52,770 bases of DNA from the NCBI GenBank assembly GCA_030612585.1, contig JAUWNP010000008.1, positions 1 to 52,770 on the forward strand, given 5' to 3'. The stretch's first letter is position 1; every line of letters starts with the position of its first letter. The position numbers and the translations under genes are program-made. Shown here one piece after another: positions 1-52,770 of this stretch. Source of the DNA: Anaerolineae bacterium. GTDB taxonomy: Bacteria; Chloroflexota; Anaerolineae; B4-G1. The notes beneath the pieces are model-generated. The model did no database searches. It worked only from the letters and a program-made list of their open reading frames with translations, and was not told where the DNA came from.

Positions 1-672
1 GTCTTTAGAGAAGGCAAGAGGCCGCCCCCGATTCGCAGTGATCAGGATGGCCTGGTCCTCCGGCACGACGCCGACGAGATCAATAGCCAGCAATTCGACG
101 ACGTCGGCGATGTCCAGCATCTCGCCGCGCTGCACCATATCCGGCCTCAGCCGGTTGATGATCAGTTGTGGGGGACCTTTCTCCTCTGCCTCGACCAGCC
201 CGATGACCCGGTCGGCATCGCGCACGGCAGCCACCTCCGGGTTGGTGACGATGAGAATCTCGTCGGCCGGGGCGATAGCGTAGCGGAAGCCCTGCTCGAT
301 GCCAGCGGGAGAATCAATCAGGATGAAATCGTGCTGTTCTCGCAGGCTCTCGCAGACGCGCACCATGTCATCAGGCTGGACCGCGCTCTTGTCGCGGGTT
401 TGCGCGGCTGGCAGCAGGAAGAGTTCCGCAAGCCGCTTATCGCGCACCAGCGCCTGGCGCAACCGGCAACGTCCCTCGACCACGTCTACCAAGTCGTAGA
501 CGATGCGGTTTTCGAGGCCCAACATCATATCGAGGTTACGCAGGCCGACATCGGCATCAATGACCACCACTCGATGCCCTTGCATCGCCAGTGCGACGCC
601 CATGTTGGCGGTGAGGGTTGTCTTTCCCACTCCTCCCTTGCCCGAAGTAACCGTAATCGCTCTTGCCCCCAT
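1..672 (-). CDS. minD: Septum site-determining ATPase MinD (3' end outside window)
   Basis: Membrane-associated ATPase that works with MinC to keep the division septum away from wrong positions. The first 224 codons are visible from an ATG at 672. A deviant Walker A motif (GKGGVGKTT, residues 11-19, with the signature Lys12 and Lys17) is followed by VVVIDADVGLRNLD, the typical MinD/ParA switch region, and later by IDSPAGIEQGF and ILIVTNPEVAAVRDADRVIGL, all characteristic of MinD. The C-terminal part, including the amphipathic membrane-targeting helix, lies beyond position 1. The gene starts 9 bp after minC, so the two are almost certainly co-transcribed. Nothing unusual is seen in the visible part. 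MinD is clearly favoured over a generic ParA by the NLDMMLGLENRIVYDLVDV segment. Confidence 0.97.
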   Translation of the reverse strand, partial: MGARAITVTSGKGGVGKTTLTANMGVALAMQGHRVVVIDADVGLRNLDMMLGLENRIVYDLVDVVEGRCRLRQALVRDKRLAELFLLPAAQTRDKSAVQPDDMVRVCESLREQHDFILIDSPAGIEQGFRYAIAPADEILIVTNPEVAAVRDADRVIGLVEAEEKGPPQLIINRLRPDMVQRGEMLDIADVVELLAIDLVGVVPEDQAILITANRGRPLAFSKD

Positions 673-681
673 TGGCTCTCC

Positions 682-1398
682 TTACTCCACCCGTCTCATC
701 TCACTGTCATTCCAGGGAACAGCCACAATCTTTCCTTCGCGCACCGAGGCCATCTCCGGCACAGGCTTGCGCCGTCGCTCCTCCGGGGAGCGGGCGATGT
801 GACCGGCGATGCGGAGTTGCGTCGGAGCCAGGTCGAGAGCACAGATCACAGCCCCCTCATCCCCCAACGCCCCGGCGTGCACCACCCCACGCACACGGCC
901 CCACACCAGGATGTCACCACCCGCCACTACTTCTGCCCCAGGGTTGACGTCGCCGACGACCACGACGTGGCCCGGATAGCGCAGGCTCTGGCCAGAACGA
1001 AGCGTGCGCCGCACAACCATCCCTTCGGCAACTGGTTCCTCGTCCCCTTCGGTCATGGCCTCCGGCACGCGTGGGTGAGGCAGGCCAAGGCTAATCACCA
1101 GCCCTAACTCCTGCGCGGCCGCCTCTGTAATGGGATTCGTACTGATCAGCGCCCACAACTCAACCTGGTGGCGGGCAAGCAGCGCACGTGCCCCATCAAT
1201 CTCGGAGTGAATCAATTCCCGCGCCCCGACGTCGAGAGCGACAAGGCCACCGCGAAAGAAAGCGGGGTTAGCACCAAGACGTGTCTCCAACGCTCGCAGT
1301 CCGGCGTCCCAATCCCCCTCCCCCAGCGTGACGAGCAGCCCCTGGCGGATACCCTTGATAGTGATCGTATCTGGGCTCACATGTTCCCTTTCTGGCAT
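682..1398 (-). CDS. minC: Septum site-determining protein MinC
   Basis: Inhibitor of FtsZ polymerisation, recruited to the membrane by MinD. The 238-aa protein has a short N-terminal domain beginning TITIKGIRQGLLVTL, a linker rich in acidic residues, and the C-terminal beta-helix domain with VVRRTLRSGQ, GDVNPGAEVVAGGDI and WGRVRGVVHAG, the strongest MinC hallmarks. I chose the ATG at 1398 because an extended -10 box (1408-1416) lies immediately upstream; a longer reading from a TTG at 1419 would run through the promoter itself. With that promoter the mRNA would have almost no 5' leader. minD follows after 9 bp. Family assignment is sure; the exact start is likely. Confidence 0.93.
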   Translation of the reverse strand: MPEREHVSPDTITIKGIRQGLLVTLGEGDWDAGLRALETRLGANPAFFRGGLVALDVGARELIHSEIDGARALLARHQVELWALISTNPITEAAAQELGLVISLGLPHPRVPEAMTEGDEEPVAEGMVVRRTLRSGQSLRYPGHVVVVGDVNPGAEVVAGGDILVWGRVRGVVHAGALGDEGAVICALDLAPTQLRIAGHIARSPEERRRKPVPEMASVREGKIVAVPWNDSEMRRVE

Positions 1399-1407
1399 CT
1401 CGATGGC

Positions 1408-1416
1408 ATTATAGCA
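1408..1416 (-). promoter_or_regulatory. Extended -10 promoter of minC
   Basis: The minus strand reads TGCTATAAT, an extended -10 box, 9 nt before the minC ATG. No good -35 box is seen at the usual distance. Transcription should start at or within a few bases of the start codon, implying a leaderless or nearly leaderless mRNA. Confidence 0.6.
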
Positions 1417-1510
1417 CAAGAACTGGCAAATTGGTAGATTAGTAGATTGTCAAGGGCCACGGGTCTCGAACCTTCCCACGACGACGCGGTCGCTCACCGC
1501 CCGCCCCATC

Positions 1511-1645
1511 TCATCCACGACAGGCATCGGCCAGCACCGCACTACCCGACGCAAGCGGGAGGCTCAACACGTATTGGCCCCAGGCATAGCCACCCTGATT
1601 GTGGCTCTGATCCACCAGAGGGAAGTTCGGCCAGATGCGGCTGAG
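1511..1645 (-). pseudogene. Remnant of a large membrane protein gene (DUF2723/PMT-like fragment)
   Basis: In the 280-bp gap between mrdA and minC one minus-strand frame reads RIWPNFPLVDQSHNQGGYAW followed by GQYVLSLPLASGSAVLAD and a stop. This resembles the part of DUF2723-type membrane proteins that follows the transmembrane region (VDQSHNxxAxxWGQ...LPxGAVLL...). No start codon, membrane segments or downstream continuation are present, so it looks like a decayed fragment. rodA often lies next to mrdA, but this fragment does not look like RodA. The rest of the gap holds only a short GGTAGATTAGTAGATT tract (1432-1447). The family call rests on memory of a motif, so it is tentative. Confidence 0.35.
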
Positions 1646-1695
1646 GCAATGAACAATGAACCAACCCGCCGACTCCCGCCGCACTCAACCAGTCG

Positions 1696-3699
1696 TCAGG
1701 GCGTGGTCTCATCGCGGCTGAAATAATACTCCAGAATGTCGTGGGCCACTGGCACCGCCACCACCGACCCCTCACCTCCGTTGTACAGGAAGACGACGAC
1801 GGAGACTTCTGGCTTCTCCACAGGCGCAAAGGCGGCAAACCAGGCGTGCTCTGGCCAGGTCCCTTCGCAAAGACCGGCCGCCGCCGCAATATCGTCACAA
1901 TACTGGGCCGTGCCGGTCTTGCCGGCCACGCGCAGCCCCTCGATTCGACCCCGCTTGGCCGCCGTGCCGTAGGCCACCGCCCCCTCCATCCCCTGCTGCA
2001 CCAGCGACCAGTTCTCCGGGCTGATGTGCAGCGTGCGGATGATCTCCGGCTCGAAAGGCTGAGTCACGACCCCCTGGGCATCGGTGACGTGGTGGACGAT
2101 ACGCGGGCGGTAGAGCGTGCCGCCGTTGGCGACGACGTTGACAGCATTGAGCATTTGCAGCGGCGTGACGGAGAGATAACCCTCTCCGATGGACAGGTTA
2201 TAGGTATCGCCGGTGGACCAGGACTCGCCATACGTGAGCCTCTTCCAGGTCGCCGTGGGCACCAGACCGCCGATCTCGCCCAGCAACTCCACACCGGTCG
2301 GTTCCCCGAAGCCGAACAACCGGGCATACTGGGCGATGCGTTCCACACCCAGTCCCTTGAAGTCAGTCTTCTCGAATCCCCCCCCAACTTCGTAGAAGAA
2401 GATATTGCACGAATTGGCAATGCCACCCACCACATCCAGCGAGCCGTGGCCAGCCCGGTTCCAGCAGTAGAAAGACTGCGCCATGCCGGGGTCGTTGGGA
2501 TAATACTTATTGGGTACAACGATAGTGCCGGGACAGGAGAGACGTGTGCGCGGCGTCAGTACCCCCTCCTGGAGGGCAGCAGCCGCCACCACGATCTTAA
2601 ACGTTGACCCAGGTTGCAGGTAATCTGAGATGGCGTGGTTGAACAGCGGCCGGTGGGGGTCCTCCAGGCGCTGCAAATCGCGCGCCGAGATACCCTGGGT
2701 GAAAATGTTGTTATCGTAAGTCGGCAGGCTGACCAGCGCCAGAATCTCGCCCGTCTGCGGGTTCATCACGATCGCCATCCCGCGCGGCGAGTTCACGTCC
2801 GGCTGGGCCATTGCACGCCGCAATGCTTCTTCGACAAACCGTTGCAGGTCGAGGTCGAGCGTCAGATGGACATTATCACCTGGCACAGGCGCGGCCTGCT
2901 GCTCAACCACGCGGATCAACCGGCCCATCACGTCCTCCTCGATGAGCATCCGGCCCTTCTCCCCCCGCAACACCTCCTCGTAAGTGGCCTCGACGCCAGC
3001 ATTGCCGACGCGATCCGTGGCCGAATCGTAGCCTAGCGCAACGTACTCCTCTTCACTTTCCTCAGGAATAGGCAGCATATATCCCAGCATCTGCGACACC
3101 AGTGGGCCATAGGGATAATCGCGCACCGATTCCACCTCGACCGACACGCCGGGCAGCGTCATCGCCTCCTGTTTCAACAGCAATGCCGTATCCCGCTCTA
3201 TCCCTGGTCTGATCACCAACGGGCTATAACTGGCCGTATAGGTATAAGGCACAATCTCGCGCAAGCCTTTGTTGTCTTCACTCCCATGCGCGCCGGCCGC
3301 GCTGTAGGGCATATCAAGCAGCACGGCCAGGCGGATGAGCACAGACTCAGCCTCAGCCTCGTCATCGGGCAGATAGGCGGTGGCGACAGCGACGTTGAAA
3401 CTGGGGACGTTGCGCACCAGCGGCGTGCCAGAGCGGTCGTAGATGATGCCCCGAGCAGCAGGGATAACGACTGGCCTCAACCGCTGCCGTTCCGCCCAGG
3501 CGCGGTAGTCTTCGCCCTGCACAAATTGCAGATTCCACAATCGCAGGCCAAAAACTCCAAGGACGCACAGAACCAGCAAACCCAACGCGACAACCCGCGG
3601 TGCTCCTATGATTGCCGCCCAGCGTGCCTGCCATCGGCTCTGAGCGATGTCCTGAGTCTGTCGAAGGGCAACCCGCTGCGGCGCTTTGTGCAGTGTCAC
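1696..3699 (-). CDS. mrdA: Penicillin-binding protein 2 (transpeptidase of the elongasome)
   Basis: Class B PBP that cross-links peptidoglycan during cell elongation with MreBCD. The 667-aa protein has one membrane anchor (about residues 35-52), the PBP dimerisation region with RGIIYDRSG (83-91), and a transpeptidase domain with all three motifs: S365-T-F-K368 (catalytic Ser365), S430-C-N432 and K594-T-G-T. The start is a GTG at 3699 that overlaps the mreD stop in a GTGA, implying translational coupling. Near the N-terminus the residues LRQTQDIAQS are encoded by a dispersed repeat (around 3646-3672), so the first 20 residues are probably partly repeat-derived. PBP2 rather than FtsI is supported by the mreBCD context. 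Confidence 0.96.
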   Translation of the reverse strand: MTLHKAPQRVALRQTQDIAQSRWQARWAAIIGAPRVVALGLLVLCVLGVFGLRLWNLQFVQGEDYRAWAERQRLRPVVIPAARGIIYDRSGTPLVRNVPSFNVAVATAYLPDDEAEAESVLIRLAVLLDMPYSAAGAHGSEDNKGLREIVPYTYTASYSPLVIRPGIERDTALLLKQEAMTLPGVSVEVESVRDYPYGPLVSQMLGYMLPIPEESEEEYVALGYDSATDRVGNAGVEATYEEVLRGEKGRMLIEEDVMGRLIRVVEQQAAPVPGDNVHLTLDLDLQRFVEEALRRAMAQPDVNSPRGMAIVMNPQTGEILALVSLPTYDNNIFTQGISARDLQRLEDPHRPLFNHAISDYLQPGSTFKIVVAAAALQEGVLTPRTRLSCPGTIVVPNKYYPNDPGMAQSFYCWNRAGHGSLDVVGGIANSCNIFFYEVGGGFEKTDFKGLGVERIAQYARLFGFGEPTGVELLGEIGGLVPTATWKRLTYGESWSTGDTYNLSIGEGYLSVTPLQMLNAVNVVANGGTLYRPRIVHHVTDAQGVVTQPFEPEIIRTLHISPENWSLVQQGMEGAVAYGTAAKRGRIEGLRVAGKTGTAQYCDDIAAAAGLCEGTWPEHAWFAAFAPVEKPEVSVVVFLYNGGEGSVVAVPVAHDILEYYFSRDETTP
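3646..3672 (+). repeat. Dispersed palindrome-like repeat inside mrdA
   Basis: The segment containing CCTGAGTCTGTCGAAGGGCA encodes part of the extra N-terminus of PBP2. Related wording occurs around 7878-7906 (CCTGAGCGGAGCCGAATGGG) and 40247-40262 (GAGCCTGCCGAAGGATC), each time inside a reading frame. It resembles a family of short dispersed elements that end up translated in host genes. Confidence 0.45.
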
Positions 3700-4196
3700 A
3701 GTGCGAATCTCTCCTGTCGCGTTTTTCGCTCCAACCAGGCCAGCGGCTGCCGGACGAACGGAGCCAGCACCACGTTAAGCAGCACCGATGGACCAACCAC
3801 CCGCATCAGCGCAAACCTCCAATCCACCGCATGCCCCGTCCAGGTCAGAACGAACAGCAAGACCAGATGGTAGACCACGACGCCGAGAAACGCCAGGAGC
3901 AGAAGACGTACCACCGGCGGACCGAAGCCCCGTCCCCACGACCGCCCGGCCAGGAAGACCACGGCCAACAGAGCCAGTGGGGTCGCGCCCAGTGGCCCCC
4001 CGGAGAGTAGATCAACGATCAGCCCACCGATAAAACCCCACATCAGTCCCTCGTCTACTCCGCGCACTACGGCCCACGCCAGCACGACCAGCAACATCAG
4101 ATCAGGTCGCGCTCCCCACAGATTCACTCGCGATAGCAAAACGCTCTGGATCAAGGCTATGCTGGTCAGAAGAGGAATGGTCAGGTAGGGGTTAAT
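3696..4196 (-). CDS. mreD: Rod shape-determining protein MreD (probable ATT start)
   Basis: Small polytopic membrane protein of the elongasome. About five hydrophobic helices fill the protein, with RPDLMLLVVLAWAVVRG and GLIVDLLSGGPLGATPLALL typical of MreD. The frame stays open to an ATT at 4196, placed 6 nt after a perfect AGGAGG (4203-4208). From there the protein would be 166 aa and begin INPYLTIPLLTSIALIQSVL, which resembles other MreD N-termini. The only conventional start in frame is a TTG at 4154 that cuts away half of the first helix and has no Shine-Dalgarno sequence. A GTG closer to the AGGAGG is in another frame that stops after six codons. The ATT start is therefore my preferred reading, with a sequencing error as the alternative. 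Confidence 0.88.
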   Translation of the reverse strand: MNPYLTIPLLTSIALIQSVLLSRVNLWGARPDLMLLVVLAWAVVRGVDEGLMWGFIGGLIVDLLSGGPLGATPLALLAVVFLAGRSWGRGFGPPVVRLLLLAFLGVVVYHLVLLFVLTWTGHAVDWRFALMRVVGPSVLLNVVLAPFVRQPLAWLERKTRQERFAL

Positions 4197-4231
4197 CTCA
4201 CACCTCCTGGCGTGAAACGCAAAACGTGAGG

Positions 4232-5122
4232 CTACGGCTCTTCGGGCGGGGGCTCTTCGTCGAGAGGTATCTGTTCAAACGCGGTGATCACCAATACCAG
4301 TTCCAGCCGCGAGAAGTCCACCACCGGCCGCACGATAGCAGTCTGGAACAGCGCGTAGTCCACCTGCTGCACTTCGGTAACCTGGCCGACAACCAAGCCT
4401 TTAGGCACAAAGCCGCCCAGCCCAGAGGTCAGCACAATTTCGCCGACGTTGATGCTCTCCTCTTGCGGGATATATTCCATGCACAAGACGCCATCGGGCC
4501 GCCCCACGACCAGGCCAGTGACACGGGAGGTCTGAAGGAGAGCAGCGACGGCACTATCGGGATCGGTGAGGAGTTGGACTTTGGCCGTGCGCGGGCCCAC
4601 CTGCGCAACCCGCCCCACCAACCCGGCCCCGCTACTGACGACCGGCATCCCCACCTCTACCTCCTGCCGTGTTCCCACGTTGATGGTAACATAACGCAGG
4701 TAGGGATTCGGCTCTGTGCCCACCACCTCCCCACACGGGAAAGTGTCGCAGGCCTCCCAGCCGATCACGTCGGCACCCAGGTAAGCCGAGATCGGATACT
4801 CGCTGACGAAGTTCAACAAGGCACGGTATTGTTCGACCCCGGCCTCGTACTCTCTCAAGCGGACATTCTCGACCGTCAGAGCGTCCACCTGCACTTGCAG
4901 TTTCTCGACTTCAGCGCGCAGTTCGCGGACTTCGCGCACCGTCTCGAACAGACCACCAGTAGCCTCTACCACGCTCGAAAACGCGCGCTGCAACGGATCG
5001 AGCACGTAGTGGAGTACATTCTCCACCGGGATCAGATAGCCGGACTCGTGGGATACCAGAAGCAACAGCCCGAGAACAAGCAACAGCAGGGGAAGCCATG
5101 GACGGCGGGAAGACTCATTCAT
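4232..5122 (-). CDS. mreC: Rod shape-determining protein MreC
   Basis: Bitopic membrane protein that links MreB and PBP2. The 296-aa protein starts with a short basic tail and one membrane helix (about residues 9-27), then a coiled coil (about 50-95, REVRELRAEVEKLQVQVDAL), then the beta-barrel domain containing VNVGTRQEVEVGMPVVSS and GLVGRVAQVGPRTAKVQLLTD, which are standard MreC sequences. The C-terminus is Pro/Glu-rich. I chose the ATG at 5122, preceded by GGTGGGG, over a TTG at 5134. It lies between mreB and mreD on the same strand. Confidence 0.95.
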   Translation of the reverse strand: MNESSRRPWLPLLLLVLGLLLLVSHESGYLIPVENVLHYVLDPLQRAFSSVVEATGGLFETVREVRELRAEVEKLQVQVDALTVENVRLREYEAGVEQYRALLNFVSEYPISAYLGADVIGWEACDTFPCGEVVGTEPNPYLRYVTINVGTRQEVEVGMPVVSSGAGLVGRVAQVGPRTAKVQLLTDPDSAVAALLQTSRVTGLVVGRPDGVLCMEYIPQEESINVGEIVLTSGLGGFVPKGLVVGQVTEVQQVDYALFQTAIVRPVVDFSRLELVLVITAFEQIPLDEEPPPEEP

Positions 5123-5181
5123 AGCCCCACCCAACCGATGATCAGACGCTGGTTACCCCCCTCAATCAACATGGAGGCCAG

Positions 5182-6252
5182 TTAGAAGGCATGGGTCCTG
5201 GGTCGCCGGTCGTCGGTGCTGACCAACACCTCGCGCAGCACATCCAGTTCCTCCAGTACCTTGCCAGCGCCACGGGCCACGCAGGTCATCGAGTCCTGAG
5301 CGACCCAGGCCTGCATGTTCGTCTCTTCACTGATCCGCTCAGCCATACCCTTCAAGAGAGAGCCCCCACCTGCCAGGCAGATGCCGGTCTCCATCAGGTC
5401 GGCGATCAACTCTGGCGGAGTCTCATCCAGCGCGTCCCTGATGAGATCTACGATGATACTGACTGACCCGCTCAACGCCTCTCGGATCTCGATGCTGCTG
5501 ACCTCGATCGCCTCGGGCAACCCGGTGACCAGATTGCGCCCACGCAGCGTCATCGTCATCTCCTCAGGCAACGGGTATGCCGACCCGACGCTGATCTTGG
5601 CTCGCTCGGCCATACGCTCCCCAATGTAGAGGTTGTACTTCTGGCGAGCGTACTGCATAATGTCCTCGTCCATCTCGTCGCCAGCGATGCGGAGAGAACG
5701 GCTGACGACAATGCCACCCAGGCAGAAGACGCCCACCTCGGTCGTGCCGCCGCCGACGTCCACGACCATGCTGCCGCGCGCCTCCGTCACCGGCATCCCG
5801 GCCCCGATAGCCGCCGCCATTGGCTCCTCAATCAGAAAAACCTCCCGTGCACCGGCAGAAATGGCCGCATCGTACACCGCACGCTTTTCGACCTCGGTCA
5901 CACCACTGGGAATGCCCACGACGACGCGAGGCCGGGGGAAAGGCAGCAAGAGTTGGCTATGCGCCTTCTTGATAAAGTAGTCCAACATAGCCTCGGTCAC
6001 GTCGAATTCCGAGATAACACCATCGCGCAAGGGACGAATAGCGACGATGTTGGCAGGCGTACGACCGACCATCTCCTTCGCCTCTGCGCCAATAGCAAGA
6101 ATTTTTCTGCTGTTTCGCTCAATGGCTACCCAGGACGGTTCGTTGATGACAATGCCCTTCCCTCTCACGTAGACCAGCGTATTGGCCGTGCCGAGGTCAA
6201 TGCCGACATCAAGAGAGAACAGTCCAAGAAAGGCATCAATGGGATTGAACAC
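5182..6252 (-). CDS. mreB: Rod shape-determining protein MreB (actin homologue)
   Basis: Cytoskeletal ATPase that guides lateral wall synthesis. The 356-aa length fits the family. The actin-fold phosphate-1 loop (DVGIDLGTANTLVYVRGKG, about residues 15-33), the phosphate-2 loop (VVDVGGGTTEVGV) and the adenosine site (CLAGGGSLLKGMAE) are all intact. The start is a GTG at 6252 in the context FNPIDAFLGLFSLD, a short membrane-binding lead typical of MreB. It is the first gene of the mreB-mreC-mreD-mrdA run and is served by a promoter diverging from that of scpA. Confidence 0.98.
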   Translation of the reverse strand: MFNPIDAFLGLFSLDVGIDLGTANTLVYVRGKGIVINEPSWVAIERNSRKILAIGAEAKEMVGRTPANIVAIRPLRDGVISEFDVTEAMLDYFIKKAHSQLLLPFPRPRVVVGIPSGVTEVEKRAVYDAAISAGAREVFLIEEPMAAAIGAGMPVTEARGSMVVDVGGGTTEVGVFCLGGIVVSRSLRIAGDEMDEDIMQYARQKYNLYIGERMAERAKISVGSAYPLPEEMTMTLRGRNLVTGLPEAIEVSSIEIREALSGSVSIIVDLIRDALDETPPELIADLMETGICLAGGGSLLKGMAERISEETNMQAWVAQDSMTCVARGAGKVLEELDVLREVLVSTDDRRPRTHAF

Positions 6253-6321
6253 AAGCGTCTCCTAGACACAAACTACCGCCCCGGGCCACTCGATCTTTCA
6301 ACACCGGGGCTACCACGCCAA

Positions 6322-6330
6322 ATTATACCA
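6322..6330 (-). promoter_or_regulatory. Extended -10 promoter of mreB
   Basis: The minus strand reads TGGTATAAT, a textbook extended -10 box, about 70 nt before the mreB start. The -35 region (TTTCCC, 18 nt upstream) is weak, as is usual for extended -10 promoters. Confidence 0.65.
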
Positions 6331-6353
6331 CAAATCATAGACCGGGGGAAATC

Positions 6354-6381
6354 TTGGAAAACAGCCTGTTTGTGCTATAAT
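6354..6381 (+). promoter_or_regulatory. Promoter of scpA
   Basis: TTGGAA (6354-6359), a 16-nt spacer and TATAAT (6376-6381) preceded by TGC give a full extended promoter. The ATG of scpA is only 13 nt past the -10 box, so the 5' leader would be about 6 nt and could not hold a Shine-Dalgarno site. Confidence 0.75.
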
Positions 6382-6394
6382 CTGACCTACGGCT

Positions 6395-7153
6395 ATGTCT
6401 CCACACTATCAGATTAGATTGCCCGTCTTCGAGGGCCCCCTGGACTTGCTCCTCCACCTCATTGAGCGGGAGGAACTGGATATCACCACGATCGCGCTGG
6501 CCCAGGTAACCGACCAGTATCTGACTTACCTGGCGGAACTGGAACGACGGCAAGTAAAGGAACTGGCAGACTTTCTCGTCGTGGCGGCGAAACTCCTGCT
6601 TATCAAGTCCCAGTCACTGCTTCCGCGTCCACCAGCGCTGACCCCTGAAACCGAAGACGTGGGCGACGAACTGGTGCGCCAGTTGCAGGTCTACAGGCGC
6701 TTCAAAAAAATCGCGACGCTACTGCACGAACGGGAGAAGCAGGGGCTGCACGGCTACGTGCGCATTGCCCCCCTCCCCCACCTCGAACCACAACTTGACC
6801 TGGGCGACGTGGCGCTCCACGACCTGTTGGCCGCCGTACAGGAGGCATTGGACGCCATACCCGCCCCGCCGGTCGGGGAGGTCGTCGCGCCCATCACGGT
6901 GACCGTGGCCGAGCAAATCGCCTGCATCGAGAATCAACTAACCCGGCGACGTCGGGTCCTCTTCCGCGAGATTCTTTCAGCAGCCACCACCCGTGTCGAG
7001 GTCATCGTGACCCTGCTGGCACTGCTGGAACTGATCAAACAGGATCAAGTGAAAGTGCGGCAGGAACGGCTGTTCGGCGAAATCGTTATCGAACAACAGA
7101 CTCCGGCCGAGGCAACTCCCGCCGACCTTCCCGCCACCGGGCCAGCAGCATAG
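6395..7153 (+). CDS. scpA: Segregation and condensation protein A
   Basis: Kleisin subunit that bridges the SMC heads in the bacterial condensin. The N-terminal VFEGPLDLLLHLIEREELDI (about residues 10-30) is the ScpA hallmark, followed by the helical region ELADFLVVAAKLLLIKSQSLLP and a C-terminal winged-helix part (VIVTLLALLELIKQDQVKVRQ). The 252-aa length is normal. scpB, which often follows scpA, is absent: the next gene is convergent and its coding sequence overlaps the last 68 bp of scpA. The start is the ATG at 6395 just behind a strong promoter. Confidence 0.95.
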   Translation: MSPHYQIRLPVFEGPLDLLLHLIEREELDITTIALAQVTDQYLTYLAELERRQVKELADFLVVAAKLLLIKSQSLLPRPPALTPETEDVGDELVRQLQVYRRFKKIATLLHEREKQGLHGYVRIAPLPHLEPQLDLGDVALHDLLAAVQEALDAIPAPPVGEVVAPITVTVAEQIACIENQLTRRRRVLFREILSAATTRVEVIVTLLALLELIKQDQVKVRQERLFGEIVIEQQTPAEATPADLPATGPAA

Positions 7154-7484
7154 CCCCACACGCCCCCACCCCATCCACCGCCACGTCCACCAGGTTGCCG
7201 TTGCGCCCTGGCACGAAGGTCTGGTGGTACTCGTCACTCGCGGCGTAGGCCACGACTAACCCAATGCTGACTGCGCGAAGGACAGTGCCGGTGGGAATGT
7301 GACGGCGCAGCGCCCGCCGGTAGAGCCAGGCCAACACGCCATAGACCACCGCGTGGCCCGCCTTCTTGAGCAACAAGTCAAGCCAGCGCCCTTTGGCGTG
7401 CGGCAGGTCTGGCTGGGCAGATAGCACAAAAATCAACCCCATCCACGCCAGCGGCGGGAACCAGTGCCAGAGGAATCGTTTCAT
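7086..7484 (-). CDS. VanZ-like family membrane protein
   Basis: A 132-aa protein of the VanZ-like family with about four hydrophobic helices. The family signature is present: DKxxHF is replaced by KKAGHAVVYGVLAWLYRRAL, followed by SDEYHQTFVPGRNGNLVDVAVDGVGA near the C-terminus. Relatives affect teicoplanin resistance or have unknown membrane roles, so the function here is not known. I prefer the ATG at 7484 (preceded by CTGGAGCG) to the ATG at 7505. Its 3' end overlaps scpA by 68 bp in convergent orientation. Confidence 0.85.
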   Translation of the reverse strand: MKRFLWHWFPPLAWMGLIFVLSAQPDLPHAKGRWLDLLLKKAGHAVVYGVLAWLYRRALRRHIPTGTVLRAVSIGLVVAYAASDEYHQTFVPGRNGNLVDVAVDGVGACGAMLLARWREGRRELPRPESVVR

Positions 7485-7516
7485 CGCTCCAGAGAATAAC
7501 ATCATTTGATGGGACT

Positions 7517-7554
7517 GTCAAGAAAACGTGCCCGCGAGAGTATCTCGCGGGCAC
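7517..7554 (-). terminator. Intrinsic terminator after the alpha-2-macroglobulin gene
   Basis: A perfect 12-bp inverted repeat (GTGCCCGCGAGA at 7528-7539 and its complement at 7543-7554, 3-nt loop) is followed on the minus strand by GTTTTCTT. It lies 26 bp past the stop of the alpha-2-macroglobulin gene and before the VanZ gene. Confidence 0.7.
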
Positions 7555-7579
7555 ATCGGTGGCCGTGATGTCTGCTTGT

Positions 7580-10500
7580 CTACTCGCTCACCGTCATCTC
7601 CAACGGCGCACGCACGGTTATGTCGGCAGGGTTGTAGTAGTCATACACGCTGGAGGGAGGCGTCTGCGCGCGCATCGGGAAGCGGGCCCGCAGCCGGTAA
7701 CTGAAGTGCAAGGGCGCTTCGGACGAGAAGTCCTCCAGGTAGATGATGATCTGCCGTCCCGTCAGTTCGTAGCGGGCGATGATTTTCTGCTCCACCAACC
7801 GGCTCAGGTCCTCGGCCAGCACGGTGAAACCAGGTGGCACCCCCAGGTCAATCAGCGCCATCTTGACCACGCCTACCTGCCTGCCCTGAGCGGAGCCGAA
7901 TGGGTCCAGTTTCACTCCCACGTCCACCGTCACCTCGTCGTTGACGGCTAGTCGGGTGCGGTCGTAGGCCAGGTCAATGGTGATAAGTTCGTCCATCATC
8001 TCCACCATCGGCACCTGGTCCCAGGGCAGATAGTAGCGGGCGGTCACCTGGTACATCAAGTTCCCACCGCCTTCCAGTTCGATCTGCACCCGGTTAGCGC
8101 CGCTGGGCGAGAAGCCGCGATCAAAGGTGATGAGATGCACCACGTCGGCGTTGGTCTCGTCAATCGTGATCTCCTGCATCTGCTCCTTGTTCAGGCCCAC
8201 GCGCAAGCGCACCGGGCCTTCGACCTGTCCCGCCTGCTCGGTAGATAGCAGCAACGCCTTGAGCGAAAGGATGGTGGCCTGGGTGGTGGACCACGTGCCC
8301 CAGGAATCCTTGCCCTGGATGAGGTAGGCCAGCGCGCCACTCACCGCGTCGGAGTGGGCGTTGCCACGCATCAGGGCGATAGCCGCCAGTGCCGTCGTCT
8401 CCAGGCTGCCGCTTTCGCCGGTCGCGCCCGTGAACGAGGCGGTCCCGGTCTGCCAGTAGACGGTGTCCCCTTCCTCTATACGCATGTCGTACAACCGGTC
8501 GAGCACAGCCCGCGTCATCGAGTCGTCGGGATCGTAGGCGGCCAGCGCGTTGGCGACCAGCGCCAGGCTGTAGGCGTCTGACCCCCCTCCGGCTCCCCCC
8601 TGCGAGGGGGGAGAGAGGGCGGACTCGCGGATGTAGGCGATGGCCTGCCCCACCTGCGGCGCGTCCTCGTAGCCAGCCTCGATCAGCGCCCAGGCGATGT
8701 AGGCGGTGGTGGGCACCTTGGAGTCTATGTGCCAGTGCTCCGAATAACCCTGGTCGGTCCACGTGCCGTCCGACGCTTGCTGCGCCAGTAGCCATTGCGC
8801 CGTCCGCTCGATGAGGGCCTCATCCACCGGGTAGACCTTGGCCATGTCGGAGAATTCCATCAGCCCGTAGGCAGTGAGGAATGGATCCGCCGGTGGCTGG
8901 CCGAAGAGGGAGAATCCGCCGCCCTGCACCTCGAAGGTCAGCAAACGCTGGTAGCCGGTTCCTACGTACTTTTCGGCCTGCATCTGCACTTCGGGGTTGG
9001 CGTTGCCGGTGGTCTGCATATAGTCCAGGATCAGAACATTCGGGTACGTCGCCGACGTGGTTTGTTCAAAGCAGCCGTGGGGCAATCTGAGTATTTTCTC
9101 TAACCCCTCGACCGCCTGAGACATCACCCCCGGGTAGATCTTGACCTCGACGTAGGGCGTCTCCGGTACAGCCTCCGCCGGAACAGTGAGTTCGATTTCC
9201 TTGCTCTCGCGCAGCCAGTCGCTCTCCGTCAGGCGAATCTCCATGCCGTCCGGCACGACGTTCACCTCGCGCCGGATGGCGTCGCTCATCTGCTCGCCCC
9301 AGGCGGTCACCTGGAAACCCTGTCGCCCGAACTCAAGGACGCGGATGGGGAAGTAGACGACCTCGATGTCATTGGCCGCGATGGGGATGGTAGATTGGTA
9401 GATTGGTAGATTGGTAGATTGGTCGGGGAGGGCGGTGTACCAATCGGCGGGTTCGAGTTCGAGGCGCACGCGCTGAGGTTCGGGCAGGTAGTTGAAGACG
9501 CCGACGGGGATGCTGATCTCGTCCCCCTGCGTCAGCGCGACGGGCAGGTCTATGTCCACGAAAAAATCCTGGAAGACGCGGATGCCACGCGTGGTAAAGC
9601 CCAGCCGCCCGTCCTGGGACGAGGCCAGCGCCGTCAGCCGCCAGGTGGTGATGCTATCGGCCATTGGGATTTCGAGAGAGACGAAGCCACTCTCGTCGGT
9701 GACGATCTCCGGCGCCCAGTAGAGGGTCTCGGGGAAGTACTGGCGCAGGCGCGGGGCCTCGGCTCTGGCCGCCTGTTCGCTCTCGGCGGCTGGCAGCGGA
9801 ACTTCTACCGCTTTCTCCACCACCGCTGTCGCCTCTATAGGGACCGGCAACCCCGCCGCGAACTCCATCTCCTCCACTACTCCGTTCCCCCTCAGTGCCT
9901 GCGGGGCCATCGCACCCATTCCGCCCCCTACAGTGAACATGAGGACAGCCGGCAGGATCACCATCGCGGGCAGCGCCGACAGTGCGCCTAATCCAGTGAC
10001 CAGCGCCCCGGCAAAGCGGCGCTCCTGCACCCAGCGGGCTTGTCCAAAGAGAAGATACGCACCGGGGATGAGCAGGTAGGCCAGGAGTCCTACGACGATC
10101 AACGCGTCGGCCGGCGCGGGTCCCCGGTCCGAAGCCTGAATCAGCAAAAAGAGGAACGCGGGCCAGGCCAGCGTCAGCAGCGTGAGGAACCTGGCTGCCG
10201 GGTCACGCTTCACCCAGGCGTAGCCGGCGAAAACCAGCATCCCCAGGCCAAAGACGACGGCCAGCGGGATGAGCACATATTCCGGGTCGTAGTAGTAGAA
10301 CATCTCACCCAGCGCTATGAACCAGCCAGCCAGGCACCCTCCGAGCAGCAAGATGACTACGGAGGCGACGGCCAGCCGCACGAGAGAACGCTTCACGACC
10401 CCTGTCCGCCGCAGGGCAACCAGCACCACCACCCACAGCAGCAACGGAACGAGAATCAAACCGGCGCTGGACGCCTGGCCGATGCGCTCAAAACCCTTTT

Positions 10501-12559
10501 GCTGCGCCAAGATGACTGCGCTCATCTTCTCCTGGCGCGAGTTGATGGGGCGGGGGGCCGCCAAAACCGGTGCTCCAGCCCAGGTGGCCTTGGCTGCCTC
10601 GTCCTGCGCCAGCCGGATTTGCTCCACGTCTTCGCTGGGAGAGATAGCAGCAGGCAGTTCAAACCCCTTGATCTGGTAGAAAGGCTCCAGCAACTCCTGC
10701 TCCAGCAGGAAGTACAGTTTGGCAAAGCCGGGGTCCTGGCGCTGCAGGGCGAAGACCGATTCATCCACAATCGCCACCCCCAGCGCCGTCTGTACCCCCT
10801 CTCCTCTCTCCTCTCCCTCTCTCTCCTCTGTTGCCTCGCTTGTCTGGAAGTCAACAGTCGCCATCTCGCCCGGCAGGTAGGTATCTTTATCCGCAGCGAC
10901 AGTGATCGCCAGATCGTTGGGCGCGTCCACCACCACCAGCCGCGTGTCGCGGACGATGGTGCCATCGAGCAGCACCTTGTAGGCGTGCAGTTCCAGCGTG
11001 CCATACAGGTCGGGACTCACGTCCACGGCGAACTCTGCCTTGCCGTCCCGCACACGGGCCGAGCGGGTGGAGAGGGTCTGCCCGGCCTTCACGATGTCCA
11101 GGTAGACGTCGCCGGAAACGACCGGCGTGAAGGCGACCAGACCCATCGTCTCGCCGACGACGTAGGCGGCCCGGTCGGCGCGTAGTAGGACACTGTCGCT
11201 CCCGTACTCGGCCTGGAAGTCCACCTGCCGTCTGGCCGATAGCCCCGTCTCATCCTGAGCAACGATATCGAGGACGTGATAGTCTCCCGGCTGCGGCGTG
11301 AAGGTGAATTCGGTCAGGCCGAACTCGCCGCTGGTGAGTTCGGCCGGCTCCCCGCCGTCCACGCTGATTTGCAACCGAGCCGGCGCGGGGCGACCGTCGG
11401 GGTAGGAGGTGAGGACGTAAACGATGTTCTCGACGCCCGGCTTGAGCACGCCGCTCTCGGCCACCGCCTCAATGACCAGCGGCTGGGCAGCGATGGGCAA
11501 CACGGTGCTCGCCTGCTCGGGGTGGTCGGTCTGGTCCACGACGGTGACCTCCAGGACAAACTGGGCCTGCCCCGATTCCAACCCCGACCCGGCGAAGTAT
11601 TCGGGCAGGTCGAAGCCGAACTCGTAGGTGCCGTTCTCGTCTGTCCGGCCGCTTATGTCCACCACCACCGTGCGCTCCACGTCCCACACGCAGCCAGTGA
11701 CACGCACCTCTCCCTGCGCCACGGGCTTGCCGAAGAAGTAGTCGGCCTGCACCACACCCTCCACCCGCTGGCCGGGGAGGTAGAAGGAGCGATCGGTGGA
11801 CACATTCACACCGAACTTGGGTAGGACGTAGGGCCGCACCTCCACCGTCTTCTCGGAGCGAGTGTCGCCGATGGAGACACTGAGTTTATAGTTCCCCTGG
11901 TTGACCAGGTCGGCCAGGGTGAAGTCAGAGGCGGCGACGCCGAAGTCGGAGGCGATGACGGACTGGCGGAAGACTTTGTTGCCTTTGGGGTCTTCCACCA
12001 GGAAGTCAACGGTCGCGCCCCGGGCGGGGGTCAGGTCAAAGGTGCTGAGGGCCAGCGCGCGCATGTGGATGATCTGACCAGGCTGGTAGAGTGGCTTGTC
12101 GCTGGTCAGGAGCAGCCGATACTCACGCTGGATGGCCACCGGCTGTTCCACCCGGTCTCGCCCCACCGCCGACTCGGTCTCGACGATGAGTAACGCCTCG
12201 GCGGGCGCGTCGGCCGGCACGTGGAAGCGGACCGGCAGGCTGCCGGTCTCGTCGGTCTGCCCCTCGAAGAGGGGGATGGCACGGCCAGTGACGGGCTTCA
12301 GGCTGACCTTGACATGAGCATCGGCGATGGGCCGGCCAGCACCGAAGTCCTGCACCACTACGCGCACCGAAGCGTCGCTATCGGGGGCGAAGCGGGTCTG
12401 TCCCAACACAATCGTCTGCTGCTCGTCCACACGCTCTGGCAGGGTGGTGACCCACTGCAGCGCCACAAATCCGGCGACGACGGCCAGGACGATCAACAGG
12501 TACAGCGCGGTGGCGAGCCAGGGTTTGCCTGTACTGACGCGGGCAAGATGAGTGTTCAT
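7580..12559 (-). CDS. Alpha-2-macroglobulin family protein with central membrane region
   Basis: Large surface-anchored protease trap of the bacterial alpha-2-macroglobulin family, 1659 aa. Seen in order: an N-terminal membrane anchor (about residues 16-36); macroglobulin-type beta domains with repeated YLPGQ/YQPGQ motifs; an insert of about six hydrophobic helices (about residues 690-880, for example LILVPLLLWVVVLVALRR and AFLFLLIQASDRG); the A2M domain (PETLYWAPEIVTDESGFV, about 938); and the thioester domain with HGC1163-F-E-Q1166, so the reactive Cys-Gln thioester is intact. The helices lie where the bait region normally sits, which is unusual. Several short repeats are translated inside the protein (8582-8620, 9389-9424, 10799-10833, 7878-7906). 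The ATG at 12559 has GGGAGG upstream. No pbpC gene is adjacent. The family call is sure; the role of the membrane insert is unknown. Confidence 0.93.
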   Translation of the reverse strand: MNTHLARVSTGKPWLATALYLLIVLAVVAGFVALQWVTTLPERVDEQQTIVLGQTRFAPDSDASVRVVVQDFGAGRPIADAHVKVSLKPVTGRAIPLFEGQTDETGSLPVRFHVPADAPAEALLIVETESAVGRDRVEQPVAIQREYRLLLTSDKPLYQPGQIIHMRALALSTFDLTPARGATVDFLVEDPKGNKVFRQSVIASDFGVAASDFTLADLVNQGNYKLSVSIGDTRSEKTVEVRPYVLPKFGVNVSTDRSFYLPGQRVEGVVQADYFFGKPVAQGEVRVTGCVWDVERTVVVDISGRTDENGTYEFGFDLPEYFAGSGLESGQAQFVLEVTVVDQTDHPEQASTVLPIAAQPLVIEAVAESGVLKPGVENIVYVLTSYPDGRPAPARLQISVDGGEPAELTSGEFGLTEFTFTPQPGDYHVLDIVAQDETGLSARRQVDFQAEYGSDSVLLRADRAAYVVGETMGLVAFTPVVSGDVYLDIVKAGQTLSTRSARVRDGKAEFAVDVSPDLYGTLELHAYKVLLDGTIVRDTRLVVVDAPNDLAITVAADKDTYLPGEMATVDFQTSEATEEREGEERGEGVQTALGVAIVDESVFALQRQDPGFAKLYFLLEQELLEPFYQIKGFELPAAISPSEDVEQIRLAQDEAAKATWAGAPVLAAPRPINSRQEKMSAVILAQQKGFERIGQASSAGLILVPLLLWVVVLVALRRTGVVKRSLVRLAVASVVILLLGGCLAGWFIALGEMFYYYDPEYVLIPLAVVFGLGMLVFAGYAWVKRDPAARFLTLLTLAWPAFLFLLIQASDRGPAPADALIVVGLLAYLLIPGAYLLFGQARWVQERRFAGALVTGLGALSALPAMVILPAVLMFTVGGGMGAMAPQALRGNGVVEEMEFAAGLPVPIEATAVVEKAVEVPLPAAESEQAARAEAPRLRQYFPETLYWAPEIVTDESGFVSLEIPMADSITTWRLTALASSQDGRLGFTTRGIRVFQDFFVDIDLPVALTQGDEISIPVGVFNYLPEPQRVRLELEPADWYTALPDQSTNLPIYQSTIPIAANDIEVVYFPIRVLEFGRQGFQVTAWGEQMSDAIRREVNVVPDGMEIRLTESDWLRESKEIELTVPAEAVPETPYVEVKIYPGVMSQAVEGLEKILRLPHGCFEQTTSATYPNVLILDYMQTTGNANPEVQMQAEKYVGTGYQRLLTFEVQGGGFSLFGQPPADPFLTAYGLMEFSDMAKVYPVDEALIERTAQWLLAQQASDGTWTDQGYSEHWHIDSKVPTTAYIAWALIEAGYEDAPQVGQAIAYIRESALSPPSQGGAGGGSDAYSLALVANALAAYDPDDSMTRAVLDRLYDMRIEEGDTVYWQTGTASFTGATGESGSLETTALAAIALMRGNAHSDAVSGALAYLIQGKDSWGTWSTTQATILSLKALLLSTEQAGQVEGPVRLRVGLNKEQMQEITIDETNADVVHLITFDRGFSPSGANRVQIELEGGGNLMYQVTARYYLPWDQVPMVEMMDELITIDLAYDRTRLAVNDEVTVDVGVKLDPFGSAQGRQVGVVKMALIDLGVPPGFTVLAEDLSRLVEQKIIARYELTGRQIIIYLEDFSSEAPLHFSYRLRARFPMRAQTPPSSVYDYYNPADITVRAPLEMTVSE
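8582..8620. repeat. Palindromic element translated inside the alpha-2-macroglobulin gene
   Basis: CTCCCCCCT-GCG-AGGGGGGAG (8593-8613) is a perfect 9-bp stem. On the coding strand it is translated as SPPSQGGAGGG, a glycine-rich loop between helices of the thioester domain. It looks like a dispersed palindromic element inserted in frame. Confidence 0.6.
9389..9424. repeat. Short tandem repeat, unit TAGATTGG x4, inside the alpha-2-macroglobulin gene
   Basis: Four 8-bp units (9391-9422), translated on the minus strand as DQSTNLPIYQSTIP. A weaker copy of the same motif precedes minC at 1432-1447. Being 8 bp, gain or loss of one unit would break the frame. Confidence 0.8.
10799..10833. repeat. Polypyrimidine tract inside the alpha-2-macroglobulin gene
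   Basis: A CTCTCC-rich run of about 35 bp, translated on the minus strand as an acidic REGEERGEG loop between two beta domains. It probably belongs to the same class of low-complexity insertions as the other tracts. Confidence 0.6.
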
Positions 12560-12720
12560 AACACATTCCTCCCTAACATAGTGATTGGTAGAAGCGACTG
12601 AAGTCGCTACTACGAACCTACGACAGGATGCGGCTTACTCTGCTCTAAAGACGCCACACACCGGGCAAAAGTTCCCCAGACGATACAGTGGAGTCCCGAA
12701 CTTGTTCGGGCTCGTCGAGG
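12560..12720. other. Gap with palindromes and a possible zinc-ribbon remnant
   Basis: The 160-bp gap upstream of the alpha-2-macroglobulin gene holds the palindrome GCGACT-GA-AGTCGC (12593-12606) and an inverted repeat CCCGAACTTGTTCGGG near 12695-12710. One minus-strand frame ends TPLYRLGNFCPVCGVFRAE before a stop and would place two cysteines as in a zinc ribbon, but it has no start codon. I see no intact gene. Confidence 0.45.
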
Positions 12721-13671
12721 TCAGCGTCCCCTCAAATGCGCATCCAAAAAGCCCACCACCCGCCACTCAAATTCCGCCGGGTCCGTAGCCAGCAGCCCCC
12801 CGTGTCCAGCGTTGGGGATCAAGTACAACTCTTTCGGTTCCCGCGCGGCCTCGTACAGGCGCAGGCTATTGCTCACGTCAATGACAGGATCTCGCTCGCC
12901 GTGGATGAATAAAAGCGCGCGCGGCGCGATCTGGGCCACGTCGTCCACCGGGCGCACCTGGCGGATACGCAAACCAGCCTCGCGCTCGCCAAACCAGGTC
13001 ACCAATGGCGCAAAGGGAAAGGGAGCAAGACCCGTGAGGGCACGCACCCCCTCGTTGATATTCTCCTCCAGGCTGGAGAAGGCGCTCTGGGCCACTACAA
13101 CACGAACCTGCGGTATGCGCGCCGCCGCCCGGATGACCACCGCGCCTCCCATCGAACAGCCCACCAGGCCGATGCGCTCCGGGTTCACCTCAGGACGGGC
13201 CAGCAGATAGGCAACTGCGCCACGCACGTCCTCCACCTCGGCGTACCCCAACGTGGTGACTGTGCCCTGGCTCTGGCCGTGATTGCGCAGGTCGAGCAAC
13301 AACGCGCCGTAGCCGTGCCGGGCCAGCATCACGGCCTCGTCCAGGAGTCCCTCACGATTGCCGCCCAGCCCGTGGACAAAGACCAGCACAGCCCCATCGC
13401 TTTGTGGGTCGGGCGGGATAAACCAGCCAGCCAGTTGCAGATTGTCCGGCGAAGAGAAGCGCACCTCTTCCCAGCGGTTCACCCCCCGATCTGCCGGCGT
13501 ACACGCTGGCTGGGTGCGTCCCGGATGCACCAGGATCATCGCCCGCGTGTGGGCCAGCCACACTCCCCCGGCCACGATACCCAGCAGCATCGTGAGTATG
13601 GTGAATAGGAGAAGATTGCGCGAGTAGTGCTCGCCTGTGCTGCGTCTCATAGCGCCTATCATCATCTTCAT
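12721..13671 (-). CDS. Alpha/beta hydrolase, membrane-anchored
   Basis: A 316-aa serine hydrolase of the alpha/beta fold. An N-terminal hydrophobic helix (about residues 20-42) anchors or exports it. The nucleophile elbow GCSMGG, the HGLGGN oxyanion segment, the acid in HGERDPVIDV and the catalytic histidine in NAGHGG are all present, so it should be active. The closest general match is the BAAT/DUF1749-type or FrsA-like esterase group; the substrate cannot be told. Several start codons are possible within the first eight residues (ATG at 13671, 13665, 13662 and 13650). It shares its upstream gap with divergent tex. Confidence 0.87.
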   Translation of the reverse strand: MKMMIGAMRRSTGEHYSRNLLLFTILTMLLGIVAGGVWLAHTRAMILVHPGRTQPACTPADRGVNRWEEVRFSSPDNLQLAGWFIPPDPQSDGAVLVFVHGLGGNREGLLDEAVMLARHGYGALLLDLRNHGQSQGTVTTLGYAEVEDVRGAVAYLLARPEVNPERIGLVGCSMGGAVVIRAAARIPQVRVVVAQSAFSSLEENINEGVRALTGLAPFPFAPLVTWFGEREAGLRIRQVRPVDDVAQIAPRALLFIHGERDPVIDVSNSLRLYEAAREPKELYLIPNAGHGGLLATDPAEFEWRVVGFLDAHLRGR

Positions 13672-13737
13672 TTTACACCACTTTCCACTGCCTGGCTAAT
13701 GATGGGAGCAGGTTACGCCTTACGCTCCACCTTTCGG

Positions 13738-13766
13738 TTGCACTTTTGCGCCCGGTGTGATACACT
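13738..13766 (+). promoter_or_regulatory. Promoter of tex
   Basis: TTGCAC, a 17-nt spacer and TACACT with an upstream TGA make an extended sigma-70-type promoter. Transcription would begin near 13773, about 60 nt before the tex ATG. Confidence 0.7.
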
Positions 13767-13831
13767 CTACACGATACAAATCATCCTCCGGCATCATCCT
13801 TGCCATAGCGCGAAAGAAGGAGACTGCACAA

Positions 13832-16018
13832 ATGTTATCAATTGACCCTCTGAACTACGCCCAGCGCATAACCACCCAACTGAACCTGCGCCCTGAACAG
13901 GTGACGGCCACGATTGAACTGTTCGACGCGGGCAACACCCTGCCCTTTGTCGCCCGCTACCGCAAGGAGATGACCGGCGGGCTGGACGAGGAGCAACTGC
14001 GCCAACTGAGCACGTTGCTGGCCAGATTACGGGCGCTGGATAAACGGCGCCAGACTATCGTCGCCTCCATCGAAGCGCAGGGCAAACTCACCCCCGAACT
14101 GCACCAGGAGTTGCTGACCGCCGACACGCGCACAACGCTGGAGGACCTATACCAGCCGTACAAACCCAAACGTCGCACCCGCGCTAGCGTCGCCCGGGAA
14201 AAGGGGCTGCAGGGGTTGGCAGATCTCATCCTGCGCCAGGTCCGCACGAGACAGACCGTGGCCCAAATCGGAGCGCCCTTCCTCACACCCGACGTGCCGA
14301 CCGTGGAAGAAGCGCTGGCCGGGGCGCGTGACATCGTCGCCGAGACCATCAGCGACCATCCCGAAGTCCGGCGGATTACCCGAGAAAAGGCGATCCAGTG
14401 GGGTATGCTGCGCTCCGAAAAGACCGAGAAGGGCGAAGATCCACGCGGCGTCTACCAACTCTATTACGACTTCGAGTACCGGGTCAACCGGCTGCGTCCC
14501 CACCAGGTGCTGGCGATCAATCGCGGTGAAGCCGAGAAGGTGCTGCGGGTGCACGTTGACATTCTTGAGCGCGACTGGCGGGCGGCTATCGGTTCGACCT
14601 TCCGCCCCGACCGGGACTCCCCCCTGGCCGGTCAACTCGCGTTGGCTGCGGATGACGGTGCCCAACGGCTCCTGCTCCCGGCTATCGAACGCGACGTGCG
14701 CCGCACCCTGACCGAGCAAGCCGAAGCCCACGCCATCTCCGTCTTTGCCGCCAACCTGCGCGCACTGCTTAACCAACCGGTGCTGGCCGGACACACCGTG
14801 ATGGGGCTTGATCCCGGCTTTCGCACCGGCTGCAAAGTCGCGGTCGTGGATCCCACCGGCAAAGTGCTGGACACAGCCACGATTTACCCGCACGAACCAC
14901 AGAAACGATGGGAGGCCACCCTGCACACCCTCGCGGCGCTCATCACCCAGCACCACGTCACGCTGATAGCCATTGGCAATGGCACGGCCTCACGCGAGAC
15001 CGAGAAACTCGTCGCCGAACTGATTCGCGCTTTGGGGCAGGCACAAGACCTGCCCCTACGGTATCTCATCGTCAGTGAGGCCGGGGCCAGCGTGTACAGC
15101 GCCAGCCCACTGGCCCGCGCGGAACTGCCCGATATGGACGTGAGTATACGCGGTGCGGTCTCCATCGCCCGACGCGTGCAGGACCCACTGGCCGAACTGG
15201 TGAAGATAAATCCGCAGTCCATCGGCGTTGGCATGTACCAGCACGACGTAAACCAGGCTCAACTTGCCGCAGCGTTGACCAGCGCGGTGGAGAGCGTGGT
15301 GAACAGTGTGGGCGTGGACGTGAACTCCGCGTCACCGGCGCTCTTGACACACGTTGCCGGCATCGGCCCCAAACTGGCGGCGCGCATCGTGGCCCACCGC
15401 GATACAAACGGCCCGTTCCCGAACCGGATGGCGCTCAAAAGCGTGCCCGGCCTCGGATCAAAGACCTTTGAGCAAGCAGCGGGGTTTTTGCGCGTCCGCG
15501 GCGGCGACAACCCGCTGGACGGTAGCGCTATCCACCCGGAGAGTTACCCCATCGCCGAAGCCGTGCTGAAACACGCCGGGTTGATCCCACAGACAGAGCC
15601 CGCCGAGCAGGAGGCCGGGCTGGCCGAATTGCAGACACAGCAACCCTTGAGCGTGCTGGCCGCCGAACTGGGCACAGGTGTTCCCACGCTAATCGATATC
15701 CTCGAACAGTTAGTCCGCCCCGGTCGTGACCCGCGTGAAGACCTGCCCGCTCCCATCCTGCGCAGCGACGTGCTGGCAATGGACGACTTGCAGCCAGGCC
15801 TGCGACTGAAAGGCACGGTGCGGAACGTAGTGGACTTTGGCGCGTTCGTGGATGTTGGCGTCAAGCACGATGGCCTGTTGCACCGCAGCAAGATGCCTGC
15901 TGGCACGCGGTTGAAGGTGGGTGACGTGATTGAGGTGGAGATACTACGGGTGGAACCCGAGCGCGGCCGCATCGCGTTGGGATGGCCGGGCAGCGAATCT
16001 CACCGCCCCACCCCATAG
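13832..16018 (+). CDS. tex: Tex family S1 RNA-binding transcription accessory protein
   Basis: Nucleic-acid-binding protein of the Tex/Spt6 family, 728 aa. The N-terminal helix-turn-helix region (LPFVARYRKEMTGGLDEEQL), the YqgF/RuvC-like domain (GLDPGFRTGCKVAVVD), the helix-hairpin-helix region (HVAGIGPKLAARIVAHR and KSVPGLGSKTFEQAAGFLRV) and a C-terminal S1 domain (LKGTVRNVVDFGAFVDVGVK) follow in the usual order. I chose the ATG at 13832, which has AAGGAG at the right distance; an upstream GTG lies in the promoter. The last 19 bp overlap the convergent glycosyltransferase gene. Confidence 0.97.
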   Translation: MLSIDPLNYAQRITTQLNLRPEQVTATIELFDAGNTLPFVARYRKEMTGGLDEEQLRQLSTLLARLRALDKRRQTIVASIEAQGKLTPELHQELLTADTRTTLEDLYQPYKPKRRTRASVAREKGLQGLADLILRQVRTRQTVAQIGAPFLTPDVPTVEEALAGARDIVAETISDHPEVRRITREKAIQWGMLRSEKTEKGEDPRGVYQLYYDFEYRVNRLRPHQVLAINRGEAEKVLRVHVDILERDWRAAIGSTFRPDRDSPLAGQLALAADDGAQRLLLPAIERDVRRTLTEQAEAHAISVFAANLRALLNQPVLAGHTVMGLDPGFRTGCKVAVVDPTGKVLDTATIYPHEPQKRWEATLHTLAALITQHHVTLIAIGNGTASRETEKLVAELIRALGQAQDLPLRYLIVSEAGASVYSASPLARAELPDMDVSIRGAVSIARRVQDPLAELVKINPQSIGVGMYQHDVNQAQLAAALTSAVESVVNSVGVDVNSASPALLTHVAGIGPKLAARIVAHRDTNGPFPNRMALKSVPGLGSKTFEQAAGFLRVRGGDNPLDGSAIHPESYPIAEAVLKHAGLIPQTEPAEQEAGLAELQTQQPLSVLAAELGTGVPTLIDILEQLVRPGRDPREDLPAPILRSDVLAMDDLQPGLRLKGTVRNVVDFGAFVDVGVKHDGLLHRSKMPAGTRLKVGDVIEVEILRVEPERGRIALGWPGSESHRPTP

Positions 16019-17241
16019 GCCCGCTCGACTGTCTCCACCAACCGCTCCCAGGCGAACCGCTCCCGCACGTCGCGGGCGGCCGCCTGGCCCAGCCGCTCCC
16101 GCAACTGCGCATCCTCCAGCAGCCGCACCACCGCCTCGGCGAAAGATGGCACGTCGCCGGGGGGTACCAGCCAGCCGGTCTCACCATGGCGGATCATCTC
16201 CCGGTTCTGCCCCACCGCCTCGGCCACGACCGGCACCCCGGCCGCCAGCAGGTCGCGCAACTTGACCGCACACTTGGCCCGGTTGACCAGCGTGTCGTCG
16301 AAAGGGTAGATAGCCAGGTCGGCCTGCGCGAAGTAGGTGGGGAGTGTGTCGGAGGGGACCCACCCGCAGTAGGTCACGTCAGACGTGAAACGTGAAACGT
16401 CAAGCGTCAAACGTGAAACGTGATGCGTGATGGTCAGGCCGGATTGAGCAGCCAGACGGAATAGTTCTTCTTCCTCGCCGAAGAGTCCTTTACCTACAAC
16501 GAGCAACCGTGCCTCCGGCACTCGCTCTCGCACGCGGTGTAGTAACTCGATGACGCGGGAGACGGGGAACTCGAAAAACCTGGTGTACAGAAGAATGGAG
16601 AATGGAGGATGGAGAGTGGAGGATGGAGGATGGAGAGTGGAGGATGGAGGATGGAGGATGGAGAGTGACGAAGACGAGACGCCGTTGGGGATGTAGAAGA
16701 CTTGTTCGCGTGATACTCCCAGCGCCCAGACCAGGCTCTCCAGTGTGCGGCTGGCCACGGTGACTGCATCGGCGTGGGTCAGGCCCCAGCGCTCCTGCCA
16801 GGCGAAGAAGCGCCGTTGAACCGGGGTGTAGCCGCCGATTTCGTTCCAGCCGCCGGGGCCTTCCCAGTCGTCGGTGTCCACCACGAGGCGGGGGCGACGC
16901 TGGCGGGGGATACGGGCCAACAGGTAGTGGGTCAGCCCGCTGTAGGCTTTGGGCTTGAAGAGGTGCACCACGTCAGGGTGAAGGGCGAGCACCCGACAGG
17001 CCAGCCGGATGGCAGTGAGGATATGAAAGAGCCCAGGGAAATGCGGCGGCAGAGGAACGTTCTCGACGGCAACGCCGTCCTCCTCCCAGCAGCGGCCAGC
17101 GTCCTCCAGGTTCTGCCAGGGGGGGAGGAGCACAGTCACAGTATGACCGCGTGCGGCCAGCGCCTTCGCCATCGGCAGTGCCCGCACACTCATCGTACCC
17201 CGGGGCCGCAGCCCAAAGGGGCCAACCATGACAACACGCAT
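16000..17241 (-). CDS. Family 4 glycosyltransferase with two repeat-derived insertions
   Basis: A 413-aa GT4-type (GT-B fold) sugar transferase. The N-terminal MRVVMVGPFGLRPRGT with RALPMAKALAARGHTV, and the C-terminal donor-site segment VPVVAEAVGQNREMIRHGETGWLVPPGD, are typical. Two stretches do not belong to the fold: a Ser/His/Pro-rich loop (about residues 196-222, from DNA 16594-16667) and a VSRLTLDVSRFTSDV loop (from 16379-16432). Both are translated short tandem repeats and both keep the frame. The ATG at 17241 has GGAG upstream. The acceptor and sugar are unknown. It follows the toxin-antitoxin-like pair by 13 bp. Confidence 0.9.
   Translation of the reverse strand: MRVVMVGPFGLRPRGTMSVRALPMAKALAARGHTVTVLLPPWQNLEDAGRCWEEDGVAVENVPLPPHFPGLFHILTAIRLACRVLALHPDVVHLFKPKAYSGLTHYLLARIPRQRRPRLVVDTDDWEGPGGWNEIGGYTPVQRRFFAWQERWGLTHADAVTVASRTLESLVWALGVSREQVFYIPNGVSSSSLSILHPPSSTLHPPSSTLHPPFSILLYTRFFEFPVSRVIELLHRVRERVPEARLLVVGKGLFGEEEELFRLAAQSGLTITHHVSRLTLDVSRFTSDVTYCGWVPSDTLPTYFAQADLAIYPFDDTLVNRAKCAVKLRDLLAAGVPVVAEAVGQNREMIRHGETGWLVPPGDVPSFAEAVVRLLEDAQLRERLGQAAARDVRERFAWERLVETVERAYGVGR
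16379..16432. repeat. CGTGAAA-type heptamer tract inside a glycosyltransferase gene
   Basis: Degenerate 7-bp units CGTGAAA/CGTCAAA. The same family recurs at 4211-4230, 33061-33090, 38140-38167 and 51371-51417. Here it is translated as ITHHVSRLTLDVSRFTSDVT on the minus strand. Confidence 0.85.
16594..16667. repeat. GGATGGA-type heptamer tract inside a glycosyltransferase gene
   Basis: About ten degenerate 7-bp units (GGATGGA/GGAGAGT). On the minus strand it is translated as repeated ILHPPSS/TLHPPSS blocks. Loss or gain of a single unit would shift the reading frame. Confidence 0.88.
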
Positions 17242-17254
17242 ACTCACTCCACTG

Positions 17255-17608
17255 CTACCGCAACAGGCGTATGCGCGCCCCAGACTCGTTCAACACCACG
17301 AAGTGACCGGCCAGACGAGCAGCGGATTCTCGTAAAAAAACTCTCACAAGCGCAGCCTTGACCGACGATTTCTCCACCCTGAACCGCAGCAATAGTACTC
17401 CTGCCGCAGCCTGACCACGCAAGTACACCAACTCGCCAAAATCCTTGTCGTTCGTAATCAAAACACACTGTTCCTGGTTGGCGAGTGTCAACAACCACTC
17501 ATCGTCCACCCCACGAGACATCTCACTGACATAGGCCACATCGTGCCCAAGAGCACGCACCGCTTCCACTATTGGACGCTCAACGTTCTCGTCAGCGAGA
17601 AACCTCAT
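17255..17608 (-). CDS. DUF5615 PIN-like protein (probable toxin)
   Basis: A 117-aa protein of the DUF5615 PIN-like family: MRFLADENVERPIVEAVRAL with the first acidic residues, then EWLLTLANQEQCVLITNDKDFGELV with the second cluster of acidic residues. These clusters form the metal site of PIN-like nucleases. DUF5615 genes are usually paired with DUF433 genes, as here, and the pair is thought to act as a type II toxin-antitoxin system. The ATG overlaps the upstream DUF433 stop in an ATGA, so the two are coupled. Confidence 0.88.
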   Translation of the reverse strand: MRFLADENVERPIVEAVRALGHDVAYVSEMSRGVDDEWLLTLANQEQCVLITNDKDFGELVYLRGQAAAGVLLLRFRVEKSSVKAALVRVFLRESAARLAGHFVVLNESGARIRLLR

Positions 17609-17862
17609 ACGGCTACCGTCTCCTCCAACCCCAGAGGGATAACTTCCTCAGTGCTCAAAGACAGAGCAGCATACGCCAGCGCTGCCTGAATGTCCTCCAG
17701 CGTCAATCGGGGAAAGTCTGCCACGATCTCATCAGGAGCAATGTTTTGCGCCAGTTTGCGCAGAATCTGTTCGACAGGGATACGCGTCCCTCGGATAACC
17801 GGCTTACCCAGCATAACACGGGGGTTCACCTCAATCCGCCTCAACAATTCATCGTCTCTCAT
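17605..17862 (-). CDS. DUF433 protein (probable antitoxin)
   Basis: An 85-aa DUF433 protein with the signature GKPVIRGTRIPVEQILRKLAQ and EIVADFPRLTLEDIQAALAY, a small winged-helix type domain likely to bind DNA. I chose the ATG at 17862 because GAGGAGGG lies 5 nt upstream; longer readings run into the promoter. Its stop overlaps the start of the DUF5615 gene. A second pair of the same type is at 45.4-46.1 kb. Confidence 0.88.
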   Translation of the reverse strand: MRDDELLRRIEVNPRVMLGKPVIRGTRIPVEQILRKLAQNIAPDEIVADFPRLTLEDIQAALAYAALSLSTEEVIPLGLEETVAV

Positions 17863-17896
17863 TATTGCCCTCCTCTGTCTCACATTCGCGGTAGCC

Positions 17897-17925
17897 ATTA
17901 TAACCCACCTGACCCGATAAAGCAA
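17897..17925 (-). promoter_or_regulatory. Promoter of the DUF433-DUF5615 pair
   Basis: Minus strand TTGCTT (17920-17925), a 17-nt spacer and TATAAT (17897-17902). The start codon at 17862 is 35 nt past the -10 box. Confidence 0.75.
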
Positions 17926-17945
17926 CGCCACATGGTCCCAATCGG

Positions 17946-19736
17946 TCAATCCACCGTCAGCGTCTTGCTCAGGTTGCGCGGGAAGTCGGGGTCGTAGCCA
18001 CGCGCCACGCTCAAACGATAGGACAACAGTTGCAGCGGCAGCGTCGCCAGGATGGGCATCAGCGAGGGGCCGGATTGGGGCAACACGATCAGATCATGGG
18101 CGTTGGCGCGCAGACGGGCATCATCCTCCGCCACGACGATGGCCCGCCCGCCGCGACATGTCACCTCATTAATCGCGCTCACCAGAAGTGATACATCCTC
18201 CGGCCCGACGACGAAGAGCACCGGATAGCCATCACTCACCGCCGAGAGCGGCCCGTGTTTAAACTCGGTGGAGAGCATCCCCTCGCAGTGGGCGTAGGTG
18301 ATCTCCTTCAGTTTCAGCGCCCCTTCCAGTGCGATGGGGTAGGTGAGACCGTAGCCCAGGCAGTAGAGATCGTCTCGCCCTTCCAGCAGCGGCAGTACCC
18401 GCTCAATCTGCGGCTCGACCTCCTCAAGCGTCCGCTGCAAGAGACCAGGCAGCGCATCCAGCACGTCGGTGGGCTCTCCGCCCATCCGCAGCGCCAGATA
18501 GAGGAAGGCTATCACCTGGTTGACGAAGGTCTTCGTCGCAGGCACGCTGATCTCGTAGCCGCAGGCCAGTGGCAGGTAGTGACGGCTGCGGTGCATCAGC
18601 GTGGAGCCCAACACGTTGACCAATCCCAGAGGGGCCACGTCACGCGCCTCGGCCACCTCCAGCGCGTTGAGCACGTCCTTTGTCTCGCCGCTCTGGCTGA
18701 CGAAGACGGCCACGTCGTCAGGGGTCAGCGCAGGGCCGTACTGGGCGATGAACTGGGGGGCCAGGATGGGAACAACGGGGCGTCCCGCCAACCGCGCCGC
18801 GTAGACCGCGCCCAACATGCAGGCGTGGTAACTGGTGCCACAGCCCACAAAGTACAGATGGCGCGCCTGCCGCATCGCCTCGACCATCGGTCTCACGTGG
18901 GAGGAAGCCGCCAGCAGGTGCAGCAGGTCTCCCGCCACCGCTGGCTGCTCGTGGATCTCCTTGAGCATGAAGTGCGGGTAGCCCCCTTTCTCGACCGCGT
19001 CCATATCCTCGGTGCACAACTCCACCTCGCGCCTGACCAGACCCCCATCGGAAACACGCCGCAACTCGACCCTATCGGCGTACAGAATGACGATTTCGCC
19101 ATCGCGCACGCGCAGGATGCGCCGGGTCAGCGGCAGAACGGAGGGCAGGTCGGACGAGCAGCAGGTAAAGTCCTCGCCCAGGCCAACCACCAACCCGGAG
19201 CCTTTTTTGATGGCATAGAGCGCCTCCTCGCCAACCCGCCCGATGACGAAGGTATAATCGCCCTCCAGGTCATCGTAGGCGCGGCGGATGGCCTCGACCA
19301 TGCCGTGGCCCCGGTCCACGTATCGCTCGACGGCGTGGACGCAGGACTCGCCGTCGTTGGTCGAGCGCACCGTCATCCCCTCGGCGACAAACTGTTGGCG
19401 CAGTTCGACGTTGTTGACGACGTTGCCGTTGTGCGCGCCCACCAGGTCGCCGTCGGAGTCCAGGTGGGGCTGAGCGTTGACCTGCGAGGGCGCTCCGAAG
19501 GTGGCCCAGCGCAGTTGCACGATACCCCGCCGGCCGACCATCTCGGAGAACCTCAACCGCTTTGCGACCTCGTCCACCTTCCCCACGTCCTTGCGCAGGT
19601 CAATCGTGTCATCGTCGTGCAGCGTGGCGCAGCCGACCGAGTCGTAGCCCCGATACGAGAGCCGCCGCCCGGCCTCGGTCAGAATCTCGCCCAGGGGTCG
19701 CTCCTGTTTCACAACAATGCCGAAAATTCCACACAT
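17946..19736 (-). CDS. Second glutamine-fructose-6-phosphate aminotransferase (divergent GlmS paralogue)
   Basis: A 596-aa GlmS-type protein: N-terminal class II glutaminase with Cys2 (MCGIFGIV), two SIS sugar-isomerase domains and the C-terminal NLSKTLTVD that carries the GlmS catalytic lysine. The isomerase segment EGALKLKEITYAHCEGMLSTEFKHGP matches GlmS. In the glutaminase domain, however, the usual RWATHGEPSxxNAHPH reads RWATFGAPSQVNAQPH, so two conserved histidines are Phe and Gln, while Arg, Trp, Thr and the later Asp remain. It may use glutamine differently, prefer ammonia, or act on another sugar phosphate. It starts 6 bp after the first glmS and is surely co-transcribed. Confidence 0.88.
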   Translation of the reverse strand: MCGIFGIVVKQERPLGEILTEAGRRLSYRGYDSVGCATLHDDDTIDLRKDVGKVDEVAKRLRFSEMVGRRGIVQLRWATFGAPSQVNAQPHLDSDGDLVGAHNGNVVNNVELRQQFVAEGMTVRSTNDGESCVHAVERYVDRGHGMVEAIRRAYDDLEGDYTFVIGRVGEEALYAIKKGSGLVVGLGEDFTCCSSDLPSVLPLTRRILRVRDGEIVILYADRVELRRVSDGGLVRREVELCTEDMDAVEKGGYPHFMLKEIHEQPAVAGDLLHLLAASSHVRPMVEAMRQARHLYFVGCGTSYHACMLGAVYAARLAGRPVVPILAPQFIAQYGPALTPDDVAVFVSQSGETKDVLNALEVAEARDVAPLGLVNVLGSTLMHRSRHYLPLACGYEISVPATKTFVNQVIAFLYLALRMGGEPTDVLDALPGLLQRTLEEVEPQIERVLPLLEGRDDLYCLGYGLTYPIALEGALKLKEITYAHCEGMLSTEFKHGPLSAVSDGYPVLFVVGPEDVSLLVSAINEVTCRGGRAIVVAEDDARLRANAHDLIVLPQSGPSLMPILATLPLQLLSYRLSVARGYDPDFPRNLSKTLTVD

Positions 19737-19742
19737 TGAACA

Positions 19743-21587
19743 TCACTCCACGGTGACACTCTTCGCCAGGTTTCTGGGCTGGTCCACGTCACAGCCCCGC
19801 CGCACTGCCAAGTGATACGCCAGCAGTTGCAGTGGCACGACGTTGATCACCGGCGAGAGCAGCGACGGTGTCGCAGGGGCGTAGAGCACATAGTCAGCCT
19901 TGGCGGCGATGTCGCTATCCCCCTCCGTCGCCAGCGCGATAACGATGCCACCCCGCGCTTTGACCTGCTCAATCTGGCTGATCATCTTGTCGTAGACGTG
20001 ATCACGCGCGGCAACGGCGACGACGGGCATCGCCTCGTCAATCAGCGCGATGGGGCCGTGCTTCATCTCTCCGGCGGGGTAGCCCTCGGCGTGGATGTAG
20101 GAAATCTCCTTCAGTTTGAGCGCCCCTTCCAGTGCGATGGGGTAATTGATGCCCCGCCCCAGGTAGAGGAAATGCTCCCGGTCGTAGAAGCGCCAGGCCA
20201 GCGTATTGTACACCTCGTTGGGCTCCAGCACGTGCCCCATCAGGTCGGGGAGCCGTGCCAGATCGTCCACCGTCGCCCGCAGTCGCTCGCCGGTCAGGGT
20301 TCCACGCAACTCGCCCAGGTAGCAGCCCAGTAAATAGAGATCCACCAGGCTGGTGGTGAACGCTTTGGTCGAGGCCACGCCGATCTCCGGGCCGGCGTGC
20401 ATCAGAATGTAGCCGTCAGAGAGACGCATCGCCTGGCTGCCGATGACGTTGACGATGGTCCATAACCGCGCACCCTTCTTCCGCGCCTCCTCCATCGCCG
20501 CCAGCGTATCCACCGTCTCGCCGCTCTGGGTGATAGCCAGCACGGCGGTATTGCCGTTGATGATAGGGTCACGGTAGCGGAACTCGGAACCGTAATCCAC
20601 CTCAACCGGCACGCGGGCCAGCGATTCAAGGATGAACTTGCCCACCAACCCGGCGTAAGCCGAGGTGCCGCAGGCGACGATGATCACTCTCTCCAATGCT
20701 TGAGCGTCCTCCGGTGTCAACTCCAGGTGCTCCAGTCGCACCCGCCCGGCATCGAAGTCGGCCCGACCCCGGATAGTATCGGTGATGGAGCGGGCCTGTT
20801 CGTAAATCTCCTTCTGCATGAAGTGACGGTACGGCTCTTTGGCCGCCGCCACGGGATCCCAGGGGATGGTGTACACTTCCGTCGCCACTGGCTCGCCGGT
20901 CAACGTGGTTACGCGCGCCCCATCACGCGTTATTACCGCCAACTGCCGGCTCTCAAGAAAGATCATGTCGCGGGTGTGCTCCATAATGGCTGGAATGTCG
21001 GAGGCGAAGAACGTCTCTCCTTCTCCCACTCCGATGGTGAGGCCACCAGCGTTGCCGAGGCGAGCCGCCACCAGCCGGTCGGGTTCGCGACTGCTAAGGA
21101 AGACAAAGGCACTAGCCCCTTTCACCTGGGTCAGCGCCCGGCGCACCGCCGTCTCCAGATCAGCCCCGCCCGCCATGTACCCTTCGACCAGGTGCACCAC
21201 TACCTCGGTGTCGGTCTCCGAGGCGAAGCACCGCCCCTCAGCCTCCAATTCCTGCCGCAGCGGCAGGAAGTTCTCGATGATGCCATTATGGACGACGGCG
21301 ACCTGGCCGGTGAGACCGATGTGGGGATGGGCATTACGACGACTGGGCTCGCCATGCGTGGCCCAGCGGGTATGGCCGATACCGACCTGCCCGCTCACCG
21401 GTTCGGTGGCCACCAGTTCCACCAGGCGGGCCAGTTTGCCGACCTCGCGGCGCACGCCGATGGTGCCGTCTGCCTGCACGATCGCCAGCCCAGCCGAGTC
21501 GTAGCCCCGGTACTCCAGCCGTTTCAGACCTTCAAGGATGATAGGAGTCGCGTCACGCGGCCCCACGTAGCCTACGATACCGCACAT
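19743..21587 (-). CDS. glmS: Glutamine-fructose-6-phosphate aminotransferase (isomerizing)
   Basis: Makes glucosamine-6-phosphate from fructose-6-phosphate and glutamine, the first step toward UDP-GlcNAc and the cell wall. The 614-aa protein is a full-length GlmS: Cys2 nucleophile (MCGIVGYVG), GHTRWATHGEPSRRNAHPH, VVHNGIIEN, SETDTEVVVHL, two SIS domains with TQSGETVDTL and GPEIGVASTKAFTTSL, EGALKLKEISYIHAEGY, and the C-terminal NLAKSVTVE with the catalytic lysine. The ATG at 21587 has GGAGG upstream. A glmS ribozyme lies in its 5' leader, so it should be repressed when glucosamine-6-phosphate is abundant. Confidence 0.98.
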   Translation of the reverse strand: MCGIVGYVGPRDATPIILEGLKRLEYRGYDSAGLAIVQADGTIGVRREVGKLARLVELVATEPVSGQVGIGHTRWATHGEPSRRNAHPHIGLTGQVAVVHNGIIENFLPLRQELEAEGRCFASETDTEVVVHLVEGYMAGGADLETAVRRALTQVKGASAFVFLSSREPDRLVAARLGNAGGLTIGVGEGETFFASDIPAIMEHTRDMIFLESRQLAVITRDGARVTTLTGEPVATEVYTIPWDPVAAAKEPYRHFMQKEIYEQARSITDTIRGRADFDAGRVRLEHLELTPEDAQALERVIIVACGTSAYAGLVGKFILESLARVPVEVDYGSEFRYRDPIINGNTAVLAITQSGETVDTLAAMEEARKKGARLWTIVNVIGSQAMRLSDGYILMHAGPEIGVASTKAFTTSLVDLYLLGCYLGELRGTLTGERLRATVDDLARLPDLMGHVLEPNEVYNTLAWRFYDREHFLYLGRGINYPIALEGALKLKEISYIHAEGYPAGEMKHGPIALIDEAMPVVAVAARDHVYDKMISQIEQVKARGGIVIALATEGDSDIAAKADYVLYAPATPSLLSPVINVVPLQLLAYHLAVRRGCDVDQPRNLAKSVTVE

Positions 21588-21599
21588 GGGTTCCTCCTG

Positions 21600-21656
21600 T
21601 TAGTTGGTTGGTTAGTTAGTTGGTTGGTTAGTTAGTTGGTTTGTTGGTTGGTTGGC
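21600..21656. repeat. GTTAGTTG-type tandem repeat between glmS and its ribozyme
   Basis: Degenerate 7-8 bp units of GTTGGTTA/GTTAGTTG between the ribozyme and the glmS Shine-Dalgarno site. The same family is found at 47318-47396 (plus) and, as the complement, at 47932-48010 and 51068-51117. Confidence 0.85.
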
Positions 21657-21689
21657 CACTGCCTGCCTTTTTGTGCTGCCGGTTGCCCG

Positions 21690-21895
21690 GTGGTTTTGTG
21701 AACAGGCTTGTATCTCAGGAGGAGGAAGACTACGGGGCGTGGCTGGCCCCGGGCGGCATCCGCCGAGTTTTCGATTTTCCCGTCCCAACTGGAATGGTTA
21801 GCCCCGCCCTGTCCTCTTCTTCTGGGCGGGGAACCGCCCCCTCGTCACCCGGACCTGTTGTTGAGCCCAATTGAGGCCGGTCCGGGCCAGGCGCT
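21690..21895 (-). ncRNA. glmS ribozyme (glucosamine-6-phosphate riboswitch)
   Basis: Self-cleaving riboswitch in the 5' leader of glmS, read on the minus strand. The core follows the known consensus: AGCGCC (21890-21895) with the expected cleavage between A21895 and G21894; TGACGAGG (21840-21847); then ATCGAAAACTCGGCGGATGC (21756-21775) leading into CCGCCCGG, very close to the Bacillus sequence; then a P3 hairpin CGGGGC/GCCCCG followed by GTAG. The order and context directly upstream of glmS agree. Binding of GlcN6P should trigger cleavage and lower expression of both glmS copies. The P4 end toward 21690 is approximate. Confidence 0.92.
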
Positions 21896-21946
21896 TTCTT
21901 CCCCCGAGCAATTCAGATTCTCAGTATCACCTCCTCCCTTCAATCT

Positions 21947-22090
21947 GCGTAGGCGTTCAGGAGAGTAGAAAACTCCACAAAAGACCTCCGAGGTTTACGG
22001 AATAGCGCTCTTTTGGGGCCTTCCAGCAACATGCGGCTTACCTTTCGGGTCAAACAACCATCAAAACCTCGGAGGTCTGAACGCTTACAA
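21947..22090. repeat. Inverted pair of a dispersed palindromic repeat upstream of glmS
   Basis: AGACCTCCGAGGTTT (near 21980-21995) and AAAACCTCGGAGGTCT (near 22062-22078) face each other, with GTAGGCGTTCAG outside the left copy and CTGAACGCTTAC outside the right copy. The right-hand form GGAGGTCTGAACGCTTACA recurs at 32021-32042. The whole 21.9-22.26 kb stretch has no credible gene; this may be a small non-coding mobile element. Confidence 0.6.
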
Positions 22091-22284
22091 TCTGCTTCGG
22101 TGTGACAGTCACGTTCTGTACTCACGAGATCACACCAGCACGGATCTGCCGTCCGGCCAAGGAGTGCCTCCTGAGTGACTTCGCTCGACCAAGTCACATT
22201 ACCATCATAGCGCGCTTCGGTGCACATAACGTTAGAAAAATATGAAACGTTTACTAGAATCCACCCACGGCACCAGCAGCCCGG

Positions 22285-23640
22285 TCACCTCGCTGCCACG
22301 TTGGCCGCCACCAGGATGGGGTCCCACACCGGCGCAAAGGGCGGCGCGTAACTCAAATCCAGCCGTTGCAGATCGGCCACGGTAAGCCGATGATGGAGCG
22401 CCGTCGCCAGCACGTCTATGCGCTTGGCCACTCCGCGTCGCCCAGCGATCTGCCCCCCTAGCAGCCGCCCGGTCTCCTCATCCACGACCAGTTTGACGTG
22501 GATGGGCGCTGCACCTGGGAAATAGTGCGAACTGTCCATTGCCTTGATCATCGGCGCGCGCACGGTGTATCCCAAAGCCTGGGCCTGGGCCGCCGTCAGC
22601 CCGGTACGAGCCACCGCCAGGTCGAAGGCCCGCACCACCATCGTGCCCACCACCCCGCCAAAGGTCGCCTCACCCCCGGCACTGTTCGTCCCGGCCACAC
22701 GCCCCTGCTTGTTGGCCGTGCTGCCCAGCGGGATGTAGGCCGGTTCGCCGGTGACCAGGTGGAACGTTTCGGCGCAATCGCCCGCCGCGTACACGTGGGG
22801 CAAGTTGGTGCGCATGTGGCTGTCGGTGGCGATGGCCCCCGTCGCGCCCAGGGCCACACCCGCCGCCCGCGCCAGCGACACCTCAGGCCGCACGCCGAGG
22901 GCCAACAGCGCCACATCGCATGGATAATGCCTGTCCTCGTCCCCAAAAACGACCGCCTCCACCCGGCGGCCACCCTCGAATGTGATGGGTTCACCCTTCA
23001 CCACCTCCACCCCCTGGCGCGCGAATTCCTCTTCCACCAGCGCCCGCACGTCGTCGTCGAGCGCGGCGCGCAGCACCTTGCCGGAGCGGATCACCATCTT
23101 GACTTCTAGCCCCAGCCGCCGGAAGGTCTCGGCCATCTCTACGCCGACGTAGCCACCCCCGAGGACGAGCGCCCGCCGTGGCATGTGCTCCGCGCGCTCG
23201 GCGAGGAAACGCTTTACGGCTCGTCCCTCCTCCAACGAGCGCAGCACAAAAACCCCCTCCAGGCTGGAGCCGGGCAGGGGAGGCAACGCCGGGCGCGCGC
23301 CGGTGGCAATGACCAACCTGGCGTACCTCTGCGTGAACTCGCGCCCCCCTTCCAGATCACGCACGACCACCATTCGCGCGTTTGGATCAACAGCCATCAC
23401 CTCGTGGCGGACGTGCACCTCCACGCCCTGCTTCGCCATCTGCTCCGGTGTGCGCGCGAGCAGGCAACGATAGTCGGCGATGTCCCCCGCGATGAAGTAG
23501 GGCATCCCGCAGGCTGCGTAAGAGATGTACGAACTCTTCTCGTAGACGACGGCCTCCATTTCGCGGTTCAGACGCTTCGCCTTGGCGGCCGCGCTCATCC
23601 CCGCGGCCACTCCACCGATGACGATCAAGCGTTTTTCCAT
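22285..23640 (-). CDS. CoA-disulfide reductase / NADH oxidase family flavoprotein
   Basis: A 451-aa FAD- and NAD(P)H-dependent oxidoreductase of the single-cysteine group. The N-terminal FAD motif (VIGGVAAGMSAAAKAKR), the redox cysteine C44 in YAACGMPYF, the NAD-binding motif (ALVLGGGYVGVEMAE) and the ATG-type motif (HVYAAGDCAETFHL) are intact. This arrangement fits CoA-disulfide reductase, polysulfide reductase or water-forming NADH oxidase; sequence alone does not separate them, and no rhodanese domain or gene is attached. The ATG at 23640 has GGGAG upstream; the GTG at 23646 is less likely. Confidence 0.88.
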   Translation of the reverse strand: MEKRLIVIGGVAAGMSAAAKAKRLNREMEAVVYEKSSYISYAACGMPYFIAGDIADYRCLLARTPEQMAKQGVEVHVRHEVMAVDPNARMVVVRDLEGGREFTQRYARLVIATGARPALPPLPGSSLEGVFVLRSLEEGRAVKRFLAERAEHMPRRALVLGGGYVGVEMAETFRRLGLEVKMVIRSGKVLRAALDDDVRALVEEEFARQGVEVVKGEPITFEGGRRVEAVVFGDEDRHYPCDVALLALGVRPEVSLARAAGVALGATGAIATDSHMRTNLPHVYAAGDCAETFHLVTGEPAYIPLGSTANKQGRVAGTNSAGGEATFGGVVGTMVVRAFDLAVARTGLTAAQAQALGYTVRAPMIKAMDSSHYFPGAAPIHVKLVVDEETGRLLGGQIAGRRGVAKRIDVLATALHHRLTVADLQRLDLSYAPPFAPVWDPILVAANVAAR

Positions 23641-23658
23641 GGTCACTCCCTACAGAAG

Positions 23659-23803
23659 CCACCGATTGAAATCGGCGCTAAGGGGCGCTCAAGCGCCGGG
23701 CGACCGCCTGCGCGGTCGCAAGCAAATCGCAAGCCTTCGCCGCCGATTAGAATCGCGGCTCAAGAGCGCTCTCACGCCGGCCGACCACCTGCGTGGTCTG
23801 CCG
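23659..23803 (+). repeat. REP-like repeats, left pair beside the IS200-type transposase gene
   Basis: Two direct copies (23659-23719 and about 23741-23803) of a unit of about 60 bp starting CCGATTGAAATCG and ending in the hairpin GACCACCTGCGTGGTC or a variant. They end right at the stop codon of the transposase gene. Confidence 0.8.
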
Positions 23804-23805
23804 AC

Positions 23806-24237
23806 TTACGCGCCCGTTTCGACCACCTCAAACGTCTCCTCAAGTTCCAACCACAGATCATCCGCCGCGTGGTGCTCCTTCTGTCTCTTCACGTAGCGAA
23901 TGATTTTGGGCAGGTCCCACCGACTGACGGTGAAAGCGCCGTACCCTCCCTGCCACTTGAATTGTGTTTCAGGCCGCAGCGTCTCGTTGATGAAGTGCGA
24001 CGAGACGCCCTTGACCTGTTTCACCAGATTGGCGATAGTGACAGTGGTAGGAAATGAGACAATAAGGTGAACGTGATCCGAAGTGCCGTTCAAAGCCAGC
24101 ACAGTGCACCCCATCTTCCGCGCTTCGCTCTCAATGTTGCGATGCAAACGGCGCTCAATATCAGGCGTGATGAGAGGGAGGCGATCCCACGTCGCCCATG
24201 CTAGGTGCAGGTACAATGCCAGTTTGTTGCGTCGCAT
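23806..24237 (-). CDS. IS200-type (Y1, HUH) transposase, RAYT-like
   Basis: A 143-aa single-domain Y1 transposase. The HUH motif (GTSDHVHLIVSFP) and the C-terminal catalytic tyrosine (IIRYVKRQKEHH) are present, as is the N-terminal LHLAWATWDRLPLI that marks the family. No partner tnpB gene is present. The ATG at 24237 has GGGAGG at good distance. Direct palindromic repeats lie on both sides, two per side, which is how REP-associated tyrosine transposases (RAYTs) are arranged. RAYTs are thought to spread REP sequences rather than a classical IS. Confidence 0.88.
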   Translation of the reverse strand: MRRNKLALYLHLAWATWDRLPLITPDIERRLHRNIESEARKMGCTVLALNGTSDHVHLIVSFPTTVTIANLVKQVKGVSSHFINETLRPETQFKWQGGYGAFTVSRWDLPKIIRYVKRQKEHHAADDLWLELEETFEVVETGA

Positions 24238-24255
24238 AACATTTCCTCCCGATAA

Positions 24256-24520
24256 CCGCCGATTGAAATCGCGGCTCAAGGGCACTTCCGCGCCAGCCGA
24301 CCACCTGCGTGGTCGGGTTAGCGTCGGCGCAGGCCAACGGCCCTCCTGCCACACACTTCAGTGTGGCGGCATCCCCACCACTCCTCGACGCCGATTGAAT
24401 TCGCGGCTCAAGGACGCTTCCGCGCCGGCCGACCACCCGCGTGGTCGGCCCAGCGTCGGCGCAGGCCGACGCCCGGCCAACGGCCCTCCTGCCACACACT
24501 TCAGTGTGGTGGCATCCCCA
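24256..24520 (+). repeat. REP-like repeats, right pair beside the transposase gene
   Basis: Two longer direct copies (24256-24376 and 24389-24520). Each has a CCGATTGAA(A/T)TCG box, a GGCTCAAGG box, the hairpin CCGACCACCTGCGTGGTCGG or a close variant, a GCGTCGGCGCAGGCC box, and a second hairpin CCACACACTTCAGTGTGG. The left copies match the first half of this unit. Confidence 0.85.
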
Positions 24521-24563
24521 GGAACAGTACCAGAACTGGAGCGGTGCCCAGATCCTGCATCCC

Positions 24564-25865
24564 TCACGCGCCCACCTCCACCCGCACGCGGGCGATATGA
24601 GGATTATCCCCCACCACCACCTCCCGCCCCAGCGCCTCCCCCACCTCCTGCGGCCACATCTCGTCCAACGATTGCCCCTCCGGTCCACCGAACATCGCCG
24701 GCGGCAGCGCCACCACATCGCCCAGGTCTCGCTCCCGCAACTGCGCCACCACGTCCCACCCGGTCAACAGCCCCGCCACCGTCACCGTCTCGCCGAAGAA
24801 CCGATTGACCACCGGCACAACCTCAACACCCGCGAGATGCGCCGCCACTTGCCGCAGCACCGGCGCGAACAGCACCCCCGTTGCTACTGTTAGACTCGCG
24901 ACCTGCGACTCGCAACCACCATCCAGCATCCAGTATCCAGTATCCAATATCCAATATCCAGTATCCAGAAACCGCCGCACCAGTCCTATACCATTCTCCG
25001 TCAGATCAAGCCCATCGTAGTGATCGGCCTCCGGGACGGGTTGGCCCAGGCGGAGGTACCACTCGTCGGAGAGGTAGGCGAAGTAAACCCCCAGTCGCTC
25101 CTGCAGCCGCGCCTGCCAGCCGGTCGCCTGCTCGAGGACAACCTGCATCTCGTCGTCCGTGTGCAGACGACAGCCACCCCGGTGATACCTCGTCAGTCCC
25201 ACCGGCACGAGACTGACCGAGCGCACTGCCGGATACAGGCCAGCCAGATCGCCGATGGAGCGGTCCAGGTGCGGGCCGTCGTTGAAGCCGGGCAGCACCA
25301 CGATCTGCGTGTGCACCTCGACCCCCAGGCCGGCCAGGCGACGGAGTTGAACCATCACGTCGGGGGCGGCTGGGTTACATAGGAGACGACAGCGCAAGTC
25401 GGGGTCGGTGGCGTGGACCGAGACGTAGAGCGGGCTGAGGTGCTGCTCGCCAATGCGGTCCCAGTCACCCTCATCCAGGTTGGTCAACGTGACGTAGTTG
25501 CCAAAGAGGAAGGAGTAACAATAGTCGTCGTCTTTGACGTACAGAGAGCGCCGCAGCCCAGGCCCCATCTGGGCGACGAAGCAGAACTCGCAGCGGTTGT
25601 TGCAGCGGCGGATATCGTCGAAGGTGGGATGGGCGAACTCCAGCCCCAGCGGTTCGTCGTATCGTCGCCCAGTCTCGACGGTGAACTCCTCCCCGTTCCG
25701 TCGCCCCCGCAGCACCAGGTGCTCCTCGGCGGAGTAGAACCGCACGTCAATGACATCCCGCAGGTAGTGGCCGTTGATGGAGGCCAGTTCATCCCCCGGC
25801 TGTAGGTCGACTCGCCCGGCCAGGCTATCCGGCCCAACCGCGGAAATCACACCTCCCATCTCCAC
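24564..25865 (-). CDS. DUF512 family protein: PDZ plus radical SAM-like domain
   Basis: A 433-aa member of the DUF512 group. An N-terminal PDZ-like domain (VDLQPGDELASINGH) is followed by a radical SAM-like region with the cluster motif C88-NNR-C92-EF-C95 and by LPGFNDGPHLDRSIGDLAGL, then the DUF512 C-terminal domain with VVPVVNRFFGETVTVAGLLTG. The function of the family is not established. A stretch RFLDTGYWILDTGYWML is a translated short repeat (24921-24968) and lies just before the C-terminal domain. The GTG at 25865 lies 3 bp after cmk; an ATG at 25859 is also possible. Confidence 0.88.
   Translation of the reverse strand: MEMGGVISAVGPDSLAGRVDLQPGDELASINGHYLRDVIDVRFYSAEEHLVLRGRRNGEEFTVETGRRYDEPLGLEFAHPTFDDIRRCNNRCEFCFVAQMGPGLRRSLYVKDDDYCYSFLFGNYVTLTNLDEGDWDRIGEQHLSPLYVSVHATDPDLRCRLLCNPAAPDVMVQLRRLAGLGVEVHTQIVVLPGFNDGPHLDRSIGDLAGLYPAVRSVSLVPVGLTRYHRGGCRLHTDDEMQVVLEQATGWQARLQERLGVYFAYLSDEWYLRLGQPVPEADHYDGLDLTENGIGLVRRFLDTGYWILDTGYWMLDGGCESQVASLTVATGVLFAPVLRQVAAHLAGVEVVPVVNRFFGETVTVAGLLTGWDVVAQLRERDLGDVVALPPAMFGGPEGQSLDEMWPQEVGEALGREVVVGDNPHIARVRVEVGA
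24921..24968. repeat. ATCCAGT-type heptamer tract inside the DUF512 gene
   Basis: About seven 7-bp units (ATCCAGT/ATCCAAT), translated on the minus strand as LDTGYWILDTGYWML. The frame is kept, but a change of one unit would break it. Confidence 0.85.
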
Positions 25866-25868
25866 TCT

Positions 25869-26549
25869 CTACTCTCCACCCTCCACCAGCCGCTTCACCT
25901 CCGCCAACACCTCCTCGATGCTCAGATCGGTCGTATCCACGACGACAGCGTCCTCGGCCACGCACAGCGGTGCGACTTCCCGATTGCTATCAATCTTATC
26001 GCGGCGGCGCATCGAGACCAACACCCCCTTGTAGTCAGCCTCCTCCCCTCGCGTCCGCACCTCCCGCCAGCGGCGTCGCGCCCGCTCTTCGACACTCGCA
26101 TCCAGGTAGAGTTTGAGGTCAGCGTCGGGCAGGACGACGGTGCCGATGTCGCGTCCCACCATCACCACCCGCCCTCCCGCCGCCACCCGCCGCTGCTGCG
26201 CGACGAGCGCCCGCCGCACGCCAGGGTAGGCCGAGACGGGCGAGACGTTGGCGTCCACCTCCGGCGTACGGATGGCCCAGGTGACGTCCACCCCGTCGGC
26301 GAGGACGGTGTATTGGCGGCCGTCGTCCGCCGTCGGGGGGGTGACGTCAATGCGAAGTTGCTCCGCCAACAGCGCCACCGCCGGTTCGTCCTCAATGGGG
26401 ATACCACGCAAGAGCGCAGCCCAGGTCACAGCCCGATACATCACGCCGGTGTCGAAGTAGAGGTAGCCCAGCCGGTGGGCGAGCAACTCAGCGACGGTGC
26501 TCTTGCCCGAGGCGGCTGGGCCGTCAATGGCAATCGTAGATGGCCTCAA
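25869..26549 (-). CDS. cmk: Cytidylate kinase
   Basis: Phosphorylates CMP and dCMP with ATP. The P-loop IDGPAASGKST lies at residues 8-18, followed by LGYLYFDTGVMYRAVTWAAL, GRDIGTVVLPDADLKLYLDA and the lid region RARRRWREVRTRGE, all typical. I chose the TTG at 26549, which overlaps the rluB stop in a TTGA and is preceded by GGAG, giving 226 aa, the normal size. A longer frame reaching back to 26639 would extend through the end of rluB and is unlikely. cmk next to an rsuA/rluB-type gene is a common arrangement. Confidence 0.95.
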   Translation of the reverse strand: MRPSTIAIDGPAASGKSTVAELLAHRLGYLYFDTGVMYRAVTWAALLRGIPIEDEPAVALLAEQLRIDVTPPTADDGRQYTVLADGVDVTWAIRTPEVDANVSPVSAYPGVRRALVAQQRRVAAGGRVVMVGRDIGTVVLPDADLKLYLDASVEERARRRWREVRTRGEEADYKGVLVSMRRRDKIDSNREVAPLCVAEDAVVVDTTDLSIEEVLAEVKRLVEGGE

Positions 26550-27301
26550 CCCCGTCTCCTGCCCCTTTTGCCCCTCGTCTTTGGTTTCTGCGCTGCCGAC
26601 AGCAGGGCGCTCACCTCTGCGCCGGTGAGCCTGCGCCACTGCCCCGGCTTCAGATCTCCCAGGCGCAGCGGGCCGATGCGCACACGGATGACTCGTCGAG
26701 CCGGATGGCCCAGCATCGCCGCCACGCGTCGAATCTGCCGTTTGCGCCCCTCACGCAGGGTCACCCGCAGCCAGGCAGCGCCTTTCTCCAGCCTGGCGAT
26801 GGTCACCCCGGCCGGCGCTGTGCGCTGTCCATCCAGGAACACGCCGCGCCGCCACCTTTCCAGCATCGCCTCGTCCGGCTCACCCTCGACTAAAACGCGA
26901 TACTCCTTCTCGTGGCCGAAACGGGGATGCGTGAGCCGGTAGGTCAGGTCGCCGTCGTCGGTGAGGAGCATCAGCCCCTCGCTCCGCAAGTCCAGCCGGC
27001 CCACCGGGAAGAGGCGACCCGGCAGCGACACCAGGTCGCGCACTGTGGAGAGGCGACCCGAGCCATCTCCCTCGTCGGAGAGAACGCCACGAGGTTTGTG
27101 GAGCATGACGTAGGTGCGGCGGTGTTTCACCTGTACCGGCTTCCCGTCCAGGGTGATACGATCGCTATCTGGATCGGCCTTCTGACCCAACTGGGCCACC
27201 TGTCCGTTGACCGCCACCCGTCCCTGGCGGATCAGTTCCTCACAGGCGCGGCGAGAACCGAAACCCGCGCGCGCCAGGATCTTCTGCAAACGCTCTTCCA
27301 T
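26546..27301 (-). CDS. rluB: Pseudouridine synthase, RsuA/RluB family
   Basis: Converts a uridine of rRNA to pseudouridine. The 251-aa protein has an N-terminal S4 RNA-binding domain (residues 1-60) and a catalytic domain with the aspartate D104 in GRLDLRSEGLMLLTDDG, plus KEYRVLVEG and the C-terminal LREGRKRQIRRVAAMLGHP. The Arg/Lys-rich tail after about residue 235 is common in large-subunit enzymes of this group; RluB rather than RsuA is likely but not certain. The ATG at 27301 has GGAGG upstream. cmk overlaps its 3' end. Confidence 0.93.
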   Translation of the reverse strand: MEERLQKILARAGFGSRRACEELIRQGRVAVNGQVAQLGQKADPDSDRITLDGKPVQVKHRRTYVMLHKPRGVLSDEGDGSGRLSTVRDLVSLPGRLFPVGRLDLRSEGLMLLTDDGDLTYRLTHPRFGHEKEYRVLVEGEPDEAMLERWRRGVFLDGQRTAPAGVTIARLEKGAAWLRVTLREGRKRQIRRVAAMLGHPARRVIRVRIGPLRLGDLKPGQWRRLTGAEVSALLSAAQKPKTRGKRGRRRG

Positions 27302-27306
27302 AACAC

Positions 27307-28872
27307 TCACCTCCTCCGCACCGCCAGGCCCAGCACAAAGAGCACCACCCCGACGAGCAGCAGACCCGCCCCCCACCAGCCAACAGTACCACCGGCCGGC
27401 GGGAGGATCGGGACAGGCGTCGGAGTGGGCGTGACCGGATGCACCTCAAACTCGACGATGAGGTAGGGCCTCGTGCTGGGATCATCGGCGGGGAGCCAGT
27501 GCGCCACGAGCAAGTCGCCCGTCGTCTCCGGGTCGGCGTCAGGGTCGGGCGCGGGGGCCAGGGCGAGCCCGTGGTTGGTCGCCTCCCCCGCCTGCCAGGC
27601 CCGCATCAGCGCGGTGACGTCCCAGGTAAGCCAGGTCGCCGCCCCCTGCTGAAGCGCCACAACCGGTGCGGCGAGGGGTAGAGAGGAGGTGGAGGTAGGA
27701 GTGGGTAGCGGCGAAGTAGGAGTGGGTAACGGCGAGGTAGAAGAGGGAACGGTGGGCGTCGGCGAGGTGAAAGGGGGAGGGGTGGGCAGTGGCGAGGTGG
27801 GAGACGTGGGTGTGGGACTGGGACCAGGAGTGGGTGTATGGGTAGGCGTCGGTGTAGGGCCAGGTGTGGAGGTAGATGTGGAGGTCGCCGTAGGCATAGG
27901 ATCCTCCTGCTCGATGACAGTTACACTCCCGTTCTGGATGCCAGCACTGATGGACTCATCATCGTAGTCGCCCAAAAAGACATCATCAACATCAACACCA
28001 AAATCAACGGCTGAAGTCCCGACCGCTTTCCCTCGGAAGGTAATTGTAGCCAGCACCCCGTTGCCGGTGACCGGTTGCCCGGACTCATCTTGATAAATGG
28101 CGAAGTAAATCTCCCCATAATCCTGATAAACCTCATTCCACTCTACGAAGGCTGGGTTGAGAAAGGTACCGGGATGAATCTCCACCACGTCATCCGTGGA
28201 CGGGTCGGCATCTACTACCTCCAACAACGTCGAGTCGAAAGTGAGGAACACGTCAGCACTATAAAGATCAGTCACGTTCTCAATACGGATATCCACCTCC
28301 GTCGTGGCTCCCAGGGCCACGTTTATGCTTGACGGGTCAATGGTCACCATCGTACCCTGGAGCAGCCCGTGGCCGGCAGGTTTGGAGAACAGCCTGGACG
28401 TATCCCCCGGCGTCAGCGCGTCGAAACGGGCTGTCGTGGCCGCGATGGGCACAGTGAGAAGCGCGGGCCAGGTGGTTGGGTCCTCGCCCCAGCCCTCCTC
28501 CTCCCACGGTTCGAGGACGCGATACGCACCAAACAGCGCCTCCCCCACGTTCGAGGCGCTGTCCACGTACACGTGCAACGTAGCGCGCACGATCTCGGTG
28601 CCCGGCGGGAACACATCAAGTGGAAAGTTCAGGTAGGTGCGCGCACGTACGACGGCGTCGGCAGAGATACGCTGGACGCCAAAGGGGAGCACCTGCGAGT
28701 CAGCGTGGGCCGGCATACCCTCCAACAGGCCGGAGGTCACGCCGGCGGTGTGATCGGGCCAGAGTTGCAGGGCGCGGGGTGAAGGGGCAGCCACGACCAC
28801 ACCCAGCGCCAGCCCAACCACGCCCAGCGCCAGCACAATCATCCCCAAAAACACGCCCAGGCGACGGCCCAC
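27307..28872 (-). CDS. Surface protein: cohesin domain and P/T linker nested in a DNRLRE domain
   Basis: A 521-aa secreted protein. Seen in order: signal peptide or anchor (about 1-28); first half of a DNRLRE domain (about 40-165, TYLNFPLDVFPPGTEIVRATLHVYV); a cohesin-like domain (about 174-318, VTIDPSSINVALGATTEVDI, FDSTLLEVVDADPSTDDVV, GVLATITFRGKAVGTSAVDF); a Pro/Thr/Ser linker of TPTPT and SPLPTP repeats (about 320-400); the second half of DNRLRE (TWLTWDVTALMRAWQAGE, RPYLIVEFEVH, about 405-480); and a C-terminal LPPAGG, membrane helix and RRR tail. Cohesins normally bind dockerins, so it may hold partner proteins at the surface. The GTG at 28872 has AGGGGGG upstream. Confidence 0.85.
   Translation of the reverse strand: MGRRLGVFLGMIVLALGVVGLALGVVVAAPSPRALQLWPDHTAGVTSGLLEGMPAHADSQVLPFGVQRISADAVVRARTYLNFPLDVFPPGTEIVRATLHVYVDSASNVGEALFGAYRVLEPWEEEGWGEDPTTWPALLTVPIAATTARFDALTPGDTSRLFSKPAGHGLLQGTMVTIDPSSINVALGATTEVDIRIENVTDLYSADVFLTFDSTLLEVVDADPSTDDVVEIHPGTFLNPAFVEWNEVYQDYGEIYFAIYQDESGQPVTGNGVLATITFRGKAVGTSAVDFGVDVDDVFLGDYDDESISAGIQNGSVTVIEQEDPMPTATSTSTSTPGPTPTPTHTPTPGPSPTPTSPTSPLPTPPPFTSPTPTVPSSTSPLPTPTSPLPTPTSTSSLPLAAPVVALQQGAATWLTWDVTALMRAWQAGEATNHGLALAPAPDPDADPETTGDLLVAHWLPADDPSTRPYLIVEFEVHPVTPTPTPVPILPPAGGTVGWWGAGLLLVGVVLFVLGLAVRRR
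27680..27900. repeat. Repeat DNA encoding the Pro/Thr-rich linker
   Basis: Degenerate GTGGGTAGCGGCGAGGTAGGA-like units inside the cohesin/DNRLRE gene, translated on the minus strand as SPLPTPTS and TPTPTHTP repeats. This is a usual linker type in secreted proteins. Confidence 0.75.
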
Positions 28873-28882
28873 GTATACCCCC

Positions 28883-29716
28883 CTATCGCCTGTGACGGAA
28901 CAGCACCAACCCTGTCACCAGCAGCGCCAGCCCAACCAGCCGTGGCCAGAGGTGCGCTGGAGCCGGGGGCAGGCCGGAGACCGGCAGCAAGATCAGTTCG
29001 GGCGTGGGGATGGGGACCGGCGTGGCAGGAGCAGGCAGCTGTGGCGTCGCCGTAGGCGGCGGGGGTGGTTTTGGCGTGCGCGTGGGCGCAGGCGTAGGCT
29101 CAAGGAAGGTAACCTCCAGGTAGGGGCGCGTCGCCGGGTCAGCGGCGGTCAGGCGGCGGGCGGCGGCCCAGTTGTTCTCCGCCGAGCCCAGGTTGGCGGC
29201 GGCCACCGCCAGGCCATAGTTGGGCGCGCCATCCACCCAACCCTGCACCAGCCCCGTCACGTCCCAGGTAAACCACCCTCCATCCGAAGAGACGTCCGTC
29301 GTCGCCACGCCCCCGCCCAGCGCGGGCCAGGCACCCATATCGTACCAGTCCACCCCAGCGGGGGTCCAGGCCGCCGCCACGGGGTAGGCCGACATGGGCG
29401 CGCTGCCCGGCTCGGGCCAGAAGTCATCCACGTAGACGTAGAGCGTAGCCGATTGGATCGTCGCACTGGCGGGAACGGCATCGAACGGGAAGCGCAGATA
29501 GGTGCGGCAGAAGACGTCGTCGCGGGAGATCGGCCCGACGTAGTTGCCGAAGGGGAAAACGCTCGTGCTCCAGCGCTCGCCACTGATGGGATCCTCCGAA
29601 AGGACGCCCACGCCCTGGTCGGGGTGAATCTGGAGCGGTGCCTGGGCGCGGGCGGGGAGTGCCAACGTTGCCAGGCAAAAGCCAATAACAGTAATTAGCC
29701 GTAGAGTTCGTTTCAT
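28883..29716 (-). CDS. Secreted DNRLRE domain protein
   Basis: A 277-aa surface protein with a signal peptide (about 1-24), an uninterrupted DNRLRE domain (about 30-190; TYLRFPFDAVPASATIQSATLYVYV, WFTWDVTGLVQGWVDGAPNYG, RPYLEVTFLEP), a proline-rich linker (about 190-240) and a C-terminal membrane helix followed by RHRR. The DNRLRE fold was named for a conserved motif and is found in cell-surface proteins; its ligand is not known. This gene lies just upstream of the cohesin-bearing relative and looks like the simple version of the same design. ATG at 29716 with GGAGG upstream. Confidence 0.87.
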   Translation of the reverse strand: MKRTLRLITVIGFCLATLALPARAQAPLQIHPDQGVGVLSEDPISGERWSTSVFPFGNYVGPISRDDVFCRTYLRFPFDAVPASATIQSATLYVYVDDFWPEPGSAPMSAYPVAAAWTPAGVDWYDMGAWPALGGGVATTDVSSDGGWFTWDVTGLVQGWVDGAPNYGLAVAAANLGSAENNWAAARRLTAADPATRPYLEVTFLEPTPAPTRTPKPPPPPTATPQLPAPATPVPIPTPELILLPVSGLPPAPAHLWPRLVGLALLVTGLVLFRHRR

Positions 29717-29743
29717 AGCGACCTCCTGTTTGCTGGATGCTGG

Positions 29744-30229
29744 TTAGCAGTTAGTAGGAGCATAAGATTCGGGGCCGGCACTTACGACGGCGTAGTAATA
29801 CCCTTGCTCGATCCACACCAAGTCAAAGTCACCCCACGTGACAGGTTGAGGAGCCTGATCAAAGGCAGGGTCGTTGACGTAAACACATTCGTCGTCCATT
29901 CCGACGACAACCACAGCGTGAAAAGTGGCTTCTGACCAGTACGGCAACTCGCCCGTGTCAAGGAAAACGATACAGGGCTGGCCCTGAGCAATTTGCAATT
30001 CCAGTTCCTCCAGTGAACCGGCTTTGTGAATGACGGAGACACCCAGCCGTGTCAACCGCAGGATGTTCGATGCGGGTGCACCAATCGGCTTGACGTCGAG
30101 AAGACAAAGGAGCCGGTGATAGGGGCAAGGGCGTCCAATATAATCCAACATCATCGCCGCGCAGGCGGCCAGGCAATCAGCCCTCCGGCGTTGCTTCTGG
30201 TGGGAGACGGGCAGCAAGCGCTTCAGCAT
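29744..30229 (-). CDS. C39-like cysteine peptidase
   Basis: A 161-aa protein of the C39-like (papain-fold) group. The catalytic cysteine is in RADCLAACAAMMLDYIG (about residue 19), the histidine in FHAVVVVGMDDECVYVNDPAF, and the aspartate follows in VNDP. No transporter domains and no signal peptide are seen, so it is a soluble stand-alone domain. Its start overlaps the upstream DUF104-fusion gene by 53 bp in another frame, so both are made from one mRNA. The target is unknown; the context suggests that the upstream protein regulates or is cut by it. Confidence 0.8.
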   Translation of the reverse strand: MLKRLLPVSHQKQRRRADCLAACAAMMLDYIGRPCPYHRLLCLLDVKPIGAPASNILRLTRLGVSVIHKAGSLEELELQIAQGQPCIVFLDTGELPYWSEATFHAVVVVGMDDECVYVNDPAFDQAPQPVTWGDFDLVWIEQGYYYAVVSAGPESYAPTNC

Positions 30230-30608
30230 TGTGGACGATCTCTTTGACGAGAGAAGGGGTGGTCAGCAGGTCACCGGTCTCGGCATCTACGTCTATTGCG
30301 CCGACCGTCCCTACCGTGCCGTATCTGGGGAACGTGAGAAGCACCGGCACGTGCCAGACCATTTGCTCACCTCCCATCAGTTCCGGCGTGCCGCCACCCA
30401 TCAGGCAACTGATCTTGTTGCACACGAAGATATTCACCTTGCGTCGCGCCACGACCGCCGGGATGCGGACACGCGGGGGCAGGATGTGCAGGCTGACCCT
30501 CTGATGGTCGGGCAAATCGAGCTGTTCCAGTGGACGCAGGATACCATCCGCGTACACGGCGTCAACAGTCTTCGACACCAGATTAGCCGGAAATGCGGTT
30601 TGGGCCAT
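30177..30608 (-). CDS. DUF104-type antitoxin domain fused to an uncharacterised domain
   Basis: A 143-aa protein. Residues 12-45 (KTVDAVYADGILRPLEQLDL, QRVSLHI) match the DUF104 / AF2212-like antitoxin domain. The rest (NIFVCNKISCLMGGGTPELM, WHVPVLLTFPRYGTVGTVGA, IDVDAETGDLL) forms a second domain I cannot name. Its WxVPV...G.VG.I.VDAETGDLL pattern recalls PepSY-type peptidase-inhibitor domains. It is the first gene of a two-gene operon with the C39-like peptidase. A regulator or inhibitor of that peptidase is a reasonable guess, not shown. Confidence 0.7.
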   Translation of the reverse strand: MAQTAFPANLVSKTVDAVYADGILRPLEQLDLPDHQRVSLHILPPRVRIPAVVARRKVNIFVCNKISCLMGGGTPELMGGEQMVWHVPVLLTFPRYGTVGTVGAIDVDAETGDLLTTPSLVKEIVHNAEALAARLPPEATPEG

Positions 30609-30625
30609 GCTTAACCTCCGCCGCT

Positions 30626-30654
30626 ATTATACAGCCCTCCTCCCAAAACTACAA
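30626..30654 (-). promoter_or_regulatory. Promoter of the DUF104-C39 operon
   Basis: Minus strand TTGTAG, a 17-nt spacer and TATAAT (30626-30631). The ATG is 17 nt past the -10 box, so the leader would be about 10 nt. Confidence 0.7.
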
Positions 30655-30743
30655 CCTCCCTGCCCAGGCGAACAAGGAGCTGTTCGCTGATGCCACGCTG
30701 GGGTGGCAGCGCCAACGCCACCTGCTGGATATGAACGAGCGGC

Positions 30744-31172
30744 TCAAGCGGAGACATCGTTGGCTGTCACCGAACGTTCAACCTGGTCCAGGAGTGCGGT
30801 GCGCTCCTCATCTGCCAGCGATACGGTTCGCGTGCGCGCGTCCACCTCCACCACAGCCAGCAACGTTCCGTCGAAACTTCTATAGGGTACACGCCAATGC
30901 GGTTCAGGAGCGGGGTCCCATGCCGGATCCCCACTGCTCAGCGCGCAGCCGACCAGGTCGCCGAATACGGCGCGGTCTGCCGCACGACGGGCTTCAAGCG
31001 CGGATACCCTCTGGTGTTCCCCCAACAGAGCCTGGTAGCGTTCGTATTCCTCAATGCCCATCAACACAGCCACAGGTTGTCCATCGCGCTCCAGAATGAT
31101 AGGGTGGCTAAGGTCAGCCACCGGCGTAGAGTACGACGCTCTGGCCTCTTTCACCTGATCGGGATTGTCCAT
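30744..31172 (-). CDS. Phd/YefM-like antitoxin with long C-terminal extension
   Basis: A 142-aa protein whose N-terminal part (VADLSHPIILERDGQPVAVLMGIEEYERYQALL, residues 18-50) matches the Phd/YefM antitoxin DNA-binding domain. The C-terminal part (about 75-142) has PHWRVPYRSFDGTLLAVVEVDARTRTVSL, a beta-rich region of unknown role. It is not followed by a toxin gene: the next stretch downstream (30609-30743) holds no gene and then comes the DUF104-C39 operon. ATG at 31172. Confidence 0.75.
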   Translation of the reverse strand: MDNPDQVKEARASYSTPVADLSHPIILERDGQPVAVLMGIEEYERYQALLGEHQRVSALEARRAADRAVFGDLVGCALSSGDPAWDPAPEPHWRVPYRSFDGTLLAVVEVDARTRTVSLADEERTALLDQVERSVTANDVSA

Positions 31173-31226
31173 TCCGTTTCCACCCTACTCTGTTCGATGA
31201 ACAGCAAGCATTTCAGCATTGCTGAC

Positions 31227-31255
31227 ATTATACCGCCCCCACCCCAAAACGACAA
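31227..31255 (-). promoter_or_regulatory. Promoter of the Phd-like gene
   Basis: Minus strand TTGTCG (31250-31255), a 17-nt spacer and TATAAT (31227-31232), about 55 nt before the ATG. Confidence 0.65.
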
Positions 31256-31458
31256 CCCCCCGCCAAGCGGACAGGGGGCTGTTTGCTCCTCCAATCTCTC
31301 AGCCCTCGTCCCCGAGGGCGTCACAGGCAAGAGCACTGCATCAAGAGTGATGACGCGCTGCATGGGAGAATGGTGCCGCTGAACCTGCTGGTCTCCGCGT
31401 TCACGCTGCTCCAGGCGAAATTGCGCAGCCTGACGGCTCGGGTGCTGCCGCTGTTGGG
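31256..31458. other. Intergenic region without a recognised gene
   Basis: Part of the 350-bp gap between the Phd-like gene and the TumA-like gene. A plus-strand frame ending at 31462 reads GRMVPLNLLVSAFTLLQAKL and RSLTARVLPLLG before a stop. It has no start or recognisable relatives and may be decayed coding DNA. Confidence 0.35.
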
Positions 31459-31487
31459 TTGACCAAGAAGCCGGATTCAGGTACAAT
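31459..31487 (+). promoter_or_regulatory. Promoter of the TumA-like gene
   Basis: TTGACC, a 17-nt spacer and TACAAT (31482-31487), 38 nt before the ATG. Confidence 0.75.
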
Positions 31488-31524
31488 GGTGCTCAGAGCA
31501 GAGAGCAGATAAGGAGGTGGTGCA

Positions 31525-31797
31525 ATGGAACTCACTACCCTTGTGCAAGACATTCATCGACTCAACCATCAACTGGAACGCTTTGAGCGTAAGTACGGTG
31601 TGATGTCCGAGACCTTTTACGAATCGTACATCGCTGGCGATGAGCCGGAAGATGATACCTGGGTGCTGGACTTTGAAAAGTGGGCCGGATTATACGAGGT
31701 CTGGCGCGACCGGCAAGAGGCTTATCGCCAGGCGATGCAACGGCTGCGCGTAGAACAGCCTTCTCTCTCCAGGATCATCCAGCCCGTGGCGGTGTGA
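31525..31797 (+). CDS. TumA-like antitoxin
   Basis: A 90-aa all-helical protein with LERFERKYGVMSETFYESYIAG and EPEDDTWVLDFEKWAGLYEVWRD, which resembles the antitoxin partner of TumE (DUF6516) toxins (ERKYGM.S..FY..Y..GE..D...DF..WA.LYE). It starts at an ATG with a strong AAGGAGGTG. The DNA right behind its stop codes for the C-terminal part of a TumE-type toxin, which supports the call, but that toxin is truncated. The antitoxin would be left without an active partner. Confidence 0.7.
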   Translation: MELTTLVQDIHRLNHQLERFERKYGVMSETFYESYIAGDEPEDDTWVLDFEKWAGLYEVWRDRQEAYRQAMQRLRVEQPSLSRIIQPVAV

Positions 31798-31807
31798 GCA
31801 GTGTTAA

Positions 31808-31990
31808 GCCGCACGCTGCTACGACTCCCATCCTCACCCGAATAAGCCCTCGTTGGCAGCCACGCACCCCCATCACAAGCACATCCCTCCCGACATCAAG
31901 CACCACCGTGTTCCCGCACCGGAACTTTCGTTTACTGAACCCAACTTGCCCTTCCTGATCCAAGAGATTGAGCAACTGCTGAAATCCTGA
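31808..31990 (+). pseudogene. Truncated TumE (DUF6516) toxin
   Basis: From a TAA at about 31805 onward one frame reads [40 protein letters not shown] and [20 protein letters not shown], then stops at 31988. The HHKH and NLPFLIxEIE parts are typical of the C-terminus of TumE family toxins. The N-terminal half is missing and there is no start codon, so a deletion just after the antitoxin gene has removed it. Confidence 0.65.
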
Positions 31991-32020
31991 GCGGCACATC
32001 ACTCACTTACCAAGCCAAAT

Positions 32021-32042
32021 CACGGAGGTCTGAACGCTTACA
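32021..32042 (+). repeat. Copy of the GGAGGTCTGAACGCTTACA repeat
   Basis: Matches the right-hand copy of the inverted pair upstream of glmS (22068-22090). It lies in the gap between the toxin remnant and the SIR2 gene. Confidence 0.7.
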
Positions 32043-32096
32043 GGCTTTGGAGCAGGTACGTGTGACCTCTGTCCTGATGCGCTACGTGTTCACAGC

Positions 32097-32909
32097 CTAG
32101 GACGTCGGCTCAGTGACCGCACCCAGCAGTGCCCGCAGCCATTCCGCCAGTCGAACGTTGCGCTCCCCCCCGTCCGGCAGACCAATCACGTGATAGCCAC
32201 GCCGCTCCAGGTCATCCATCACGAATTCATCCACGTCAAAGGTAACCAGATACGGGCGACGTTGATGCCGGCCCAGATCAATGCTCAGTTGATCGTAGAT
32301 TTGGTTGAAGTCGGGATCGCTCACACTGTAGCCCATGAACAGGAAAGTCCTGGTCGCCAGCATGGCGTTGAGTTGCTGCATAAGGAGGGCGTTATTACGA
32401 TAGATGGTGTTGTAGTCCCGCTCTGTGATGATGAACGAGGCAGGACGGTCGTGGGTGCCGTGCAATTTTACCAGGTTCACCCGCGACGCGTCCCAGAATG
32501 ACAGGTCCGTCGCTCCTACCACCAGGTTGACCGGTCGTCCGGCTTTGCGGTAGGCCCGCTCCAGTAAGTCATCAAAATTGGTGGTGAACACGATATTGAC
32601 CGGTAGCCGAACGAGGAGATCGTGGTTCTCGGCCGGCTTTATACCCGTCGTATCCAGCCGGTCCCGCAGGTAGGAGATCAAGGCGTGCCGCCCCAAACGA
32701 TTCTCGTAGTATTGGGCAACTTTGAGCAGGTCGTCCCCCTCGTAGCCGATGCGCTCCGCCAGCGGGCGAATGAGTGCGCCCCAGCCAGGCAGGCCCGCAC
32801 CAACGGATAGGCCCGCGCCGATAAAAAGCACGACGTTGCCCTTCCTCATCTCCGCGCTCAGTTCCTGGGGGATAACAACTGAAGAGTACACTTCGCGAGT
32901 TGACGCCAT
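32097..32909 (-). CDS. Stand-alone SIR2-like protein (possible phage defence)
   Basis: A 270-aa SIR2_2-type protein. The NAD-binding FIGAGLSVGAGLPGWGALI, the VFTTNFDDLLERAY motif, the catalytic-histidine segment NLVKLHGTHDRPAS and the late GYSVSDPDF are present. Many stand-alone SIR2 domains of this kind are NADases that kill or stall phage-infected cells. No Argonaute, HerA helicase, TIR or other known partner lies next to it, so its role is open. I chose the ATG at 32909 with GGGAG upstream; a longer frame to 33152 would run through the promoter and a tandem repeat. It sits among toxin-antitoxin remnants. Confidence 0.85.
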   Translation of the reverse strand: MASTREVYSSVVIPQELSAEMRKGNVVLFIGAGLSVGAGLPGWGALIRPLAERIGYEGDDLLKVAQYYENRLGRHALISYLRDRLDTTGIKPAENHDLLVRLPVNIVFTTNFDDLLERAYRKAGRPVNLVVGATDLSFWDASRVNLVKLHGTHDRPASFIITERDYNTIYRNNALLMQQLNAMLATRTFLFMGYSVSDPDFNQIYDQLSIDLGRHQRRPYLVTFDVDEFVMDDLERRGYHVIGLPDGGERNVRLAEWLRALLGAVTEPTS

Positions 32910-33027
32910 CTCGTCTCCCGCATTTGGGGCAGATATCTCACCGAATCTGCCCAGTGCTTGCACTCCGCGCCAATCTGCGTCCGAGGAATCTCCGCGGGCC
33001 GCGCAAGTCCACCCAATGAGCAACACG

Positions 33028-33056
33028 ATTGTACACGAGGATAGCGGAAGTAGCAA
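33028..33056 (-). promoter_or_regulatory. Promoter of the SIR2 gene
   Basis: Minus strand TTGCTA (33051-33056), a 17-nt spacer and TACAAT (33028-33033). The leader would be about 110 nt. A CGTGAAA-type repeat tract begins 5 bp upstream. Confidence 0.65.
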
Positions 33057-33060
33057 TTCG

Positions 33061-33090
33061 ACGTGAAACGTGAAACGCCAAACGTCAGAT
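33061..33090. repeat. CGTGAAA-type heptamer tract upstream of the SIR2 promoter
   Basis: About four 7-bp units (CGTGAAA/CGCCAAA), same family as at 16379-16432, 38140-38167 and 51371-51417. Confidence 0.85.
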
Positions 33091-33207
33091 GTGATATCAT
33101 ACGGCATACGCCGTTGAATTCTCGCGTGGCGTGTGCCCTCGCTGGAGGCCAAGAAACCGTGGGCAAGAACCCCATTCGCTGGGGCGCGCCACTGCTCAAC
33201 AAACTAA

Positions 33208-33240
33208 GGCGCACCTGTCCCATGATGGACGAGGTGCGCC
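33208..33240 (-). terminator. Hairpin after the glycan operon, probable terminator
   Basis: GGCGCACCT and AGGTGCGCC flank an inner GTCC/GGAC stem and a 6-nt loop. On the minus strand it is followed by TTAGTTTGTT. It lies about 190 bp past the stop of the last glycan gene; the remaining gap to 33428 has no gene. Confidence 0.55.
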
Positions 33241-33330
33241 ATTCTTGTACAAACTCACCGCTCCCCTCTGATAAGAACCCTACGACGATGCCCCGCGCGT
33301 GATGCCCCTGAGCAATCGCTGTTGCTTGGA

Positions 33331-33367
33331 CCACTGAAACACTGAGTTCACTGAAACCACTGAACGT
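33331..33367. repeat. CACTGAA-type tandem tract
   Basis: Degenerate CACTGAAAC / CACTGAGTT units of 7-10 bp in the gap downstream of the GT39 gene. Confidence 0.65.
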
Positions 33368-33428
33368 TGAGCCGTTTTCAGTGCCCTCAGTGCCTTCAGC
33401 GCATCAGTGGTTCAAAGCCCTCCGGCCA

Positions 33429-36014
33429 TCAATATCCCTCCTCCATCTGCTCTGACAGCGGCACGAACTCCAGCCCAATCGGTTGCCCATCTCGATTTAC
33501 GTGCGGCTGCACCGACCCATCGCCCAACTGCGCGTGCAACTGCGCCAGTACGTAGTCGGCGCTCTCCGGCAGGAAGAACACGCGGCAGGCGTCGCCGCAC
33601 AGGGCGCGGAAATCGGCGCTGTGCACCTCCTCAGCCAGCACGCCGTGATACTCCACACCCAGGTCGAACTCGTCAATCCCCCACACCCGGAACTCCGGCG
33701 GGTAAGGCTCGTCCACGACGAACAGCACGTTGGAACCACGCTCCATCCTCTGCGCCGCCCAGAACATCACGTTCTCCAGATCCGGCACGTGCTGCTGTGG
33801 CATCACCACGAAGTAAGTGTGCAGACCCCAGAGCGCCAGCGCCACGGTCAGCACAACCCCGACCCAGTCAGCCCAACGGGGGTGCACAAACCGGCGCAGC
33901 AAATCACTCAGCAGCCAGATACCTGCCGCCGCCAGCACGGCCAGCGCGGGGATGACCGTCGCCATGTGCGCAGGGCGCGGCGGGAAGGTGTTGAGCACGC
34001 TGAGCAGGACCACACACACCAGCACCCACATTGCCCACAGCACAGCCGGCAACCGGCGGCATTGGCCCACTACCCAGGCCAGCCCGGCCAGGAAGAAGAT
34101 CGGAACCGGCCCCGCCAGTGGCCCCGCGAGATAGTGCTGCGTGGCAATCTCGCCCGTTACCAAACTCAACACCGTGCGCACCAGGCCACGCCCGAGCAGC
34201 AGCGCGTACAACCGGGGCTCAAAGAAAACCGATTGCCGCCCGAAGTGCCATAGCGGGTACAGCCGCGTGATCTCGGCCGTCGAGAAAATTGCCTTCCCAT
34301 AAAAGGCATTGCCAATGAAACTTTCCGGCACTTTCCAGCCCATTGGCTTACCACCCAACGCACAGCCAAGCAGGAATGGCCCGGCGGCGAAGAACCAGCC
34401 CAGCACCAGGCAGAGAGCCAGGCCAAGCAACATACGACGCAGCGGCCTGCGGCTGACGAAGAGAAACAGCCAGACCAGCATCACCAACAACAGACCCACG
34501 TGCCCGGACATGTAGGTGAGGGACGCCATCCCGCAAGCCACGCCGGCCAGGTAAGCCAACGTGCGGCTATGCCGCTGCACCGCCTCGACCAGCAACCACA
34601 GGCCCAACGTGATCGGCAGGAGTGGCTGAATGCTGTTGAAGCCTATACGCGCGTAGGCCAGGAAATAAGGCATGCCGGTCATCAGTACAACCGCAGACCA
34701 GGCCACCCGGGTGCCCAGCAACTTCCGCGCCAGGAAGAACAGTGGCACTACCGTAAGCGTCCCGGCCACCACTGACCCAAGCCGCCAGGCCCACACCGTA
34801 GGCCCGAACAGCCTGACCCATAGGCTCTGGTAGAGCGATCCGATCACAGGGAAAGCGCCGTATACACCCAAGTCAAAGGGGTTGGCACGCACCCCCTTCG
34901 CCAGGTCGCGCACCCACCACCAGAACGCCCCTTCGTCTCCCCACATGCTGTTCGGCACGTCGCCCAGGCGATAGAGCGTCAGGCCGAACGCGACCACCAG
35001 GCCAATGACCAATAACCAATGACCAATGACCAATGACCAATGACCAATGGCCAAGCGGGAAAAGGGTAACACACCCCGGGCGCGGTCTAGACGGTACCAG
35101 CAGATCGCCTGGACGGCCAAGGTGACCAGCCACAGCGGCACGACGGACCAACTGGTGGAACTCACCACCGCAGAGTACACCACACCCAGCCAGACCAGGT
35201 CCCCGACGAGCGCCAGCGCGAGCCAGGGCCACGAGGGACGTGAGGCGGCCCGCAGTACCGGCGCTTCACCACCGGGCGACGGCGCACCGGGTAGCCTGTC
35301 CACCCCACCTCTCGTCCAGGCGATCAGGATCATCCCCACACAGGACAGCATGAGCCCCACCGACCACACGTCCGGCGGCAACGGCACATCAACGCGCAGT
35401 TCGGCCAGGCCAGGCTGCAGCCAGCCACCGATAACTTGCAGCGGCCCAAGCGCGCCCGGCAATGCCAGCACCACCGCCCCTGCCAGCAGCAACAGCCAGC
35501 CGGTAATTGCCAGGGGGACCGCATGTCGCCTGGGCTGGACCACCTCGGCGCTGACTAGCGCAGGGATGGGCGCGCCCCTCACCTCTGGAGCGGGCCTGGG
35601 CTTCGGCCAGCGTGGCCGGGGGAAACGAACCCCCAATGCCACCACCCCTCCCGCCCACAGCGGCAAGACCACCAGCAAGCCCGCTGGCGGGGGAACCAGG
35701 AAAGCGGCCAGTGCAGCCAGCCCATTCGCCGTGGCCAAGACCGCGACCAGCGGGCGGGTCGCCCTCCACAGAAACAAGCCGCGCAGCAGTACGCCTGGCC
35801 GTCGCAGAGCGGGCCACGCGAGCGCCCAGGCGCGGTCGGGTCTCGCATCCACACTCCGCCAGGTCCACACCAGCAGCAGCGCCGCCACGACGTAGAACAG
35901 AGCAGCGTCCCAGACGTATATGCGCTGGTAGAGCAAGTAGTAGTGTCCCAGCCCGGCCAGCGCCAGCGCTGCGGCTAAAAGCACCAGCGAGGAGGATCGC
36001 TTACCCATTTCCAT
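33429..36014 (-). CDS. GT39-family (PMT-like) membrane glycosyltransferase
   Basis: An 861-aa polytopic membrane protein with about fifteen hydrophobic helices. After a membrane-rich N-terminal section comes the conserved first-loop acidic motif in MWGDEGAFWWWVRDL (about residue 355), typical of GT39/ArnT-type enzymes that use lipid-linked sugars, then the helical GT-C core (PLFFLARKLLGTRVAWSAVV, YFLAYARIGFNSIQPLLPIT). The C-terminal 120 residues form a soluble domain. A stretch LAIGHWSLVIGHWLLVIG just before the core is a translated heptamer repeat (35001-35053) that adds a hydrophobic segment. It is the last gene of the glycan operon; sugar and acceptor are unknown. Confidence 0.87.
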   Translation of the reverse strand: MEMGKRSSSLVLLAAALALAGLGHYYLLYQRIYVWDAALFYVVAALLLVWTWRSVDARPDRAWALAWPALRRPGVLLRGLFLWRATRPLVAVLATANGLAALAAFLVPPPAGLLVVLPLWAGGVVALGVRFPRPRWPKPRPAPEVRGAPIPALVSAEVVQPRRHAVPLAITGWLLLLAGAVVLALPGALGPLQVIGGWLQPGLAELRVDVPLPPDVWSVGLMLSCVGMILIAWTRGGVDRLPGAPSPGGEAPVLRAASRPSWPWLALALVGDLVWLGVVYSAVVSSTSWSVVPLWLVTLAVQAICWYRLDRARGVLPFSRLAIGHWSLVIGHWLLVIGLVVAFGLTLYRLGDVPNSMWGDEGAFWWWVRDLAKGVRANPFDLGVYGAFPVIGSLYQSLWVRLFGPTVWAWRLGSVVAGTLTVVPLFFLARKLLGTRVAWSAVVLMTGMPYFLAYARIGFNSIQPLLPITLGLWLLVEAVQRHSRTLAYLAGVACGMASLTYMSGHVGLLLVMLVWLFLFVSRRPLRRMLLGLALCLVLGWFFAAGPFLLGCALGGKPMGWKVPESFIGNAFYGKAIFSTAEITRLYPLWHFGRQSVFFEPRLYALLLGRGLVRTVLSLVTGEIATQHYLAGPLAGPVPIFFLAGLAWVVGQCRRLPAVLWAMWVLVCVVLLSVLNTFPPRPAHMATVIPALAVLAAAGIWLLSDLLRRFVHPRWADWVGVVLTVALALWGLHTYFVVMPQQHVPDLENVMFWAAQRMERGSNVLFVVDEPYPPEFRVWGIDEFDLGVEYHGVLAEEVHSADFRALCGDACRVFFLPESADYVLAQLHAQLGDGSVQPHVNRDGQPIGLEFVPLSEQMEEGY
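35001..35053. repeat. ACCAATG-type heptamer tract inside the GT39 gene
   Basis: About seven 7-bp units, translated on the minus strand as IGHWSLVIGHWLLVIG. The repeat itself creates membrane-like sequence. Confidence 0.88.
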
Positions 36015-36027
36015 TCCCGCCCTCCAC

Positions 36028-36927
36028 TCACACCTCCGGCTTGCGCGCCACGAAAAACAGGTACGCGCCTTGCTGGGGCAACGGTTCCTCGTAAAACGGT
36101 CGCATCAATCGCTCCACGAGCCACAGATGGGGCCGTGAGGGGTACAGTACCCAGCGCCCGGTCAGTTTCTTACACACCAGCGAGGGCAGCCCCAGGTAGT
36201 GACCCCACTCCAGGGCTGCCAACGCCCGGCGAGAGAAGTAGGGCCACCAGCGGACCAACTGCAACCCTGTAGCCTCCAATCGCCGCGCCCACACATCGGC
36301 CCCGTCACAATGGTAGTGCCGGGAGATGCGGTTGAAGAAGCGGCGGTACAGGTCGGCAAGTGGGCAAGTGGGCAAGTGGGCAAGTGGGCAAGTGGGCAAG
36401 TTTGCAGGTTTGCAGGTTTGTAAGTTTGCAGGTTTGCAAGTGCGCGAAGTTACGAGTTGCGTGCCACGCTGCCACAACCAGTCCAGCGCCCGTCCAATGG
36501 AGAGAAAGGGCAAGAAATTGGGGCCTGGCACACAGAAGTAGAAAAGACCATCCGGCCGTAGCACCCGAGCCACCTCCGCCAACACCGGCTGCACCCGCGG
36601 GATATGTTCCAGCACCGAGTTACTCACGACGGCTGCAAAGGTTTCGTCGGGGTAGGGCATCCGCGCCCCGTCGGCCTGAGCCAACAAGTGGTAGGCCCCG
36701 CGCTCGCGAGCCTCGGTCAGCGGCCCCCACCAGGGGTCAAAACCCGCCTCCAGCGGCTCATTGAAGGCGACCGAGGCGAAGTGCCCATCGCCGCAGCCCA
36801 GGTCGAGCACGGGACGAGGGAGAGGCAGGTCTGCGTAGAAGTGGGCCTCCACCGCCCGCAAGAGCGCCCGAAAAGCGGGTAAGTCGCGCAGGTGTCGCCA
36901 GAGCAGGTCGTCGTCCACGTCAATCAA
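36028..36927 (-). CDS. Class I SAM-dependent methyltransferase with repeat-derived loop
   Basis: A 299-aa methyltransferase. Motif I (PVLDLGCGDGHFASVAF, about residues 39-55), motif II/III (MPYPDETFAAVVSNSVLEHI) and VARVLRPDGLFYFCVPG are typical of the Methyltransf_11 group. A Cys/Pro/Leu-rich stretch (about residues 163-192: TCKPANLQTCKPANLPTCPL and onward) is a translated tandem repeat (36355-36443) inside the cap region. The start is a TTG at 36927 with GGAGG 5 nt upstream. It lies in the glycan operon between GT4 and GT39 and probably methylates a sugar. Confidence 0.88.
   Translation of the reverse strand: MIDVDDDLLWRHLRDLPAFRALLRAVEAHFYADLPLPRPVLDLGCGDGHFASVAFNEPLEAGFDPWWGPLTEARERGAYHLLAQADGARMPYPDETFAAVVSNSVLEHIPRVQPVLAEVARVLRPDGLFYFCVPGPNFLPFLSIGRALDWLWQRGTQLVTSRTCKPANLQTCKPANLPTCPLAHLPTCPLADLYRRFFNRISRHYHCDGADVWARRLEATGLQLVRWWPYFSRRALAALEWGHYLGLPSLVCKKLTGRWVLYPSRPHLWLVERLMRPFYEEPLPQQGAYLFFVARKPEV
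36355..36443. repeat. GGCAAGT / TTTGCAG heptamer tract inside the methyltransferase gene
   Basis: About 89 bp: roughly six GGCAAGT units followed by five TTTGCAG-type units. It is translated as TCPLAHLP and TCKPANLQ repeats. At 7 bp per unit, each slip would change the frame and truncate the protein. Confidence 0.9.
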
Positions 36928-36976
36928 TGTGGCCTCCAGCGCCGCCTGTTCACGGCGGCGCGGAGGTCGCAGGCAC

Positions 36977-38125
36977 TCATAACAACAACCGCTCGAAGAG
37001 CGCCTCGTACTCCGCCGCCGTGTGCTCGGTGTTCCACCGTTCCGCGATCTTCTCCCTGGGCCGCACGTAATCGGCGTGATTGCGGACCACGCACAGGATG
37101 GCCTTCGCCAAGCCTTCGCTATCCCCTATCGGTACCACCTCCCCCATCCCTGCCTGCAGCACCGGCTGGCGCACCCCTGGCAGGTCGCTGGCAATCGAGG
37201 GAGTACCACACAACATCGCCTCCACCTGTACCAGCCCGAACGACTCGGTCGAGTTGAGACTGGGCACGACGATAACGTCCAGATTGGGGTAAAAGGCCGC
37301 CATCTGCAACGGATTCAGCACGCCCACGAACTCCCAGTGTTCCTCGTATTGGCGGAATAACGGAGCCAGCCGCCGGGCGTAAGCCTCCTCGCCCAACACA
37401 TCCTGGTACTGGCCAGCGAAAAGCACCCGCGCCTCCGGATAGACCTCCAGCACACGCGGCAGCGCATCCAGCAGCACCTCAACGCCCTTCTCGGCCGCCA
37501 GCCGCGCCGCCATCCCAATCACCGGCCCGCTCCCGTCCAGATTGTGCATCTTGGCGAAGGCCGCCACCGCCCCCGACCCCACCTCTGGCAGTTCCACCGG
37601 CGGTGGAACGACTTCCAACTTACCGCGAAAAGTGCGCAGGAAAGGGGAATGGTCGGCGAAGTCCTGCGTATAGGCGATCACCCGGTCGGAAAAGAGCCCC
37701 GCCAGTCGATTCATCACGTGTACCACCTGGTTGACCAGCCAGTTAAATGGGCTGGGTGGGAGTCTCAGGTCACAGTGGTAGGTCAACGTCGTGGGTTTAC
37801 CCATCAGGCGACCCCGCGCCGCCACGCCGGCTGCGTCGAACTGCGGCAGGTGCAGGCTGACGACGTCGTGCTCACGCACCAGTTGCGTCGCCAGCCAGCC
37901 GAAGGTCGGCATGATGACTCCTTTGCTGACGCGGAAGAGCACCGGCGCGCGCACGACCCGCACGCCATCCTCCAGCGCCTCAATGGGACGGGAACTGTCG
38001 AAGCGCGAGGTCAGCACGGTGACCTGATGGCCCCGTGCCGCCAGCCCCCGCGCCAGCCGCTCGGCGTAGATGGTGAGGCCGCTGATGTGGGGGCGGTAGT
38101 AGGTGAGAACGATCAGTATTCGCAA
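36977..38125 (-). CDS. Family 4 glycosyltransferase
   Basis: A 382-aa GT4 enzyme with intact features: RILIVLTYYRPHISGLTIYA at the N-terminus, GMAARLAAEKGVEVLLDALP at the domain junction, and the donor-site segment SLNSTESFGLVQVEAMLCGTPSIAS with the E-x7-E pattern. No repeat insertion inside. The start is a TTG at 38125 preceded by GAGGAG; a CGTGAAA-type tract lies just upstream (38140-38167), between it and the epimerase gene. Donor and acceptor are unknown; the neighbouring epimerase suggests a CDP-activated deoxyhexose. Confidence 0.92.
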   Translation of the reverse strand: MRILIVLTYYRPHISGLTIYAERLARGLAARGHQVTVLTSRFDSSRPIEALEDGVRVVRAPVLFRVSKGVIMPTFGWLATQLVREHDVVSLHLPQFDAAGVAARGRLMGKPTTLTYHCDLRLPPSPFNWLVNQVVHVMNRLAGLFSDRVIAYTQDFADHSPFLRTFRGKLEVVPPPVELPEVGSGAVAAFAKMHNLDGSGPVIGMAARLAAEKGVEVLLDALPRVLEVYPEARVLFAGQYQDVLGEEAYARRLAPLFRQYEEHWEFVGVLNPLQMAAFYPNLDVIVVPSLNSTESFGLVQVEAMLCGTPSIASDLPGVRQPVLQAGMGEVVPIGDSEGLAKAILCVVRNHADYVRPREKIAERWNTEHTAAEYEALFERLLL

Positions 38126-38139
38126 TGGAATCTCCTCAA

Positions 38140-38167
38140 GCGTGAAACGTCAAACGTGAAACGTGAG
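38140..38167. repeat. CGTGAAA-type heptamer tract between two glycan genes
   Basis: Four 7-bp units CGTGAAA/CGTCAAA directly between the epimerase stop and the GT4 Shine-Dalgarno site. Confidence 0.88.
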
Positions 38168-38172
38168 ATAGG

Positions 38173-40266
38173 CTAGGCGAACAATGAGCGGTTGGCGACG
38201 ATCCACTCGTAGAGCCAGCGGACGCCTTCCTCAACCCCTACGCGAGGCTGCCAGCCCAACTCGCGCCCGGATTTGCGAATGTCGGAGATGTAGATAGGTT
38301 GGTCGCCGGGGCGCCAATCATCGCCGGAGACGGGGATGGGATGGCCGATCAATCGCTCCAGGATCGGCCCAAACTCAGCCCACACCGACATCGTGTGCGC
38401 CGGTCCTCCGCCCACGTTGTACACCTGTCCGGCGGTGACGTCAATGTGGGCGATGGCGGCGTCGTAAGCATCGAGCAGGGCATCAATGAAAAGCACGTCG
38501 CGCACCTGCTTGCCGTTGCCGTAAATGGTGATGGGCTGGTCAGTGACGGCGGCGATGATGAACCAGGCCACCCATCCTTGATCCTCGACCCCCATCTGCC
38601 GTGGCCCATAGATGCATGACTGGCGAAAAACCACCGCCGGCAAGCCATAGATGCGGGTGTAGTCGCGCACGTATTGGTCACCAGCCCCCTTGGAGTTTCC
38701 GGAGAAGAAGGCATAACCATTTTGCCTCACCATTACAGTGGAATTGGGTACTTCCACACAGTAAACCATTCCGGCATATTCCACCCACTCGCTCCTATTT
38801 TGGCCCAGGTTGCATTGAGCAGTTCTGGTTGTACTAATATAAACGCGGTAATACCCCTCTTTGTCCAAAGTAACCGATGATGCCATTCCACACTTGATCG
38901 CAATTTCCTGAACATCATCTGCCAATTTCTGCGAAACGGTTGTGTATCTCCAGCCGTGTTTGCTGTGCTTATTGCCATCACCATCCAGCAAAGATTTCAG
39001 CAAAACAGCAAGTTTTTTTCGATCAAGGCGCTTAATCTCCTGCGGAATGTATTTGCCGTGGCTTTTGCCAAACAATTTGACATACTCGTACAACTGACGG
39101 GACGTTGCTGTGATATGATGCTGATCTATCACAGGCGATAGGCCAATGGCTTGCATCACAGCGATTGCCTCTTCAGTTCGACTATAAGTGGTTAATGTCA
39201 CCGTGCAATTACCGGTTTTCTGATTTTCATAACAATGACCTTCTGAGATATACCAGCCCAAAAATCTCAACCAATCATCCATCGGGATCGCGCGTGCAAG
39301 GAAGCGATGTTTATGCTTTCCAGCTTTCACTTCAGGCAAGACAAAACACTCAGGTTTTTCTCCTCCATTGTAATCGGCAGCGAGAAGATAAGCCATTGGC
39401 TTTCCCTCAATTTGTCGAGCATCCAAAAGGCGCGGATTTTTCAATTCATCGTGATCGCAGTCCCAAGACACCAGCATTTTGTGATTGGGCGTCACACATG
39501 TCTTGAGACGACGGTTATTTTGTACGTACATTTTGCCGGTATAAGAATATGCAAAATGCTCTGTGGGTGTTTGATACTCAGCCACCTTTCGCTCAATGTT
39601 GTAGGTTAAAACCTGATCATTGGGGGTTAATTCGCAAAACTTTTTCCATCCCTTATCGGTGAGAATGTCAGTGTCGGCTGAATAACAACAGCCATAGGGC
39701 GAGTGAAAGTCGAGCGGCTGCGTCTCCGGGATGCCAAGTGGAAAGTCCCGGTAGGCGTAGCGAGTCTCCTGCTCTATCACCGCCACCTCTTCCATCCCAC
39801 CATAGACCTTGTTGGTGGAGGCATAGAGGAATATGGGATTGGTGCCCGCGTGCCGCGCCGCCTCCAGCGCGTTGAAAGTACCCAGTGCGTTGTCCTCGAA
39901 GTCAGAACGAGGGTCCGTAACCGAAGTGGTGACCGCCGTCTGCCCGGCCAGGTGCACGACGACACCGGTCCCTCGCGCCGCCTCGGCCAGCGTCTCGTAA
40001 TCGCGCACGTCGCCCACCACGAGCCGAAAACTGTCCGCACCGTGCAACTCGCGCAGCCAGGCCACGTTGGCTTCGGTTCCGCGGCGCGATAGGTTGTCGT
40101 ACAGCGTAACCTGCTCGCCCCGCGCCAGCAGCCGGTGGACGTAATTGCAGCCGATGAAGCCCGCTCCACCTGTGACGGTGAAGTGATGTCCTGCCACCGC
40201 GAGTACTCCACTGCGAGAGTACTCTCGTGGCAGGCGTGGCGGTGAGCCTGCCGAAGGATCGGTCAA
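38173..40266 (-). CDS. CDP-paratose 2-epimerase-like NAD-dependent epimerase, interrupted by an intein
   Basis: Short-chain dehydrogenase/epimerase that would convert CDP-paratose to CDP-tyvelose or act on a related sugar nucleotide. The 697-aa precursor has the NAD motif TGGAGFIGCNYVHRLL (about 32-47), LYASTNKVYGG (148-157), and after the intein SKGAGDQYVRDYTRIYGLPA, RQSCIYGPRQMGVEDQGW and YGNGKQVRDVLFIDALLDAY, which fit the paratose epimerase group closely. The catalytic Tyr191 and Lys526 of YGC-SK are separated by a 331-aa intein (194-524), so activity needs splicing; the mature enzyme has 366 aa. The TTG at 40266 has AAGGAG upstream. The first 23 residues come from palindromic repeat DNA (40199-40262); the original start may have been near the GTG at 40197. 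Confidence 0.92.
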   Translation of the reverse strand: MTDPSAGSPPRLPREYSRSGVLAVAGHHFTVTGGAGFIGCNYVHRLLARGEQVTLYDNLSRRGTEANVAWLRELHGADSFRLVVGDVRDYETLAEAARGTGVVVHLAGQTAVTTSVTDPRSDFEDNALGTFNALEAARHAGTNPIFLYASTNKVYGGMEEVAVIEQETRYAYRDFPLGIPETQPLDFHSPYGCCYSADTDILTDKGWKKFCELTPNDQVLTYNIERKVAEYQTPTEHFAYSYTGKMYVQNNRRLKTCVTPNHKMLVSWDCDHDELKNPRLLDARQIEGKPMAYLLAADYNGGEKPECFVLPEVKAGKHKHRFLARAIPMDDWLRFLGWYISEGHCYENQKTGNCTVTLTTYSRTEEAIAVMQAIGLSPVIDQHHITATSRQLYEYVKLFGKSHGKYIPQEIKRLDRKKLAVLLKSLLDGDGNKHSKHGWRYTTVSQKLADDVQEIAIKCGMASSVTLDKEGYYRVYISTTRTAQCNLGQNRSEWVEYAGMVYCVEVPNSTVMVRQNGYAFFSGNSKGAGDQYVRDYTRIYGLPAVVFRQSCIYGPRQMGVEDQGWVAWFIIAAVTDQPITIYGNGKQVRDVLFIDALLDAYDAAIAHIDVTAGQVYNVGGGPAHTMSVWAEFGPILERLIGHPIPVSGDDWRPGDQPIYISDIRKSGRELGWQPRVGVEEGVRWLYEWIVANRSLFA
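38695..39687 (-). mobile_element. Intein with LAGLIDADG homing endonuclease domain
   Basis: A 331-aa intein. It begins with C1 (CYSADTDILTDKGWKKF, block A), has a block B TPNHKMLVS with its conserved His, two LAGLIDADG-type motifs (LRFLGWYISEG and LLKSLLDGDGN), block F (VYCVEVPNSTVMVRQNG) and ends FFSGN before Ser+1. The penultimate residue is Gly instead of the usual His; a -GN end with VPNxTxxVRxNG is known from phage-type inteins. Removing it restores YGC-SKGAGDQYV exactly. The DNA is clearly richer in A+T than its surroundings, which points to recent transfer. Confidence 0.95.
40199..40262. repeat. Palindromic elements at the 5' end of the epimerase gene
   Basis: Two GAGTACTC palindromes about 14 bp apart, then a GAGCCTGCCGAAGGATC element. 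They encode the unusual first residues of the epimerase and separate the Shine-Dalgarno site from the conserved coding region. Confidence 0.6.
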
Positions 40267-40281
40267 TATCTCACTCCTTTG

Positions 40282-41265
40282 TTATGTCAATGTAGTTGTT
40301 ACGTCGGCCCGCAACCGGCCAAGGGAGAGGTTCTGTCGGGCCAGGCCCCACAACCCCAACAGTACCATCAGCATGTACTGGTAGGTATGAGAGGCAAAGG
40401 CGATGACGACGGCATCGGCAGCGTCCACGCCGAAGGGCAGCACCAGTGCATACCGGGCGAAGGCGTGAAAGACCCCCATCGCCCCGGGCGATGCTGGCAC
40501 CGCCATACCCAGCCCGATGGCACACGTGAGGAAGGTGGCCATCAGTAGCGTAGGCGAGTCGAGGAAGGCCCAGAGCATACTGTAGTAGTAGCCGATGCAA
40601 AAAGCCCAGGCCACGAGCGACCACAGGCACAGACCGAGCACCCGTCGCCCCGAGCGCAGCGCGGCCAGCCCGTCCAAGAGACCGCTCAATGCCTGCATCC
40701 ACCGCTCAACGTCAACGCGCGGGAGACGGGAGAGCAGACCGCGCAGGAAGCGGTGTCCCTGGTCGGGCCACAGGGCCAGGGCGACAAGCACAACCATCAC
40801 AGCCAGCGCCCCCACCCCTGCCACTATGCCGGTCTCCCTCATCCACCCGGCCTGCCCAACGAAGGGCACCGTGACCGCCAGCAACAGTACCACCATCAGC
40901 ATATCCAGCACACGCTCGACGACGATGGTGGAAAGCGCCATGCTCATCCTCGCCCCGCCTCCCAGCCCGATCGCCACCGCGCGCGCCGGGTCGCCCAGGC
41001 GGAAGGGGAGGACGTTGCTGACCAGGTAACCGACGTTGGTCACGGCAAAGGCCTCGGCCAGGCTGACCCCCGGCCCTAAAAGGATGCGCCAGCGGATCGA
41101 GCGCGCCAGAAGGTAGGCCAGGAGCGAGGCAGCGGCCGGCACCAGGTAGAGCCAGTTGGCCCGCCGCAGCGCCAGACCCACCTGATCCCACTCGATGCCA
41201 GTCAGGGCCAGGACGAGACAGACCAGACTGATTGTTATGCCGATCCAGAGACGCCATCTGCGCAT
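40282..41265 (-). CDS. Lysylphosphatidylglycerol synthase-type TM family protein (UPF0104, flippase-like)
   Basis: A 327-aa integral membrane protein of the UPF0104 family with about eight helices. LLARSIRWRILLGPGVSLAEAFAVTNVGYLVSNVLPFRLGDPARAVAIG and, later, GLGMAVPASPGAMGVFHAFA are family signatures. Members are proposed to move lipids or lipid-linked sugars. The ATG at 41265 lies 7 nt after a strong extended promoter, so the mRNA is probably leaderless. It is the first gene of the glycan operon and is followed by the epimerase after 15 bp. Confidence 0.88.
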   Translation of the reverse strand: MRRWRLWIGITISLVCLVLALTGIEWDQVGLALRRANWLYLVPAAASLLAYLLARSIRWRILLGPGVSLAEAFAVTNVGYLVSNVLPFRLGDPARAVAIGLGGGARMSMALSTIVVERVLDMLMVVLLLAVTVPFVGQAGWMRETGIVAGVGALAVMVVLVALALWPDQGHRFLRGLLSRLPRVDVERWMQALSGLLDGLAALRSGRRVLGLCLWSLVAWAFCIGYYYSMLWAFLDSPTLLMATFLTCAIGLGMAVPASPGAMGVFHAFARYALVLPFGVDAADAVVIAFASHTYQYMLMVLLGLWGLARQNLSLGRLRADVTTTLT

Positions 41266-41272
41266 GGCGGGC

Positions 41273-41301
41273 ATTATACCATCAGGAGGCGGTAACCGCA
41301 A
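41273..41301 (-). promoter_or_regulatory. Promoter of the glycan operon
   Basis: Minus strand TTGCGG (41296-41301), a 17-nt spacer and TATAAT (41273-41278) with TGG in front. The -10 box ends 7 nt before the ATG, so transcription should begin at the start codon itself. Confidence 0.75.
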
Positions 41302-41317
41302 CGACGACAGTATACAC

Positions 41318-41345
41318 TTGCCCTTTGCTCAAAATCGTCTAGAAT
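41318..41345 (+). promoter_or_regulatory. Promoter of the glycyl radical enzyme gene
   Basis: TTGCCC (41318-41323), a 16-nt spacer and TAGAAT (41340-41345), about 30 nt before the ATG. Confidence 0.55.
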
Positions 41346-41374
41346 TGGGCTTGCGAGTAAAAATGGGAGGTTTC

Positions 41375-43741
41375 ATGTCCATGAGCGAAAGAGTCGCCCG
41401 ATTGAGGCAGCAAAGCCTGGATGCCAGGCCCACCCTCTCGACCGAGAGAGCAAAACTGCTGACCGAATTCTACCGCCAGGACCTGGGACTGGTGTCCGCG
41501 CCCGTACATCGTGCGCTGGCGTTCAAGTATTTGATGGAACACAAGACCATCTGCATCAACGCAGGCGAACTGATCGTCGGCGAGAAGGGCCCGGCCCCTA
41601 AGGCAGTGCCGACCTACCCGGAACTTTGCTGCCATAGCCTGGAAGACCTGGACATCCTCAATTCCCGGGAAAAGATATCCTTTGCCGTCAGTACCCAGGC
41701 GCGGCAGGTTTACGAGGAAACCATTATCCCCTTCTGGCGGGGCAAGACGATGCGCGAACTCATCTTTCAGGAAATGACGGAGGAATGGAAAGGTGCATAC
41801 GAGGCCGGCGTCTTTACCGAGTTCATGGAGCAACGGTCTCCCGGTCACACCGTCCTGGATGACAAAATCTACCGCAAAGGACTCCTCGATTTTAAGCAAG
41901 ATGTTCAGCAAAACCTGCAAAACCTGGATTACCTGAACGACCCGGAAGCATACAACAAGCAAGAACAACTCAAGGCCATGCTCATCTGCGCAGATGCCTT
42001 GATCCTCTTTGCGGAACGGCACGCGGAAGAAACCAGGGAATTAGCGCAGCAAGAGACCGACCCACAGAGAAAGCAGGAACTGGAGCACATCGCCGAGGTC
42101 TGTTCGCACGTACCGGCCCACGCGCCCCGGGATTTGTGGGAGGCGTTGCAGTACTACTGGTTCGTCCACCTCGGCGTGACAACAGAACTAAACCCCTGGG
42201 ACGCCTTCAATCCGGGGCGACTGGATCAGCATTTGTATCCCTTTTACCAAAAGGGACTGGAAGAGGGAAGACTCACCCACGAGCAAGCCGAAGAGTTGCT
42301 GCAATGCTTCTGGATCAAATTCAACAACCAACCTGCGCCGCCCAAGGTTGGAGTCACCGCGGCGGAGAGCAGCACGTACACGGATTTCGCCCAGATCAAC
42401 ACGGGCGGTCTGAAAGAGGACGGCTCCGACGCCGTCAATGAGGTCACCTATCTGCTTCTGGACGTGATAGAGGAGATGCGGCTGTTGCAGCCCAGTTCCT
42501 CCATTCAAGTCAGCAAAAAGAACCCCAATAGATTCATCAAGAGAGCGGCCAAAATCGTCCGCACGGGGTTTGGCCAGCCCTCGGTGTTCAACGCCGACGT
42601 TGTTGTCCAGGAGATGATCCGGCAGGGCAAATCCGTCGTAGATGCACGAAACGGTGGCACCAGCGGTTGTGTGGAGACCGGCGCGTTTGGAAAGGAAAAC
42701 TACAACCTGACGGGCTACTTCAACATGCCCAAGGTGCTCGAGATCACCCTGAACAACGGCATTGACCCCCAGACCGGCCGCCGGATCGGGCTGGAAGCAG
42801 GGGACCCCACGCAATTTGACTCCTTCGAGGAACTGTTCGAGGCTTACGAAAAGCAGTTGAACCACTTCGTAGACATCAAGGTGCAGGGCAACAACGTCAT
42901 CGAAAGGCTGTACGCCAACTATATCCCTGCGCCGTTCCTTTCGTTATTGATTGACGATTGCATCGCCACGGGCAAGGACTACCACGACGGCGGTGCACGA
43001 TATGACACGAGTTACATCCAAGGGGTGGGCATAGGCACGATGACCGACGCCCTGACTGCCATCAAGTACCACGTCTTTGACGAGAAGACCATGACGATGG
43101 CGAAACTGCTGGCTGTCCTCCGGGACGATTTCGAGGGGCACGAAAGAGTACGCCAGATGCTGCTGAATAAAACGCCCAAGTACGGCAACGACGACGATTA
43201 TACGGATGACGTGATGGTGGCTGTGTTCGAGGCCTACTTCCATGCCATAGACGGACGCCATAACACCAGAGGCGGAACGTACCGTATCAACCTGCTGCCG
43301 ACCACGGTTCACGTGTACTTCGGATCGGTGATCGGGGCCACACCCGATGGACGCAGGGCCTGGGCGCCCCTCTCCGAAGGCATTTCACCCGTGCAGGGAG
43401 CAGACCGGCGTGGCCCGCCGGCGGTCCTCAAATCAGCGTCCAAGATGGATCACATCCGCACCGGCGGCACGCTGCTCAATCAGAAGTTCACGCCCCAGTT
43501 GCTCAAAGACGACGAGGACCTGGACAAATTCGTTCAACTGATACGCACCTACTTCAGGCTGGACGGTCACCACGTCCAGTTCAACGTCGTGGATGGCGCC
43601 ACGCTGCGCGCCGCGCAAGAGAACCCTGAGCAGTACCGGGACCTTATCGTACGCGTGGCAGGCTACAGCGACTATTTCTGCGATCTCGGCAAAGCGTTAC
43701 AGGACGAGATAATCTCCCGGACGGAACATCAGTCGTTCTAG
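41375..43741 (+). CDS. hypD: Glycyl radical enzyme, trans-4-hydroxy-L-proline dehydratase-like
   Basis: Oxygen-sensitive radical enzyme of 788 aa. The active-site cysteine C432 and base E434 lie in GGTSGCVETGAFGKENYNLTGYF, and the radical glycine G763 in RVAGYSDYFCDLGKALQDEI. These numbers are each two lower than the C434, E436 and G765 I recall for Clostridioides HypD, and the flanking sequence also fits HypD better than pyruvate formate-lyase, CutC or glycerol dehydratase. HypD dehydrates trans-4-hydroxy-L-proline to pyrroline-5-carboxylate. I chose the ATG at 41375 (GGGAGG just upstream; ATG at 41381 also possible). No radical SAM activating enzyme gene lies beside it, and the next gene is convergent with a 4-bp overlap. 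Confidence 0.85.
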   Translation: MSMSERVARLRQQSLDARPTLSTERAKLLTEFYRQDLGLVSAPVHRALAFKYLMEHKTICINAGELIVGEKGPAPKAVPTYPELCCHSLEDLDILNSREKISFAVSTQARQVYEETIIPFWRGKTMRELIFQEMTEEWKGAYEAGVFTEFMEQRSPGHTVLDDKIYRKGLLDFKQDVQQNLQNLDYLNDPEAYNKQEQLKAMLICADALILFAERHAEETRELAQQETDPQRKQELEHIAEVCSHVPAHAPRDLWEALQYYWFVHLGVTTELNPWDAFNPGRLDQHLYPFYQKGLEEGRLTHEQAEELLQCFWIKFNNQPAPPKVGVTAAESSTYTDFAQINTGGLKEDGSDAVNEVTYLLLDVIEEMRLLQPSSSIQVSKKNPNRFIKRAAKIVRTGFGQPSVFNADVVVQEMIRQGKSVVDARNGGTSGCVETGAFGKENYNLTGYFNMPKVLEITLNNGIDPQTGRRIGLEAGDPTQFDSFEELFEAYEKQLNHFVDIKVQGNNVIERLYANYIPAPFLSLLIDDCIATGKDYHDGGARYDTSYIQGVGIGTMTDALTAIKYHVFDEKTMTMAKLLAVLRDDFEGHERVRQMLLNKTPKYGNDDDYTDDVMVAVFEAYFHAIDGRHNTRGGTYRINLLPTTVHVYFGSVIGATPDGRRAWAPLSEGISPVQGADRRGPPAVLKSASKMDHIRTGGTLLNQKFTPQLLKDDEDLDKFVQLIRTYFRLDGHHVQFNVVDGATLRAAQENPEQYRDLIVRVAGYSDYFCDLGKALQDEIISRTEHQSF

Positions 43742-45402
43742 GGCGCGGAGCGGCGGAAGATGATCGCCTGCGGGTGGTCGTAAACGACAAAACTCTCATC
43801 CAGCCGGCCCAGGCGCAGCACAAACGGTGACCCAGGCCGGCAGAGATCAGGCAGCGAGAAGTTCAGACCAGCGGCTGGATCGTCCACCAGCGCCAGCGGC
43901 CCCAGGCGCGGGTAGCGTCCGAAGCAGGCCACCGGCTCGAAGCCCAGCCCACCCTCAAAGAGCAGCCGGTAATGGCGGGCTGTGAGGGGATAACGGACCG
44001 GCCACCGCGCCAACGTCGCGTATCCACGCCGGCTGGCGATGACCACGTAGTCGGCCTCCGCCAACACCTCATCCATCGCCGCCCACTTCTCCGGCGTGTC
44101 CTCATCGAAGACAGGCAGTTCCCGCACGTCATAGTCGTAGATGGCCGCCGTGTCCAGTGGCAGCGGGTGGTCCCACTGCTCGACAGCCACGACCGCCCCC
44201 TGTCCCGCGTGGTCGTAGAACCATTCTGAGGCGGCTAACCAGGGGTGCTGAGAGTGATAGAGGCTAGCGAAGGCCAGGCACCAAAGTAGGGAGTAGATGA
44301 GGAATGAGTAAATGAGGGAAGAGGCGGCACGCCGTTGCTGGTGGAGCAGGTCGGCCAGCAGACGAGCCGCGTAGAGAGCCAACAGTGGTGTCAGGGGCAA
44401 GAGGTAGCGGGGGAATTTGGCGTAGAGCGCGCCGACAAAGGCGAAATAGGGCACCGTCCACACCAGCAGCACCCACTCCGCCCGGCGTGGCGGCTCCCGC
44501 ACCGCCCGCCACACCACCCAGGCTAACCCGATGCAGGCGACCAGCCCCAGCGGCCACCCCATCCCCCAACGCAACTGCTGCACCAGCGGGTAGAGATAAG
44601 GCCAGGTGCCATGGAACTGGCGGGTGTAGGGCACGTCCAGCAGACCTCGCGCGATGGCCCCCTGCTCCGCCACGTTGCGCCAGAATGTGGGGAATGCCAG
44701 GAGTGCAAAGGGGTTGGTGAGCGCAAAGGCCGCCAGCGCCGCGCCGGCGCACGCCAGGCCACGCTTCCAGCGAGCCCGGCACTGGCCTGCCCAGCACCGG
44801 CCTGGAAGAGCCGGCGCTGGGCTGACCATCAATGCCGCGCCCAGCGGCAACACCAGCAGCGTCGCGCTGAACTTGGTGCCCACAGCCAACCCGGCCCACG
44901 CGCCCGCCAGCAAGGCTTGGTGCAGTCGTCCACCCTCGGTCAGGCGGACGGCGAAGAGCAGCGTACCCAGGACGAAGAAGGCCAGCGGCGCATCGGCAGT
45001 GTAGAAGTGAGCCTGCTGCACGTGCGAGACCATCAGCGCGACGAAGGCCGCCGCCAACAAGCCGACACGCCCCCCGTAGACCCGCCGGCCCAGCGCGAAG
45101 GCCAGCACCACCGTACCCAGGTCAAAAAGCGATGCCAGCGCCCGCCCCACCAGGAGCGGGTCAGCGTCGTGGGTCAGGCCCGCGACCTGTGCCAGCAAGT
45201 ACAGCGGCAGGTGACCGTAGGAATAGCCGGGGGCAACGTCAAAGGGGTTAAGTCGTTCGGGCCAGCGCAGGCTCTCCGCCACCCCCACGATGTACCGCTC
45301 GTCCGGGTGCGCGCCAATGCCGCTGTCCCAATCGAGGCCGTAGAAGCGAAGGGCCGCGGCCAGGATGAGGATCAGAACAGCTAGGAGTATCTCGCGACCC
45401 AC
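43738..45402 (-). CDS. GT39-family (PMT-like) membrane glycosyltransferase
   Basis: A 554-aa protein with about eleven hydrophobic helices. The acidic pair D34-E35 in GAHPDERYIVG sits in the first outside loop as in GT39/ArnT enzymes, and AAFVALMVSHVQQAHFYTAD and VPYFAFVGALYAKFPRYLLP are typical of the family. A short soluble C-terminal domain follows. A stretch PAPALPGRCWAGQCRARWKR is encoded by a palindromic repeat (44778-44826). The start is a GTG at 45402 with only a weak Shine-Dalgarno site. It is not obviously in an operon: the next gene upstream is the damaged DUF5615 gene. Confidence 0.85.
   Translation of the reverse strand: MGREILLAVLILILAAALRFYGLDWDSGIGAHPDERYIVGVAESLRWPERLNPFDVAPGYSYGHLPLYLLAQVAGLTHDADPLLVGRALASLFDLGTVVLAFALGRRVYGGRVGLLAAAFVALMVSHVQQAHFYTADAPLAFFVLGTLLFAVRLTEGGRLHQALLAGAWAGLAVGTKFSATLLVLPLGAALMVSPAPALPGRCWAGQCRARWKRGLACAGAALAAFALTNPFALLAFPTFWRNVAEQGAIARGLLDVPYTRQFHGTWPYLYPLVQQLRWGMGWPLGLVACIGLAWVVWRAVREPPRRAEWVLLVWTVPYFAFVGALYAKFPRYLLPLTPLLALYAARLLADLLHQQRRAASSLIYSFLIYSLLWCLAFASLYHSQHPWLAASEWFYDHAGQGAVVAVEQWDHPLPLDTAAIYDYDVRELPVFDEDTPEKWAAMDEVLAEADYVVIASRRGYATLARWPVRYPLTARHYRLLFEGGLGFEPVACFGRYPRLGPLALVDDPAAGLNFSLPDLCRPGSPFVLRLGRLDESFVVYDHPQAIIFRRSAP
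44778..44826. repeat. Palindromic element inside the GT39 gene
   Basis: GCCCAGCACCGGC and GCCGGCGCTGGGC form a 13-bp stem with one mismatch. The same element is found inside pyrF (48481-48530), there as GCACCGGC / GCCGGTGC with CCCAGCACCG nearby. Confidence 0.75.
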
Positions 45403-45424
45403 CCGCTCATGCAGGTCAACACCT

Positions 45425-45795
45425 CTACTTGAACTCTGCTAGGTTGCGGATCATGTCCCGCATTTCCGCCGCAGCGACAGTCTCGACAAAGCGAACCAAC
45501 CGTCGCAGCATCTCCCCAAACTCCAACTGTTGAGAAGTAACGATACCACTGTGATGGTGTCCAGCGTCCCACCATGCCAGATATAGTGCGGCACGAAGTC
45601 TCGCGCATTGCAGGTTACCAGAACACGACCCTGGCTGGCGGCGTACTCAAGTTGGGCTGGATCGTCCAAACCAGCATTGCCCACTTCCCATGCACCGACG
45701 GCATCGTGCCCTCGGGTGCGTAGCTGTTCGGCCAGCCGATAGCTGATGTCATGGTCGAGGTAGAGCCTTACTCGGCGCTTCGCTTCGTCACCCAT
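45425..45795 (-). pseudogene. DUF5615 PIN-like toxin gene with a frameshift
   Basis: The N-terminal part (VRLYLDHDISYRLAEQLRTR, LVTCNARDFVPHY) is a normal DUF5615 start. After IWHGG the frame goes wrong, while another frame continues WWDAGHHHSGIVTSQQLEFG, EMLRRLVRFVETVAAAEMRD and MIRNLAEFK to a stop at 45425, which is the normal C-terminus of the family. So a one- or two-base change near 45560-45590 has split the gene, or the sequence has an error there. The gene overlaps the DUF433 gene by 28 bp. Confidence 0.8.
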
Positions 45796-46136
45796 GCCAG
45801 CGCCTCCTCGTCGGCTGCGATCTCACTCTCAATCTCGGCCTTATGCTCATGATAATAGCTCAGTGCGTCGTAGACCTGAGCCAACGTCAGAGGAGGATAA
45901 TCGGCCACAATCTGCTCGGGAGAATCACCCAGACGCGTACGCTCGACGAGGGTACGGACGCTGATTCGCGTCCCAGCCACAATGGGTCGCCCCCCACATA
46001 CGCCCTCGACCCGTATGATGTGAGGATGCTCTGTCCGTACCCGGGACAGCCCCACGGTTTCTTTCAACCCATACAGCAGCGCCTTGATCTCGCTCAACTC
46101 GGTATGAAGTTGCTGGACGTTTACTTGCCCGGTCAT
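45768..46136 (-). CDS. DUF433 protein (probable antitoxin, second copy)
   Basis: A 122-aa protein with the DUF433 signature GRPIVAGTRISVRTLVERTR and EQIVADYPPLTLAQVYDALSYYHEHKAEI in its second half, and an N-terminal helical extension of about 45 residues that the first copy at 17.6 kb lacks. It pairs with the frameshifted DUF5615 gene downstream. The ATG at 46136 has GGAGG 7 nt upstream. Confidence 0.87.
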   Translation of the reverse strand: MTGQVNVQQLHTELSEIKALLYGLKETVGLSRVRTEHPHIIRVEGVCGGRPIVAGTRISVRTLVERTRLGDSPEQIVADYPPLTLAQVYDALSYYHEHKAEIESEIAADEEALAWVTKRSAE

Positions 46137-46172
46137 ATCGTTTCCTCCACTCAGATAGTCTGGCCTACTTAC

Positions 46173-46201
46173 ATTCTATCACAATCCCGCTCACGTTGCA
46201 A
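46173..46201 (-). promoter_or_regulatory. Promoter of the second DUF433-DUF5615 pair
   Basis: Minus strand TTGCAA (46196-46201), a 17-nt spacer and TAGAAT (46173-46178) with TGA in front. It diverges from the pyr promoter, whose -35 box is only 15 bp away. Confidence 0.75.
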
Positions 46202-46216
46202 CCGGCTAACTGCGGC

Positions 46217-46245
46217 TTGACACTTTCCCCCATTCGCGGTATACT
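46217..46245 (+). promoter_or_regulatory. Promoter of the pyrimidine operon
   Basis: Consensus TTGACA (46217-46222), a 17-nt spacer and TATACT (46240-46245). Transcription should start near 46252. Confidence 0.88.
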
Positions 46246-46253
46246 CCTGCCCG

Positions 46254-46403
46254 ATGTCTGGAGAATGGCTCACAGCCAATTTACAGCCACGGCACGCACG
46301 GGGAGATAACACTGCTCCCCGCTCACGCCGTTTTCCCCGACCTTTGGACGGGTGTCCAAAGGTCTTTTTTTATGTCACACCAACAGGAGGAAGACATGCC
46401 TAA
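46254..46403 (+). CDS. Putative pyr leader peptide spanning the attenuator
   Basis: A 49-codon frame starts with an ATG one or two bases after the predicted transcription start, runs through the pause hairpin and the terminator, and stops at a TAA 5 bp inside pyrB (MSGEWLTANL ... FFYVTPTGGRHA). In enteric bacteria pyrBI is controlled by such a leader peptide: when UTP is low, RNA polymerase pauses, the ribosome catches up and prevents the terminator. The same layout is present here. Translation would have to be leaderless. It could be a chance frame. Confidence 0.5.
   Translation: MSGEWLTANLQPRHARGDNTAPRSRRFPRPLDGCPKVFFYVTPTGGRHA
46299..46321 (+). promoter_or_regulatory. Possible pause hairpin in the pyr leader
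   Basis: CGGGGAG and CTCCCCG form a perfect 7-bp stem with a 9-nt loop, followed at 46331 by a TTTT run, 18 nt before the terminator stem. Confidence 0.55.
46339..46371 (+). terminator. Attenuator of the pyr operon
   Basis: GACCTTTGGAC (46339-46349), loop GGGT and GTCCAAAGGTC (46354-46364) form a perfect 11-bp stem followed by seven T residues. It lies between the pyr promoter and pyrB with no complete gene in between, so it must act as an attenuator. Confidence 0.92.
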
Positions 46404-47317
46404 TCCACTAGCAGGGCGGGACATCACCGCCATCGGCGACCTCAGCAAAGAGGAGATTGTGCTGATCTTGGAGCAAGCAGCACGATTCGAAGACTGGTGC
46501 CAGGAAGAGCCAAAACTGGACTTGCTGCACGGTCGCGTCCTCGCTACTCTGTTCTACGAGCCCAGCACACGCACGCGCCTCAGTTTCGAGGCCGCTATGC
46601 ACCGGCTGGGCGGCGACGTGATCTCCGTCGCGGAGGCGGCGAAGAGTTCCTCTGCCGCCAAAGGAGAGACACTGGCCGACGCTGCGCGTGTCATATCCGG
46701 CTACGCCGACGTCATCGTCCAGCGCCACCCGGCGGCCGGCTCGGCGCAGGAGGCAGCCGCAGGCGCGACGGTCCCGCTCATCAACGCCGGAGACGGCATG
46801 GGCGAGCACCCCACCCAGGCATTGCTCGACCTCTACACCATCCAGCGCGAACGAGGCCAAATAGATGGGTTGCGGGTTGGGCTGGCCGGAGACCTTAAGC
46901 ATGGCCGCACCGTCCACTCGCTCTCCCGCGCGCTGGCCCACTGGGACGTCACGCTCACCCTCATCTCACCCCCGGCGCTGGCACTGCCCGCGGCGATCAC
47001 CAATGGGCTGCGGCAGCAGGGGCTCACACTGCACGAGACCAGCAACTTGGCGGCCGCGATGCCAACGTGCGACGTGCTCTACGTCACCCGCATCCAACGC
47101 GAGCGATTCGGCGATCCGGCCGAGTACGAGCGGCTGCGGGGAAGTTACGTCGTAGACCGGGCGCTGGTCGAGCGCACCAATCCCGACGTCACCATCATGC
47201 ACCCGCTGCCACGTGTGGACGAGATCGCGACCGACGTAGACAACCTGCCCGGCGCGGCCTACTTCCGTCAGGCCGCCAATGGGGTGTGGGTGCGGATGGC
47301 GGTGTTGGTTAGTGTGG

Positions 47318-47328
<11 letters not shown>
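46396..47328 (+). CDS. pyrB: Aspartate carbamoyltransferase catalytic chain
   Basis: Joins carbamoyl phosphate and aspartate, the first committed step of pyrimidine synthesis. The 310-aa protein has the carbamoyl-phosphate loop FYEPSTRTRLSF (S57-T-R-T-R61), the second active-site loop with K (EAAKSSSAAKGETL), GDGMGEHPTQALLDLYTI and HPLPRVDEI, all intact. The ATG at 46396 has AGGAGG 4 nt upstream; an ATG at 46372 in the T-run of the attenuator is not credible. The last residues (VLVSVVVG) come from the tandem repeat that follows. No pyrI regulatory gene is present. Confidence 0.96.
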
Positions 47329-47396
<68 letters not shown>

Positions 47397-47405
47397 GAGG
47401 ATGGA

Positions 47406-47931
47406 ATGGCATACCAGGACATTGAAGAGTCGCGGATGTACAATCGGGCTGAGCAACTGGCCGATGAAATATGGGAAACGGTGGTCTCCTGGCAGCCCTT
47501 TGCGCGGGACACCTTAGGCAAGCAACTGACCAGAGCGACTGACTCGATTGGGGCCAACATCGCCGAAAGCACCGGGCGCTTTCACCCCAGGGATGTAATC
47601 AACTTCCTGTATTACGCTCGCGGTTCCCTCAAAGAGACCCGCTATTGGCTTCGCCGCGCCATTCGTCGCACACTCACCACACAAGAACAATTCGTATCTT
47701 CTCAATACCTTGGGGCAAGGGCAGCGTAGGGCGGTTTTGCTAACCGCCACAGGGTCGGATAGCAAATCCGACCTACTTTCGCCCCAACTTTTTGAGAAGA
47801 TACCACAATTCGACCATTGGATAAACGAACTCACCCAACTAGCCAAGGAGATCAATGCCTACATCGGCTATCAGCGCAAACGCATCGTCAAAGAACCCCC
47901 CACCCCCTATACCATCTCTACCAATGAATAG
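47406..47931 (+). pseudogene. Four-helix bundle (23S rRNA intervening-sequence type) protein gene, interrupted
   Basis: The first part (47406-47729) codes YNRAEQLADEIWETVVSWQP, LTRATDSIGANIAESTGRFH and FLYYARGSLKETRYWLRRAI, typical of the four-helix bundle family (GANIAEG, RGSLxETxYWL). The normal C-terminus (LTQLAKEINAYIGYQRKRIV) follows in a different frame up to a stop at 47931. Between them lies a palindromic insertion (47695-47804) that breaks the frame. The first part may still make a shortened protein. The gene ends 8 bp inside pyrF and is an intruder in the pyr operon. Confidence 0.8.
47695..47804. repeat. Palindromic element inserted in the four-helix bundle gene
   Basis: Outer inverted repeats GTATCTTCTCAA / TTGAGAAGATAC, then TTGGGGC / GCCCCAA, enclose two hairpins: GGCGGTTTTGCTAACCGCC (47731-47749) and GTCGGATAGCAAATCCGAC (47755-47773), bordered by GTAGG and CCTAC. 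The structure is that of a small non-autonomous (REP- or MITE-like) element. Confidence 0.8.
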
Positions 47932-48901
47932 CCAACAAACAGACCAACAAACCAACAAACAAACAAACCACCTAACCACCAAACTAACCACCGCCCAACA
48001 AACCAACAACTCCTGGCTGTGCATCGGCCTCGACCCCGTGATGGATAGGCTGCCCGACGCCGTCAGAGGCTCCGAGAGCCCACTGCTCGCCTTCGGCCGC
48101 GCCATCGTCGAGGCCACCGCCGACCTGGCCTGCGCCTACAAGCCCAACCTGGGCTTCTGGCTGGCCGAGGGACCCGCGGGCCTGCGTGCACTTCAGGACC
48201 TCATCGCCTCCATCCCCGGCCACCTGCCCGTCATCCTCGACGCCAAGTTCAACGACGTGGGGCATACTGCCGCCGCCTACGCCCGCGCCGCGTTCGAGAC
48301 ACTGGGCGTGGATGCGGTCACAGCCAACCCATACCTGGGGCTGGATGCACTGCGCCCGTTCCTTACCAGCGAAGAGCATGGCATCTTCCTCCTGGCCCGC
48401 ACTTCCAACCCCTCTGCCCCGGACCTGCAGGACCTGCGAGTGAACCAGTCTGAAAGACATCACACGCTGGATGGGCGAGTGCACCGGCCTGAAAGAGCCG
48501 GTGCTGGGTCGGGAATCAGCCCAGCACCGCCTGTTTGCCCAACACCGCCTGTTTACGGCAGTGCGCTCTATGAAGAGGTCGCCCGGCTGGCGGTACAGTG
48601 GGACGCCGAGCATCCGGGCAGTTGCGGCCTGGTCGTCGGGGCCACGTACCCTGAAGAACTGGCTCGCCTACGGGAGATTGCCCCCGCTCTGCCGTTCCTC
48701 ATCCCCGGTGTCGGAGCGCAGGGGGGGAGCCTGGAAGCAGCAGTCACGCACGGCCCCACCAATGGCGGCATCGGCCCGGTCATCAACTCCTCGCGCTCCA
48801 TCCTCTACGCCTCCTCAGGCCCCGACTTCGCCAAAGCCGCCCGCGCCGCCGCATTGGCCCTGCGCAACCAAATCAACCAATTCCGGGAGGCAACCAGATG
48901 A
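47924..48901 (+). CDS. pyrF: Orotidine 5'-phosphate decarboxylase (type 2), with repeat insertions
   Basis: Converts OMP to UMP. The 325-aa protein shows WLCIGLDPVMDRLP, YKPNLGFWLAEG, the catalytic D106-x-K108-x-x-D111 in LDAKFNDVGHTAAAYARAAF, TANPYLGLDALRPFL and PFLIPGVGAQGG, as in the type 2 family. The first 30 residues are Gln/Asn/Thr-rich and come from a tandem repeat (47932-48010). Residues about 171-212 are an extra loop made by a palindromic element (48440-48560) placed between the PYLG region and LYEEVARLA; the frame is kept. The ATG at 47924 overlaps the end of the previous gene; pyrE overlaps the stop in an ATGA. Confidence 0.94.
   Translation: MNSQQTDQQTNKQTNHLTTKLTTAQQTNNSWLCIGLDPVMDRLPDAVRGSESPLLAFGRAIVEATADLACAYKPNLGFWLAEGPAGLRALQDLIASIPGHLPVILDAKFNDVGHTAAAYARAAFETLGVDAVTANPYLGLDALRPFLTSEEHGIFLLARTSNPSAPDLQDLRVNQSERHHTLDGRVHRPERAGAGSGISPAPPVCPTPPVYGSALYEEVARLAVQWDAEHPGSCGLVVGATYPEELARLREIAPALPFLIPGVGAQGGSLEAAVTHGPTNGGIGPVINSSRSILYASSGPDFAKAARAAALALRNQINQFREATR
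47932..48010. repeat. ACCAACAA-type tandem tract at the 5' end of pyrF
   Basis: Degenerate AACCAACA/AACAAACC units, the complement of the GTTGGTTA family. They encode the Gln/Asn/Thr-rich N-terminus of PyrF. Either an added tail or a replacement of the original start. Confidence 0.85.
48440..48560. repeat. Palindromic insertion inside pyrF
   Basis: Contains GCACCGGC-CTGAAAGA-GCCGGTGC (48481-48504) and two CAGCACCGCCTGTTT-like copies (48523-48555). It is related to the element in the GT39 gene at 44778-44826. Confidence 0.75.
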
Positions 48902-49485
48902 CCCAACTAACCAACCAACTATTCACCCACGGCTGCGTCCAGTTCGGCACCTTCACCCTCAAATCTGGCCTCACCTCTCCCATCTACATTGACCTGCGGC
49001 TGCTGGTGAGCCACCCGCCGCTGCTGCGCCAGGTGGCCCAGGCGATGGCCGAGGTCGCCCGCGGGCTCGAGTGCGACCGTTTCGCCGCCATCCCCTACGC
49101 AGGCCTGCCCATCGGGGTGGCACTGGCGCTGGAAATGAACCGCCCGCTGATCTACCCGCGCCAGGAGGTCAAGGCGCACGGCACCCGCCGCGCCATCGAG
49201 GGAGCCTTCGAGCCAGGAGAAACAGTGCTGCTGGTAGACGACCTGATCACGCGGGGCGACAGCAAACTGGAGGCCACCCGGCCGCTGGAGGCAGCCGGGC
49301 TCATCGTGCGCGACGTGCTGGTGCTGATAGATCGGGAACAGGGGGGCGCGGAGGACCTGTCCAGACATGGTTACCGGCTGCACGCCGTCCTGACCCTTAC
49401 CCAGGTCTTGGACGTGCTGAAAGAAAGTACCTATATCACGCCGGCCCAATGCGCCGAAGTGCTGGCCTATCTTCGGGATTCGTAG
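48898..49485 (+). CDS. pyrE: Orotate phosphoribosyltransferase
   Basis: Transfers phosphoribose from PRPP to orotate. The 195-aa protein has FTLKSGLTSPIYIDLRLLVS, IPYAGLPIGVALALEMNRPLIYPR and the PRPP-binding loop VLLVDDLITRGDSKLEA, all typical. The ATG overlaps the pyrF stop in ATGA, so the two are translationally coupled, in keeping with their sequential reactions. After the stop comes a 55-bp repeat tract before pyrD. Confidence 0.96.
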   Translation: MTQLTNQLFTHGCVQFGTFTLKSGLTSPIYIDLRLLVSHPPLLRQVAQAMAEVARGLECDRFAAIPYAGLPIGVALALEMNRPLIYPRQEVKAHGTRRAIEGAFEPGETVLLVDDLITRGDSKLEATRPLEAAGLIVRDVLVLIDREQGGAEDLSRHGYRLHAVLTLTQVLDVLKESTYITPAQCAEVLAYLRDS

Positions 49486-49540
49486 ATTCGTGGGTTCGTA
49501 GATTCGCAATTCGTAAATTCGTAAATTCGTAGATTCGGGT
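49482..49540. repeat. GTAGATTC-type tandem tract between pyrE and pyrD
   Basis: Degenerate 8-bp units (GTAGATTC/GTAAATTC/GTGGGTTC) fill the whole gap up to the pyrD ATG. No Shine-Dalgarno site is left in front of pyrD apart from a weak CGGGT. Confidence 0.88.
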
Positions 49541-50473
49541 ATGAATGAGCCTGACCTGACCGTCAATCTGTGCGGGGTCACCCTGCCCAATCCCACAGTT
49601 CTCGCCGCTGGCATACTCGGCCTGAGCCACGAGATACTGGTGCGGGTGGTGAGGGCTGGCGCAGGGGCCGTCACCACCAAATCGTGCAGCCTCAAGCCCC
49701 GCCCCGGCTACCCGAACCCGACGATCCTGGATTGGGGACCGGGTCTGATCAACGCCGTGGGTCTCTCCAACCCGGGCGTCGAGGTGATGGTGGAGGAGAT
49801 ACAGGCTGCCAGGGAGCAACTGGCACCACTAGGAGTGCCGGTCATCGCCAGTATCTTCGCCGAGACCATCTATGACTTCGGCACCGTGGCCCGCTTCATC
49901 TCCGAAGCGGAACCCGACCTCATCGAGGTCAACATCTCCTGCCCCAACATAGACGACCGCTACCGGCTTATGTTCGCCGCCGATCCCTACGTCGCATCTC
50001 AGGTCACGCGCCGGGTGAAGCAGAACACCGACGTCCCGGTGCTGGTGAAACTCTCGCCCAACGTGACCGACGTCGTGGAAATCGCACAAGCGGTGGTGGA
50101 GGCCGGCGCGGACGGCATCACCGCCATCAATAGCCTGGGGCCGGGGCTGATTCTGGACGTGGAGACCTGCCGCCCGGTGCTATCCCACGAGACCGGCGGC
50201 GTGAGCGGCCCGGCCATACGCCCCATCGCCGTGCGCTGCGTGCGCGACTTGTGCCGGGCGGTGGACGTGCCGGTGGTAGCGATGGGCGGAGTGACGACCG
50301 GGCGGGACGTGGTGGAGATGATCCTGGTGGGAGCCACCGCCGTCGGCATTGGCTCAGCCATCCACTACCGGGGGATGGAGGTCTTCCGGGAGGTGTGCGA
50401 GGGACTGCGGGATTATATGGAGCGGCACGGGTATGGTGGGTTGGAGGAGTTTCGGAAGAGGGCGGTGGGGTAA
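49541..50473 (+). CDS. pyrD: Dihydroorotate dehydrogenase, class 1B catalytic subunit
   Basis: Oxidises dihydroorotate to orotate using FMN and passes electrons to PyrK. The 310-aa protein has VNLCGVTLPNPTVLAAGILG, LKPRPGYPNPTILDWGPGLI, the catalytic cysteine in EVNISCPNIDD (class 1 use Cys), LVKLSPNVTDVVEIAQAVVE and VVAMGGVTTGRDVVEMILVGATAVGIGSA. The neighbouring pyrK shows it is class 1B, NAD-linked. The start is the ATG at 49541. Confidence 0.96.
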   Translation: MNEPDLTVNLCGVTLPNPTVLAAGILGLSHEILVRVVRAGAGAVTTKSCSLKPRPGYPNPTILDWGPGLINAVGLSNPGVEVMVEEIQAAREQLAPLGVPVIASIFAETIYDFGTVARFISEAEPDLIEVNISCPNIDDRYRLMFAADPYVASQVTRRVKQNTDVPVLVKLSPNVTDVVEIAQAVVEAGADGITAINSLGPGLILDVETCRPVLSHETGGVSGPAIRPIAVRCVRDLCRAVDVPVVAMGGVTTGRDVVEMILVGATAVGIGSAIHYRGMEVFREVCEGLRDYMERHGYGGLEEFRKRAVG

Positions 50474-50563
50474 GAACTTTTCAGAACCCACCCCCTGTGG
50501 TACACCGGAGAACGCGGATTGCAGGACAGCAACGGATTCAACGGATCAAGAAGGAACCAACAG

Positions 50564-51364
50564 ATGACCCTGCCACAAACCGTACGCATCCGTGAGGTTC
50601 GGGATGAGACCCGCACCGTCCGCACCTTCGTGCTGGACGCCGAGATGCCGGAGGCGGAGCCGGGGCAGTTTGTTATGCTCTGGCTGCCCGGCGTGGACGA
50701 GAAACCCGTCTCCATCGCCCACCCCGCCCCACTCACGGTGACCGTCGCCCGCGTGGGACCATTCAGCACGGCACTGCACCAGCGCAAGGCGGGCGACCGC
50801 GTGGGCTGGCGCGGCCCCTACGGGCGCGGCTTCTCACTACGCCAGGACCGACCGGCTCTACTGGTGGCCGGGGGCTACGGCGCGGCCCCGCTCTATTTCC
50901 TGGCCTCCCGCGCCGTCGAACGCGGCATCCCCACCACCGTCGCCCTCGGCGCTCGCACATCCCTCGACCTGCTCTACGTCGAGCAGTTCCGTGCCCTGGG
51001 AGTATATCTCCTCCTCGCCACCGACGACGGCTCCCTCGGCCACAGAGGCTACATCACCGACCTGATCACCCACCCAACTAACCAACCAACCACCCAACTA
51101 ACCACCCACCCAACCATCTACGCCTGCGGCCCCGAACTAATGCTCGTCACCCTCCACCGGCTGTGCCGTGAGCACGGTATACCCGGCCAGTTGAGCGTGG
51201 AACGGTACATGAAGTGTGGCTTCGGCATCTGCGGACAGTGCGCCCTGGACGGATTGCTGGTCTGCCAGGATGGGCCGGTGTTCGACGTGGAGCAATTGGA
51301 CGGCCTGCGCGACTTCGGCCAAGTCCACCGTAGCGCCACAGGCCGCAGGCTGCCCATACGGTAG
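50564..51364 (+). CDS. pyrK: Dihydroorotate dehydrogenase electron-transfer subunit
   Basis: FAD and [2Fe-2S] protein that links PyrD to NAD+. The 266-aa protein has the FAD-binding part (PGQFVMLWLPGVDEKPVSIA), the NAD part (ALLVAGGYGAAPLYFLA, IYACGPELM) and the cluster cysteines C218, C223, C226 and C234 in YMKCGFGICGQCALDGLLVC. Residues 169-184 (THPTNQPTTQLTTHPT) are a translated repeat (51068-51117), located just before the ACGP motif. I chose the ATG at 50564 with AAGGA upstream over a TTG at 50519. Confidence 0.95.
   Translation: MTLPQTVRIREVRDETRTVRTFVLDAEMPEAEPGQFVMLWLPGVDEKPVSIAHPAPLTVTVARVGPFSTALHQRKAGDRVGWRGPYGRGFSLRQDRPALLVAGGYGAAPLYFLASRAVERGIPTTVALGARTSLDLLYVEQFRALGVYLLLATDDGSLGHRGYITDLITHPTNQPTTQLTTHPTIYACGPELMLVTLHRLCREHGIPGQLSVERYMKCGFGICGQCALDGLLVCQDGPVFDVEQLDGLRDFGQVHRSATGRRLPIR
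51068..51117. repeat. AACCAACC-type tandem tract inside pyrK
   Basis: Units AACTAACC/AACCACCC, the same family as at the pyrF 5' end. Translated as a Thr/Pro/Gln loop in the NAD domain, frame kept. Confidence 0.85.
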
Positions 51365-51370
51365 GTATTC

Positions 51371-51417
51371 TCACGTTTGACGTTTCACGTTTGACGTTTC
51401 ATGTTCGACGTTCCACG
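51371..51417. repeat. CGTTTGA / CGTTTCA heptamer tract after pyrK
   Basis: About six 7-bp units, complement of the CGTGAAA family found at four other places. It fills the gap between pyrK and the folate gene together with about 40 bp of unremarkable sequence. Confidence 0.88.
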
Positions 51418-51458
51418 CTTCGCGCATCACCTAACCCGCTGTGCATTGTGTATGTACG

Positions 51459-52031
51459 ATGGATAAACCACAACTCCGCCATCACTTCTGCTCCCTGCGA
51501 GAGCGCCTCACTGCCGAGGAAGTCGGTTCCGCCTCCGCCACCATCCGTCAACGACTGGCCATTTGGCCGCCGCTACAACCTCAAATCTCCAATCTCCAAT
51601 CTCCAGTCCGCGTCCTCACCTACCTGGCCTTCCGCAACGAGCCGGACCTGGGGCGACTCTTCGGCCTCCTCCCTCACGTCCGCTGGGTCGTCCCCCGCAT
51701 AGATGGACACCACCTGGGTCTCCACCTCTACGATCCCACCCGCCTGGTGCGCCATCGCTTTGGCATGTTGGAACCCGCAGCGGATCTCCCGGTCGTGGAC
51801 TCTGCCGCGCTGGATGTGGTGCTGGTGCCCAGCGTGGCCTTCGACCGGCAGGGGGGACGGCTGGGGTTCGGTGGTGGCTACTGCGACCGGCTTCTCCCCA
51901 ACACGCCGGCCCTGCGCGTGGGGGTGACCTACGACGAGTGTCTGGCCGACACGCTGCCCTGTGATGAGCACGACCAGCGGATGGACTGGATCGTCACGCC
52001 CAGCGGGCTGTTCGCCATCGGACCGCCTTGA
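51459..52031 (+). CDS. 5-formyltetrahydrofolate cyclo-ligase
   Basis: Converts 5-formyl-THF to 5,10-methenyl-THF with ATP. The 190-aa protein shows LRHHFCSLRERLTAEEV at the N-terminus, VLTYLAFRNEPDL, DVVLVPSVAFDRQGGRLGFGGGYCDRLL, where the GFGGGYCDR segment is the family signature, and CDEHDQRMDWIVTPSG at the end. A stretch PQISNLQSPV comes from a heptamer repeat (51582-51606). I chose the ATG at 51459 over a GTG-type start at 51441; the Shine-Dalgarno site is weak. It may be co-transcribed with the pyr genes. Confidence 0.93.
   Translation: MDKPQLRHHFCSLRERLTAEEVGSASATIRQRLAIWPPLQPQISNLQSPVRVLTYLAFRNEPDLGRLFGLLPHVRWVVPRIDGHHLGLHLYDPTRLVRHRFGMLEPAADLPVVDSAALDVVLVPSVAFDRQGGRLGFGGGYCDRLLPNTPALRVGVTYDECLADTLPCDEHDQRMDWIVTPSGLFAIGPP
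51582..51606. repeat. AATCTCC heptamer tract inside the cyclo-ligase gene
   Basis: Three to four 7-bp units, translated as QISNLQSP near residue 45, a loop region. Confidence 0.75.
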
Positions 52032-52056
52032 CAAGATCGCAAATAGATAGTAGGAT
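52028..52056 (+). promoter_or_regulatory. Promoter of hicBA
   Basis: Consensus TTGACA (52028-52033, overlapping the stop codon of the cyclo-ligase gene), a 17-nt spacer and TAGGAT (52051-52056). Confidence 0.7.
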
Positions 52057-52141
52057 GTCAATTGGCAGTACATCCGGATGGTATTGGGAGAGGCATCTGG
52101 GGGTCTTCTGGCTGAAGTGGCGTGCGTAGGGAGGTGCAAAG

Positions 52142-52399
52142 GTGGCAGAAGTGTTATACGATCTACCGATTGAGGTTGAGGAACTGAACGATGGCGGCGG
52201 CTATCGCTATGTAGCGACCAGCTCTGATCTGCCAAATCTGATCGTAGCCGGAGATACTATTGAAGAAGTCCTGGAACTAGCCCCGAGGGTAGCCGGGGCA
52301 CTGATTGCTTCGATGCGGGCCGCCGGTGATCCACTACCTGAGACATTGAAGGTTGTCTCATCCATCCCCTTCCAATCTCGCGTGATGGTGCCGGCATGA
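52142..52399 (+). CDS. HicB-family antitoxin
   Basis: An 85-aa HicB-like protein: a degenerate RNase H-type fold with GGGYRYVATSSDLPNLIVAGDTIEEVLELAPRVAGALIAS. The C-terminal DNA-binding part is short. GTG start at 52142 with GGGAGG upstream. Its stop overlaps the hicA start in ATGA. It would bind and block the HicA toxin and repress the operon. Paired order antitoxin then toxin is the less common one for HicAB but is well known. Confidence 0.85.
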   Translation: MAEVLYDLPIEVEELNDGGGYRYVATSSDLPNLIVAGDTIEEVLELAPRVAGALIASMRAAGDPLPETLKVVSSIPFQSRVMVPA

Positions 52400-52605
52400 A
52401 GTATGCCGAACTTGTCAAGAGACTGCGGCGGTTAGGATGTCATCGCACCCGATACGGGAGCGGCAGTCACGAAATCTGGCGCAATCCTGCGACACGCAAA
52501 CAGGCTCCAATTCCCTACCATCGTACAAAGGACATTGGCCCAGGACTGCTATCACGCATACTACGGCAGTTGGGCATTGATCGCAAAGATTTTGACAAGG
52601 CCTGA
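52396..52605 (+). CDS. HicA-family mRNA interferase toxin
   Basis: A 69-aa HicA-like protein with a double-stranded RNA-binding-type fold: AELVKRLRRLGCHRTRYGSGSHEIWRNPATRKQAPIPYHRTKDIGPGLLSRILRQLGI. The catalytic histidine is in GSGSHEIW. It is small but complete and looks active. Coupled to hicB by a 4-bp overlap. Confidence 0.9.
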   Translation: MKYAELVKRLRRLGCHRTRYGSGSHEIWRNPATRKQAPIPYHRTKDIGPGLLSRILRQLGIDRKDFDKA

Positions 52606-52623
52606 GCGAATTTGGCCGGGTGT

Positions 52624-52770
52624 ATGCTTATCCGCAACGGCACGGTGGTCACGCCAGAAGCCGTAGAGCGTGCCGACGTCCTGATCGAGGGGGAGACTAT
52701 CGCCGCCGTCGGCCCCGCGCTGAGTGCCCCAGCAGGCGCTCGCGTCGTAGATGCCGATGGTCTGCTGGTT
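52624..52770 (+). CDS. Amidohydrolase, dihydropyrimidinase/dihydroorotase type (5' part only)
   Basis: The first 49 codons are visible: MLIRNGTVVTPEAVERADVL, IEGETIAAVGPALSAPAGAR, VVDADGLLV. This is the N-terminal beta-sandwich of cyclic amidohydrolases. The wording resembles hydantoinase/dihydropyrimidinase at least as much as dihydroorotase (PyrC); the position after the pyr genes favours a pyrimidine role, but the metal-binding HxH lies outside the window. ATG at 52624 with a weak Shine-Dalgarno site. Confidence 0.75.
   Translation, partial: MLIRNGTVVTPEAVERADVLIEGETIAAVGPALSAPAGARVVDADGLLV

Follow-up and report, generated by a model that had tools for sequence, protein, structure and literature searches.

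A predicted class 1 intein between the catalytic tyrosine and lysine of a CDP-tyvelose 2-epimerase-like gene, and its relatives in other sugar-nucleotide enzymes

Closest described inteins

According to the published accounts, inteins generally insert at conserved or active sites (PMC2814812, PMC7765530), and Cys is the second commonest residue at position F:4 across inteins (PMC4031507). Two mycobacteriophage inteins, that of the Bethlehem RDF protein gp51 and that of the cluster C1 nucleotidyltransferase ('NT'), belong to class 1 and lie in active centres; the RDF intein has a penultimate Gly, it splices, and its splicing is slowed when this Gly is replaced by His (PMC5050341). A further intein, 'udp', is in print from the UDP-glucose 6-dehydrogenase of halobacteria and methanogens (PMC4071816), and the split AceL NrdHF intein, which contains neither Cys1 nor a homing endonuclease (HEN), has a demonstrated class 3 mechanism (PMC7891396).

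The intein described here was found in the window, that is, the whole stretch of 52,770 nucleotides of an Anaerolineae contig (JAUWNP010000008.1) that was analysed. It resembles the mycobacteriophage inteins in class and in its active-centre site, but these have hosts of phage DNA metabolism and are only about 28% identical to it: phage genes annotated as nucleotidyltransferase (27-28% identity over 331 aa) and a Gordonia phage terminase are among the best 25 of the 124 matches to the intein in phage records, all of which show less than 60% identity, and plasmid records gave two weak matches. With 'udp' it shares a sugar-nucleotide enzyme as host, although of another enzyme family and at another site. 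By structure, its nearest mini-intein is AceL NrdHF (6zgq), with SPNHRM in block B versus TPNHKM in the window intein; the F:4 Cys and the absence of both assisting His are common to the two. The HEN-containing inteins TliVMA and PI-PkoII (7qsu and 2cw7) show 17-20% identity to it and have different hosts. InBase includes the Ter NDSE-1 and Ter NDSE-2 inteins of a Trichodesmium nucleoside-diphosphate-sugar epimerase, a sugar-nucleotide SDR host. We presume that the cyanobacterial UDP-glucuronate decarboxylase inteins L034, L053 and L076 (enzyme family verified for L053 only) may be of the Ter NDSE kind; they lie at ^CYDEGKR, one residue ahead of the catalytic Tyr, whereas the window intein lies at Y-x-x^S-K (^, insertion point). 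The NDSE name was not found in the intein literature search, and a search thin on subscription journals found no paper that describes an intein for any SDR or sugar-nucleotide epimerase host, a weak absence.

The interrupted epimerase gene and its intein

We read the locus, with a probability of about 0.9, as a class 1 intein of full length (Cys1, Asn331, Ser+1) which carries a LAGLIDADG endonuclease that appears intact, separates the catalytic Tyr from the catalytic Lys in an enzyme resembling CDP-tyvelose 2-epimerases, and belongs to a phage-related lineage that invades SDR genes (Table 1). The first-pass annotation had proposed an intein with these exact borders inside the YxxxK motif of a CDP-paratose 2-epimerase-like host, AT-rich in comparison with the host gene, with two LAGLIDADG motifs, a phage-type C-terminal block and an SGN end without penultimate His, and had called for tests of whether its deletion restores a full-length epimerase match and whether relatives carry intein-free alleles; the proposal is borne out below, and both tests came out positive.

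Table 1. Features of the precursor gene and its intein; positions are those of the window.
Feature	Position	Strand	Details
Whole precursor gene, CDP-tyvelose/CDP-paratose 2-epimerase-like extended SDR with intein	38173..40266	-	697 aa
N-extein	39688..40266	-	193 aa, C-terminal end DFHSPYGC
C-extein	38173..38694	-	173 aa and stop, first residues SKGAGDQY
Putative catalytic Tyr of YxxxK	39694..39696	-	Residue 191, intein position -3; aligns with YGCSK of 9rl0
Putative catalytic Lys of YxxxK	38689..38691	-	Residue 526, intein position +2; aligns with YGCSK of 9rl0
Intein	38695..39687	-	Residues 194-524, 331 aa, Cys1 to Asn331
Ser+1, predicted nucleophile	38692..38694	-	From sequence
Block B, TPNH (Thr66-His69)	39481..39492	-	T66 and H69 in 113/113 aligned inteins
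LAGLIDADG homing-endonuclease domain	38797..39333	-	Intein residues 119-297, approximate, limits by eye
First LAGLIDADG motif, FLGWYISEGH (acid E149)	39235..39264	-	E149 in 109/113
Second LAGLIDADG motif, LLKSLLDGDG (acid D237)	38974..39003	-	D237 in 106/113
Block F, VYCVEVPNSTVMVRQNG	38716..38766	-	Cys310 at F:4 (by eye); C310 in 111/113
Block G, YAFFSGN and Ser+1	38692..38715	-	Penultimate Gly330 replaces His; G330 and N331 in 113/113

The precursor ORF has a TTG start and the sequence AAAGGAG upstream. Tyr191 and Lys526, the presumed catalytic pair as is usual for the YxxxK motif of SDRs, are separated by 335 residues in the unspliced protein and by four once the intein is removed. With the exteins joined, the enzyme is continuous: its match to the dTDP-glucose dehydratase model, which is broken into two stretches (154.5 bits) in the precursor, becomes a single one of 171.7 bits, and the score against the GDP_Man_Dehyd model increases from 138.6 bits in the interrupted form to 161.5 bits. 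Among solved proteins, the spliced host is closest to CDP-tyvelose 2-epimerases (9rl0, E 9.2e-96; 1orr, E 4.3e-81), the entry after these two reaching only E 2.8e-38, and none of the NCBIfam equivalog models listed for the host reaches its own cut-off. Judged by these closest characterised relatives, the host appears to be CDP-tyvelose (CDP-paratose) 2-epimerase-like, with a CDP-sugar as putative substrate. The neighbouring genes encode a GT4 glycosyltransferase, a methyltransferase, two PMT-type transferases and an LPG-synthase-like membrane protein, and this neighbourhood fits a glycan function. The 120 nearest listed proteins of the spliced enzyme, up to 92% identical, are all intein-free, and read YGCSK (116/120) or YGNSK (4/120) at the empty site.

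The GC content of the intein is 44.6%, in comparison with 63.9% in the N-extein, 62.1% in the C-extein and 62.3% in the window, and its GC3 is 46.2% versus 74.1 and 78.2% in the N- and C-extein, respectively. Taken alone, the intein matches the PF14528 LAGLIDADG_3 model with 33.2 bits, above the cut-off of 22.5; the check by intein HMMs that the first-pass annotation had called for held in this part and failed for the two splicing-domain models, PF14890 (E 0.046, 14.0 bits) and TIGR01445 (E 0.03, 15.3 bits), which stay below their curated cut-offs of 35.8 and 24.5 bits. Since these dedicated models are sub-threshold, the case for an intein is made by other observations: the fold prediction, a profile match to inteins of solved structure, the conservation of the catalytic residues, and the existence of empty alleles. 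The AlphaFold model of the intein has a pLDDT of 95.8, and the predicted structure matches inteins with a Hint and LAGLIDADG fold (Foldseek, VIA). Cys1, a TxxH block B, a C-terminal Asn followed by Ser+1, the Hint fold and a precise in-frame insertion, which define class 1, are all found; two usual, non-defining traits, a curated HMM above its cut-off and a penultimate His, are absent, and no assisting His was seen in block F. The two LAGLIDADG motifs with their acidic residues correspond to those of a LAGLIDADG endonuclease.

The best 120 of 558 proteins similar to the intein were taken, and 112 of them show a whole intein at the same place of the same kind of epimerase; the remainder are three fragments that share the C-terminal junction and five proteins with other hosts or sites. 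Those carriers with an organism name belong to Anaerolineae and other Chloroflexota. An assembly artefact was ruled out by these 112 homologues and by P0002, a protein with a 99%-identical intein from another public contig. An alignment of 113 inteins, including that of the window and all chosen for a C-terminal junction in which residue +1 is Ser or Thr, shows Cys1, Thr66, His69, Gly330 and Asn331 as invariant residues. Furthermore, eight of the 113 carriers contain a second intein, which brings the protein above 1000 aa: six at RQS^C[IL][YF]G and two near HxAAQ/TTMV (by eye). More than 100 natural alleles with Cys1, the F:4 Cys and a penultimate Gly offer material on Asn cyclisation without assisting histidines, and are possible protein-ligation tools.

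Distribution, mobility and alternative readings

In a phylum sample of 400 genomes, which includes its own centre genome G003, the host gene was found in 109 genomes (E <= 1e-60) and inteins of the lineage in five (E <= 1e-20). The YGC type was identified only in G003. G120 shows an intein (L099) at YHL^SK of a sulfoquinovose-synthase-like gene, in G216 only a matching C-terminal half (L102) was seen, and the other two matches are L100, with a different host, and L101. A class sample of 396 genomes adds only the four seed genomes. In G028 and G299, the match to the epimerase breaks in two close to the site of the second intein. In the four genomes that carry the YGC-type inteins L006-L009, the split gene is the sole close copy, the other matches (E <= 1e-30) being 32-35% identical; the cell of the window organism may itself contain a second, intein-free epimerase copy.

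The correlation of intein distances with extein distances is weak (103 sequences, 10 of the 113 being left out as fragments, double, degenerate or distant; Spearman 0.29), with one of 500 permutations as high, and the pair P0018/P0010 is 88% identical in the intein and 55% in the extein. Conservation is roughly equal in the endonuclease part and the N-terminal splicing part. The junction TGT^TCC is present in 5/5 intein-bearing alleles with available DNA versus 3/30 empty ones (two with Val for Cys), a bias (Fisher p 1.7e-4 in a small comparison that ignores relatedness) which is suggestive of homing cleavage. A tree of the exteins of 107 intein-bearing genes (six of the 113 carriers, fragments or with a second intein in the N-extein, being left out) and 120 empty genes shows seven state changes, at least four of them on starred branches; these changes do not estimate gains and losses, because the bearing and empty sets come from different searches.

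Four other readings of the insert were weighed. That it is part of the epimerase fold and not an intein is refuted by the 120 empty alleles, and with the predicted Hint and LAGLIDADG fold of the insert this reading has practically no probability. A dead insertion, in which splicing is lost and the gene is a pseudogene, would agree with the absence of the penultimate His, but the reading frame is open, Cys1 and Asn331 are invariant, 112 of the 113 alleles read SKG or SKA directly after the intein, and the Bethlehem RDF intein splices rapidly with a penultimate Gly (PMC5050341), so that we hold it highly improbable. Class 3 or hybrid splicing, with the first attack by Cys310 at F:4 instead of Cys1, is unlikely: according to PMC7891396 and PMC5222942, class 3 is defined by an absent Cys1 and a W-C-T triplet, whereas the residues at the triplet positions here are Met71 (N3:12), Cys310 and Ser329 (C1:5), as placed by eye against AceL NrdHF. 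The class 3 assignment was rejected on the invariant Cys1 (113/113) and the absent triplet.

The first-pass annotation had also raised conditional splicing, in which the intein would be a regulatory switch that gates glycan synthesis, for example by a disulfide between Cys(-1) and Cys1. Inteins that respond to redox conditions have been published (PMC8557812, PMC6195587), and 112 alleles in the alignment of 113, that of the window among them, have Cys(-1) immediately before Cys1; however, this Cys is a host residue that also occurs in 116 of the 120 intein-free relatives, and the intein is sporadic, present only in the seed genome among the 400, unlike a regulator retained by descent. Conditional splicing finds no support in the present data and we consider it very unlikely. 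The sporadic presence, the incongruence between intein and extein, the TGT^TCC bias and the conserved endonuclease part favour a mobile intein, and one with a working endonuclease fits better than a fixed regulator.

Ordinary class 1 splicing is expected for the window intein. The precursor would fold and the intein would excise itself through a Cys1 thioester, a branch at Ser+1 and Asn331 cyclisation, and extein ligation would restore PYGCSKG in the epimerase, the activity of which would presumably depend on splicing. The endonuclease would cut intein-free alleles at about TATGGNTGT^TCCAAGG, and repair would copy the intein into them.

Wider lineage, host enzymes and movement between gene families

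A scan of reference genomes with a 12-intein alignment as query gave 238 relatives, of which the nearest 80 were kept. By motif and by eye, 33 of these 80 have sugar-nucleotide SDR hosts, a host frequency biased by a query that is itself an SDR intein. Four are of the YGC^SK type (L006-L009, from Chloroflexota, 72-76% identical). Eighteen of the 33 immediately precede CYDEGKR or one of its variants CYDESKR and CYDEAKR, which puts them one residue ahead of the catalytic Tyr, and the remaining loci lie at YH[QL]^SK (four), directly before TMGEYG (six) and at RYFN^CYGPRQ (one). The 47 non-SDR hosts, named by eye, are 16 MCM proteins, nine PHP-like proteins and 22 others.

The host family was verified for L018, L029, L053, L099, P0118 and P0120 only. 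L053 is a UDP-glucuronate decarboxylase (E 2e-138), and the other five resemble UDP-sulfoquinovose synthase by matches to NF041015 that stay under the equivalog cut-off of this model. SQD1 (1qrr) is matched by L018 (E 1e-62), and in L099 profile positions 184 and 185 of NF041015 directly flank the intein. In the SQD1 alignment, the Thr of TMGEYG is 37 residues ahead of the Tyr of FYHLSK, a spacing equal to that of Thr145 and Tyr182, which we take to be the catalytic residues of SQD1; the catalytic Thr would therefore be the +1 nucleophile of the inteins at ^TMGEYG. Among 99 inteins of the lineage, Cys1 and the penultimate Gly are present in 99/99 and the Cys at F:4 in 96/99, and 77 of the best 80 (of 486) viral relatives end in GN. 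The large phage-related lineage marked by these residues, to which the window intein belongs, has entered catalytic motifs of sugar-nucleotide SDRs more than once.

The first-pass annotation had considered the host unusual and without described precedent. The insert in 112 of the best 120 homologues, the recurrent sugar-nucleotide SDR hosts and the printed UDP-glucose dehydrogenase intein contradict this: the gene is a new allele and site of an already known kind of intein, and its rarity was overstated. Among the nearest reference-genome relatives, no other host class is as large as the sugar-nucleotide SDR enzymes, with sites crowded around the catalytic Thr, Tyr and Lys, and inteins in enzymes of glycan precursors are no longer freaks. 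The interest lies in this lineage-wide pattern and in an apparent crossing between paralogous enzymes, rather than in a single gene.

The phylogenetic support for this crossing shifts with the sequences included. In a quick tree of 99 inteins, from which L002 and L045 were left out for unsure C-terminal borders, the halobacterial YHQ^SK inteins group with the YGC type (97 SH-aLRT). A careful tree of 55 inteins joins the YGC^SK, YG[AC]^S and sulfoquinovose-synthase-like YHx^SK inteins in one clade (97/85). When 12 viral inteins were added (67 sequences), this wider group dissolved (35/51) and the halobacterial inteins were displaced, with P0118 still sister to all tyvelose-epimerase-like inteins (97/91). 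The further addition of L099 (68 sequences) gave a clade of 24 inteins with SDR hosts only (99/98), 14 of them tyvelose-epimerase-like and 10 sulfoquinovose-synthase-like, in which the 14 group with P0118 (97/93) and next with three halobacterial inteins (98/83); the cross-family reading is strengthened by this tree. In the same tree, L099 and the viral L136, both at YHx^SK, join the inteins at the TMGEYG site (98/87). The 20 Y-x-x^S-K inteins form no single clade in the best 68-sequence tree, and a tree constrained to hold them together is not rejected by the AU test (p 0.157). In neither the 55- nor the 68-sequence tree do the two K[LM]G^TMGEYG groups unite in one clade.

The nesting of tyvelose-epimerase inteins among sulfoquinovose-synthase ones, as viewed from outside the 24-intein clade, is apparently the pattern of a move between paralogous genes. 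We lean slightly towards a phage-related clade specialised on sugar-nucleotide SDRs that crossed from UDP-sulfoquinovose synthase-like to CDP-tyvelose-epimerase-like genes through the homologous Y-x-x^S-K codons, probably ferried by phage glycan genes. Y-x-x^S-K inteins occur in both host types within one phylum (L006-L009 in the one; L099, and L102 by its C-terminal half, in the other). The target DNAs of the two gene families share 10 of 24 core bases (window versus L016, L018 and L019), which suggests a rare event or relaxed recognition. The lineage would offer a concrete system for how a homing intein switches host gene, since paralogous enzymes share catalytic codons.

It also lets one ask whether phage glycan genes are the ferry, a role that is plausible. 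A phage with the YGC type itself was not found, the best viral relatives (best 80 of 486 in one set) being 34 and 37% identical. Host types like those above recur on viral contigs. The viral L136 has a YHA^SK host and lies beside a head-tail adaptor and two glycosyltransferases. L145 lies at ^CYDEGKR of a UDP-glucuronate decarboxylase that adjoins a RuvC-like resolvase, and L144 has the same host and site. Finally, L151, at TMGEYG^TPN, adjoins Sak4-like and dCMP-deaminase genes, and L156 has the same kind of host and site.

Second inteins and shortened first inteins in the epimerase
Six proteins matching the window intein (P0045, P0069, P0105, P0106, P0113 and P0117) show a second intein of a different kind at RQS^C[IL][YF]G of the tyvelose-epimerase-like host (^, insertion point), and Pfam PF14890 is listed in five of them. 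Genomes G028 and G299 of the phylum sample perhaps carry this second intein in the epimerase too. Another second intein is located in the N-terminal half of the epimerase, close to HxAAQ...TTMV, in P0035 and P0055. The first intein, at YGC^SK, is reduced to 294 aa in P0113 and 254 aa in P0117, with the loss falling mostly within the endonuclease part.

Inteins in other host genes
Three viral contigs (L136, L145 and L151) also bear intein-interrupted sugar-nucleotide SDR genes, next to phage genes for replication or the head; on L136, glycosyltransferases adjoin the SDR gene as well. Genome G120, of the same phylum as the Chloroflexota YGC-type locus L008, shows an intein (L099) at YHL^SK of a sulfoquinovose-synthase-like gene, the position homologous to YGC^SK of the window. 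Two cyanobacterial UDP-glucuronate decarboxylases (L034 and L076) contain an additional insertion (SLTGDQKV...) following RIFN that resembles a second intein. A ribonucleotide-reductase-like gene of Desulfonema magnum (L025) appears to hold several inteins within a single frame.

Other genes of the window
The repeats CKPANLQTCKPANLPTCPLAHLPTC and IGHWSLVIGHWLLVIG have the look of expanded DNA repeats. SIR2_2-type domains are frequent among phage defence genes.

Additional window genes
Feature	Position	Strand
Methyltransferase with short in-frame coding repeat CKPANLQTCKPANLPTCPLAHLPTC	36028-36927	-
PMT-type transferase with short in-frame coding repeat IGHWSLVIGHWLLVIG	33429-36014	-
SIR2-like (SIR2_2) protein	32097-33152	-
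Pyrimidine-synthesis group: aspartate/ornithine carbamoyltransferase, OMP decarboxylase, dihydroorotate dehydrogenase	46372-50473	+
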